Source: a virus. Taken from it: a stretch of 39,749 bases of DNA. Every line of letters begins with the position of its first letter. Within the stretch, counting starts at the first letter, position 1. Shown one piece after another: positions 1-39,749 of the stretch. A program made the position numbers and the translations under genes. The notes under the pieces are model-generated. The model saw only the letters and a list, made by a program, of their open reading frames with translations. It was not told the origin of the DNA and searched no databases. Where the stretch lies: positions 1-39,749 of IMG/VR virus record IMGVR_UViG_3300023083_000004. One strand, 5' to 3'.

Positions 1-127
1 GAACTTGGAATCATCCCTGGTTCGATGGGCGCGAAATCCTTCATCGTGAAGGCAAAGGCTGGCGCGCCTCTCGCCATGTCTATGAACTCCTGTTCGCATG
101 GAGCAGGGCGCGCAATGTCGCGCACTG
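1..127. repeat. Terminal direct repeat, left copy (identical to 39623-39749)
   Basis: The first 127 bases match the last 127 bases of the window exactly. Both lie inside the rtcB coding sequence and keep the same reading frame, so joining them gives one uninterrupted gene. This is what a circular or circularly permuted genome looks like when linearised with an assembly overlap. A true packaged terminal repeat is possible but less likely, because the P22-like packaging genes suggest headful packaging. Confidence 0.95.
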
Positions 128-315
128 AAGCCAAGCGCCGGTTCACGGTTGAAGACCACATCAAGGCGACCGAGGGCGTCGAGTGCCGGAAGGATGAAGA
201 CGTGATTGATGAGACGCCCGCAGCCTATAAGGACATCGACGCAGTCATGGCCGCTCAAGCGGACCACGTTGAAATCGTCCACACGCTGAGACAGGTTGTG
301 TGCGTCAAGGGATGA
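1..315 (+). CDS. rtcB: RNA-splicing ligase RtcB, C-terminal part (joins 38711-39749)
   Basis: These 104 codons plus TGA complete the gene that leaves the right edge of the window; base 1 is the first base of codon 305. The reconstructed protein is 408 residues, the same length as Escherichia coli RtcB. The segment contains 'NSCSHGAGRAMSR', whose histidine falls at residue 337, the position of the histidine that is guanylylated by GTP in E. coli RtcB. RtcB joins RNA 3'-phosphate or 2',3'-cyclic phosphate ends to 5'-OH ends using GTP and manganese. The stop is followed by a terminator at 364-388 and two tRNA genes, which suggests a role in tRNA repair. Confidence 0.95.
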   Translation, partial: ELGIIPGSMGAKSFIVKAKAGAPLAMSMNSCSHGAGRAMSRTEAKRRFTVEDHIKATEGVECRKDEDVIDETPAAYKDIDAVMAAQADHVEIVHTLRQVVCVKG

Positions 316-363
316 TGCCATAAGGCGGAATGATCTTCCGACCTCGACCGCGACAGAACTAGG

Positions 364-388
364 CCCTGCGTTAACGCGCAGGGTTTTT
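364..388 (+). terminator. Rho-independent terminator after rtcB
   Basis: CCCTGCG (364-370) and CGCAGGG (377-383) form a perfect 7-bp GC-rich stem with a 6-base loop, followed at once by TTTTT (384-388). It lies 48 bases after the rtcB stop and directly before tRNA-Pro. It should end most rtcB transcripts, so the tRNAs may be made by read-through or by a promoter I did not find. Confidence 0.8.
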
Positions 389-465
389 CTGCGTGTAGCT
401 CAGTCTGGTAGAGTACTCGATTTGGAATCGAGGGGTCGTAGGTTCGAACCCTGCCACGCAGACCA
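389..465 (+). tRNA. tRNA-Pro (anticodon UGG)
   Basis: The acceptor stem CTGCGTG (389-395) pairs perfectly with CACGCAG (455-461). Discriminator A462 is followed by an encoded CCA (463-465). The anticodon stem CTCGA/TCGAG (416-420/428-432) encloses the loop TTTGGAA, giving anticodon TGG (423-425), which reads proline CCA codons. The T-loop TTCGAAC (441-449 region) is canonical. The gene starts one base after the terminator T-run. Confidence 0.93.
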
Positions 466-470
466 ATTCT

Positions 471-544
471 TCAGGGTTCGTCTAACGGTAGGATGTCGCA
501 CTTTGACTGCGAAGATTCAGGTTCGATACCTGACCCCTGATCCA
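471..544 (+). tRNA. tRNA-Gln (anticodon UUG)
   Basis: The anticodon stem TCGCA/TGCGA (496-500/508-512) holds the loop CTTTGAC, giving anticodon TTG for glutamine CAA codons. The T-arm TCAGG/CCTGA (517-521/529-533) has the loop TTCGATA. The acceptor TCAGGGT (471-477) pairs with CCCCTGA (534-540) at six positions; the seventh, inner pair is a T-C mismatch. The discriminator is T541 and CCA is encoded (542-544). Only five bases separate it from tRNA-Pro, and one base separates it from the converging endolysin stop codon. Confidence 0.88.
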
Positions 545-545
545 A

Positions 546-1142
546 TCACTTCGCCCAAACCCCTGTCTTCCGATGCAGCCAAGTCAAAAAATCCCCTACC
601 GTCCCCTTGAGGATTGAAGGGTTAGCCTGGATCGCAGCGAGACCGACGTGTTCCGCAATGCGGTCCGTCACAGCACCCTCAAGCGCCTTCACAGCCGTTC
701 CAGCACCAAGGAAGTGCGCGGCATAAAGAGAGGCGTTGTTGATCGGGATTCCGGCCTTGCGCAGGACGTTGGCGTTCTTCTCGGTGAAGGTACGGGCGCG
801 CATGTCTTGCTCACCCTTGAGGGGCTGAAGTCCCCCGAATGCCCTCGACATATCCGAGCCCCACTGACCACCTTCAGCGATCCATGTGGCGCGGATGAAC
901 TGGTAGAGACCGGAGGCGGACGACGTAGAGGCCTTCACGTATGGCCGGTCGCCTGATTCGATCTTTGACAGCATCGGCCAGTAGGAATCGGGGATCACGG
1001 ACGCCGCCGCCGTATTTCCCGCCACGGCCTGCGTCTTACGCCACGCCTGTAAGGTGCGAGCCCCAGCGTGACCATCAACATCAATGCCCAGCACCGCCTG
1101 AACTTCGCGAACAAACGCCTCATTGTCCTCGGTCTTGCTCAC
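546..1142 (-). CDS. Endolysin, lytic-transglycosylase type with N-terminal peptidoglycan-binding-like region
   Basis: This 198-residue protein begins with a short region resembling the PG_binding_1 repeat (residues about 10-40, 'VLGIDVDGHAGARTLQAW'). A lysozyme/SLT-like catalytic domain follows: 'SKIESGDRPY' supplies the likely catalytic Glu62, and 'SSASGLYQF' is the matching motif of transglycosylase-fold phage enzymes. There is no signal peptide, so export would need a holin, and membrane proteins lie directly upstream. The GTG start overlaps the preceding stop (GTGA). As the last gene of the late operon it should cut peptidoglycan glycan strands at lysis. The exact glycosidase chemistry cannot be decided from sequence alone. 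Confidence 0.85.
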   Translation of the reverse strand: MSKTEDNEAFVREVQAVLGIDVDGHAGARTLQAWRKTQAVAGNTAAASVIPDSYWPMLSKIESGDRPYVKASTSSASGLYQFIRATWIAEGGQWGSDMSRAFGGLQPLKGEQDMRARTFTEKNANVLRKAGIPINNASLYAAHFLGAGTAVKALEGAVTDRIAEHVGLAAIQANPSILKGTVGDFLTWLHRKTGVWAK

Positions 1143-1540
1143 TTCTCAGCGTCCCGCTCGTTGCGAACCCGGCTATAGATATTCCAGGCCCAACGCAGGG
1201 CGAACATCAGCACGCCCAAGCGGCTGAACGTCGAGCCCCAGACCACGACGGAGTCGTTGGCGAACAGGGACGGAATCGATGTCGTTAGGCCTCCTGCCAG
1301 CAGCGCTGCCGTAACCGTGTCATAGAGATCGACGCGCTTGCCGCCAAAGATCAAAATGCCGAGGCAGACCATCCACGCCGCGCCGCTGACAAGGGCGTTG
1401 ATGTAGATAAGGCTCCCGTGAGGCAGGACGCCGAACACGGCACTGGCGACGATGCACAGGACAAAGAAACCGGCTCCCGCGTAAGCCTTCACGTCCATGG
1501 CGTCCATCCACCGTTGAGCAGTCTGATAGCTACTCATCAT
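1139..1540 (-). CDS. Small integral membrane protein of the lysis region
   Basis: From the ATG at 1540 the product is 133 residues. This start overlaps the preceding gene's end and has GGAG seven bases upstream. A longer open frame extends to 1681, but it would overlap the neighbour by about 150 bases and has an unnatural Ser/Arg-rich N-terminus. Four hydrophobic stretches are visible: 'GAGFFVLCIVASAVFGVLP', 'NALVSGAAWMVCLGILIFGG', 'VTAALLAGGLTTSIPSLF' and 'SRLGVLMFALRWAWNIYS'. The C-terminus is charged. Its position between a holin-like protein and the endolysin suggests a lysis accessory or second holin. I do not recognise a named family. Confidence 0.65.
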   Translation of the reverse strand: MMSSYQTAQRWMDAMDVKAYAGAGFFVLCIVASAVFGVLPHGSLIYINALVSGAAWMVCLGILIFGGKRVDLYDTVTAALLAGGLTTSIPSLFANDSVVVWGSTFSRLGVLMFALRWAWNIYSRVRNERDAEK

Positions 1541-1868
1541 GCGGCTCCGTGGCGACAATTTTGAATTGATATTTTTCGAGAAGGTCTTTCGACTTCTTGA
1601 TGATGATCGGGATGAGCCCCAAGGCTGTGAGTCCGACAAGGCCGCAGATGAACGATGGGATGCGTGAGTTTTGCGGGTCATATTGAGCGAACCACAACTC
1701 GCAGATAGCAGGGCCTGCCAGACATCCAGACAACGTCCCGACGATCAGGGTTTGCAGCCGTCCAGCCAGCGTAAGGTTTCTCGCCGCGCTCATTGCGATG
1801 AGAGAGCCAGAAACCGAACCAACGTAAAGCCAACTGTTTTCCGCGAACCATGCCATGAACCCTGTCAT
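1530..1868 (-). CDS. Putative holin
   Basis: The 112-residue product has three predicted membrane segments: residues about 13-30 ('SWLYVGSVSGSLIAMSAA'), 38-60 and 70-90 ('FICGLVGLTALGLIPIIIKK'). A lysine-rich cytoplasmic-type tail follows. Length, three-segment topology and position two genes before the endolysin fit the class of small phage holins that make holes in the inner membrane and release the endolysin. The ATG directly follows the TAA of the upstream gene (TAAATG). Its end overlaps the start of the next membrane protein. Holin function is inferred from topology and context, not from a diagnostic motif. Confidence 0.6.
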   Translation of the reverse strand: MTGFMAWFAENSWLYVGSVSGSLIAMSAARNLTLAGRLQTLIVGTLSGCLAGPAICELWFAQYDPQNSRIPSFICGLVGLTALGLIPIIIKKSKDLLEKYQFKIVATEPHDE

Positions 1869-2315
1869 TTACGACACTTCCGAATCGCGTCGCGCACCAA
1901 CAGGAACGCTCCACCCAGAAAAACGACCAGACAGCCACTTACCCAGCCCATGAACGCCATTCCAGATACCCCGATGGGCCACAAGGGCTAGTTGCGTCGC
2001 AAGTGCGACACTCAATACAAGGTCGTATTGTGGACCAATCCACACGCCTTGTAAAAGGTAGAGCGCATAAACGAAGTCCATGCCAAGCATGAACAGGGCA
2101 AGGCCGGAAAGCGCGAACTTCCACCAAGCCGGTGAACGAAGATGCAAGGCCAAAAAACACAGACCGGCGACCGTGCTGATCAGTGGGTTAATCGGCCACC
2201 AGAGCGCGGCGTAGAATCCCAGAAGCCAGCCAGCGGCGAGAATGAAGGCGTGGGGTCTCGCATCCTTGTCCGCCACGATACAGGCGGCCAGAATGGCGAG
2301 ACCCCAGACGATCAC
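1869..2315 (-). CDS. Polytopic membrane protein, lysis region
   Basis: This 148-residue protein is very hydrophobic over residues 1-120, with about five short membrane-spanning segments starting at the N-terminus ('MIVWGLAILAACIVADKD'). It ends in a basic tail. The GTG start overlaps the TGA of the tiny gene upstream, so translation is probably coupled. It may belong to the lysis set or be a membrane exclusion protein. I do not recognise a family. Confidence 0.55.
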   Translation of the reverse strand: MIVWGLAILAACIVADKDARPHAFILAAGWLLGFYAALWWPINPLISTVAGLCFLALHLRSPAWWKFALSGLALFMLGMDFVYALYLLQGVWIGPQYDLVLSVALATQLALVAHRGIWNGVHGLGKWLSGRFSGWSVPVGARRDSEVS

Positions 2316-2419
2316 TTCTTTTTAGGAGAAGAGGTCGTGCGAGTAGGCGGTGGAGGTGGTGGAGGGGTCGGATGACCGCCGGGTCCCACCCGCATCGTAA
2401 CCGGCTTCGGCTTTTTCAT
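2312..2419 (-). CDS. Tiny proline- and lysine-rich protein
   Basis: A 35-residue frame starts with ATG at 2419, preceded by AGGAAG. It overlaps the upstream stop by ATGA and its own TGA overlaps the next GTG. The product has a basic N-terminus ('MKKPKPVTMR'), a run of seven prolines (residues 19-25) and a 'SSPKKK' end. It has no hydrophobic segment or lipobox, so it does not look like a spanin. Coupling on both sides supports real translation; function is unknown. Confidence 0.5.
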   Translation of the reverse strand: MKKPKPVTMRVGPGGHPTPPPPPPPTRTTSSPKKK

Positions 2420-2526
2420 TTGTGCTTCCTATACCAGATCGAAAACCTACGGTCTTTCAACCGCTCAACCATGTCCTCTTCGGACATCTGCCCCGAACGA
2501 TAGCAAGCCAGGATCATTTCGTACAT
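2416..2526 (-). CDS. Small conserved-type phage protein after the tail fibre
   Basis: This 36-residue protein begins 'MYEMILACYRSGQMSEEDM' two bases after the tail-fibre stop and ends overlapping the next ATG. It is amphipathic, with an acidic middle and a basic C-terminus ('RRFSIWYRKHK'). The compact spacing and normal codon use suggest a real gene. The function is not recognised. Confidence 0.55.
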   Translation of the reverse strand: MYEMILACYRSGQMSEEDMVERLKDRRFSIWYRKHK

Positions 2527-2528
2527 GG

Positions 2529-4028
2529 TCAGACCCCAATAAGGCCGTGTGTGCGCAACGCTGTATCCAGCGCAACGACGCGAGCCTCAATCGCGGCAAT
2601 TCGGTTCAGGGCGCTTTGGAAATCCGCCTGCACATAGGCTGCGTTTGCAGTCCCGGCTGCTGTCGCTGCAAACGCGCCTTTAGAGCCCGTGCCGGTCGTC
2701 GCCGTCCAGCCGGTATCACGTGCGCCAACGACCTTGACGCCGTTCACGCGGTAGGCTTGCCCGGGAAGCCCCAGGTCAATGCCGTCGTTGCTGATAGAGG
2801 CTTGCGTGGACGTATCGGCGTGGTTGCGGAAGTTGTGGGCTTCCGTAGAGGACGCGACGTATCGCAGACCATTCCCTGAATCGACCCAGATATAGGCGCT
2901 ATTCGCCCCCGTTGTGCCTGAAAAGCGCAGCCGATGCGTATTGCTCAGGATGATGGCGTCGTCCGAGAAGACGCCGGTCCCGGTGTTAATCAGGGATGTC
3001 ATCGTCGCATTCTGGGTGACAACCAGACCGGACCCTGAAATACCTCCGATTATGTTGATCCCGTTGGCGAACTTGCCGCCAGAAACACCACCGATCACGA
3101 TGGCGGCGACGGGCATGGGCTGGCTGAAGGCGTTCAGCGCCAGGCCGAACCCGTCGATGACCGTTGATCCCGGCGCGGGCTGTATGTCGATCTCGCAGCC
3201 TTCGAGCTTGAGGCCGGTATAGGCGACATCCGAACCCACAATCAGGTTCATGCCGAGCGCCTTGGTATTCGCTCCGCGCGACAGGGCGATCCCCATGTAT
3301 GCGCCAACATCTCCAGCGGCGCTCATGTTGTTCGCGACGACTTCCATGGTGAAGGCGGGGGCCGGGCCGGGTGACGGATTGGCGGCCAGCGTGAACGACT
3401 TGCTGAATGACCAGCCGTAATAAGTCTTTCCTGTCGGGTGCAGACCTCCAAGCGAACTCGCGTCGGGTCCGAATTGGTAGTCGATAGCAGAGACAGAGCC
3501 CTGCACGGCGACGGACGGACCTACTACGTTTGGCGCGGCTGTTCCGATGTTCGTTCGGAACGTCGCAGGAGAAATGATGTTTGAGCCGTCGATAAGGGCG
3601 CGACCTGCAATCGCCACCGACTCCGGTTGCGTCAGCAGGATTTCGTTGATGTCTGCCAGGGCGGCCTGTGCCGACTCGCTGGCAGCTTCGGCAAGAATCA
3701 GCGTCGCCGTCTCATAGTCCACGGAGGGGCGGTAGTTGTCGAATGCGGAAGGACGTCCAGGGGCTCGCCCGTCATCGTCTGTAACGGAAAGGGAATACAG
3801 GACCGGATCAGCTTCCGTCCCTGCTTCAGCGAAAATAGCAGGAAACACGCCCGATGCGTTCGCCTCGACCGGATTTGCAGACGGAACCGTCAGGGCGAAA
3901 TCCGTGTAGATCGTCGCCAGCGTCGTCGTCTCGTTTTCATAGACGTACAGTTTCGCGCCAGACACGGGGTAGCCGTTGCCGTCTCTGACAGGGAAGTATG
4001 GGGGGAGAACGATGCGGCCTGCTGGCAT
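2529..4028 (-). CDS. Tail fibre / tailspike-like receptor-binding protein
   Basis: The product is 499 residues from the ATG at 4028 (522 from a TTG at 4097). The N-terminus 'MPAGRIVLPPYFPVRDGNGY' followed by a 'KLYVYENETTTLATIYTD' stretch is the small beta-rich head domain found at the start of many phage tail fibres. Long Gly/Ser/Ala-rich repetitive sequence follows. The C-terminus has the common fibre ending 'VVGARDTGWTATTGTGSKGA' and then a short coiled coil (about residues 470-495). It lies at the end of the structural operon, the place of gp9 in P22. The ATG is preferred because it begins the recognisable domain and follows a coupled stop (TGAGAATG). No lyase or glycosidase motif is visible. 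Confidence 0.8.
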   Translation of the reverse strand: MPAGRIVLPPYFPVRDGNGYPVSGAKLYVYENETTTLATIYTDFALTVPSANPVEANASGVFPAIFAEAGTEADPVLYSLSVTDDDGRAPGRPSAFDNYRPSVDYETATLILAEAASESAQAALADINEILLTQPESVAIAGRALIDGSNIISPATFRTNIGTAAPNVVGPSVAVQGSVSAIDYQFGPDASSLGGLHPTGKTYYGWSFSKSFTLAANPSPGPAPAFTMEVVANNMSAAGDVGAYMGIALSRGANTKALGMNLIVGSDVAYTGLKLEGCEIDIQPAPGSTVIDGFGLALNAFSQPMPVAAIVIGGVSGGKFANGINIIGGISGSGLVVTQNATMTSLINTGTGVFSDDAIILSNTHRLRFSGTTGANSAYIWVDSGNGLRYVASSTEAHNFRNHADTSTQASISNDGIDLGLPGQAYRVNGVKVVGARDTGWTATTGTGSKGAFAATAAGTANAAYVQADFQSALNRIAAIEARVVALDTALRTHGLIGV

Positions 4029-4030
4029 TC

Positions 4031-4120
4031 TCAGAATCCGTGTATAGTGATCAGCGTGAGATTGCTGATCCTGTTTTTGTTGTGGCAGAGTAGCCAATCG
4101 TGGCTGTTAGCGCCACTCAT
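4031..4120 (-). CDS. Possible 29-residue coupled reading frame before the tail fibre
   Basis: An ATG at 4120 overlaps the stop of the 729-residue ejection protein (ATGA). It opens a 29-codon frame ending in TGA, two bases before the tail-fibre ATG (TGAGAATG). The peptide ('MSGANSHDWLLCHNKNR...') looks unlike a known protein. It may be a real microprotein or only a translational bridge that lets ribosomes reach the tail-fibre start. It overlaps the alternative TTG-started N-terminus of the fibre in another frame, so both cannot be favoured. Confidence 0.25.
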   Translation of the reverse strand: MSGANSHDWLLCHNKNRISNLTLITIHGF

Positions 4121-6306
4121 TGCTGTTCTTCTTCTGCTGAGACACGCGATGGCAACAGAAGCCGCTCAAGTTGCTGCGTCACGGGCGAGTTAGAGCCTAG
4201 GACGTTGCGGGTCGTAGTGAGGTATTCCCGCACAGCGCGGGGAGGCCCTCGACCCTGACGACGCGCCATCTCTGCAACCTGTACGATGCGCTCCAGATCA
4301 TCCGCAGACCCGATGCCGAGTTGTACGATAGCGCCGCGCTCTTCGGGAGACAGGGTAGCGCGTGCGCGGATGCGGTCGATGGTGCGCCCAATGGCGACAA
4401 GGTTTCCGGTAAGGGCCTGACCGCCATCAACCGCAGCGCCGACCATCCCCGCCGCCGTTTGTGTTTCATCGTCAAGAGTGCGCCCGAAGGTTTGGCTGTT
4501 CGTGTTTGGCGAAACACGAGCCGCGCGCTGAGCCTGGCGCACGCCTTCCTGAATGCGTCCGATGTATTGTTCCGCCTCTTGAGGACCGAGCAGCGCTGCA
4601 AGGTTTTCACGCGAGTAAGGAGCCTCTGCTACCGCCTGTAGTGCGCCAGTTCCTGCCTCTCTCTGGCCCCCCAGAGCGTCCATGATCCGCTGACGAACGC
4701 CGATCACCATCGCTTCACGCTGCGTAGGCGTCATGTTCTGAACGCGTTGCGCGAAATCAGCCGGGTTCGTGTTGAACACGCTCGCGGCGTCGTCCAGATT
4801 GTCCAGAGCGCCCGAAAGGTCAGCATAGGTAGCGCGGGCCGGTGCGATCTCTGGAACGTTGGACAGGGCGGTGTCGATGTCGTCGGCGCGCGAGAACAGG
4901 CCTCCGGCAATGTCGCGCGATCCGGGGCGCTGGTTCAGGTCACGACCACGTCCCGCCATGGCGATTCGCACACGATCAAGCGTCCCTGCCGTAACTTCGG
5001 TAGTCGAGCCGTTCAGCAGGCCGTCGATCTCTGCGACCTGTTCGTCATTACGACGTGCTACAGCAGCAGACCTTGCGCGCCGCAAGGCAGCACGACCCGG
5101 CTCGTCGCCAATGGCGCTCAAAATGTCCTCGGAGACCGGAACGCGTGTTGCATAAGCGGGCGCATATTGCGTTCCTGCAAGATTGCTGCGCACATCCGTC
5201 AGACCCTCACGAACACCTTCAAGCGACCGTGGATCACGAGACAGCCCGCGAGTTACGTCCATGATCTCAGGCTTCAGGTTGGCAGTACGCGCCACGCTGT
5301 TCTGAACAGCCAGATCAGCACCGGGGCCAGCAGGCCCAGCGGCATTACGAATCAGCCGTTCCCCCTGATTCCCGAAGGTGTCCAGAACAGAAGGCTGAAG
5401 GCCCAACGCCTGAAGACGCGCGCGTTCCGCGAAGTTCTCCGGTCCAATAACGCCCTCAAGCCGCGTCGCTGCACCGACAGCAGGACCCATGCGACGCGTA
5501 GCAGCTCGCGCCGCGCCACCCGGATTTACAGCAGCCCCAGCAATCCCCGCAAGACGCTGTGCATAGGGCGCAACGACCTGTGCGCCACCCTGGATCACGC
5601 CGCCGGTTACGCCCCCTACAGCCGCACCCAGGGCCGCAGAGGGAAGCCTATCCGCAAAGCTCCCGGTCGCGCTGTTCAGCCCCGACGCTGCGCCATAGGC
5701 GAGGCCGGTACCTACAGCGCCAGCGACGCCCGCTCCGACCGTAGCGCCGCCCGTAAGAGCCCCACCAGCCAGCGTTAGTCCACCAGCCTGCCATGGATGC
5801 TCCTGTGCGAAATCACCCGTCGTCTGACGGTACGCCTGCACGGTCGCGTCGTTCAAGTCAGACGAGTTGATCTCAATCGGCAGACCTTGCAGGCGGCGGC
5901 CAAGGTTCGTCGCCATTTGACCGCCTTGCGCCAGACGCCCGTAAACCTCATCTGCACCACCTAGCAGCAGACCGTTCATCAGCGTGCTTTCGCGTGCTGC
6001 GGTGTCTCCGTTCGCGCCCAGACGGCGTTCGGCTTCAGAAGCGGCCAGCCGTTGTGAGTCGGTTAGAATGGGATCGGCTTCCCATGGCGGTGCAGCGCCG
6101 CCGGAAGGATCGGGCACATTGGCGACGGTCCGCGCATACGATCCCGTAGCGGGGTCCAGCGTGTATCCCGCCTGAGCCAGTTGCTCCGGCGTTTCGTTGG
6201 TGTAGCTTTCCGCCACCACGCCATACCGTGTGCCATCTGGACGAACCTGAACAGCACGCGGGTTACGCTGACGGACAACGGGGTCTGATTCCCAAGGATC
6301 AGCCAT
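4117..6306 (-). CDS. Internal virion / DNA-ejection protein (gp16 position)
   Basis: This is a 729-residue protein. After an N-terminal 'PWESDPV' repeat region ('PWEADPI' recurs near residue 73), a glycine/alanine-rich segment at about 175-240 ('AGGALTGGATVGAGVAGAVG') could insert in or cross a membrane. The C-terminal half is helical and Arg/Gln/Glu-rich. In P22-type phages the gene before the tailspike encodes gp16, the largest ejection protein, which enters the cell with the DNA. Order, size and the amphipathic glycine-rich segment fit that role; I see no enzyme motif. It overlaps the previous gene by one base (TAATG) and its stop is coupled to the next frame. Confidence 0.7.
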   Translation of the reverse strand: MADPWESDPVVRQRNPRAVQVRPDGTRYGVVAESYTNETPEQLAQAGYTLDPATGSYARTVANVPDPSGGAAPPWEADPILTDSQRLAASEAERRLGANGDTAARESTLMNGLLLGGADEVYGRLAQGGQMATNLGRRLQGLPIEINSSDLNDATVQAYRQTTGDFAQEHPWQAGGLTLAGGALTGGATVGAGVAGAVGTGLAYGAASGLNSATGSFADRLPSAALGAAVGGVTGGVIQGGAQVVAPYAQRLAGIAGAAVNPGGAARAATRRMGPAVGAATRLEGVIGPENFAERARLQALGLQPSVLDTFGNQGERLIRNAAGPAGPGADLAVQNSVARTANLKPEIMDVTRGLSRDPRSLEGVREGLTDVRSNLAGTQYAPAYATRVPVSEDILSAIGDEPGRAALRRARSAAVARRNDEQVAEIDGLLNGSTTEVTAGTLDRVRIAMAGRGRDLNQRPGSRDIAGGLFSRADDIDTALSNVPEIAPARATYADLSGALDNLDDAASVFNTNPADFAQRVQNMTPTQREAMVIGVRQRIMDALGGQREAGTGALQAVAEAPYSRENLAALLGPQEAEQYIGRIQEGVRQAQRAARVSPNTNSQTFGRTLDDETQTAAGMVGAAVDGGQALTGNLVAIGRTIDRIRARATLSPEERGAIVQLGIGSADDLERIVQVAEMARRQGRGPPRAVREYLTTTRNVLGSNSPVTQQLERLLLPSRVSAEEEQQ

Positions 6307-8072
6307 TAGCGCTTGACCCTGATTTGACCATCGGGAGATACATACTGAGCGCCTGCCGGTAGATTGGCGTAAGAACCACGCGCATCAGCAGGGTTCAGAT
6401 AATAGGGGTTCTGGGGCGTGCCGAGACGCCCTTGGCCGCGCTGACCTTGGCCGATGATGGATTGGCGCGTCTCAAGCTGTTGTGGCGTGATGTTGAACCG
6501 CAGGCCGGGTGCGTTGGTTTGAGAACGGGTTGTAGTGGCTTGACCCCCACTCCCGCCAATAATCCGTGAGGGATCAAAACCCTGCTGCTCAGCCTCGAAT
6601 CGATACTCTCCAAGCACTTGATTATAGCGCTGTTCACGAGACCCCCGGATAGCTTCAGCCTGGCGCAGAAAGTCCTGCCGCTGATTTGGCTGCAAGCGCT
6701 GACCGTTCATGGCGCGATTAGCCATGTTTCGGATGCTATCAGGAACGCCGCCTGCATTGGACGCGGTGGCGAACTCGCCTTCGCGAACCGTGGACGTCGG
6801 GTCCAAAACTTTCATAAAGGCGAAGATCAGAGAAATGTCGCCAGCAGCGGACGGCTGCTGAACAAAGTTCCGAATCGTGCGGAAAGAGTTATCGACCTCG
6901 CGGAACTCTTTTACCTCAGGACGCGCATTAAACTCACGACGCAGTTGTGATTGAGCGACGCGCTCGCCTCGCTGTTGCGAATCCTGGGCGCGATCTTCGG
7001 CACGCAACGCAGCGGCTTCAGCCCGCGCACCAGCTGGCGTAGGACCGTTATTAGCGCCTTGGGCTACAACGCGGACGCCGCCATTGCGAGGAGCCTCGCC
7101 ACGCCCGTAATTAGGCGCACGCGTCTCATTTCCCCAAGCAATATGCCAGTGGTCGCCTTCGTTCAGAAGCTCACGCACATCCACGCCACGCGCGCGAAGT
7201 TCGGCCTTCAGTTGCTCCGGTGTGCGCCCTTGCTGCGGTGGAATATCCACTGCTTGACCGCGCAGGTGATAGCTGCGATCAGCCCCACCAGCAGAGCGAT
7301 TCTGTTCAGGTGTCCTAAGCCCGCTGTTAAACGAGACGCCGGGAATAACAGTCTGGATAACGTCGATAACGTCCACGGGCCCCGACGAGCGGCCAGCGCT
7401 CTCTGGTGCTGGCTGGTCAATCTGAACAATGCTGGAAGAGCCGTCGCTATTTTGAACCGTGACAGTTTTGGGTTCTCTCGTATCGAGAATGGGTTGATAA
7501 GTTTGGGGGTCCACCAGGACGCCGCCAACCTCAATAGGCTTGGGAGGAGCGGCAAACTGTCGAACGGGATCAGGATTTCCCGGTTCGAAGACAAGCAAAT
7601 TGTCGCCTGCTTTCTGGAAGGAAAGCTCGCGCAACTGCTGGCCGCTTATCTGCTCAATCTGGTCCAGAATGCCGGGATTTGAGGCAATCTGTTCCCCAAG
7701 TTGGGCGATTTGGTCTGGACGTGTACCCATTTGCTGAAGCGCGGGCGCAAGCGCATTATACGCCTCAAGGACGTTTCCTCCCTGCTGACGTACGGTCTTC
7801 AGGCCACGAGCGGCATTTAGCGTGAACTGAAGTTGTTCGGCGGTGGCGGCTTCCTGCTGAGCCTGCTGAGCGACTTGCTCCTGCTGACCACGCTGGCGTA
7901 GCGCCAGCCCGCCTTGCAGGTCGCCCGCACCCAGCAGGGCACCGGACGCAGCGCCGAAGTTCCCACCCTGCAAGGCGCGGCCAGCCTGGACCTGAGCGCG
8001 ATCCTGATACAGGCCCTTGACCCAGTCCTGACCGGATTGGACGCCAGAGAGGAAGTCGTATTGACCAGCCAT
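6306..8072 (-). CDS. Ejection protein with M15-type D,D-peptidase domain (gp20 position)
   Basis: This 588-residue protein has a Gln/Ala-rich helical N-terminus (about 1-150). A compact domain at about 240-315 carries 'GVSFNSGLRTPEQN', 'SYHLRGQAVDI' and 'EGDHWHIAWG'. These match the zinc site of peptidase family M15 (VanY / L-Ala-D-Glu peptidase type): His269, Asp276 and His310, with His308 beside it. The rest (about 340-588) is helical and Gln-rich, as in virion ejection proteins. It probably travels in the virion and opens peptidoglycan cross-links during DNA entry. The two neighbours are also ejection-protein candidates, and start and stop overlap both by one base. Confidence 0.8.
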   Translation of the reverse strand: MAGQYDFLSGVQSGQDWVKGLYQDRAQVQAGRALQGGNFGAASGALLGAGDLQGGLALRQRGQQEQVAQQAQQEAATAEQLQFTLNAARGLKTVRQQGGNVLEAYNALAPALQQMGTRPDQIAQLGEQIASNPGILDQIEQISGQQLRELSFQKAGDNLLVFEPGNPDPVRQFAAPPKPIEVGGVLVDPQTYQPILDTREPKTVTVQNSDGSSSIVQIDQPAPESAGRSSGPVDVIDVIQTVIPGVSFNSGLRTPEQNRSAGGADRSYHLRGQAVDIPPQQGRTPEQLKAELRARGVDVRELLNEGDHWHIAWGNETRAPNYGRGEAPRNGGVRVVAQGANNGPTPAGARAEAAALRAEDRAQDSQQRGERVAQSQLRREFNARPEVKEFREVDNSFRTIRNFVQQPSAAGDISLIFAFMKVLDPTSTVREGEFATASNAGGVPDSIRNMANRAMNGQRLQPNQRQDFLRQAEAIRGSREQRYNQVLGEYRFEAEQQGFDPSRIIGGSGGQATTTRSQTNAPGLRFNITPQQLETRQSIIGQGQRGQGRLGTPQNPYYLNPADARGSYANLPAGAQYVSPDGQIRVKR

Positions 8073-8908
8073 TAATACAGCCCGTAGAGAGAGCCGCCCT
8101 TGGCGAGCGGATTATAATTTCCCGAGCCGTAGTTGTTCGCTAGTCCCGCGCCAATGCCCGCGATGTTCTGGAATATGCCGGAGTTAATCGCGCCTTGGTT
8201 TTGGTACGAAGAAGCGAGTGTTGCTCCGGTATTGGTCGCGATATTCCCAACTTGATTAGCATAACTCTGGCCTAGCTGCGCCGTGTTGTTCGCAGCCGTC
8301 TGACCGACACCAGCCAACGAAGCCAGCCGGTTAGCGTAGTTATTGAACTCACTGGAAGCGAGATTTCCGCTGTACTGCAAGGCCGCCTTCTGAGCCGCGC
8401 CACTGTCCTGAATACCCAAGGCGCTGTTTCGGGCGGTCAGAGCACGGGCCTGTTCGTTCTGCCTGAACTGATAGTCGGGGGAGGCCATAAAACCAGCCAT
8501 GCCAGACGGAGCCGCAGCGCCCCCTGTCGTAGTCGTTCCGCCCTGACGGTTTTCCGCCTGTCCGTACTGTTGATAGTGGTTCAGGGCTGATCCGCCGAAC
8601 GCACCGCCTTGAACGGCTTGAGCCACGTCAGGGTTAGCCGCTAGATACCCGGCTTCGTTGAACGAGGCCGAATTCTGGGCCGTAGGGAGGCCATACAGCG
8701 AGGCTAGTTGATTGAGAGCGCCCGTGCCCGTCGCCAGCCACGGCTGCTGATCGGCGCGGCTCTGGTCGAACTGACGGCGCTGCTCCGCAGTCGCCTGATC
8801 CGCCGCCGCAGTCGTTGCCGAAATAGCCTTGTTGTTCGCCTTGGATGCGCTGTTCGCCGCAAGGAGACTCCCTCCGGCTCCAATGGCTGCTGCGGCGACT
8901 ACTGGCAT
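8072..8908 (-). CDS. DNA-ejection protein (gp7 position)
   Basis: The 278-residue product starts with a hydrophobic, small-residue stretch ('MPVVAAAAIGAGGSLLAAN') and continues as Ala/Asn/Gln/Ser-rich sequence. This composition is typical of P22 gp7-like internal proteins and related 'DNA transfer' proteins. A short 'GYLAANPDVAQAVQGGAF' motif appears at about 86-104, similar to repeats seen in surface and virion proteins. The ATG at 8908 lies inside the end of the upstream gene and has AGGA before it. Function is inferred from composition and gene order. Confidence 0.7.
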   Translation of the reverse strand: MPVVAAAAIGAGGSLLAANSASKANNKAISATTAAADQATAEQRRQFDQSRADQQPWLATGTGALNQLASLYGLPTAQNSASFNEAGYLAANPDVAQAVQGGAFGGSALNHYQQYGQAENRQGGTTTTGGAAAPSGMAGFMASPDYQFRQNEQARALTARNSALGIQDSGAAQKAALQYSGNLASSEFNNYANRLASLAGVGQTAANNTAQLGQSYANQVGNIATNTGATLASSYQNQGAINSGIFQNIAGIGAGLANNYGSGNYNPLAKGGSLYGLY

Positions 8909-9351
8909 AATTTACGTCCTACGGGCGAAGCATAGAAAGCCTCGCGGGTGAGCATCCACAGCTTAAGCCGTTTTGTGAGACCTACATAGCAGAAATCGCC
9001 CTGACTTTGCCAGCCATGGCTTTTAGGAGGTCGAGACCGCCAGTTTTCTTCCTGTTCGTGGGTGAAAATTACCTGAGTCGTTTTGAACGCCTCGTGCATG
9101 AACAGCTTGCCGTTCGTAGCAACCTCACGCCCCCAGCCTTCCGGCGTGTAGAGCGTGTGCATCTCACGGACGAGGCCGAAGCCGTCTAGCCCTAGCAGCA
9201 ACACACCCCCATGCTCGGACCGAAGCGGCATATTCAGTTCACGAGACACGATGTCTTTCAGGCTGAACGGTTCGGTCCCCATGAAAATATGGGGCGAAAC
9301 AGCCTCGTGCGCTGCGACACCATCCCAGAACAGGTAATCCCGCTCAATCAC
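8899..9351 (-). CDS. Virion assembly protein (gp14 position, possible acyltransferase fold)
   Basis: This 150-residue protein lies between the needle candidate and the first ejection protein, the place of P22 gp14. Its layout ('GVLLLGLDGFGLVREMHTLY', then 'EAFKTTQVIFTHEQE' and a final 'GLTKRLKLWMLTREAFYASP') has the strand-helix rhythm of the small GNAT-like internal proteins seen in podoviruses. I see no clear acetyl-CoA P-loop motif. The start overlaps the upstream stop (ATGA). A role in assembling or loading ejection proteins is inferred from context. Confidence 0.5.
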   Translation of the reverse strand: MIERDYLFWDGVAAHEAVSPHIFMGTEPFSLKDIVSRELNMPLRSEHGGVLLLGLDGFGLVREMHTLYTPEGWGREVATNGKLFMHEAFKTTQVIFTHEQEENWRSRPPKSHGWQSQGDFCYVGLTKRLKLWMLTREAFYASPVGRKLCQ

Positions 9352-10037
9352 GTCGTGCGCCTTGCGAAGATGTACAGCAACAGAGAACTGACTGCGGTTC
9401 CGCTCGTACGTCGGGCGTCGATACGGTAGGAGATCGCGCCTGTGTTCGTGCGTGCTTCTACAAAATCCTGAACCTCTGACGAACTCAGGTTCGTCACGGT
9501 ATAGGTCGATCCATCGAACGTGCGGATATTCATCTCGCCCGTAAATCGGGTCGTCTCCGTCATGCCGTCAATCTCGACAATCCGGAACTCTCCGTTAGCG
9601 CCTGTTCCAGCGACAGACACGTCACCGTCCTGTTGTGGCCCTGAGCCGGTAATCGTCAGGTTACCCGCGACCACGCCAGTCAGGTTCACAGTCGGACCAT
9701 TTACCCATGCGTTCAGCGTTGGCAGGTCAATAGAAGGATTCGACGCAGAACCTGAGGTCGCGGTTCCGCCTGCCGCATCAGCCGTTTCTTGCGCGTTGTT
9801 TGCGGCCTGTTGAGCGGCCTGCGCTGCTGTTGACGTGGCCTGTAGCTGCGCCACGACGACCTGAAGGTCAGCGACGATCTGGGCGATGGCAGCCGTTGCG
9901 TCGGCGTTCTGATTCAACGCCGTCTGGATCGACCCAATCAGATCGATATTGAGGAACCGCAGAAAGTCCGACGTAGGCAAGCCCTTCTGATCCACGATGG
10001 GAAGTCGCGCCTGACGTGTTGGGAGCTTGTACACCAT
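9348..10037 (-). CDS. Tail needle / stabilisation protein candidate (gp26 position)
   Basis: The 229-residue product has an N-terminal motif 'MVYKLPTRQARLPIVDQKG' ending in 'PTSDFLRFLN'. A heptad-like helical region rich in Ala, Gln and Val spans about 40-95. A beta-rich C-terminal domain covers about 100-229. A plug-like N-terminus, a trimeric coiled coil and a tip domain is the architecture of P22 gp26, which closes the portal channel, and the gene follows the gp10 homologue as in P22. The sequence is not obviously homologous to gp26, so a short tail fibre is an alternative. It overlaps gp10-like by one base (TGATG). Confidence 0.55.
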   Translation of the reverse strand: MVYKLPTRQARLPIVDQKGLPTSDFLRFLNIDLIGSIQTALNQNADATAAIAQIVADLQVVVAQLQATSTAAQAAQQAANNAQETADAAGGTATSGSASNPSIDLPTLNAWVNGPTVNLTGVVAGNLTITGSGPQQDGDVSVAGTGANGEFRIVEIDGMTETTRFTGEMNIRTFDGSTYTVTNLSSSEVQDFVEARTNTGAISYRIDARRTSGTAVSSLLLYIFARRTT

Positions 10038-11416
10038 CAGCGAGACGGCTCGTTCACGGTAGCCGCCGAGATCGTCACCACGACATCATCGGTGATCGTT
10101 ATCTTGAAGAGTCGGCCAGGATAGCGCATCGCCCCGAGCGACCAGATACGCACCGGTTCGCCGTATCGACCCTGTGGCTGCAGTGCAACCTCTTCATAAT
10201 CGCCGTACGTTTCCAGATCGTCTGACCATGAAACCCGCGCGCGCGGATAAAGGTTTGGATCGGTCGCCGTGCCTGTCGTGGCGTAAAGCTCGAAACTGTT
10301 GCAACGAACCATACCGCCAGCCACAGGCGCACCGCCCGTTACTTCGCGAACCATGGGCTCGCCATTGTCATTCGCGCGTTCCTGATCTACGCGGTACAGC
10401 AGGCCTTCCTCGTCGTCTCCACAGACCACGAACGTGTCGCCGCTATCGCCTACGTGTGCGCGCCAGAACGGACGCCCATAGGACCCGAACTCCGACCACT
10501 GCTGCGAAGACACGTCATAAGCCCACGTGCCGAACTCGGTCGTGAGGATGTACAAGCGGTGTCCGTCTGTATCGAAAGCCCATGCCCTCAAGAACTCAGG
10601 CGCAGACTTCCTGACCTGTTCCTCAATCGTGTGGGTCGAAAACCGCACGGGAGACGCGTCACCACGATAAACGACGCCGTCGTTTCCGACCCACGCCAGC
10701 GAGTTGTCATACCGGCAGACCGTGTCTCTGGCGCGCGTGCCGACATCATAATTGCGGCCCGGAATCCGCTGGAACGGAAGATCGGCGTCGCCGGTCGCAA
10801 CGTGAACCTCCGTTCCTTCCTCTTTCAGGAACCACAGTTCGTCTCCGACACGCTCAACCTTGACGTTGTTTCCCGGAACGCTGGCCGTGGAGAAGAAATC
10901 CAAACCGCCGGGGTCAGTCGCGCCCGGTTCGATGTAGTATACCCGCGCTGACCCCGGCGTAGCGTCCGTCAGCAGGAAATACCCGTTCAGTTCCGCGACA
11001 GACGACACCGGACGCGAATCTGGCATGACGATCTGCGTTGGTGCGCCGCCAGTGGTCGAGTAGGCGTTTCCACCGCTGACGGTGATGGCTTTTGCCGACG
11101 TTGAGGCAGTTGAGGTGCGGTCTGTACCCGGAAGCGAACCTAGCAGGGTCACGGTCGCGGCCAGGGTGACGCGAAACCACTGCACGCCACTGGCGACAAG
11201 GAAGTCCCCGCCAATCGCGCCCGCGCGCCTGAACACGCCGCGTATAGGCCCCGTGCCGGCTTCGGAAAACAGCGCCAGACCGGGGCGCTGGATATGGTCG
11301 ATGCCGTTGATCTGGTTCGTCTCGGACTTCTCGACAAGCATATTCAGCGCGCGAACGGTAGGGTTCCACGTACTGCGGCGCTTGTGCGAAGAGAGGCCGA
11401 GAGGGATTTCAGGCAT
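10037..11416 (-). CDS. P22 gp10-like packaged-DNA stabilisation protein
   Basis: This 459-residue protein has the characteristic opening of the gp10 family: 'MPEIPLGLSSHKRRSTWNPT', then 'GPIRGVFRRAG' and repeated beta-propeller-like blades ('RLYILTTEFGTWAYDVSSQQW'). P22 gp10 is 472 residues. Six copies bind beneath gp4 and hold the tailspikes and needle, sealing packaged DNA. It lies downstream of the gp4-like gene, with three extra virion genes inserted between them. The start follows the upstream TGA by one base. Confidence 0.85.
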   Translation of the reverse strand: MPEIPLGLSSHKRRSTWNPTVRALNMLVEKSETNQINGIDHIQRPGLALFSEAGTGPIRGVFRRAGAIGGDFLVASGVQWFRVTLAATVTLLGSLPGTDRTSTASTSAKAITVSGGNAYSTTGGAPTQIVMPDSRPVSSVAELNGYFLLTDATPGSARVYYIEPGATDPGGLDFFSTASVPGNNVKVERVGDELWFLKEEGTEVHVATGDADLPFQRIPGRNYDVGTRARDTVCRYDNSLAWVGNDGVVYRGDASPVRFSTHTIEEQVRKSAPEFLRAWAFDTDGHRLYILTTEFGTWAYDVSSQQWSEFGSYGRPFWRAHVGDSGDTFVVCGDDEEGLLYRVDQERANDNGEPMVREVTGGAPVAGGMVRCNSFELYATTGTATDPNLYPRARVSWSDDLETYGDYEEVALQPQGRYGEPVRIWSLGAMRYPGRLFKITITDDVVVTISAATVNEPSR

Positions 11417-11417
11417 G

Positions 11418-11987
11418 TCAGGTCAAGCGGGTCCACTTCAAGGCAGATGTACCACTATCCCACTGGCAGACATAGGTCTGCGTCGCGCCAAGAAGATTGG
11501 CGATACCAGACCCCAGACCTGTTCCAAGAATGTTGAGGTTTCCTAGCAGCGAAGACAGACTGTTCTTGATGACCTTCTGATCTCCGGGTCTTCCGCGCAA
11601 GGTGCTTAGCGTCAGTGTCCGCGTGACTCCCAGACCAATCGACCCCGTCAGGTCAATCACATCGCCACTGATCAGCGGGTCAGCCGTCATGTTCGTCGCG
11701 ACAGACATCGTCTGGAACGACTGAGCTGCGCCGGAAGGCGTCCAGTAATACAGCCCCGATACGCTGTCGAAGTCGCACCGCAGAACCTTGTCGATGGAGC
11801 CGCCGTAGTTATTCACGCGCGCATATTTTCCCCGAACAGTGGATGAGGGTGAATATGACGTGTGTAGGCTTTCCACCGTCGTGATTGACGGAGAAACAAA
11901 CGACGGAGTCGCGGAAAGCTGCGCTGTAATCGCCGCGATCTGCGCGTCAAACGATTCTTGCGTTACCTGAGGCGGCGGATAAAACAC
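11418..11987 (-). CDS. Unrecognised virion protein between esterase and gp10-like genes
   Basis: The 189-residue product starts at a GTG (11987) with AGGGGAG upstream. It has a helical N-terminus ('QESFDAQIAAITAQLSATPS'), a beta-rich middle, and ends 'QTYVCQWDSGTSALKWTRLT', resembling the final strands of phage fibre domains. It is likely a small fibre or decoration protein of the tail. About 106 bases without a gene separate it from the esterase, the longest gap in this half of the operon apart from the one before the scaffold. I see no recognisable promoter there. Confidence 0.55.
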   Translation of the reverse strand: MFYPPPQVTQESFDAQIAAITAQLSATPSFVSPSITTVESLHTSYSPSSTVRGKYARVNNYGGSIDKVLRCDFDSVSGLYYWTPSGAAQSFQTMSVATNMTADPLISGDVIDLTGSIGLGVTRTLTLSTLRGRPGDQKVIKNSLSSLLGNLNILGTGLGSGIANLLGATQTYVCQWDSGTSALKWTRLT

Positions 11988-12093
11988 GGCAAAACTCCCC
12001 TATGTCGGGAAATGGCATACAGGGAAAGGGCGGGTTTTCATAGTGGATGCGTTCGGTTGATGTAGGGGCGGTGGGGTTAGAGGATCGGGCACA

Positions 12094-14355
12094 TCAGTTC
12101 GATCCGAAGACAGTCAGCGCGGCCAGAGTGGCGTTCTTGTGGTCGGCAACCTCCGCACCCGTGAGGCTTCGGCTGAAGCTGTATGTTGACGTTATAGCGG
12201 CATTACCTGTGGTCGAAGACTGCCCCAGGATCATGTTGGTAGCCGTATTGCCCGTGCTGGCGTTGGTCGGCGACTTGATCAACGTTCCGGCAGGACCATA
12301 GATTTCGTTCGTAGCTGCCCCTGATCGGTTGAACAGCCGGTAGCCCGGTTGATTGGAGAGGTCGCCTGCGACAGTGAAGTTGATGTTGGCGCTATTGATG
12401 CGGACGCGACCGGTTCCATCCGCGTTCACCCGTGCTGACAAGCTCAGGTCAGACGAGCCGTAATCCGGCACGGCTGATGTTCCCATGGCCTTGTAATACA
12501 TGCCGAACGCAACGCTGTTCTGCGACGCGCTGACCGAGGGGTTGACCGCCGTGTTAAGGCCGCGCGCCGAGACCGCGCCGGGGTTGAACCCGCTGCCCGC
12601 CGTGTAGGGAATGCGCGAGCCACCAGCATTCGCGAGATACTGCATGACGGTCGTCTGATCTGCGAGATTGATCCTGGCGGAGATGGCATCGCCGAAATCG
12701 GACTGTTGCGACAGCAGGGCCGAACCCCACGTACTCGCGGCTTTGGCTACGAAGTAAGCTTCGACGCCCGCCCGCTCTGTCGCGTTCAGGCTCTTGCCAT
12801 TGTTGGCCGCGACTGTCGCCAGGTATGCGTTCGTGTCGGACCTGTAGGTGCTGGGGCTGGCCTCGCTGGTGATAGACCAGATCGCTGTAACCCCGCCAAC
12901 GGTCACGCTGGGCGACGTGGTGACCCCCGCTGCGCCGGAGGTCGCCCGAACCTGTAGGGTCTGGAAACGGCTATCGATAAAGCCAGCCGCGCTTGTCCAG
13001 TCTGTACCCGGCGTAATGACGTTGGTGTAGAGGCCCTCGACGCTGGGCTCTACCGTTCGCCACTCGCATCCCGAAACTGATACAGGCGATCTCCGCTCAA
13101 AGCCTGTGAGGGTGATCGCGGGGGATCGTACGACGGTTCCGGCTGTCGCTCCGGTCAGGGCGGGGAAGGCGAAGGCGTTTGGCACGGTGTTCAGGGCGCT
13201 GCCGTAAGTGGCGTCATGTGTCCCGTTGATCGCTGCAAACAGCCGCGCGCCCTTGTCCGCTTGCCAAGTGTCACCAGTGGGCTCGCCGGGATGGATTTCG
13301 GTGAGGCGAGCGTAGTCAGTCGATACGACAATCGAACGCGTAGGGTCGGCGGCGGCGACAGCGCAATCCGCTTCGCGAACAAGGTGGCCGCCCCTGTAAT
13401 AGGGCACGGTCCCGCCTTGCGTTGTTTGGTAGTCCATCGGCCTAATACGCATGGTGATGACCCGTGCGTTGGGCTGACCAGTCCTCAATCTGGTTGCAGC
13501 AACCGCCGCCGTCCAGTTCGGATTGTAGGCCCCACCAAGGGCACCTGTGTTATCAAAGGCGTCCGCCTCGCCCTGCTGCTTAACGATGACGAGTTCTGGG
13601 GTCTTGCCGCGAGAGGTGACCTCTGCCAGCGCGGCGATGACATCCGCGATCCACTGTTCAAAGAGGGTCCCGCTGCCATCCGCCGCCCACGTCGAAAGAC
13701 CCGCGTTTGCCGCGAGCTGGGTTCCGTTAACCCCGCCCTTGACGAAGTTGATACGGGTGCCGGGGAACGCTGCCTTGAACAGCAGAGCCATATAGGCCTC
13801 TGCCCCGTAGGCGTTGGCGGCGTTGCGCTGTTCAGAGTTGACCCGCGCCCTGTAAGGCTGGAATGACGGAGTCGCGTCCCCGCCGCGCCACATATAAACG
13901 TCGCCCAGAGCGGCGGACAATGCTGCGGGAGCCGTGGCCGAAGAGTTGCCCGCATCCCGCCCGTTGGATTGGGCGGGGCCAAACGCCACGACCATTTCCA
14001 TCACCGGCCCCACACCGCCCGTGATAAGAACGCCAACGCTTGTACGCGGACTGTTCGTCGCCCCCGCCAACGTCTCAACGATATTAACCGCGCCCTCAGT
14101 CGTAGGCGTACCCGACACAGTCGATCCCACGACCGACAGACCCGCAGACCCCGCACCGGTCAAGGACAGAGTCGAACCGCTCGTCTTGCCCGTCACCGTG
14201 CCGCTGTATGGCGCGCCGACATTGGCGGTATTCGGAGACAAGGACAGCGCGACCAAAGACGGCGGCCCCGCGAATATGCCATGTGACAGCAGCGCCTTAC
14301 GACGCCGCCTGCCGGGATGGTTCGGCATAACCTGACCAGGGAACGCGAAAGGCAT
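12094..14355 (-). CDS. Tail-associated SGNH-hydrolase (carbohydrate O-acetylesterase-like)
   Basis: This 753-residue protein has three parts. Residues about 33-105 form an Ig-like putative He_PIG domain ('LSLSPNTANVGAPYSGTV...SGTPTTEG'). Residues about 118-380 form an SGNH hydrolase of the sialate-O-acetylesterase type: 'FGPAQSNG' (nucleophile Ser130), 'VKGGVNGTQLA' (block II), 'KQQGEAD' (260-265) and 'LTEIHPG' with catalytic His355. The usual Asp before that histidine appears as Glu353 or is shifted. The C-terminus (about 560-753) looks like a concanavalin/LamG-type binding domain ('YSFSRSLTGAEVADHKNATL'). It probably deacetylates a surface polysaccharide during adsorption. Position inside the tail genes supports a virion role. 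Confidence 0.8.
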   Translation of the reverse strand: MPFAFPGQVMPNHPGRRRRKALLSHGIFAGPPSLVALSLSPNTANVGAPYSGTVTGKTSGSTLSLTGAGSAGLSVVGSTVSGTPTTEGAVNIVETLAGATNSPRTSVGVLITGGVGPVMEMVVAFGPAQSNGRDAGNSSATAPAALSAALGDVYMWRGGDATPSFQPYRARVNSEQRNAANAYGAEAYMALLFKAAFPGTRINFVKGGVNGTQLAANAGLSTWAADGSGTLFEQWIADVIAALAEVTSRGKTPELVIVKQQGEADAFDNTGALGGAYNPNWTAAVAATRLRTGQPNARVITMRIRPMDYQTTQGGTVPYYRGGHLVREADCAVAAADPTRSIVVSTDYARLTEIHPGEPTGDTWQADKGARLFAAINGTHDATYGSALNTVPNAFAFPALTGATAGTVVRSPAITLTGFERRSPVSVSGCEWRTVEPSVEGLYTNVITPGTDWTSAAGFIDSRFQTLQVRATSGAAGVTTSPSVTVGGVTAIWSITSEASPSTYRSDTNAYLATVAANNGKSLNATERAGVEAYFVAKAASTWGSALLSQQSDFGDAISARINLADQTTVMQYLANAGGSRIPYTAGSGFNPGAVSARGLNTAVNPSVSASQNSVAFGMYYKAMGTSAVPDYGSSDLSLSARVNADGTGRVRINSANINFTVAGDLSNQPGYRLFNRSGAATNEIYGPAGTLIKSPTNASTGNTATNMILGQSSTTGNAAITSTYSFSRSLTGAEVADHKNATLAALTVFGSN

Positions 14356-14358
14356 TCG

Positions 14359-14793
14359 CTACCAGACCTGAACGCCGAGACCCGCAACGGTCGCACCCGC
14401 AGACGCGCCGACATAGCGGAAGGGGACCGTGGGGGCGTATGGGAATTCGAACTGGCCGGGAATGCCCGACGCAGCAGCCGGGACAACGTCGGCAGGCGCG
14501 CCGGACGGAGGCGTTGCACCGTTCGACGTGGGCCAGAAATAGATCGGGGCGGCGGTGTAGTTCGTCAGCCTAGCCCCACGTCGGTTCGCATTCGCTGTGA
14601 ACAAATCGCCCGCTGTGTTGGCAACGACCGTGATCAGAGAGAACGCTGGATCGGACTGCGCGGCGGTGACAAATTGGGGAGAGGTCGAGGACGTGCCTAC
14701 TGGCGCGGAGACAGTGCCGTCCGCTGCTACAGTTCCCTCAATGACGACCCCGGAAAGGGGACCGCCGCCGTTATACCTGTTACCAATAGCCAC
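14359..14793 (-). CDS. Unrecognised small virion protein
   Basis: The 144-residue product has a beta-rich, Gly/Ala/Pro-rich sequence beginning 'MAIGNRYNGGGPLSGVVIEG' and ending 'VGASAGATVAGLGVQVW'. It has no helix-rich or catalytic region. It overlaps the end of the gp4-like gene by 14 bases and ends three bases before the esterase start. A head-tail joining or decoration role is possible from position only. Confidence 0.55.
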   Translation of the reverse strand: MAIGNRYNGGGPLSGVVIEGTVAADGTVSAPVGTSSTSPQFVTAAQSDPAFSLITVVANTAGDLFTANANRRGARLTNYTAAPIYFWPTSNGATPPSGAPADVVPAAASGIPGQFEFPYAPTVPFRYVGASAGATVAGLGVQVW

Positions 14794-15424
14794 AATCGCT
14801 CTCCGCGTTGCCGTAGTTCATAACCAGCGCAAGCCGGTATTTGTTTGCAGCAAGCGGGGTCGCTTGACTGATTAGGGAATCACCATACTGGTCAGCGAGG
14901 CGCAAAGCCATAACCGCTGCCAGCCCATCGCTGTTTCGCGCGCTCAACGGCGCTTCAGAATCCAGCGTAAGATTGTCAATCCGCATCCAGCGCTGGATCG
15001 TCCCGTCGTAAATGTATGTTGCGCGATCATCGTTGAATTTGGACGTAATACGGATGATCGACTTATCAGGAGGCACGTTAGACCCGTCATCGCCTCCAAG
15101 CGGCACGTTCAAGCCCCAGCCATAGTCGCGACAAGGCCGCCATGTGTACCAGTAGTTATACGGCACGGTGTCAGGAAGCGTGATCGTGACTGTTTCGTCG
15201 TTCAGTTCGTTGATGTGCTGATTGATGCCAGCGGTCGCAGAAAACGGGCCGTTGATCGGAATATCGCTTACGCGTCCACACGTCCCGTTCGTAATGAGTT
15301 CTTGATAGAACGACGACAGGGACGACAACGCATCGGTTGCCGCCCCGTCGCTTGCAGACCCGCCAGCACGAAGCACGCCCAATTTCTTGAGCGCACTCGT
15401 GATGATGTCGCGGGTCGTTACCAT
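14780..15424 (-). CDS. P22 gp4-like tail accessory factor / head completion protein
   Basis: This 214-residue protein begins 'MVTTRDIITSALKKLGVLRA' followed by a second helix 'DALSSLSSFYQELITNG'. This is the helical start typical of P22 gp4-type tail accessory factors, which bind the portal ring first and begin tail assembly. P22 gp4 is 166 residues; this version has an extra beta-rich stretch in the middle (about 85-145). It comes after the capsid genes as in P22. The start overlaps the previous stop by one base. Confidence 0.75.
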   Translation of the reverse strand: MVTTRDIITSALKKLGVLRAGGSASDGAATDALSSLSSFYQELITNGTCGRVSDIPINGPFSATAGINQHINELNDETVTITLPDTVPYNYWYTWRPCRDYGWGLNVPLGGDDGSNVPPDKSIIRITSKFNDDRATYIYDGTIQRWMRIDNLTLDSEAPLSARNSDGLAAVMALRLADQYGDSLISQATPLAANKYRLALVMNYGNAESDCGYW

Positions 15425-15753
15425 CAGTCTTGCGAGGCCTTAGCCTGGGCGGCTTCGTGCTTTTCCTTCAGATCGCGCAGGCTCGAAAGCCCTTGCTTAT
15501 GATGGAACGGCACGTTCTCCCCGCGCAGGTACGCCTGCAACGTCTGGATTTCGGCCTTCTCAGCCTCATCCTCAGCCGCAGACACCTGCTCCTTGTCGCT
15601 GTCCGCCGTCTTGAAGAAACGGTTGGCGGACAGCTTGGCCAGGTGCTCCTTGTCGGTCACGTTGACCGACTTACCACGTTCGAACGTGTAACCGTACTGC
15701 TCAATGGAATCCGAGTCAGCCGGAAACTCACCAATGTAGGTCACAGCACTCAT
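15424..15753 (-). CDS. Small capsid-region protein
   Basis: The 109-residue product has an N-terminal strand-rich part ('YGYTFERGKSVNVTDKEHLA') that matches the small accessory proteins often found just after phage capsid genes. A charged coiled-coil-like C-terminus follows ('DKEQVSAAEDEAEKAEIQTL'). It overlaps the previous gene by ATGA. It may help head completion or connect head and tail; no defined family role is known to me. Confidence 0.6.
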   Translation of the reverse strand: MSAVTYIGEFPADSDSIEQYGYTFERGKSVNVTDKEHLAKLSANRFFKTADSDKEQVSAAEDEAEKAEIQTLQAYLRGENVPFHHKQGLSSLRDLKEKHEAAQAKASQD

Positions 15754-16205
15754 GCTTGCGGTTCCTCAACGGTGTATTCGATAGCCAGTTCGACCGTACC
15801 AGCGGTAGTGGTCGTACCGGCGGCGAACTGGCCGGTGATCATCACCGGGTAACGACCCAGCTTCACGAACAGGCCGGTCAGGGCCAGCGTGTTCCACTGA
15901 CCCGCAGTCGTAACGGCCTGAGCCGCGACGTAGCGGTCAGGGTCAGCCACGACGGCCACACCATCAGCACCCAGATAGCCGGCATCACCCACGTTGAGGG
16001 TACCAGCGCCGAGGGCCGAGTTCTTACCAAGGACACGCAGAACACGCGCGCCCTGAGGCAGCTTGAAGAAGTTGATGGTGTCGGTGGTGGTCGCGCCAAC
16101 TGGCAGGTTCAGGATCGTGTACTGAGTGCGGACTTGTCCGCCGCCAGCACCGAAGCCGGGAACCGGAGCGCCGGTCGAGATAGCGTTACTGTTGAAAACA
16201 GCCAT
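15750..16205 (-). CDS. Capsid-associated (decoration-type) protein
   Basis: This 151-residue beta-rich protein ('NSNAISTGAPVPGFGAGGGQ', 'FFKLPQGARVLRVLGKNSAL') directly follows the major capsid gene, separated by a 62-base gap with a strong stem-loop. Size, composition and position fit a head decoration or stabilisation protein. A good ribosome site (GGTAGGAGACT) precedes the ATG. Function is inferred from context. Confidence 0.6.
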   Translation of the reverse strand: MAVFNSNAISTGAPVPGFGAGGGQVRTQYTILNLPVGATTTDTINFFKLPQGARVLRVLGKNSALGAGTLNVGDAGYLGADGVAVVADPDRYVAAQAVTTAGQWNTLALTGLFVKLGRYPVMITGQFAAGTTTTAGTVELAIEYTVEEPQA

Positions 16206-16225
16206 GATTTAGTCTCCTACCGTTT

Positions 16226-16253
16226 CCCCGGCCAACGGGATTGCTGGCCGGGG
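16226..16253 (-). other. Strong stem-loop between capsid and decoration genes
   Basis: CCCCGGCCA (16226-16234) and TGGCCGGGG (16245-16253) form a perfect 9-bp GC-rich stem with a 10-base loop. On the minus-strand transcript it lies just after the capsid stop and is followed by AAACGG, not a T-run, so it is not a classical terminator. It could protect the capsid mRNA's 3' end, pause RNA polymerase or set relative expression. Confidence 0.6.
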
Positions 16254-16267
16254 GGAATGGTTAGTAT

Positions 16268-17398
16268 TTACAGGGAGGCCGCAGCCGCCGTGTAGATGTT
16301 GTACGAGCCGTACTGGACGCCCTGGAAGGACGTTTTCTTGATGCCGATCAGTTCTTCGATGGCGCGAGCAGGACGGAACTCGTAGTCCTGCGAGTTGTCA
16401 GTGATCAGGCGCGGACGCTGACCCCATGCAATCGCGAGGGCCGATTGACCGACCAGAGTCGCTTGAGCGACATCAATACCGGCGGCACCGGCACCAGCGA
16501 TCACCGGAAGGTCAGCGACCTCCTTGATGATCATTCCGTTCCACAGCAGGTCCCCGTTGCGGAACAGCGGGTTTTCCTCGCCGCGCGGCATGGCGTCGCG
16601 ATTGGCCTGGAACATGACCGGATCGCGGCGCAGGTCGCGCATCTGGCGACGGTTGACGAAAACGACGTACCATTCTTCGCCGTTCTGGGTCATGTACGGG
16701 TTGATCGCCGGTCCAACGGACGAAATGTCCGCAGTCGCAGCAGCCCGTTCACGCGCCAGATCGAGGATAGCGGTGGACATCTTGTCGTCGGTGTTGTCCA
16801 GCGTGGCCAGAGCGGTCGCCATGACCCCAGACGAGGCATTCGACACCAGAGCGCCGAACTGGACGCGGTCAGCATTGGCGACGATGTAGGCGTTACGCTG
16901 AGCAGCCGAAGCGGCGGCGTAGGTCGTCACGGTGTCGGCGGCGTAGAAGCCATCAGCACCGATAGCACCCGGAAGGACGATGCCGTTGAGGTTGTCGATG
17001 ATGCCGGTCTTCAGGACGATGCGAGCGGCCCAGTCGCGGAGGGAAGGACCGGCAGCACGCAGGATGTCCATGTTGGAGCGGTAGGAGTTCGACTTCGGCA
17101 CCTTGATGGCGTTACGACGCCAGTTGGTGGTGACCTTGTCGGCGAACTGCTCCAGATCGACTTCGTTGCCTTCCAGAACTTGCGAACCGGAAACGCCAGC
17201 GTTCTTGATGACGCCCAGCAGCGGGACAACAATGTCCTTGCCGCCGTCAGTCTTGGATTCGTTGAACACGCGGAACACCGCGTCCGAACCCTCACCCATG
17301 TACCGGTCGAAACCGGACTGGCGGATGTAGGGCTTGTAGTAATCGTTAATGAGCCACTTGGTCTCATTAAGATTGCTGTTGATGATAACTTCGGCCAT
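16268..17398 (-). CDS. Major capsid protein (N4-gp56-like HK97 fold)
   Basis: This 376-residue protein starts 'MAEVIINSNLNETKWLINDY' and contains the segment 'NWRRNAIKVPKSNSYRSNMD' typical of N4-gp56-type capsid proteins. Near the C-terminus it has 'QGVQYGSYNIYTAAAASL'. It follows a scaffold-like gene and is followed by two small head proteins, the usual place for the coat protein. There is no N-terminal prohead-protease delta domain and no protease gene nearby, so assembly probably uses the separate scaffold. Codon use is strongly GC-biased, as expected for a highly expressed gene. Confidence 0.85.
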   Translation of the reverse strand: MAEVIINSNLNETKWLINDYYKPYIRQSGFDRYMGEGSDAVFRVFNESKTDGGKDIVVPLLGVIKNAGVSGSQVLEGNEVDLEQFADKVTTNWRRNAIKVPKSNSYRSNMDILRAAGPSLRDWAARIVLKTGIIDNLNGIVLPGAIGADGFYAADTVTTYAAASAAQRNAYIVANADRVQFGALVSNASSGVMATALATLDNTDDKMSTAILDLARERAAATADISSVGPAINPYMTQNGEEWYVVFVNRRQMRDLRRDPVMFQANRDAMPRGEENPLFRNGDLLWNGMIIKEVADLPVIAGAGAAGIDVAQATLVGQSALAIAWGQRPRLITDNSQDYEFRPARAIEELIGIKKTSFQGVQYGSYNIYTAAAASL

Positions 17399-17401
17399 GC
17401 C

Positions 17402-18130
17402 TTATCCCAATGCGAATTTTACCTCCGACCAATCCGCATCTTTAGGGGCTGCAATTCCGGTACCCGGTGTTTTTGCAAGGCCGCGCGGGGGCTTGGGCGA
17501 AGATGGTTTCAAGTCTGGCTGAGGCGCGACGGCCCCCTCCGGTGAAACAATCCAGCCCTGAGCAATGGCGTGGTCCTTAGCGTAGTCGTCTAGCGACTTG
17601 CCGGCCAACGTCTGTAGGGTCCGCGACTGCTGGTACTCTTGAACAACGAACTCAACGGGCGACGCGGACTGACGGACCTTGACGTTCAGCGTAGGATCGA
17701 GAGCGGATTGCTCCTGAGCCCATGCGATTGCCTCTTCGACCAGAGGCTTACCGAACTTCTGCTCTGCCTGGAAACCGGACATTTCTGCCTTGGTCTCCCA
17801 CCGAACCTGTTCGATCTGGCTCTGGACGTGTTGGTTAAAACCAACAGGGTCCTCGTACGCATCAGGAATAGGGGCTTGGGGTCTCGCGGCTTCAATCTCT
17901 TGAACGCGGCGCTCCAACTCCTGACGGCGCTTCCGTTCGGCCTGTAGTGTCGCAAGCGGCACCGTGTCAGGCTTGGCGGCCTCAACCGTCTCGACGTCTT
18001 CGACTGGCTCAGGCGTCTCGACCGGCTCCGGTTCCGGGGCGGTCTCGACTACGGGCTCTTCAGGCGTTTCCGGGGTCTGTTCGACCTCTTCCAGCCAGTC
18101 CGCACCCAACTGATCAATCGCGTCAGCCAT
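17402..18130 (-). CDS. Scaffolding protein
   Basis: The 242-residue product has an acidic, Pro/Glu-rich N-terminus (about 13-55), a predicted coiled coil at about 60-90 ('LQAERKRRQELERRVQEIEA'), more helix, and a basic C-terminus with a proline-rich linker ('KPSSPKPPRGLAKTPGTG'). A helical, highly charged protein placed three bases before the coat gene is the standard scaffold arrangement. The basic tail would bind the coat protein, as in P22 gp8. It would act in procapsid assembly and leave before maturation. Confidence 0.8.
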   Translation of the reverse strand: MADAIDQLGADWLEEVEQTPETPEEPVVETAPEPEPVETPEPVEDVETVEAAKPDTVPLATLQAERKRRQELERRVQEIEAARPQAPIPDAYEDPVGFNQHVQSQIEQVRWETKAEMSGFQAEQKFGKPLVEEAIAWAQEQSALDPTLNVKVRQSASPVEFVVQEYQQSRTLQTLAGKSLDDYAKDHAIAQGWIVSPEGAVAPQPDLKPSSPKPPRGLAKTPGTGIAAPKDADWSEVKFALG

Positions 18131-18196
18131 ATTCCATCCTTCGACCTAGGCGGTGGTCATCCGAAACGCCCGTTACTGGCGGCGGCCCATGGGTAG

Positions 18197-18226
18197 ATTA
18201 ATGCCACTATCGGCGCAGTGTTGCAA
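18197..18226 (-). promoter_or_regulatory. Possible promoter before scaffold and capsid genes
   Basis: In the 115-base gap upstream of the scaffold gene, TTGCAA (18226-18221) and ATTAAT (18202-18197) are separated by 18 bases on the minus strand. They resemble -35 and -10 boxes. The gap is unusual in an otherwise overlapping operon. It could boost capsid transcription. Confidence 0.3.
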
Positions 18227-18245
18227 TAGGCGTGCGCCTTTAGCG

Positions 18246-18587
18246 TTATTGGGGCTTGCGGTGTGATCCATACTGCCAAGCCTGCTGTTCGTGAAGGCGC
18301 TCAGCATAGGAAGTCGCCTCTTCAGGCGTAGCGAAAACACCCAAGTGTTGTCCTGTTCTTCGGTATTGATCAATAGCTTCTTCCGGCGACAAAACTCGCG
18401 ACCCATCGTCTGAAACGGTCGGGATAAGAACCTCTCCCTCATCAGTGCCGATGGACATCGATGCGACAGTACTAATCGTGCCGTCCGCGTTCTGGACGAC
18501 AGGGCGAGCGTTCAGATCAATGTTGCCAGGAATGCGAACCGCTACCGCGTCCAAGCCAAACGGAGATGGCTGAGCCTTAGCCTGCAT
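18246..18587 (-). CDS. Conserved phage structural-gene-region protein
   Basis: From the ATG at 18587 the product is 113 residues. AAGGTG lies upstream and the start sits inside the portal gene's last codons. A longer in-frame extension to 18713 is only portal sequence read out of frame. The core '[20 protein letters not shown]' followed by '[20 protein letters not shown]' and '[10 protein letters not shown]' is a motif seen at the ends of phage virion proteins and as a stand-alone protein. It is probably a minor virion component; its job is not known to me. Confidence 0.7.
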
Positions 18588-20478
18588 AAGAAACACCTTG
18601 ACGCTGCGGGCCTTCCTGAGGACGCATCGCATCCATCGCCGTCGTGACGATGTCCGCTTCAATCTGACGTGTCTGCGCAGCCAGTTTTTCCGACTCACGC
18701 TTCGTTTTCTCAAGCTCAGCTTGAGCCTGCATCATCTGCATCTGCACGGCCATTTCCTGCATCTGCTGCTGCATGGCGGCCATCTGTTGCTGCTGTTGCT
18801 GTTGCTCCGGCGTGGTCTCTTCCGGAGCTTCCAGCATTTCCTTGATCTTCGCTTTGTCGGGCACGGATGACAGCGCCAGACCAACCTCAAGAGCTTTCTT
18901 CACCCCGAACGCCTCACTGATCTGCGGCAGGAGCGGCGCAAGGGCCTCAAACTGCTCAGCCTGAAGATTCGCCGTGTCGGGGATCGTCTCGACCTCGATG
19001 TCCACGTCCATGGTCGCCAGACGGTTTGTGATGGTTGGCGCACCCGTCGTCTGGTCTTGCTCAACCTGATTCAGGCCCAGGAACTTCGCCTTGCCATCAT
19101 CGCCGGTCATGCGAACGAACCACGGCTCCGTCTTGAACTGCTTAAGGATCAGCCACGCATGATCATAAATCTCGTTTTCCCAGTTCTCGATCCGACCGAA
19201 TGCGCGCGCGATCTCCGTCATCCCGGCCTGTTGAAGCACCAGACGCGACCGACCTGACTGGCTGGCCGCGCTGGCCTCTGCAAGGACGGCAGGCGTAGGA
19301 GCCTGACGTACGATGGCCTGCTTGGCGTCCTGCATCATTACGAGGATGGATTGCAGCAGGTCGTTTGTTGGTACGACCTGATAACCGGTCGGGATCACGC
19401 CATCAGCCTTCGCTGCTTCCTGAGACGCGACCTTGCTGTCCACCTCCGGGGGGTATTGTGGGTCTTGCGCCTGTAGCTGCCGTGAGTTCGCCAGATGCAG
19501 CGCACGACTGGCGTAGGCGTTCAGTTCGTCTTGCGGCGACAGCATCGACTTGACGACACCGTAACGCTGGTTGTCCTTGTCGATGTAGCACGAACCGAAC
19601 ACGGCAGCGCACATCGGCTGCTTGTCGTCATCCAGATAGGGCGACGGCCCCTGTTCCAGCACGCGACCGGCGACAAACACCGACCGCATCCACACGTCTT
19701 CCAGGTGGTACAGTTCAACCACGAACAGGCGGCGCAGCTTCGGATCGGTCCAGTGGGTCGCCAGACCGTTCTCGGGCTTGTCTGGCCGGTCCAGACCCAT
19801 GGAGTCGCCCCACGAGCCTGAGAACGCATCTGACAAGTCTTCCGAGAACTGAGGGTACATCTTGATCAGCGTGGACTCGTACAGCCACCGGCCCAGGCCC
19901 TTGTAACGGGCGTCGCTGAAGTCGGCTTCCCGACTATGCGGGTCATAGATCGCATCGGTGTACGGAACGCGCGTCACGGTCACGTCGCCAGCCTCGTCGG
20001 CCTCGACCATCACGCCGCAGATACCCTCGATGAGGAAATTCTCCGAGGCGTCAACCTTGACCGTATGCAGGCGGACAGAGTCGCTGACATACCGCAGCGT
20101 CTTGCTCGCTACGTCCGATTGGTCTTCGTTCGAAGGGTTACGCGGCCAGGCCTTGGGATCGACCTTGCCTTGCTGGATAATCCCCAGCAGGCCGTTGACG
20201 GCGGGCGTAATCTCATTACGGATAACGCGGGGCTGTCTGGCGCGACGCAGGGCCGTCAGGCGCGGCCCGTCAAGCTGGACGCCGTCGTAATACAGGCGCG
20301 ACCGATCCGCGTATCCACGCCCGACCTCAGTACCATCGCGGAACTCGTCAACCATACGCTTGAGTGGCGCGAAGTCGATCTGGCGCAGGCGCTCGACCTC
20401 AGCCGCGCGCTCCATGGCGGCGAACTCTTCTTCCGACAAGACGGCCAGTTCGGAGTCGTAGATCGCTACGTCAGTCAT
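18577..20478 (-). CDS. Portal protein (P22-type)
   Basis: This 633-residue protein resembles the P22 portal family, whose P22 member is 725 residues. It has a helical N-terminus ('[20 protein letters not shown]'), a core with '[20 protein letters not shown]' and '[15 protein letters not shown]', and a C-terminal glutamine/methionine-rich helix (about 550-600, with a run of eight Gln) that resembles the portal barrel. Twelve copies would form the DNA channel at the packaging vertex. The start overlaps the tiny upstream gene by ATGA. The CTG/TTG-rich repeat at about 18779-18810 encodes the Gln run. Confidence 0.88.
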
Positions 20479-20636
20479 GCGCGGGAGGCTTCCTCAACGA
20501 GATCGACCAGCAGACGCGCGGCCATATAATCTTCCAGCGAGATACTTTCGGGCAGGGTGATAGCTACGGCTCCCACGGAATCGACAAAGGAGCCGATGCG
20601 GTCATTGACTGCGGCGTCCTTCACATCATCAACCAT
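20475..20636 (-). CDS. Small protein between terminase and portal
   Basis: A 53-residue frame runs from an ATG inside the end of the large terminase gene to a TGA overlapping the portal ATG. The product is acidic and largely helical ('MVDDVKDAAVNDRIGSFVDS' ... '[17 protein letters not shown]'). Overlap with both neighbours and filling of the only gap here support it as a real gene. Function is unknown. Confidence 0.65.
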   Translation of the reverse strand: MVDDVKDAAVNDRIGSFVDSVGAVAITLPESISLEDYMAARLLVDLVEEASRA

Positions 20637-21930
20637 ACAGCCCATCCCCATCATCGTCCGTCCTTGGCCGCGAATACAGATCGCGCGGTTTGCTAGTATC
20701 TACGGGAACAGCCTTGGGCGCAACACCGGCTCTGCGCAGACCCTCCAGCGCGTACCGCATGGCGTCAATGACGTGGTTGTCCTTGTCGTCCAGCATCGGC
20801 AGGATTTCGTCGGTCTGCTTGTCGATCTTGTAGCTGAACTCCGCGATCTCCTTGGCGGCGTTTACACAGCGCGGGTGAATCACGATCTCGAATGTCTGTA
20901 GGAACGTAATCCCGTCCTCGATTGAACCTGGACCTTTGACGGCGGGAACGATCTTCGGGAAGCCGTTGCGCCGCATGTAGCTGACGACCTCAGGGCGCGC
21001 GCTGTCTGCGGTGATGCGGAAGTCTCGGGAGCGCGGGACCGTGTCGAAGAACCCCGGTGTTTGATCGACCTCGCAGCCGACCTGATAGGCCTCGTAGTCG
21101 ATGAACAGGGTGTTGCCGGTCTGGTCTGCAATGACCTTGCCATCCACCATCTTGCCGATGAAACCGCGCACAAGCACGGTCGGATCGATGGCAAAACCCC
21201 AGTCCGCGCCGAACCGGAACACAGCGTCCGGCGGGGACGTGAACTCCTGCACGCGATAGTTGGTGAACACCTTGGCTTCGGAGCGACCTTGATACGCGCC
21301 CAGCCAGACCCAGGCGTATTTCTCCGGGTCTCTGGCCTTGTCGCGCTCCATGTCCGTTTCGAGCGGTGAGCCAGCGAACCAGGGGTTATCGGTGTAGTTC
21401 GCATGCACAAGGATGAAGTCTGGATCGTCATCGCAGTCTTCAAACAGCTTCTCGATAGGTGCATCCCGTTTATCCGGGTTCCACGCAAAACGACACTCAG
21501 CACCGGGCGCGCGGAACGTAGGTATAGCGATGTCGAGAGACTTCTGACTGAAGGTCTGCGCCTCCTCCCCAAACATCCGGTTAAACCCCTCAAGGGACTT
21601 GATAGAGCTAACCGTGTGGTTCCTGAGTCCACGAAACACAAACAGGCTATCGTTTGGCCCATTGATTTCGTTCTCGGTAATCTTGAACAGGCTCTCTACA
21701 CCAAGTTTCCTGATCTTGTCTTCAAGGAGTTGCTTGACGGAGTCCTTGATACTGTTCTGAACCTCGCGCACACAGGCGCAGCGGATATGTTCGTACAGCG
21801 CCTCTTCTACAAGTTGCTCGGCGAAGAAGTGGGATTTGCCTGAGCCGCGTCCGCCTCGCGCGCCCTTGTACCTGGCTGGCTTCAAGAGCGGCAGGAAGGC
21901 GCGGGGCGTCTCGATGCGGATCGTGGTCAC
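20629..21930 (-). CDS. Terminase large subunit
   Basis: This 433-residue packaging motor has an N-terminal ATPase with Walker A 'GGRGSGKS' (26-33) and a Walker B/catalytic acid region 'NRMFGEEAQ' (about 117-125). The C-terminal RNase-H-like nuclease has 'FGADWGFAIDP' (Asp243), 'ITADSARPE' and 'HVIDAMRYAL' supplying acidic metal ligands. It pumps DNA into the procapsid and cuts it. The family looks like the Terminase_3/PBSX-type group. The GTG start overlaps the small-terminase stop (GTGA). Confidence 0.9.
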   Translation of the reverse strand: MTTIRIETPRAFLPLLKPARYKGARGGRGSGKSHFFAEQLVEEALYEHIRCACVREVQNSIKDSVKQLLEDKIRKLGVESLFKITENEINGPNDSLFVFRGLRNHTVSSIKSLEGFNRMFGEEAQTFSQKSLDIAIPTFRAPGAECRFAWNPDKRDAPIEKLFEDCDDDPDFILVHANYTDNPWFAGSPLETDMERDKARDPEKYAWVWLGAYQGRSEAKVFTNYRVQEFTSPPDAVFRFGADWGFAIDPTVLVRGFIGKMVDGKVIADQTGNTLFIDYEAYQVGCEVDQTPGFFDTVPRSRDFRITADSARPEVVSYMRRNGFPKIVPAVKGPGSIEDGITFLQTFEIVIHPRCVNAAKEIAEFSYKIDKQTDEILPMLDDKDNHVIDAMRYALEGLRRAGVAPKAVPVDTSKPRDLYSRPRTDDDGDGLYG

Positions 21931-22316
21931 TTGGGATCGACGACGACGCGCTCAATACGCTGGATTTGCACGGGACCGCCGTCAGGGCCAGTAAGCTCCT
22001 GCTCCGTCTTGTCCTTCCAACCGTGATTGTTCTTCAGGTCGAAGATCAGACCAGGCGTAAAACTGTCCTTGGAGATGACGCGATCATGGCGATCTGCCTC
22101 CATACGTAGGCGAGCCCTTTTAACCGTAAGGGGAAAGGTTCCGCCGTGTTGCTCGTAGTCGACAAAGGTTTGCTTGTCCGCGAAGCCCAGGAAGTAGCTC
22201 AGACCGGCGAGCGTAGCGTGTTTTCCTGCCGCTTCCGTCTCAACGAAATAGGCCTCCACCTTATCGGCAAAGACCTGTTCGTCCTGATACATTCTGGGCC
22301 GTCCGGTCTCACCCAC
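21927..22316 (-). CDS. Terminase small subunit (gp3-like)
   Basis: The 129-residue product starts with a GTG ('MGETGRPRMY') and has a helical DNA-binding part ('ATLAGLSYFLGFADKQTFVD'). A second helical region ('RVISKDSFTPGLIFDLKNNH') and 'GWKDKTEQELTGPDGG' complete the pattern of gp3-type small terminases that recognise the packaging site. It sits directly before the large subunit. In pac phages the packaging site often lies in or near this gene; no obvious site can be named here. Confidence 0.8.
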   Translation of the reverse strand: MGETGRPRMYQDEQVFADKVEAYFVETEAAGKHATLAGLSYFLGFADKQTFVDYEQHGGTFPLTVKRARLRMEADRHDRVISKDSFTPGLIFDLKNNHGWKDKTEQELTGPDGGPVQIQRIERVVVDPK

Positions 22317-22524
22317 CCAACACCTCGATCTGTTCCCGCACCATAGCGGCGCGCTCGTGTTGCCCCTCCTGGCCCTCGATCTTGCTCAGCAAGGCTTGCA
22401 GTTCCTCGCGAGTGCGATCCGGCTTCGGCGCGTCCTCGCCCAGCACATGCGCAGCGAGGGAGCGCGCGTCTGCGTCGTCGGAGGAAGAGAGGACATGACC
22501 GGCTTTGGACTTGAGCGTGCTCAT
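22309..22524 (-). CDS. Small acidic protein upstream of terminase
   Basis: This 71-residue, hydrophilic, helical protein ('TREELQALLSKIEGQEGQHE') overlaps the small terminase start and the upstream membrane gene's stop. It may assist packaging, but nothing diagnostic is visible. Confidence 0.55.
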   Translation of the reverse strand: MSTLKSKAGHVLSSSDDADARSLAAHVLGEDAPKPDRTREELQALLSKIEGQEGQHERAAMVREQIEVLGG

Positions 22525-22664
22525 ACCGACAGCCCGAACACAAACACGACCGCCGTAACCACGAACGACCAGCGCGAGACGTACTCAGGCACGCCGGTTC
22601 GCGGTGTCGCGGACAGAGCCCACAGAACGAACGAGAGGATGAGCAGGATTCCGAAGAGGGTCAT
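22521..22664 (-). CDS. Two-segment small membrane protein, first gene of the late operon
   Basis: A 47-residue frame starts at ATG 22664 and ends overlapping the next ATG. It has two hydrophobic segments: 'MTLFGILLILSFVLWALSA' and 'RWSFVVTAVVFVFGLSV', joined by a short polar turn. It could be a pinholin-like or envelope-modifying peptide. It has little or no ribosome site, and a promoter -10 box ends eight bases before the ATG, so its mRNA may be leaderless. Confidence 0.55.
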   Translation of the reverse strand: MTLFGILLILSFVLWALSATPRTGVPEYVSRWSFVVTAVVFVFGLSV

Positions 22665-22672
22665 AGCGCAGG

Positions 22673-22701
22673 ATTATCCACGGAAGGGGAGGGGTTGGCA
22701 A
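22673..22701 (-). promoter_or_regulatory. Candidate late promoter
   Basis: On the minus strand TTGCCA (22701-22696) and GATAAT (22678-22673) are spaced by exactly 17 bases and lie immediately before the first gene of the packaging and structural operon. One copy of the repeated motif TGCGCCAC (22721-22728) sits just upstream of the -35 box, where activators usually bind. Confidence 0.5.
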
Positions 22702-22720
22702 GTCCGATAATGTAGAAGTC

Positions 22721-22904
22721 TGCGCCACTTCGGCGGCTTAGGTGGAGCGCCAGACTTTAGGCTTGCGCCACCCTGATTTACCCCGACGACGGCTCCGCCT
22801 AGCGGGGTACAGGTGGCGCAACCAAAAGTCAAGCCCCCACCGCCGGTCCTGACTGAGGTGGTTTTGCGCCACCTTTGCGCCACCTTAAAACACAGGGTGG
22901 CGCA
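22721..22904. repeat. Cluster of TGCGCCACC motifs with nested palindromes (origin or activator-site candidate)
   Basis: The 9-mer TGCGCCACC or its complement occurs at 22764-22772, 22812-22820 (inverted), 22865-22873, 22876-22884 and 22896-22904 (inverted). An 8-of-9 copy lies at 22721, and another is inside the adjacent primase gene at 23024. Two direct copies are 11 bases apart. Arms at 22763-22772 and 22812-22821 form a 10-bp palindrome enclosing a second 7-bp palindrome (TACCCCG/CGGGGTA, 22779-22785/22803-22809). Copies 22876 and 22896 form a 9-bp hairpin with an 11-base loop. The 242-base region carries no convincing gene. Confidence 0.75.
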
Positions 22905-22906
22905 CA

Positions 22907-24967
22907 TCAGAACGGCGTGTCGTCGTCATCGACAGGAGTAGATGACAGCGGGGTTTCAGAGAGAGGGCAGGCAACATGCTGGCGCTGTTTTCTTTGGTGA
23001 TCGGGCCTGATCTCGATAACGAGTGCGCCACTCTTGACCCACGTATTGATGGCGATCTTAAGCGTATTTTTTCCTTTTTCGTCCACAGAATCTATTCCCA
23101 TCAGACGCCCAACCAGATGCCCGAACCAGTCTGGAGACTGCGTATCATACCTGGTGTGAGCAGGATTATCGTATGCAGCCCGCTGAGCGATCATCACCGC
23201 GTTGTGGGGCAGTGCGTCAAGGACAGCGGCTTTCTCGGGAAGTTTGTAGTGAGCGACGACACCGACACGGTCGGACTCTCCTGGCGGGCCGTTCTTGAGG
23301 TCCACGTCCATAAGCTGACGCCATTTCCCTTCGCCTGACCGGCGGGTCATGTTTGCCTTGCCGCTGGTGACCGAGAAGTATGAGAAGCGGTCCTCAAGGG
23401 CCATGCCGTCGATTTCCTTGGCGATATCCTCTGGCATTACATTAAGCACGCGGGCCGATCTAACCCCCCCGATAAGAGCCGATGCACCACGGGCGTCGTT
23501 AACGTCTGTCTGGTCCTTGTTTCCTCCAGACGGCTTCCTGACGTGGTGGACGATCTCCACGGCGCAGTTGGCTCGCTCGGCCAGTTTCCCGAGGCGCTTG
23601 ATAACCGCATCAATGGCGTTGTTATCGTTCTCCCCCATCCGGTGCGCAGACACGAATGGGTCGAGAATGAAAACGTCGATCCTGCGGGCGATGATTTCTG
23701 CTTCCAGCTCATCGAATAGGGTTTCATCCAAGGTGATTTCGCCACGCACGATCTGACCGAGGGTGATGGTTTGTTCGCGTCCGGTGTCAGTGAAGAGCCG
23801 TCCGCCGACGTGATCCGGCGTCAGTCCGTGGTGCATGGCGGCTGCGATGACGCGACGTTGGGTTTCGTCCTGTGGGTCCTCTCCGTTCCAGTACCAAACA
23901 CGGAGAGGCTCAGGGACGCGGACTTTGTCATCCTTGAGGAGGGATTGACCAGACGCCATGCACAGCGCCTCCATCATCACCAGAGATGATTTACCGATGC
24001 CGCCAGGTGAAACGGTTACAGACACGAACCGGCGGATCAGGTGGTCACCGTACAGCCACGCGCGGGGGGCGATGTTAAGTGGATCGACCCACTGAAAAGG
24101 CGTGGCATGAACAGCGGTAGAGACGGGCTCCATAACTCCGGTTTCGTCGGAGTTATGCGACGCGGCGCTGATCAGGTCGTCAATCGTCCTGCCTTCACGC
24201 GCTAGCCAGTCGTCGGCACCGGCTTTTTCGGGTTGATCCGGGAGCCAGATTACTTCTGCGTGAGGAATCGTCCTGGCAACGCGTTCGGCCCATTTATGGC
24301 CTGTCGGGTCATTGTCTGGGTACGCACGAACTTTCTGTCCGTCAAACCAGACGCCAAAATCACCTGAGACTGGAAAGTTTGTTCCGCCGCCTGGAGCGGT
24401 CGTTGCCAGCAGACCCTTAGAACGGAGGTAGTCGGCTGATTTTTCCCCCTCAACCAGATGGATAGTCTGGTCCGCATTGGCCAGGATTTCAGGCAGGCGG
24501 TACGGAACAACCGAACCGGAAGGCTTACCCGGCTCAAAGCTGTCCAGGCCGTTCCAATGATACTGTTTGAAACTCTTGTCGGAATAGCGAGTGACACGGA
24601 GGTAAGGCTCCCCGTCACGGTCCTGATATTCGTAGTGACACACAACGGTCGGCTTGACCTTTGGCTTGGGCGCAAGGGAAACGCCCGCCTCTGATGCCAG
24701 CCTGTCAACCGCCTCTGTGAACGTGAGGTTTTCGGTTTCTGTGAGGAAGTCGATAGCGTCACCATGCTTTCCGCTGCTGAAGCAATGATAAAAGCCCTTT
24801 TCGTCGCTGACGGTGAACGACGGCGTTTTTTCCTTTGTGAAAGGAGAAAGGCCGACGTGTTCTTTCCCGCTCCGCTGGAGCTTAACCGTGCGTCCGATAA
24901 ATTCGGACAGCCTGATTTTCTGTTTGATCTCTGTGAGGATAGATTCCTCGATCAGGCCGCCGGTCAT
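22907..24967 (-). CDS. Primase-helicase (DnaG-type N-terminus, TOPRIM, RepA-like ATPase)
   Basis: This 686-residue replication protein has three domains. Residues 36-75 correspond to the CHC2 zinc domain of DnaG, but the ligands are mostly lost: 'SPFTKEKTPSF' replaces CPFH and 'YHCFSSGKHGD' keeps only one Cys. Residues about 168-225 form a TOPRIM-like domain ('LVEGEKSADY', 'YPDNDPTG'). Residues about 300-560 form a RecA-fold helicase with Walker A 'PGGIGKSS' (321-328) and Walker B 'DVFILDP'. The C-terminus is acidic ('DDDDTPF'), like SSB-type tails. It should prime and unwind DNA for the host polymerase. It overlaps the Cro-like gene by ATGA. Confidence 0.85.
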   Translation of the reverse strand: MTGGLIEESILTEIKQKIRLSEFIGRTVKLQRSGKEHVGLSPFTKEKTPSFTVSDEKGFYHCFSSGKHGDAIDFLTETENLTFTEAVDRLASEAGVSLAPKPKVKPTVVCHYEYQDRDGEPYLRVTRYSDKSFKQYHWNGLDSFEPGKPSGSVVPYRLPEILANADQTIHLVEGEKSADYLRSKGLLATTAPGGGTNFPVSGDFGVWFDGQKVRAYPDNDPTGHKWAERVARTIPHAEVIWLPDQPEKAGADDWLAREGRTIDDLISAASHNSDETGVMEPVSTAVHATPFQWVDPLNIAPRAWLYGDHLIRRFVSVTVSPGGIGKSSLVMMEALCMASGQSLLKDDKVRVPEPLRVWYWNGEDPQDETQRRVIAAAMHHGLTPDHVGGRLFTDTGREQTITLGQIVRGEITLDETLFDELEAEIIARRIDVFILDPFVSAHRMGENDNNAIDAVIKRLGKLAERANCAVEIVHHVRKPSGGNKDQTDVNDARGASALIGGVRSARVLNVMPEDIAKEIDGMALEDRFSYFSVTSGKANMTRRSGEGKWRQLMDVDLKNGPPGESDRVGVVAHYKLPEKAAVLDALPHNAVMIAQRAAYDNPAHTRYDTQSPDWFGHLVGRLMGIDSVDEKGKNTLKIAINTWVKSGALVIEIRPDHQRKQRQHVACPLSETPLSSTPVDDDDTPF

Positions 24968-25161
24968 TTTGCCGCCCCGGAGACCTTTTCCATTTCGATC
25001 AGGTCAGTGAGGCCGACGAGACCAGCAGTCATCAAGTCCGGCCAAACGCCACGCGGTATGATATTGCGCGTTTTCCACATACGGATGGTACCGTCACGGT
25101 AGCCGCACACATTATGTAGTGTTGACGGGGTTGTGCGGTCGATCCACTCGGCGAACGTCAT
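24964..25161 (-). CDS. Small Cro-like helix-turn-helix regulator
   Basis: The 65-residue protein 'MTFAEWIDRTTPSTLHNVCG' continues with 'RDGTIRMWKTRNIIPRGVWP', the pattern of short alphaproteobacterial Cro-type proteins in which a recognition helix is followed by 'W..R..IP...W'. It lies at the start of the primase transcript beside a divergent promoter, the standard place for an autoregulator. CAGGAGAT upstream of the ATG is a good ribosome site. It probably represses one or both divergent transcripts. Confidence 0.65.
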   Translation of the reverse strand: MTFAEWIDRTTPSTLHNVCGYRDGTIRMWKTRNIIPRGVWPDLMTAGLVGLTDLIEMEKVSGAAK

Positions 25162-25173
25162 AGAAATCTCCTG

Positions 25174-25204
25174 TTGCGCGGACCGCTGGTATCACCTACT
25201 GTGA
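25174..25204 (+). promoter_or_regulatory. Promoter for the recombination operon with overlapping operator-like palindrome
   Basis: TTGCGC (25174-25179) and TACTGT (25197-25202) are 17 bases apart on the plus strand, before the GIY-YIG gene. TCAC (25192-25195) and GTGA (25201-25204) form a small palindrome across the -10 box, a likely operator. A reverse-strand promoter for the Cro-like gene must lie in the same 65 bases; TTGCGT (25217-25212) with TGATAC is one possibility. Confidence 0.45.
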
Positions 25205-25226
25205 CGCAGAACGCAAGGAGGTATCG

Positions 25227-25766
25227 ATGAAGCGGCCAAAGTTTACGCAAGGCATTTACCTCATCGCCAATTGGGGTGAGCGCAAATGTTATGTCGGCTC
25301 GTCGGTCAGAATGGAAATCAGACTTAGCGGGCATCGCTCATCTTTGATGAGGGGAAAACACCACTCTAAAAGGTTGCAGGAGGACTGGGATCGCTTGGGG
25401 GCAAAAGCCTTCCAATTCATTCACTGGGAGCAAGTCAGCGATCTTTCCGAATTATCTGCAAGGGAGCGGTTCTGGATCGAAAGATTTGAGGGGCAAAAAC
25501 ACTACAACAGCGGCGTCCCTGGAGATCGAGTTTATATAACCCCCCTTCAGATAACCGGAATAAAAACAGCTAAGGGATGGATTAGGCGAGGAGATCGTAT
25601 TCGCCTTAAGCGAAAGGAAGAAACGGTAAAGGAAATTTATCTGCACCGGTCGCCTTTTTCTTGCGGGAAATTTGGTGCGTCATTTTGGTGTTCACGAGCA
25701 CACATGGGCGGAAACCTGAAACGGTTTTTGGAGCAGCCGGGAAAATATTACGAGGTAACTATATGA
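25227..25766 (+). CDS. GIY-YIG endonuclease (free-standing homing-type)
   Basis: The 179-residue product has an N-terminal GIY-YIG domain: 'GIYLIANWGERKCYVGSS' gives GIY (9-11) and YVG (22-24), with Arg28, His36 and the catalytic-type Glu80 ('ARERFWIERF'), then Asn94. The C-terminal part (about 100-179) is basic and probably binds DNA. The gene is clearly richer in A/T than its neighbours, a sign of recent arrival, as expected for a mobile homing endonuclease. It has a perfect AAGGAGGT ribosome site and its stop overlaps the exonuclease ATG, so it now leads the recombination operon. Confidence 0.8.
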   Translation: MKRPKFTQGIYLIANWGERKCYVGSSVRMEIRLSGHRSSLMRGKHHSKRLQEDWDRLGAKAFQFIHWEQVSDLSELSARERFWIERFEGQKHYNSGVPGDRVYITPLQITGIKTAKGWIRRGDRIRLKRKEETVKEIYLHRSPFSCGKFGASFWCSRAHMGGNLKRFLEQPGKYYEVTI

Positions 25767-26452
25767 CCATCACCTACCACGAAGACATCATCCAGGGTTC
25801 CGACGAGTGGCACACCCTCCGTCTCGGAATCCTGACCGCTTCAGAGATGAAGCACGTCATCACCCCGACTCTGAAGATCGCGGATAACGAGAAGACCCGC
25901 ACTCATGTCTGGGAACTCGCGGCACAGCGGGTCTCTAAGTACGTCGAACCGTCTTATATCGGGGACGACATGCTGCGCGGCTGGGAGGATGAAATCCTGG
26001 CCCGTGCGAAGTACGAGGAAAAGACCGGTCAAGAGGTGCGCGAGGTCGGTTTCGTCACCAACGACAAGTGGGGCTTCACGATCGGTTATTCGCCAGACGG
26101 CTGCGTTGTCGGCACGAAAGGCGGAATCGAGTGCAAGTCTCGCCGCCAGAAATATCAGGTGCAGACCATTGTCGAATGGCACCGCGAGAAGGTTGTCCCG
26201 ACCGACTTCTTTATCCAGTGCCAGACAGGGTTGCTGGTCGCGGAGTGGGACTGGCTGGACCTCGTCAGTTATTCCGGTGGCCTGCACATGCCGATCATGC
26301 GGGTTTATCCTGACCTGAAGACGCATGAGGCGATTGCCACCGCTGCGACGGCCTTTGAGGAAAAGGTCGCGCTGGCGGTGACGGACTACGAAAAAGCTAC
26401 GGTGGACATGGTGTTGACCGAGCGGAAGATTGAACAGGAGATGCACACATGA
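25763..26452 (+). CDS. YqaJ/lambda-exonuclease-type recombination nuclease
   Basis: From the ATG at 25763 the product is 229 residues, against 226 for lambda exonuclease. 'QGSDEWHTLRLGILTASEM' is the family's N-terminal signature. The catalytic PD-(D/E)XK core is 'GYSPDGCVV' (Asp112) and 'GGIECKSR' (Glu123, Lys125). It should digest one DNA strand 5' to 3' and leave 3' tails for strand annealing. Neighbouring genes are a conserved companion and SSB; no obvious RecT, Beta or Erf annealer is seen. The start overlaps the GIY-YIG stop (ATGA). Confidence 0.88.
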   Translation: MTITYHEDIIQGSDEWHTLRLGILTASEMKHVITPTLKIADNEKTRTHVWELAAQRVSKYVEPSYIGDDMLRGWEDEILARAKYEEKTGQEVREVGFVTNDKWGFTIGYSPDGCVVGTKGGIECKSRRQKYQVQTIVEWHREKVVPTDFFIQCQTGLLVAEWDWLDLVSYSGGLHMPIMRVYPDLKTHEAIATAATAFEEKVALAVTDYEKATVDMVLTERKIEQEMHT

Positions 26453-27072
26453 CGTATGACATGAGCAGCGTGATCGCGCCCAAGTCTGACCAGCAGAACA
26501 GTGACGACTTCGTTGCGGGTCCGCGCACGATCCGGATCACGGAAGTTATCATCAAGCCCGGTGAGCAGCCTATCAGCGTCCATTTCGAGGGCGACAACGG
26601 CAAGCCGTGGAAACCATGCAAGACCACGGCTCGCTTGATGGTCGCAGCATGGGGCGCGGATGCCAGCCAGTACAAGGGCCGCTCTCTGACGCTTTATCGT
26701 GACCCATCCGTGAAGTGGGCCGGTCTGGAGGTTGGTGGGATTCGCATCAGCCACATGAGCCACATCGACGCCGATCTGATCTATGCGGCGACCGTGACGA
26801 AGGGGAAGCGCGCCCCCATCCGCGTTAAGCCGCTCAAGGCCGAAGTGGTGAAGGTAACGCCCAAGCAATCCGCCTTCGACCTCGACAAGTTCGCCTCCGA
26901 CGTAAAAGCCTACGTGGACAGCGCAGCAGACGGCGACGAACTGGCGGCATGGTGGGGTGAACAACGCCCGTTCCGTGAGCAGGCCCGCGACGCCGACAAG
27001 AACCGTGCCGGCGAAATCGCCACCATGGTTACCGAGAAGATCGAATCCTTTAAAACCGAGACGGAGAACTAG
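26449..27072 (+). CDS. Conserved companion protein of the exonuclease-SSB cassette
   Basis: The 207-residue protein includes 'VAGPRTIRITEVIIKPGEQP', 'GKPWKPCKTTARLMVAAWG' and 'LTLYRDPSVKWAGLEVGGIR', a set of motifs I associate with proteins next to YqaJ nucleases and SSB in alphaproteobacterial phages. The N-terminal half is beta-rich and the C-terminal half helical. It may load the exonuclease or act as an annealing factor. Its function has not been assigned from any motif I can see. Overlap with the exonuclease stop supports joint expression. Confidence 0.6.
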   Translation: MTYDMSSVIAPKSDQQNSDDFVAGPRTIRITEVIIKPGEQPISVHFEGDNGKPWKPCKTTARLMVAAWGADASQYKGRSLTLYRDPSVKWAGLEVGGIRISHMSHIDADLIYAATVTKGKRAPIRVKPLKAEVVKVTPKQSAFDLDKFASDVKAYVDSAADGDELAAWWGEQRPFREQARDADKNRAGEIATMVTEKIESFKTETEN

Positions 27073-27075
27073 ACC

Positions 27076-27471
27076 ATGAAGTCCATCACCATTGCCGGTC
27101 GCCTGACGAGAGACGCCGTTGTCCGAGATGCTGGCTCAGACAAGGTCACCGGGTTCTCAGTCGCCGTTGACGACCGTTCGTCAAAGGAAAAGGCGACGCT
27201 GTTTTTTGATTGCTCGCTGTGGGGTAAGCGCGGCGAGAGCCTGGCTCAGTACCTCACGAAAGGATCGTCGGTCACCGTGTCTGGCGACTTCGGCAAGCGC
27301 GAGCATGAAGGGAAGACGTATTTCACCGTGCGAGTTAACGATGTGACGTTGCAGGGTGGTAAGTCAGACGGAGAGCGGGGATCGACGCGGGATGAATCCG
27401 AAACGCGGCAGACTGAAACTAAATCAAGCCATTCGCAGTCCTATGATCTGAACGACGACATCCCGTTCTAA
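27076..27471 (+). CDS. ssb: Single-stranded DNA-binding protein
   Basis: The 131-residue protein has an OB-fold core ('MKSITIAGRLTRDAVVRDAG', 'FFDCSLWGKRGESLAQYLTK', 'GSSVTVSGDFGKREHEGKTY'), a polar linker, and ends 'YDLNDDIPF', the conserved acidic SSB tip that recruits repair proteins. It is shorter than E. coli SSB (178). It coats single strands made by the exonuclease and helicases. Its TAA overlaps the stop of the converging VRR-NUC gene. Confidence 0.92.
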   Translation: MKSITIAGRLTRDAVVRDAGSDKVTGFSVAVDDRSSKEKATLFFDCSLWGKRGESLAQYLTKGSSVTVSGDFGKREHEGKTYFTVRVNDVTLQGGKSDGERGSTRDESETRQTETKSSHSQSYDLNDDIPF

Positions 27472-27854
27472 TCGCCGCCCAATATCCTAATCGCATCCTC
27501 AGGGGAGCGGGCCACACCAGCCCGCCCCCCTATTTTTTTGATCGCGTCTATGTACTTTTGTTGAGCCGGTCGGATGCGGTCTTTCCCGGCCTTAACCTCG
27601 ACCACGCTGAAGACAGGAACCGTGGTCCCGACCATGTCCTGAGTTATCAGCGTAGGTATGAACCCGCAAAGGTCAGACTGGCCCTCGAAACCTACATTGA
27701 CGATGCGGGCATTCTTGAGGATCAGGTTTCCAGATGGCGTTTTCCCGACTACCTGTCCCGACCAGAACTTACCCACCGTCACAACGAAAAGCCGCGCCCC
27801 GATGTCGGAAACGGCTAGACGAATCTGGTTGGTGAGTATGGCGGCGGGGGTCAT
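27468..27854 (-). CDS. VRR-NUC domain nuclease
   Basis: The 128-residue protein has the compact VRR-NUC layout of the PD-(D/E)XK superfamily: 'GQSDLCGFIPT' supplies the Asp, 'VFSVVEVKAGKDRIRPAQQ' supplies the E-x-K pair and the Gln motif, and 'GGRAGVARSPEDAIRIL' is the family ending. Such phage proteins are structure-specific nucleases that may resolve Holliday junctions. It is the last gene of an operon with an SF2 helicase, consistent with branched-DNA processing before packaging. Confidence 0.8.
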   Translation of the reverse strand: MTPAAILTNQIRLAVSDIGARLFVVTVGKFWSGQVVGKTPSGNLILKNARIVNVGFEGQSDLCGFIPTLITQDMVGTTVPVFSVVEVKAGKDRIRPAQQKYIDAIKKIGGRAGVARSPEDAIRILGGD

Positions 27855-28246
27855 TTGAGAGCGGCGTGGTAAATAGGGATTTTAGCCGTGTCCATCCGCT
27901 TGACGCAATCTGCCGTTCCCGATCCACCTGAAAACGCGACACCGGCGTCAGGCTGGCGGTCAACCATAGTTTGGTTTCGGATTGGTCCAGCACGTTTCTG
28001 GTGTTTCGTCCAGTCGGCAATGAACCGCGTGTAGGGTACGCCTCGCCGGTCGCACCAGATCACGGCCCATCGATCCGCGCCGTCTGCGTCACCGACTATG
28101 ACGGATGACGGGTTGATCATGTCGAGCGCAAACCCTAGGGCCTGACGTTCGGCCATGTAGTCGTCGCGTGGCTTACCGTCTGTTGCCTCGCAGAACGTGC
28201 GTCCGCCCGTCACTAGCAGTACGGGGCGACTTACGAACGGTATCAC
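27851..28246 (-). CDS. SLOG-fold (DUF2493/YspA-like) nucleotide-binding protein
   Basis: This 131-residue protein begins 'PVLLVTGGRTF' and has 'SVIVGDADGADRWAVIWCDR' and 'GVAFSGGSGTADCVKRM'. These are the Rossmann-type motifs of the SLOG superfamily (DprA/LOG/YpsA relatives). Family members bind nucleotides or nucleotide-derived ligands, and some occur in defence systems. GTG start, GTGA overlap with the helicase. Ligand and role in the phage are unknown. Confidence 0.75.
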   Translation of the reverse strand: MIPFVSRPVLLVTGGRTFCEATDGKPRDDYMAERQALGFALDMINPSSVIVGDADGADRWAVIWCDRRGVPYTRFIADWTKHQKRAGPIRNQTMVDRQPDAGVAFSGGSGTADCVKRMDTAKIPIYHAALK

Positions 28247-29691
28247 GCCGCCACCCGCATCTTAGCGCCCGCATAGGCCTCCATAGCCTTTGAGAACGTC
28301 ACGGGCTTGCCGATGGCTTTCATGCGTTGGGCGACCCACGCAGCGGCGTATCCTCGCTCTACCGCCAACGCAGCGACGCTATCGATGTCCCTCGCAGATC
28401 GGGTCTCCGTGCGCTTCTGCTGCGTGCGCTGAATCTCAGCCAGTTCACCTTCGATCTGCTCAACCTTGCGCTCTTTCACGACACGCTCACTAGAGCAATA
28501 TGGACAGGCCCTCAATCCGGACTTGTATGTCGCGAAACAAGACTCGCACTGTTTAATAGCCAGTTCCCCGGCGGACTCGGCCTTATTGCGAGCACGCCCC
28601 TCCAGAGACCATTCGATCTCATCGTCAGGGAATCCGTGGTTCACGGTCCCGTCCTTGTTCATGATCATGTTTACATGGTCGAGGATGATCGCTTCGTCAG
28701 GTTTCTTACGAAGCGCACGGCCCATCATCTGACGGGCGCGAGCTTTCGATTTCGTAGGGTTTAGAAGCTGGACGCACTGAACAGGCACATCGCGGCCAAC
28801 CTGTGCAGACAGGTCGAAACCCTCAATGGCGAGGTTGATGGAAACCAGAATCATCGCTTGACCATTAGCGAACTTCAGGATTCGTGAGCGGCGCTCGTCA
28901 TTCGATGTAGTCCCGTCGATATAGACCGCCGGAATCCCAGCCGCGTTATATTCGTCAGTGACGTGCATTCCGTGTTTCCGGGAGATCGCGAACACCATCG
29001 TTCGCTTTCCGCTGGCGTATTTCCTCCACGCGTCGATTGCGTCGCCATGGATAGCGGGCTTGTCGAACTTCTCTTCAAGCTCCGACGTGACGTATTCACC
29101 CATCTGTGTATGCAGGCCCGTGAAGTCTGGGCGCACAGGGGCATAGGCGCGATACCGTGACAGGTGGCCGTTCTCGATCAGCCACGACTCGGACGGCCCC
29201 TGCACCATATGATCAAACAGGCCGTCCAGAGGTTTCCCATCCAGACGTTCGGGCGTCGCGGTGAGGCCGACGATCTTAGCTCCCTCAGCCTTAGCCAAGG
29301 CTATAAGCGCCGAACGAGTCTTGCTGGCAAACAAATGAGCTTCGTCGGGTACGAAAAGTTTGCATCCTTTTATCAATTCGGGTCGGCTACGCAGGGTATC
29401 AGCACTTGCGATTTGAGCGAACGCAAAAGGGTTTGATGGCTTACCGGCAGCGATAAAGCCGTACTTAATCCCAAACTGATCAAAAGTTTTTGCCGTCTGA
29501 TCCGCAAGCTCCCGCCTATGCACGCAAAAAATTACACGCCTTCTCTTCTCAGTCGATTTTTGAGCTAAAAAAGAAGCGTAAACAGTTTTGCCCCAGCCTG
29601 TAGCGGCCCTAACAAGTATCGACTGATACTCTGTAAGTGCTGTGCGAGATTCATCGACTAGAGCGGCTTGGTCTGGTCTCAGGATCAGCAC
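28243..29691 (-). CDS. SF2 DEAH-box helicase with zinc-ribbon tail
   Basis: The 482-residue protein contains Walker A 'ATGWGKT' (30-36), 'DEAH' (116-119), motif III 'LTATPER' (143-149) and motif VI 'QMMGRALRKKP' (about 331). A C-terminal four-cysteine ribbon 'CESCFATYKSGLRACPYC' follows at about 395. It resembles the RadD/phage UvsW-like group of branched-DNA or RNA helicases. It probably remodels recombination or replication intermediates with the VRR-NUC nuclease. The GTG start overlaps the HNH stop. The first roughly 120 codons are distinctly A/T-rich compared with the rest. Confidence 0.85.
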   Translation of the reverse strand: MLILRPDQAALVDESRTALTEYQSILVRAATGWGKTVYASFLAQKSTEKRRRVIFCVHRRELADQTAKTFDQFGIKYGFIAAGKPSNPFAFAQIASADTLRSRPELIKGCKLFVPDEAHLFASKTRSALIALAKAEGAKIVGLTATPERLDGKPLDGLFDHMVQGPSESWLIENGHLSRYRAYAPVRPDFTGLHTQMGEYVTSELEEKFDKPAIHGDAIDAWRKYASGKRTMVFAISRKHGMHVTDEYNAAGIPAVYIDGTTSNDERRSRILKFANGQAMILVSINLAIEGFDLSAQVGRDVPVQCVQLLNPTKSKARARQMMGRALRKKPDEAIILDHVNMIMNKDGTVNHGFPDDEIEWSLEGRARNKAESAGELAIKQCESCFATYKSGLRACPYCSSERVVKERKVEQIEGELAEIQRTQQKRTETRSARDIDSVAALAVERGYAAAWVAQRMKAIGKPVTFSKAMEAYAGAKMRVAA

Positions 29692-30368
29692 GGTATATAC
29701 CTTTTGCCGTGATCTTCCGGACGCCAGATAGCGACATCATCCGGCCAGCCAGCGTGATTGCGGTATAAAATTGTCGTAGAGTTTACACCGCTTATTTCAG
29801 ACCACTCGGAAACAGGTTTTGTTTCTCCGTTAAACTTCAGAAGAAGGTTGTTAGTTCGATTCCTGGCCTGTTCTGTGTAAGTAGCCCATCGGCAATTTTC
29901 CGGGTAATAGCCCTCTTCGTTTTTGATCCGATCAATCGTTAGATCATCTCTGTACCCGTTCTCTTTGGCCCAATTCCAGAATGGTTCAACACCCTTGCGC
30001 CATTCTTCGCAAACCGTAATCCCAAGGGCTCCATAATAGGGGTAAGATATGTGGCTAGGGTTGTCACAGCGAGCCAGCATTCCTCTATAAATGCCTACAA
30101 TTCGAGTTCCGGTTAGGCCATGCGTTGATCTGCTTACGCAGTTCCGCGCGGCTGCTTCCTTTTGCAGACATCCACAGCTTTTTAGGCCTCGCTTTGTAAC
30201 GACAGCTTTTGCCGGGGCGGTGTGAGAGTTCCCGCAATCACAGTCGAAAAGCCACCTACGGCCTTCCTTATTTCCAAAAGACGGGACGGTTACGTCTTCA
30301 ATTGCAACCAATCTACCGAACCTTTGGCCGGTAATGTCTCTCTTATTGATTCCTTGGATACCGGCCAT
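29685..30368 (-). CDS. HNH homing endonuclease
   Basis: The 227-residue product has the phage HNH layout: an N-terminal Zn-type region 'LFDCDCGNSHTAPAKAVVTK' with 'LKSCGCL', a core 'TIDRIKNEEGYYPENCRWAT' and 'YTEQARNRTNN', and a C-terminal helix-turn-helix ('PVSEWSEISGVNSTTILYR') for target DNA. Such proteins cut one specific site and spread by repair. The gene has its own site GGGAGCG, is A/T-rich, and overlaps 79 bases of the upstream winged-helix gene, all signs of insertion. It is free-standing; no intron boundaries are evident. Confidence 0.85.
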   Translation of the reverse strand: MAGIQGINKRDITGQRFGRLVAIEDVTVPSFGNKEGRRWLFDCDCGNSHTAPAKAVVTKRGLKSCGCLQKEAAARNCVSRSTHGLTGTRIVGIYRGMLARCDNPSHISYPYYGALGITVCEEWRKGVEPFWNWAKENGYRDDLTIDRIKNEEGYYPENCRWATYTEQARNRTNNLLLKFNGETKPVSEWSEISGVNSTTILYRNHAGWPDDVAIWRPEDHGKRYIPC

Positions 30369-30637
30369 ATTCGCTCCCTATTGGTGTTGCAAGCACACTG
30401 CCATGAAGCGCAAACATGGTCAACCAAATCACCCCACCACCCCCCCCGCATCGCGTCCGGGCGAACGAGGCGATACCCAAGGCACCACACCGATTCGATC
30501 TGCACACCCTCAAGCCGCGCCAGGCTGATCCACGTCAGCAGCGACGCTTGCGGGATGCCGTGGCGATAGAACACCTCTTTCGCCACCGCGCCGGGGCACG
30601 ACTCCAGCAGGGTCATGACGCGCTGAGAGCCGGTCAA
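30290..30637 (-). CDS. Small winged-helix DNA-binding protein, C-terminus possibly altered
   Basis: Translation probably starts at TTG 30637, with AGGAGG seven bases upstream and TTGA overlap. The first about 70 residues hold a compact winged-helix pattern ('QRVMTLLESCPGAVAKEVFY', 'LLTWISLARLEGVQIESVWC', 'LGYRLV'). The last about 45 residues look non-native, pass through an eight-G tract (30447-30440) and run 79 bases into the HNH gene. One extra G would end the protein at a TGA at 30431-30429, so a frame change or the HNH insertion may have altered the end. Confidence 0.6.
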   Translation of the reverse strand: MTGSQRVMTLLESCPGAVAKEVFYRHGIPQASLLTWISLARLEGVQIESVWCLGYRLVRPDAMRGGWWGDLVDHVCASWQCACNTNRERIWPVSKESIRETLPAKGSVDWLQLKT

Positions 30638-31020
30638 AGCCCTGCCTCCTGAAGGGCAACTTTGATTTTGTTGGCCTCAACGACAGGTAGACGGTATCCT
30701 GAACCCCAAACTGTGTCTGTAGCTGCCCCAGCTCTTTTTTTGATGGCCTGACGCAGGTGGCACTGCATGACGCTGGAAATACGTCGTGCGTCTTCGCCAT
30801 CATATCCAAATGCTCGTGCTATGCGTTCGTGCGAAAGCGCGTGTCCTGCGTTTCTCATCATAAGCGTGAGAGCTTGCGCAGCTTGCGGACGAGTGCCCAT
30901 CCAACGGGCCAAGTCATGAATGCGGGGGTCAATAATTTCGCCCTCCGTCATTTCGTATTCAGCCAGCGTCTCCTTTAACTCACGGACTTGTCGCTGAAGT
31001 CTCGCGCAGTTATCACACAT
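30634..31020 (-). CDS. OmpR-type winged-helix regulator with N-terminal coiled coil
   Basis: From the ATG at 31020 (GGGAG upstream, overlapping the previous stop) the product is 128 residues. An N-terminal 'CDNC' pair and coiled coil ('LQRQVRELKETLAEYE') precede a trans_reg_C-like domain: 'ALTLMMRNAGHALSHERIAR', 'MQCHLRQAIKKR' and the wing 'TVWGSGYRLP'. There is no receiver domain, so activity is not controlled by phosphorylation. OmpR/PhoB domains bind direct repeats spaced about 11 bp, which is the spacing of two motif copies at 22865 and 22876. It is a candidate transcription switch for the phage. Confidence 0.75.
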   Translation of the reverse strand: MCDNCARLQRQVRELKETLAEYEMTEGEIIDPRIHDLARWMGTRPQAAQALTLMMRNAGHALSHERIARAFGYDGEDARRISSVMQCHLRQAIKKRAGAATDTVWGSGYRLPVVEANKIKVALQEAGL

Positions 31021-31429
31021 TCGCCCGCTCCCTTGCCAGTCGCACACCATAGATCACAGACGAATGATCGCGACCGAACCACTTCCCGATCAAGGGATAA
31101 GACGGAGGCCGTCCGTTCGGCATGATGATCTCGCTACGGATCGTCCGCATGACCTCGTGGCGAGCGTGCGAAATCTCGCGATAGACGGTCGCTGACAGGA
31201 CTGAGCGCGGGTCGTAACCAAGTTCCCACGAACGCTTGATAACGGCGTCCTTGACGCGCTCCGGCATGACAGCGCGGGGCGTCGTAACCTTCTTCGCCAT
31301 ACGCAGACGCCTCAGCTTTCCAATGACTTCGTTTTTGGTTGCACCGATGATTTCGGCGGTTCTGGCGTAGGTGAAGCCGCGACGACGCAGAACGATAGCC
31401 ATGCGCAGGTTGTCCGGGGTCCAGTTCAT
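31013..31429 (-). CDS. GcrA-like HTH fused to DnaA domain-IV-like HTH
   Basis: From ATG 31429 (GGGAGCCGAA upstream, overlapping the previous stop) the product is 138 residues. Residues 1-45 ('NWTPDNLRMAIVLRRRGFTY...NEVIGKLRRL') match the N-terminal helix-turn-helix of the GcrA cell-cycle regulator. Residues about 80-133 match the C-terminal DNA-binding domain of DnaA, with the signature-like 'IGKWFGRDHSSVIYGV' (114-129). There is no ATPase domain. It could bind DnaA-box-like or methylation-controlled sites to redirect host replication or transcription. A longer frame to 31645 lacks sensible protein sequence. Confidence 0.75.
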   Translation of the reverse strand: MNWTPDNLRMAIVLRRRGFTYARTAEIIGATKNEVIGKLRRLRMAKKVTTPRAVMPERVKDAVIKRSWELGYDPRSVLSATVYREISHARHEVMRTIRSEIIMPNGRPPSYPLIGKWFGRDHSSVIYGVRLARERANV

Positions 31430-31548
31430 TTCGGCTCCCACGAGAACTTGCGGATCGTCGGCTTCGGATACAGGTCCGTGCGTTCGGTGTGCGATGCGCG
31501 CTTGGGCTTGCGGGGTGGGGTGTTGTTCTGGTTGGTGTGGGTGGTCAT
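31426..31548 (-). CDS. Small basic protein
   Basis: This 40-residue frame overlaps neighbours on both sides (ATGA). The product is rich in Thr, Asn, Pro and Lys/Arg ('NNTPPRKPKRASHTERTDLY') and is probably unfolded or nucleic-acid-binding. Coupling supports translation; function is unknown. Confidence 0.5.
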   Translation of the reverse strand: MTTHTNQNNTPPRKPKRASHTERTDLYPKPTIRKFSWEPK

Positions 31549-31820
31549 GCGGATTGCTCCGTAACGAAAACCTGACGAGGATCAGGCAACGGCATCCAGC
31601 CGATAGGCTCGGGGTGAACGTGATCATAACCCCCGTCGCGGTCACAGTCTGACATATCGTACAGGGTGTATTTTCTCACGCCGTCTCTGTCATAGTGCGA
31701 GTAGCGCGCGGGGACTGAGGTTGGCGGATATGAAGTCCCGTAGCTTTCGAAGCCGGGAACAGAAACAAGGATGACGTCGTCTCTATCCTTGTTGACGGTA
31801 TCCATTGAACGCCATGTCAT
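31545..31820 (-). CDS. DUF551-like phage protein
   Basis: This 91-residue protein begins 'MTWRSMDTVNKDRDDVILVS' and ends near 'PIGWMPLPDP'. The frame 'W..MDT...D...VIL ... GWMPLP' is typical of DUF551-type proteins carried by many phages as early accessory genes. A second member lies at 37574. The fold is small and beta-rich; the role is not established. Confidence 0.6.
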   Translation of the reverse strand: MTWRSMDTVNKDRDDVILVSVPGFESYGTSYPPTSVPARYSHYDRDGVRKYTLYDMSDCDRDGGYDHVHPEPIGWMPLPDPRQVFVTEQSA

Positions 31821-31948
31821 CCCATCCCCTCCACCTTCCCGCGCAGTTCCAACACCGATTGCGCCGTCATCCCCTCAACTTCCAACGGCCCGCCCAATAA
31901 CCTCAGGAGGTAGGCGCGTTCGGTGGGGGTGAGTAGAAGCGGGGTCAT
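31817..31948 (-). CDS. Small leucine-rich protein
   Basis: A 43-residue frame ('MTPLLLTPTERAYLLRLLGG') overlaps both neighbours by ATGA. It is helical with alternating leucines, the appearance of a small protein-binding peptide. Nothing further is recognisable. Confidence 0.5.
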   Translation of the reverse strand: MTPLLLTPTERAYLLRLLGGPLEVEGMTAQSVLELRGKVEGMG

Positions 31949-32133
31949 GGTTTTTTAGCCCGAACAACGACGACTTGTCCGTTCGTGTCCATCACCTGCA
32001 TCACGTTAGGCCAGCCGCCTCCGATTCCTTTGTACGAGGAGCAAGGCCAGCCAAGCCTACGGACTTGGTTGTCGAAATCGTACGCATCCTGCTCGGATAC
32101 ATAATAGCCTTTCGCGCCTTTTATGTCGTTCAT
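31945..32133 (-). CDS. Small hypothetical protein
   Basis: From ATG 32133 (overlapping the previous TGA) this is a 62-residue protein, 'MNDIKGAKGYYVSEQDAYDF' to 'GQVVVVRAKKP'. A mixed alpha/beta pattern is likely. A longer frame to 32181 would invade the upstream gene, so the short start is preferred. Function unknown. Confidence 0.55.
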   Translation of the reverse strand: MNDIKGAKGYYVSEQDAYDFDNQVRRLGWPCSSYKGIGGGWPNVMQVMDTNGQVVVVRAKKP

Positions 32134-32324
32134 ACCCGCCTCCAGCTCTTGTCCACCGGTTCGATCCCAAGGATTTTGCAAATCTTCGGTCCTGGCGACG
32201 TGCGACCGGACAAAACGTTGCGGATGTACGGGTCCGACAGGTCGAACTTCGCACTGAACTTCGGCACGCTACCGACCTTGTCGATCTTGGCCTTGAGCAT
32301 GATGGTGACTTCGTCGCGGGTCAT
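32130..32324 (-). CDS. Cro/CI-type helix-turn-helix regulator
   Basis: The 64-residue product has a lambda-repressor-type fold: 'EVTIMLKAKIDKVGSVPKFS' then 'FDLSDPYIRNVLSGRTSPGP' and 'CKILGIEPV'. The middle segment is the turn and recognition helix. Located second in an operon beside the divergent early promoters, it is well placed to repress them. There is no protease or oligomerisation domain, so it is Cro-like rather than a full CI. Confidence 0.7.
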   Translation of the reverse strand: MTRDEVTIMLKAKIDKVGSVPKFSAKFDLSDPYIRNVLSGRTSPGPKICKILGIEPVDKSWRRV

Positions 32325-32725
32325 TTGGCTTCCTCAATTTTCTGATCGATCTCAGCCAGAATCTTGGCGCACCGCAGGGTTTGCGCGTGCCTAAGTGCAG
32401 CAAGAGCATCCGTCATAGACGCAAACCAAGGACCACCAGCACCCTGACTTAGGCTGATCCTGGAACCGCCTTTATAGCGATTTTGGATTTGCTCGTCCGT
32501 GTGGTCTGAGCGGGAATGATTATGACCGTTGGTCACTCCCATGCTTACCGCCCCGCTGTCGTAAAGGCCGCCCGTGGTGAACCACCACAAATGAAGCCAT
32601 TCTTTTTCGGCACCAGCGCGAGCGACATCCAGATCGATAGGCTTTGGCGGTTCAGACGGCCAGTTCAAAGCTGCGCGAATTCGCAAATCCTCCATTTCAG
32701 CCTTTTCAGCTTTCGTCATCGCCAT
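32321..32725 (-). CDS. Conserved phage protein with NGH-H motif
   Basis: From ATG 32725 (GGAGAG upstream) the product is 134 residues. An N-terminal charged helix ('TKAEKAEMEDLRIRAALNWP') is followed by 'WWFTTGG...SMGVTNGHNHS' and 'SMTDALAALRHAQTL', and a final helix 'LAEIDQKIEEA'. I recognise this arrangement from hypothetical proteins of other phages, but no function is known to me. It is the first gene of the leftward regulatory operon. Confidence 0.6.
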   Translation of the reverse strand: MAMTKAEKAEMEDLRIRAALNWPSEPPKPIDLDVARAGAEKEWLHLWWFTTGGLYDSGAVSMGVTNGHNHSRSDHTDEQIQNRYKGGSRISLSQGAGGPWFASMTDALAALRHAQTLRCAKILAEIDQKIEEAK

Positions 32726-32762
32726 TGTGATTCTCTCCAGTCCGCTCAATCAGCGTCCCCAC

Positions 32763-32791
32763 ACCCTACGCCGTCGGTATTTCACTTTCAA
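32763..32791 (-). promoter_or_regulatory. Leftward early promoter
   Basis: On the minus strand TTGAAA (32791-32786) and TAGGGT (32768-32763) are 17 bases apart, 38 bases before the ATG at 32725. The leader contains GGACTGGAGAG (32743-32733), close to the leader of the rightward operon. Confidence 0.5.
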
Positions 32792-32804
32792 CATCAAAAA
32801 TAGT

Positions 32805-32833
32805 TTGACACCCCACCCCACCGGGTTCATGGT
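32805..32833 (+). promoter_or_regulatory. Rightward early promoter
   Basis: TTGACA (32805-32810) is a consensus -35 box, followed after 17 bases by CATGGT (32828-32833). The short leader holds GGTTATAGGAACTGGAGA (32837-32854), repeated almost exactly at 34672, and the first gene starts at 32863. The rightward and leftward -35 boxes are only 13 bases apart, so one bound protein could control both. Confidence 0.5.
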
Positions 32834-32862
32834 TCCGGTTATAGGAACTGGAGAACCTGAAG

Positions 32863-33222
32863 ATGAGCTACGATGTTTCGATTGGCGACTTTGACGCCAA
32901 CTACACGTCAAACGTGGCGGCGCTGTTTTATGACCACATCCCAGCGCGAGACAGCCGAGGAGGCTTGCACGAATTGCACGGCAAGACCGGCAAGCAAGCC
33001 GTTGCGATTTTGAACGAAGCTTGGAGCCGTATCCATGCGACAAAGCTGCAAACGTGGCGCGAGAACCTGAAGGGTGAAGCTGTCGTCGGCGAGCCTGAAA
33101 TGTGCGCCAAGTACGACGCGCCGAACGGCTGGGGTTCTATGGTTGGCGGCCTGATCTTTCTGGGTCAGATCACTGTCGCCTGTGCCTCTAACCCGCGTAA
33201 GAAAGTGAGCGTGTGCGCATGA
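32863..33222 (+). CDS. First rightward early protein, hypothetical
   Basis: The 119-residue protein 'MSYDVSIGDFDANYTSNVAA' includes 'YDHIPARDSRGGLHELHGKT' and a C-terminal 'GSMVGGLIFLGQITVACA'. The pattern is one I associate with phage hypothetical proteins. Being first behind a strong promoter it is likely made early and in quantity. Function is not known. Confidence 0.65.
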   Translation: MSYDVSIGDFDANYTSNVAALFYDHIPARDSRGGLHELHGKTGKQAVAILNEAWSRIHATKLQTWRENLKGEAVVGEPEMCAKYDAPNGWGSMVGGLIFLGQITVACASNPRKKVSVCA

Positions 33223-33506
33223 CCACCCCCACCCAAGCCGCCCTGTTCACCGCGCTGAACGAGTTCTTCCGCGAGTACGAAGACCGCCACGGCAGAAACC
33301 AGGCCACACGCGACGAGGCGACGAACCTCGCTTGTCAGTACGAACTGATCGTCAGCGACGCCCTCACCGTCGCCCAAAAATACGCCGCCCTCGCTGACGT
33401 GCATGACCGCGCACTGGAGATCGCCATGACGCTGATCGATGAACCCGCAGACCTCGTCGGCCCGCTGGTCGGGCGGATGGTTGATGTGCAGATGGAGGGG
33501 GTGTGA
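33219..33506 (+). CDS. Early hypothetical protein, helical
   Basis: From ATG 33219, which overlaps the previous TGA, the product is 95 residues, nearly all helical and acidic ('NEFFREYEDRHGRNQATRDE', 'DRALEIAMTLIDEPADLVGP'). Its stop overlaps the next ATG by one base. Unrecognised. Confidence 0.6.
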   Translation: MTTPTQAALFTALNEFFREYEDRHGRNQATRDEATNLACQYELIVSDALTVAQKYAALADVHDRALEIAMTLIDEPADLVGPLVGRMVDVQMEGV

Positions 33507-33817
33507 TGGAAGATAGAGAGCTTCCGCCACAAGAGATCATCGACATGGTCCGTTTCACATGGAAGAGAATGCGCGCGTCTCTTGCTTCCGATCTGATGAA
33601 ATACGGCTATGCGCGCGCCGTTGGCATACCGAAGATAAAGGCCGCAGACATCAGCGCGTCAGACGACGTGACACAAACCTCGCGCGTCTATGATCTTGGC
33701 TTCGAGCTTCGCCACGTATCGCCACTCTTTCACGGGTTCCCGTACGTTTATCGGATCATGTGCTTCGGTATCGAAGTCGAAACCGGTCCATGTCCCGAAA
33801 GTTACAAACCCAAATGA
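33506..33817 (+). CDS. Early hypothetical protein
   Basis: This 103-residue protein starts 'MEDRELPPQEIIDMVRFTWK' (ATG 33506, TGATG overlap). It has a helical first half and a strand-rich second half ('VYDLGFELRHVSPLFHGFPY'). No family is recognised. Confidence 0.55.
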   Translation: MEDRELPPQEIIDMVRFTWKRMRASLASDLMKYGYARAVGIPKIKAADISASDDVTQTSRVYDLGFELRHVSPLFHGFPYVYRIMCFGIEVETGPCPESYKPK

Positions 33818-34035
33818 CCGACTGCATCCAACACCCCGAAACACTCAACGTCCGCGCGCCTGCTAGTTTCGAGAATTCGATGAGTCTGCTCTTGCTGGCC
33901 ATCGGGAATCTGGAGCGCGACGGACCACGAACCTCAGACGACATCGCGCGCCTTAGACTGGCCGTGTCGCGTCTGGATACGGCAACTTCACGAGCCGCGC
34001 GTGCGGTTGAACTTCAACAAGGAACCGGAAAATGA
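33814..34035 (+). CDS. Early hypothetical protein, helical
   Basis: From ATG 33814 (ATGA overlap) the product is 73 residues, with long helices ('ENSMSLLLLAIGNLERDGPR', 'DDIARLRLAVSRLDTATSRA') suggesting a coiled-coil binder. Unrecognised. Confidence 0.55.
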   Translation: MTDCIQHPETLNVRAPASFENSMSLLLLAIGNLERDGPRTSDDIARLRLAVSRLDTATSRAARAVELQQGTGK

Positions 34036-34244
34036 ACACCGATCACAGGAACGACCCTGAATATCTGGCCCGTCCAACTTACCCCGGCCAGCGCATCGCT
34101 GAAACCCCATCGCACGATTTCGACCATGACGACGTGACGGAAGAAGACGACCGAAGCGTGCGCGCCCTGCTGTTCGTCGTCGGTTGCGCCATGCTTCTCG
34201 TGGCGTTCACCGTGGGCGTGATTTGTGGGAGCGTGTGGGGATGA
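34032..34244 (+). CDS. Single-pass membrane protein
   Basis: This 70-residue protein has an acidic N-terminal half ('HDFDHDDVTEEDDRSVR') and one C-terminal membrane segment ('ALLFVVGCAMLLVAFTVGVI'). It should sit in the inner membrane with the acidic part in the cytoplasm. Early membrane peptides of this kind can block superinfection or alter the envelope, but that is inference. Confidence 0.55.
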   Translation: MNTDHRNDPEYLARPTYPGQRIAETPSHDFDHDDVTEEDDRSVRALLFVVGCAMLLVAFTVGVICGSVWG

Positions 34245-34459
34245 CCCGCCTAGCCATTCCCTCAAACATCCACGATCTCGCCACCCGCGCACACAACGAC
34301 GCGAAACGCGCTGCAACGGCGCTGACGGGCACATCGACGCTGGCGGCCCTGACGGCGGCCAGGCTTGCGGTTGATCGCTCCATCGACGCACAGCGCGCGT
34401 TGAGGCCCATGATCCGGCGTCTGGAGCGGGAGGCGCGGTTGGCGGGGAGTGTGGGATGA
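34241..34459 (+). CDS. Early hypothetical protein, helical
   Basis: From ATG 34241 (ATGA overlap) the product is 72 residues, alanine- and arginine-rich and fully helical ('DLATRAHNDAKRAATALTGT', 'ALRPMIRRLEREARLAG'). Basic charge may mean nucleic-acid or ribosome binding. Unrecognised. Confidence 0.5.
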   Translation: MTRLAIPSNIHDLATRAHNDAKRAATALTGTSTLAALTAARLAVDRSIDAQRALRPMIRRLEREARLAGSVG

Positions 34460-34659
34460 GTGAGCCGCGTAAGCCCCGTGGCTTCCAACTCATGACCCCC
34501 GAGCGCCGCAAGGAGATCGCTGCGAAGGGCGGGGCTGTTAAGGGGAGGAAGGGACTGTCCGCGATGTCGTCCGACCGGAAGACCGAAATCCAGGCCTCGG
34601 CCAACGAAATCCGCTGGCGCAGACACCGCGAAAAAAAGCTGTTGACGCCCGAGGAATAG
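34456..34659 (+). CDS. KGG-motif small basic protein
   Basis: This 67-residue protein has 'TPERRKEIAAKGGAVKGRKG', similar to the KGG repeats of small hydrophilic stress proteins, and a basic tail 'RWRRHREKKLLTPEE'. It is likely disordered. Its last codons overlap the -35 box of an internal promoter (34642). Confidence 0.5.
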   Translation: MSEPRKPRGFQLMTPERRKEIAAKGGAVKGRKGLSAMSSDRKTEIQASANEIRWRRHREKKLLTPEE

Positions 34660-34669
34660 GGCGTATGTT
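34642..34669 (+). promoter_or_regulatory. Internal early promoter
   Basis: TTGACG (34642-34647) and TATGTT (34664-34669) are 16 bases apart. Downstream, GGTTATTGGAACTGGAGA (34672-34689) repeats the leader of the main early promoter with one mismatch in 18 bases, and an ATG follows at 34696. Confidence 0.5.
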
Positions 34670-34695
34670 GTGGTTATTGGAACTGGAGATTGAAG

Positions 34696-34926
34696 ATGCG
34701 CTGGAACATTCTGACCAATAGCGGATACCGTTACGAATATGCGGGCGCGGTCGTGGCCGACACTGTCAAGCAGGCCCGCGCAGAAGCCGCCTGGTTCCTT
34801 GGTGGCGAAACGGACACGACCGGTCGCAAGCGCGATTTCAAGGTTCAGCGTCAAGAACCTATCGACGCCGAAAACATCCGCACCATGGGCGGCGGGCCCT
34901 TCGCTCGCGGGAGTCACGGGCTATGA
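34696..34926 (+). CDS. Early hypothetical protein
   Basis: This 76-residue protein starts 'MRWNILTNSGYRYEYAGAVV' at ATG 34696, with GGAG seven bases upstream. Alternating strands and a helix ('DTVKQARAEAAWFLG') suggest a small alpha/beta fold. It is read from its own promoter. An 8-codon frame (34923-34949) overlaps its stop and is probably a remnant. Confidence 0.55.
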   Translation: MRWNILTNSGYRYEYAGAVVADTVKQARAEAAWFLGGETDTTGRKRDFKVQRQEPIDAENIRTMGGGPFARGSHGL

Positions 34927-34980
34927 CTGACCACACATCGCTGATCTAGGGGAAGACGCGGCGGGCGGAACAACAAAAAA

Positions 34981-35009
34981 GGCCGGTCCCTCATCACAAG
35001 AGACCGGCC
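34981..35009 (-). terminator. Leftward (antisense) intrinsic terminator inside the rightward operon
   Basis: GGCCGGTC (34981-34988) and GACCGGCC (35002-35009) form an 8-bp perfect stem. On the minus strand it is followed by TTTTTT (34980-34975), the shape of a Rho-independent terminator for leftward transcription. On the plus strand there is no T-run after it, so rightward transcripts should pass. Confidence 0.6.
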
Positions 35010-35040
35010 ACCATCATCCTTGGAACTCTGGAGAGAGAAG

Positions 35041-35550
35041 ATGACGAAACCGCAAGATACACACGCCACCCCATCCACGCAACCCACCCCGGGCGGGCAT
35101 ACTCCCGGTCCGTGGGCGAAAATCCGTGGCGAGCTTGTCGGCTCGAACGGCAAGAAAGTGGTCGAGTACAGCAGTGGCGTTGCCATCATGTGCGGCGGCG
35201 GGGCGGACCCTGAAAGCGTCGCTAATACCAACCTTCGGAACGCCGCTCCTGATCTGCTGGAGGCGCTGCAAGAGTGCAGGGCCAAACTATCAGGCTTCGT
35301 CGGCGCATGTGCCGAGATGACGGACTGCGGTCCCGATGTGGAAGCGCTCAAACGGGCTGACGCGGCGATTGCGAAGGCGCTGATCCGTAAGCTGGCTTTG
35401 GCTCTGGTCGAAGCGAAGCGGTCCATGTGGATTGACGCCCGCGCGACTTGGACGATGACGGACTTCACGAACTGGGCCGTCGTTCAGCAAATGAACGAAG
35501 CTCTCGCTGAAGCCCGCTCCGTTCTCGATGGACCGGAGTCCGGCCAATGA
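35041..35550 (+). CDS. Conserved phage hypothetical protein
   Basis: From ATG 35041 (GGAG seven bases upstream in a third copy of the leader-like element) the product is 169 residues. It has a flexible start, 'HTPGPWAKIRGELVGSNGKK', then 'SVANTNLRNAAPDLLEALQE'. The 'HTPGPW' and 'NA.LIAAAPDLLEAL'-type motifs recur in many phage hypothetical proteins. The rest is helical. Role unknown. Confidence 0.65.
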   Translation: MTKPQDTHATPSTQPTPGGHTPGPWAKIRGELVGSNGKKVVEYSSGVAIMCGGGADPESVANTNLRNAAPDLLEALQECRAKLSGFVGACAEMTDCGPDVEALKRADAAIAKALIRKLALALVEAKRSMWIDARATWTMTDFTNWAVVQQMNEALAEARSVLDGPESGQ

Positions 35551-36173
35551 CCCGCGACCTTCCCGTCTCCCCCACCCCCGGAGAGCCGCTGCGAGCGGAG
35601 GACGTGGGCTTGCTCGTGAAGGGGGACCAGTTGCGAGTGATAGAGGCAGACACGTTTTATACGAAGCGTGGTTTTCCGAACGGATCAAACGTCACTTTCG
35701 ACGCGATCGACGAGGACGAAAACGGCCAATGGATCGTCGTGCAGGAACTTCCGGGCTCGGGCGCTTATCCTCGCCGCTTCGAGTTCGTCTCCCGTCCTGA
35801 CCGCCTCGTGTCCGCCGAACCCGACCGGGCAGAGGGTGGGGAGGGGGCAGAGGTCGCCGCTGTGGCCGGCATCAATCCCGCGCATTTGGCGTCGAACGAA
35901 ACCGCTCAAGAGTGGCTCAACCACAAACTGGCTGAACTTCATCAGCAAGGGTCGATTACGCATTGGGCCGTTGGTGATGACGCTCTTGCCGCCCTGTCCT
36001 CCTCACCATCCCAGGAACAGGCCGGGGCGGTTGAGATCGCACGGATCATCTGGGAGAGGTTCGCGCCGGAGTCTGACATTGATCCAGCGAACGCACAGCG
36101 CGGCGAATATCGTCAAACCGCCGATCAGATCATCGCCGCCCTCTCCACCAGCGCGAAGGAGACGGGACAGTGA
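35547..36173 (+). CDS. Early hypothetical protein, two-domain
   Basis: The 208-residue protein has a beta-rich N-terminal half ('GLLVKGDQLRVIEADTFYTK', 'NGQWIVVQELPGSGAYPRR'), an acidic linker ('EPDRAEGGEGAE') and a helical C-terminal half ending 'ADQIIAALSTSAKETGQ'. The C-terminal part resembles short segments in neighbouring genes ('TADMIAAL'), suggesting a shared module. Overlaps neighbours by ATGA and GTGA. Confidence 0.55.
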   Translation: MTRDLPVSPTPGEPLRAEDVGLLVKGDQLRVIEADTFYTKRGFPNGSNVTFDAIDEDENGQWIVVQELPGSGAYPRRFEFVSRPDRLVSAEPDRAEGGEGAEVAAVAGINPAHLASNETAQEWLNHKLAELHQQGSITHWAVGDDALAALSSSPSQEQAGAVEIARIIWERFAPESDIDPANAQRGEYRQTADQIIAALSTSAKETGQ

Positions 36174-36313
36174 GCACGTCTTACGAGCCCGTCTTTTTGT
36201 GGCTTCCGCGTCGGCTGACCCTCGGCGCATGGGCCTGGCTTCGAACGGTTCAGCGCGTGTCTGCCAACGGCCCATACGGGCGCAGACACGTCTATCGGGA
36301 CTACAGCAAATGA
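36170..36313 (+). CDS. Small basic protein
   Basis: A 47-residue frame starts at GTG 36170 (GTGA overlap) and ends overlapping the next ATG. The product is arginine-rich with a Trp/Leu patch ('VFLWLPRRLTLGAWAWLRTV'), so it may associate with membrane or RNA. Unrecognised. Confidence 0.5.
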   Translation: MSTSYEPVFLWLPRRLTLGAWAWLRTVQRVSANGPYGRRHVYRDYSK

Positions 36314-36555
36314 CCGCCCCGACCGATCTGATCGAGCGGCTGGAGGCGGCGAGCGTCGGGGAAGATCTGGCGCAGGACGCTTTCACTCGGATGGCGCGGG
36401 CACATGACCGAGGGACCGGTTGTCACCTGACTGCGGACATGATCGCCGCGCTGTCGGTCACTTTCCTAGGCGAGGTGTGGTCTTCGCCCGATCCTCGCCA
36501 GCCCGTCCCCAACGTCCGCGCTCTTACCCTTCGCGCATCGGAGCAATCGAAGTGA
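36310..36555 (+). CDS. Early hypothetical protein with TADMIAAL motif
   Basis: From ATG 36310 the product is 81 residues: 'TAPTDLIERLEAASVGEDLA' then 'HLTADMIAALSVTF'. The motif resembles the end of the 208-residue neighbour. Start and stop overlap adjacent genes. Unrecognised. Confidence 0.55.
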   Translation: MTAPTDLIERLEAASVGEDLAQDAFTRMARAHDRGTGCHLTADMIAALSVTFLGEVWSSPDPRQPVPNVRALTLRASEQSK

Positions 36556-37136
36556 CAGACCAAAACCCCTTGGGGCACACAGGACCGCTGTCTGATCTCG
36601 TTCTGAGAAAGCTGCCCGTCAGGCCGACTACCGAAATGATCGCGGCTGCTGAAGACCTGACCGATTCCAGCGGGCGCCTTCGCTGCGGAGCCGATCTGGT
36701 CTGGCGGACGATGGCTGCCGCATGGCCTGACCAACCCCGCGCCCATCGCCCCGTCGAACAGGCGGCGGCTGGATACCTGATCCAGTGGCGGATCGACACG
36801 GACCGGAAGCGCATCCAACTGACAGACGAGGTCGAGCCGTGGCTGGCCCGCCTGAACCCGACGATCACGCCTCTCGGCCCCCTAGCAGCCTCCCCGCCAT
36901 CCCGAGCGCTTAGCCAGGATGAGCGGGAGGCGTGGAAGCCGATCAGCGAACACGACAACACCGCTGATGAGGTGCTGGTCATGGCTGACGGCTGGACCAA
37001 GCCCATCGTCGCATGGCGGCATCATCCGTCCAGCCGCACGGATATGTGGCTGACGGTCCCCGGCAAATATCAGGTCAAGCCGTCGCTGTTCCGCTCGCTC
37101 CCGAAACCCCAACCCGAAGGTGAGGCCAATGGCTGA
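36552..37136 (+). CDS. Early hypothetical protein
   Basis: From GTG 36552 (GTGA overlap) the product is 194 residues. The first half is helical ('PTTEMIAAAEDLTDSSGRLR', 'DLVWRTMAAAWP'). The second half contains 'AWKPISEHDNTADEVLVMAD' and 'RTDMWLTVPGKYQ', which resembles the DUF551-like 'W.PI....... VL' frame. It may be a fusion of a helical module with a DUF551-type module. The longer upstream frame is not needed. Confidence 0.55.
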   Translation: MTDQNPLGHTGPLSDLVLRKLPVRPTTEMIAAAEDLTDSSGRLRCGADLVWRTMAAAWPDQPRAHRPVEQAAAGYLIQWRIDTDRKRIQLTDEVEPWLARLNPTITPLGPLAASPPSRALSQDEREAWKPISEHDNTADEVLVMADGWTKPIVAWRHHPSSRTDMWLTVPGKYQVKPSLFRSLPKPQPEGEANG

Positions 37137-37434
37137 TCTGCCCGAACGACTGCGTAACATGCGCGTAGTTCTCAAATCCGGCGATTACGACGGTGCTGAC
37201 CTTATGCGCGCGTGGTGCGCGATGACAGATGCCGCCGACGCTCTCGAAGCCCTTACCGCACAGGTCGCGGTGATGGGGGAGGCGTTGGAGCCGTTCGACG
37301 ACTTCGCTGACAACGTCGATGACGTTGGCTGGGCGTCTGACGTGCACAAGGAGCGCATATCCTATTGGTTCGGTCCGTCTGACTTCCGCAAAGCCCGCCG
37401 CGCTGCCCGCGCTGCCGCCAAGGAGCCGTCATGA
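37129..37434 (+). CDS. Early hypothetical protein, helical
   Basis: From ATG 37129, inside the end of the previous gene, the product is 101 residues: 'MADLPERLRNMRVVLKSGDY' then 'DAADALEALTAQVAVMGEAL'. The latter resembles the helix 'AAD.LEAL' common in phage accessory proteins. The C-terminus is basic. Unrecognised. Confidence 0.55.
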   Translation: MADLPERLRNMRVVLKSGDYDGADLMRAWCAMTDAADALEALTAQVAVMGEALEPFDDFADNVDDVGWASDVHKERISYWFGPSDFRKARRAARAAAKEPS

Positions 37435-37577
37435 TCTGCTCTGTCTGTGGTGGTGCGCGCGTCAGGTGGTGCGGCCCCTTCTCAAACCTGTCGCACACGG
37501 AATGTCCTGATTGCGGGGGACGTAACTGTCAGGCGGCTGAGTATGGAAACTACGACGAGGACGAGGACGAAGAATGA
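37431..37577 (+). CDS. Small zinc-ribbon protein
   Basis: This 48-residue frame (ATG 37431, ATGA overlaps on both sides) has two Cys pairs, 'CSVCGGARVRWCG' and 'CPDCGGRNC', typical of a zinc ribbon, and an acidic tail ('YDEDEDEE'). It could bind RNA polymerase or nucleic acid. The overlaps and the conserved Cys spacing support a real gene. Confidence 0.65.
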   Translation: MICSVCGGARVRWCGPFSNLSHTECPDCGGRNCQAAEYGNYDEDEDEE

Positions 37578-37945
37578 CCACCCCCACGACCACAGTCCCG
37601 ACAGAACCGACCGAGGCGATGCTGGCCGCGATGCGGGACGCTTTCGTTGAGCGCACCAGTCTCGGCGCTCTGAGGGCCTACCGCGCCATGATCGCCGCCG
37701 CTCCTGTCCCGTCTTCCCATGGAAACGCGTGGAGGCCGATTGAGAGCGCGCCTGACGACGGTACGAAGTTCGACGGCTGGCAGCGTGATGAGCGCGTGAC
37801 CGATATGTATTGGTCCGACATTCAAGACGCTTGGTGTGTCGATGGCGATTATGGACCTGAAGAGCCTACGCCGCTCGCAATATACCCGCCCGTCACCCAC
37901 TGGATGCCCCTCCCCGTAGCGCCTTCTGAAGGGGTTGAGCCGTGA
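37574..37945 (+). CDS. DUF551-like protein
   Basis: The 123-residue protein contains 'NAWRPIESAPDDGTKFDGWQ' and ends with 'PPVTHWMPLPVAPSEG', the DUF551-type frame. The N-terminal helix 'TEAMLAAMRDAFVE' is a common add-on in phage versions. A second DUF551-like gene lies in the opposite operon at 31545. Function not established. Confidence 0.65.
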   Translation: MTTPTTTVPTEPTEAMLAAMRDAFVERTSLGALRAYRAMIAAAPVPSSHGNAWRPIESAPDDGTKFDGWQRDERVTDMYWSDIQDAWCVDGDYGPEEPTPLAIYPPVTHWMPLPVAPSEGVEP

Positions 37946-38172
37946 GCATGCGAACCCTCATCGAGATCAACCACGACTATGCGTATGACGTGACGCATGG
38001 CCTGATCCCCGTCCTACAGCGCTATCTCGCCAGCGGGAGCCGTGACGACGCGGAGGCCCTTGAACGGTTCGGCGTCCGAGTGATCGGCATGCGTCACCAC
38101 GCCGATAAGTTCGTCATCAGCGCGAAGGCTGACGGCTTCCCGCCGCAATATCTGACGGACCCAGCCCCATGA
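37942..38172 (+). CDS. Early hypothetical protein
   Basis: This 76-residue protein starts at GTG 37942 (GTGA overlap): 'MSMRTLIEINHDYAYDVTHG', then 'DDAEALERFGVRVIGMRHHA'. A mixed alpha/beta fold is likely. I have seen similar small 'EINHD' proteins in other phages, without a known function. Confidence 0.55.
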   Translation: MSMRTLIEINHDYAYDVTHGLIPVLQRYLASGSRDDAEALERFGVRVIGMRHHADKFVISAKADGFPPQYLTDPAP

Positions 38173-38231
38173 CCGTCTCCCCCACTCCCCCGCAAGACGA
38201 TGTTAAATCAATGGTTTACTCCGGCTTCTGA
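38169..38231 (+). CDS. Possible 20-residue peptide at operon end
   Basis: An ATG overlapping the previous TGA opens a 20-codon frame ('MTVSPTPPQDDVKSMVYSGF') that ends inside the converging gene. It may be the degraded start of a lost gene; its opening resembles that of the 208-residue protein ('VSPTPGEP'). Confidence 0.25.
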   Translation: MTVSPTPPQDDVKSMVYSGF

Positions 38232-38437
38232 CCCGCTTCCCGATCCCTCTGCGCCCGACCAATCGCCCGATCATACGCTTCCACGAAATCAAACAACTCC
38301 TGCAACGGACGCGTAATCGCACCTGGAATCATTCGCCACACCCACACCGGCTGCGCATCACGCGCCTGTCGGATTTTGTGGATTATGGTGATCAGGGGCG
38401 CGATTTTGGCGTCCAAGGTGGCGTAGGGGTTTTTCAT
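38216..38437 (-). CDS. Lone leftward hypothetical protein
   Basis: The 73-residue helical, basic protein 'MKNPYATLDAKIAPLITIIH' to 'RAIGRAQRDREAGQKPE' is the only minus-strand gene between two rightward units. It converges with the early operon and diverges from rtcB. Its start lies two bases from the rtcB promoter's -35 box. No family is recognised. Protein-like composition over its full length supports it. Confidence 0.5.
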   Translation of the reverse strand: MKNPYATLDAKIAPLITIIHKIRQARDAQPVWVWRMIPGAITRPLQELFDFVEAYDRAIGRAQRDREAGQKPE

Positions 38438-38438
38438 G

Positions 38439-38467
38439 TTGCGAGGATGCCATAAGTATCCTAGCCT
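38439..38467 (+). promoter_or_regulatory. Promoter for the rtcB unit
   Basis: TTGCGA (38439-38444) and TAGCCT (38462-38467) are spaced by 17 bases, with the same TTG...TA...T layout as the other plus-strand promoter candidates. AGGAT/ATCCT (38444-38448/38458-38462) forms a palindrome between the boxes, a possible operator. Confidence 0.45.
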
Positions 38468-38710
38468 GTCGATTGCGAGCGACGCTGAAAGCAGAAGCGT
38501 TAATCAGACGAGCGAGAGCCCATCCGGTGTAGCGATACGGTGCGGGTGTAGGCGGCGAGATGAGTATGGTTAGCCGCCACGGGTAAGCAGGTAAAACGAG
38601 GCGTCATCACAACACGCCTATCGCCGTCATAGCCGGAGTAGCGACCGGCCTCGTATTTTTCCAACCCGAACCGTCAGGCATTTGCGACGGATCGACTAAA
38701 GGAGACTACA
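38468..38710 (+). other. Structured leader of rtcB (possible attenuator or small RNA)
   Basis: No long frame is present. Pairable elements are ACGCT/AGCGT (38482-38486/38496-38500), GGCGGC/GCCGCC (38551-38556/38573-38578), AGGCGT/ACGCCT (38599-38604/38614-38619) and GCCGG/CCGGC (38632-38636/38645-38649). ACGAGGC (38596-38602) can instead pair with GCCTCGT (38648-38654), directly before ATTTTT (38655-38660), making a terminator that excludes two of the other hairpins. An 8-residue frame (38560-38586) sits upstream. AAAGGAG at 38698 is the rtcB ribosome site. Confidence 0.5.
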
Positions 38711-39749
38711 ATGCAAGTTTTCGAAGGCGCTCAAGGCGGCCTCGTAAAAGCGTGGATCGATGGCGTCCAACTTGAGGACGCAGCCCGAAAACAAATCGAC
38801 AATCTGGCGGCAATGCCGTTCGTCCACAAACACATTGCGGTTATGCCGGACGTGCATTGGGGAATGGGCGCGACTGTCGGTTCAGTGATTCCTACGCGCG
38901 GGGCGATTATCCCAGCCGCTGTCGGCGTGGACATTGGTTGCGGCATGATTGCTCAGCGCACTTCTCTTGTCGCTGCCGATCTGCCGGACAACCTGTTCGG
39001 CCTGCGTACCGCCATTGAATCTCGAATCCCTCACGGGCGCACGAACGACGGCAAGCCGGGAGACCGTGGCGCTTGGGGCGACGTTCCGGAGAAGTATGAG
39101 GCTGAGTTTGCACGGCTGAAGTCGGGGCTTGAAGAAATCGTCTCCAAACATCCGAAGATCGGCCAAGCGGCTGAGCGTGCACCGTCACACCTCGGTACGC
39201 TGGGAACCGGAAACCACTTCGTTGAAGTGTGTCTGGATGAGCAAGACCGCGTCTGGATCATGCTTCACTCAGGCTCACGCGGCATTGGCAACCGGATCGG
39301 CTCTTACTTCATCGAGAAGGCAAAGGAGGAGATGAAGCGCTGGTTTATCAACCTACCAGACCAAGACCTTGCCTATATCGCTCAGGGGTCGCCGCTCTAC
39401 CCCGACTACATGAAGGCTCTGTCATGGGCTCAGGGTTTCGCCAAACTGAACCGTTCCTTGATGATGGACGCGGCTCTTGAGGCGATGCACGCGACCATAG
39501 AGAAGCCGTTCGTGACCGACTGTGAGGCGGTCAACTGCCACCACAACTACGTTTCTCAGGAACACCACTTCGGCTCTGAGGTGATGGTGACGCGCAAGGG
39601 TGCGGTTCGGATTACGGAATCGGAACTTGGAATCATCCCTGGTTCGATGGGCGCGAAATCCTTCATCGTGAAGGCAAAGGCTGGCGCGCCTCTCGCCATG
39701 TCTATGAACTCCTGTTCGCATGGAGCAGGGCGCGCAATGTCGCGCACTG
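38711..39749 (+). CDS. rtcB: RNA-splicing ligase RtcB, N-terminal part (continues at base 1)
   Basis: Residues 1-346 run to the window edge and the frame continues at base 1 of the window. Signature motifs are 'AVGVDIGCGM' (metal-binding Asp/Cys region), 'GTLGTGNHFVEV' (Asn/His of the active site), 'MLHSGSRGIGN' and 'NCHHNYVSQEHH'. All metal and GTP ligands appear present, so the enzyme should be active. AAAGGAG lies seven bases before the ATG. RtcB seals RNA broken by ribonucleases that leave 2',3'-cyclic phosphate and 5'-OH ends. No archease or RtcA gene accompanies it. The position before two phage tRNAs points to tRNA repair after host anticodon-nuclease attack. Confidence 0.95.
   Translation, partial: MQVFEGAQGGLVKAWIDGVQLEDAARKQIDNLAAMPFVHKHIAVMPDVHWGMGATVGSVIPTRGAIIPAAVGVDIGCGMIAQRTSLVAADLPDNLFGLRTAIESRIPHGRTNDGKPGDRGAWGDVPEKYEAEFARLKSGLEEIVSKHPKIGQAAERAPSHLGTLGTGNHFVEVCLDEQDRVWIMLHSGSRGIGNRIGSYFIEKAKEEMKRWFINLPDQDLAYIAQGSPLYPDYMKALSWAQGFAKLNRSLMMDAALEAMHATIEKPFVTDCEAVNCHHNYVSQEHHFGSEVMVTRKGAVRITESELGIIPGSMGAKSFIVKAKAGAPLAMSMNSCSHGAGRAMSRT
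39623..39749. repeat. Terminal direct repeat, right copy (identical to 1-127)
   Basis: See the left copy. The shared 127 bases begin with GAACTTGGAATCATC and end with CGCGCACTG. The odd length is a common assembler overlap size, which favours a circular assembly over a biological terminal repeat. Confidence 0.95.

Follow-up and report, generated by a model that had tools for sequence, protein, structure and literature searches.

What is the function of a cluster of short repeated sites packed between the end of a primase gene and a promoter-like sequence in a viral genome? The question is raised by IMG/VR record IMGVR_UViG_3300023083_000004, which was analysed along its whole stretch of 39,749 nucleotides (the window in what follows). 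The cluster comprises five exact copies of the 9-mer GGTGGCGCA and one near-exact copy, and the initial annotation was accurate as to their positions in both orientations, the spacings of 11 (22865/22876) and 20 (22876/22896) between neighbours, and the presence of a 59-base nested palindrome. The elements of the locus are the following:

22896..22904, plus strand as GGTGGCGCA, minus strand as TGCGCCACC: iteron 1, exact site
22876..22884, minus strand as GGTGGCGCA, plus strand as TGCGCCACC: iteron 2, exact site
22865..22873, minus strand as GGTGGCGCA, plus strand as TGCGCCACC: iteron 3, exact site, 11 bp from iteron 2
22812..22820, plus strand as GGTGGCGCA, minus strand as TGCGCCACC: iteron 4, one arm of the central palindrome
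22764..22772, minus strand as GGTGGCGCA, plus strand as TGCGCCACC: iteron 5, opposite arm of the central palindrome
22721..22729, minus strand as AGTGGCGCA (TGCGCCACT read at 22721): iteron 6, one mismatch
22753..22830, no strand: nested central palindrome, GACTTT / iteron / TACCCCG ... CGGGGTA / iteron / AAAGTC
about 22673..22701, minus strand: sigma-70-like late-operon promoter TTGCCA-N17-GATAAT, read from the sequence and lying outside the array

The array lies between the end of the primase-helicase gene (22907), whose stop codon it follows after 2 bp, and the promoter-like element on the minus strand. The enrichment on which the initial annotation had staked its reading is borne out, with five exact copies in the array and a single further one, at 5581, in the rest of the window; when the window was simulated 100 times with a second-order Markov model, no 9-mer of whatever sequence reached more than 3 occurrences within 184 bp, against the 5 observed. 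The position that is mismatched in iteron 6 is perfect in a relative (L008). The 59-base palindrome (22763-22821) has the form TTGCGCCACC ... TACCCCG ... CGGGGTA ... GGTGGCGCAA, and its outer arms, GACTTT and AAAGTC, extend this core out to 22753-22830. When the 184 bases are folded as single-stranded DNA, they reach z = -6.1, a value equalled by none of 200 shuffles. Strong palindromes directly after a stop codon could also belong to a structured RNA or a transcription terminator ending the primase transcript, but the hairpin is not followed by a run of T, and an RNA hairpin leaves both the direct repeats and the sites that change together (see below) unexplained, so that this explanation is given hardly any weight.

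A megablast search against named phages gave no match, and the comparison was made with more than 150 loci of this helicase family collected from viral and genome contigs, whose named hosts are nearly all alphaproteobacterial. Three of them (L002, L003 and L008) carry the motif of the window at the same place. Nine others (L005, L007, L009, L010, L011, L012, L014, L018 and L024) keep the place and the layout with a different motif, uniform within each locus, namely AGGTGAGGAA, ACTGGCGCA, AGGTGGGGAA, ACTGACGAC, ACTGGTGCA (in two loci), ACTGGAGCA, AGGTGGAGCA and ACCGTGGCA. The absence of the array from homologous phages, which the initial annotation had named as a refutation, is not observed, since the place is kept, although the motif itself changes from phage to phage. 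In a de novo word search, in which the word was found without a template and its reading frame set by the best fit to one, arrays were recovered in 94 loci with the consensus [GA][GC]TG-N-N-GCA, and in close and distant relatives alike they lie 3' of the helicase gene. The commonest layout consists of one site and, after about 11 bp, two or three sites in the opposite orientation about 10-11 bp apart, a facing pair around a palindrome, and then at least one further site. A facing pair is present in 69 of 78 arrays and an inner inverted repeat in 49, and the palindrome core CCYTWWRGG, for which mononucleotide shuffles predict 1.1 loci, is found in 37 of 79. The rule does not extend to the whole family, since no array is detectable 3' of the gene in a large subfamily with the C-terminus FVRAV or FVRAA, whose origin may lie elsewhere. 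Members of this subfamily (L160, L161, L173, L184 and similar loci) come from Rhizobiales and combine the same helicase with a different, DPISRK-like wing.

The same comparison bears on the possibility that the array is an operator, whose sites, bound by the winged helix of the helicase or by some other phage regulator, would control the late-operon promoter. The nearest upstream site ends about 20 bp short of the -35 box, and the terminase and portal genes lie downstream in the window. However, what follows the array varies from one relative to another (terminase, endonucleases, integrase, invertase, SSB and others), whereas the helicase gene ahead of it is constant. A late-gene activator is a weak idea for this reason, and the suggestion in the initial annotation of activator sites is not supported as the main function, the array trailing the helicase gene whatever gene comes after. 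As the covariation described below also points to the helicase and not to a regulator, regulation of the late promoter is considered an unlikely purpose of the sites. The replication origin proposed as the other possibility is, on the other hand, strongly supported, its position being kept in relatives.

The gene that precedes the array, and the parts of it that are relevant here, are these:

22907..24967, minus strand: primase-helicase-initiator gene, 686 aa (Pfam, PHROGs, fold, AlphaFold)
22970..23200, minus strand: C-terminal winged helix, residues ~590-666, predicted iteron reader (models, PDB neighbours, covariation)
23138..23140, minus strand: codon of Q610, which covaries with motif bases 0-1 (GG or AC)
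22988..22996, minus strand: codons of the wing-tip residues Q658-R659-K660, which covary with motif bases 5 and 7

According to Pfam and PHROGs, the protein comprises a DnaG-type zinc ribbon (residues 7-98), a toprim-like middle part and a RepA/AAA_25 helicase (288-480), and RSF1010 RepA (1g8y/1nlf) is both the best sequence relative in the PDB and the best fold match of the helicase. The AlphaFold model of residues 281-686, built on a 68-sequence alignment (pLDDT 93.7), places a winged helix after the helicase, at the C-terminus, with the wing loop at residues 656-660 and residues 658-660 at its tip. Modelled alone, this domain reaches a pLDDT of 91.5 (91-94 across models) and resembles many winged helices in the PDB; Pfam holds no family for it. 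Since a structure search with the winged helix by itself returned only general winged-helix neighbours (lowest Foldseek E 0.04; VIA-align Z of 8.1 for SAMD1 WH-DNA), no specific structural relative is claimed, and the absence of the origin-binding domain of P4 alpha among the matches listed has no bearing either way. The C-terminus of the primase-helicase (22910-22933, minus strand) is an SSB-like acidic tip, DDDDTPF, and the SSB of the phage itself (27076-27471) ends in DDIPF. Eleven distinct members of the family end in PF, all of them close relatives of the window phage (DDDLPF, DDSPF, DDCPF, NDLPF and others). Possibly the helicase tip mimics the tail of SSB and in this way recruits host proteins that bind SSB.

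Which protein reads the sites? An answer is suggested by comparing each motif base, numbered from 0, for covariation with the alignment columns of both the helicase and its winged helix, in a set of 79 non-redundant loci (less than 90% identical). The FVRAV subfamily and L004, L072, L081, L084, L086, L088, L089, L091, L097, L148 and L153, which fitted the template poorly or had too few sites, were left out of this set. Bases 0 and 1 are linked to residue 610 (z 16-27), where Q goes with GG in 56-58 of 59 cases and R or K with AC in 15 of 15. The central base, base 5, is linked to residue 660 (z 13-15) and to residue 658 (z 7-10), and base 7 to residue 659 (z 11-13), R being found with C and G or S with A. 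These columns rank at the top of 318-333 alignment columns, the maximum z in 200 shuffles being 5.4-8.2; among 333 columns they come first, with z 13-20. For base 4 no column offers a good explanation. On a tree restricted to the helicase domain, base 1 changed about 13 times and residue 610 about 12 times, and of the 6 supported independent pairs for this residue an average of 5.9 agree, with no disagreement; for G at base 5 with N, M, E or D at 660, 9.7 of 12 supported pairs agree and none are opposite. In a pairwise nearest-neighbour scan, 610 and 659 were confirmed, whereas 660 did not stand out for base 5. Near-twin loci whose iterons are not the same have different wings: L016 and L021, with 95% shared helicase domain, have iterons GGTGGGGCA and GGTGGAGCA and wings KRM and RRR, respectively, and L158 and L177 (90%) have iterons GGTGTGGCA and GGTGAGGAA and wings KRN and KSN.

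The same rules were applied to 24 loci previously unused, in nine of which clear arrays are present. Residue 610 predicts base 1 in eight of the nine (the exception being L287) and residue 660 predicts base 5 in eight of the nine (the exception being L221), and all eight loci having R659 show C at base 7. From this covariation it can be inferred that the winged helix of the primase-helicase contacts the motif bases, and covariation and predicted structure together support this C-terminal domain as the putative reader of the iterons. The binders put forward at first (a separate winged-helix protein, GcrA or a DnaA-like protein) are not those indicated by the covariation, which singles out the primase-helicase itself. 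More generally, a separate phage or host DNA-binding protein with a role in regulation, partition or packaging might bind the array, the helicase gene being simply linked to it, and other small regulator-like genes do occur in the window; yet single motif bases track single winged-helix residues over many changes, on the tree and out of sample, which a third-party binder would not produce, and such a binder is accordingly very improbable.

The array is thus very probably the replication origin of the phage, bound by the C-terminal winged helix of its own helicase-initiator, since a winged helix carried on a replicative helicase is the arrangement of an initiator. The gene together with the array is also present on four complete circular plasmids, namely Methylobacterium pVL1_6, Microvirga pR24_3, a plasmid of Microvirga lotononidis and a Rhodoplanes phage-plasmid. 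Of these, pVL1_6 is 31.5 kb long and carries toprim along with a RepA-type gene. In the available gene tables, which are incomplete, three of the four have no other annotated initiator, and the M. lotononidis plasmid also has RepB/RepC. L293, a Rhodoplanes serenus plasmid, contains 15 exact iteron 8-mers, eight of them in the 3' array and the rest elsewhere on the plasmid. GC skew is flat at the array, without a switch at 22.8 kb.

In the mechanism that we propose, the initiator would combine a primase, a hexameric helicase of the RSF1010 RepA type and the C-terminal winged helix in a single chain, and the winged helix would bind the 9-bp sites (GGTGGCGCA), in which the identity of bases 0 and 1 would be determined by residue 610, and that of the middle base and of the C in GCA by the wing tip (658-660). 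Several copies, bound to inverted and direct sites, would gather the helicase around the central GC-rich palindrome, at which the strands would be opened or a hairpin extruded; the helicase would then be loaded and the primase would begin synthesis. The central palindrome is accordingly a predicted opening or priming element, its role in opening or as a priming hairpin being a guess modelled on the ssi sites of RSF1010 and on pRN1.

A more general, tentative proposal, to which we give somewhat less than an even chance, is that a residue-level recognition code operates across this large family of initiators from phages and plasmids of alphaproteobacteria, such that the origin sequence could be predicted from three spots in the winged helix, and those spots from the origin. 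That the iterons change rapidly and in concert would then reflect selection for exclusive origins, as a means of evading rival phages, satellites or nucleases that target origins. A GIY-YIG-type homing endonuclease-like ORF lies near the primase gene (25227-25766, plus strand), and an origin-directed nuclease of this sort is conceivable as a partner of the origin. If the origin reading is true, it places the origin of widespread and experimentally little-studied phages and phage-plasmids, with initiator and site as a matched pair, and shows replication parts of the RSF1010 style combined within one chain. The roughly 40 natural versions of the iteron, with their matching winged helices, would make a change of initiator specificity without loss of function directly testable.

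Our literature search, whose coverage was incomplete, found no paper describing the origin of this helicase family, and the locus is best understood by comparison with other systems. In the Rep of SaPI and the Cch2 of SCCmec, a C-terminal domain binds iterons directly 3' of the protein's own gene (PMC7581432). The likeness lies in a self-contained helicase with a C-terminal domain for short repeats at this place, and in the window as in the 94 loci an array lies immediately 3' of the gene for the initiator helicase. Their helicases, however, are of the SaPIbov1 (DUF927) or D5 type, whereas the protein of the window matches Pfam AAA_25 and RSF1010 RepA instead of DUF927 or D5/Primase_C. In P4 alpha a winged helix binds the origin repeats (PMC4234260), and primase (of the DnaG/toprim type), helicase and winged helix are likewise joined in one chain; the helicase of P4 is of the SF3 type, in contrast to the AAA_25/RepA helicase of the window phage. 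Unlike the P4 ori, the array adjoins its gene, and the window shows no counterpart of P4 crr as a second cis region, having one cluster of sites and the single outside copy mentioned above. In pRN1 an essential stem-loop lies 3' of the gene for a winged-helix primase-helicase (PMC4234260).

The RSF1010 (IncQ) oriV also contains repeats and hairpins (PMC4234260) and is served by a RepA-type RecA-fold hexameric helicase core like that of the window. There, three proteins share the tasks, RepC binding the repeats, RepA being the helicase and RepB' the primase, whereas in the window phage binding and helicase are on one chain, to which the primase also belongs in its group; winged helix and primase are parts of the helicase chain and not separate proteins like RepC and RepB'. 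Concerted change of an initiator's DNA-binding domain and its iterons has been described for the RepA_N of V. cholerae PLE (PMC8263062) and for geminivirus Rep (PMC12548392); the window family resembles both in this respect, although the proteins and their chemistry are unrelated. On the best reading, the array would act in the manner of the SaPI Rep and P4 alpha origins, with a helicase of the RSF1010 RepA type.
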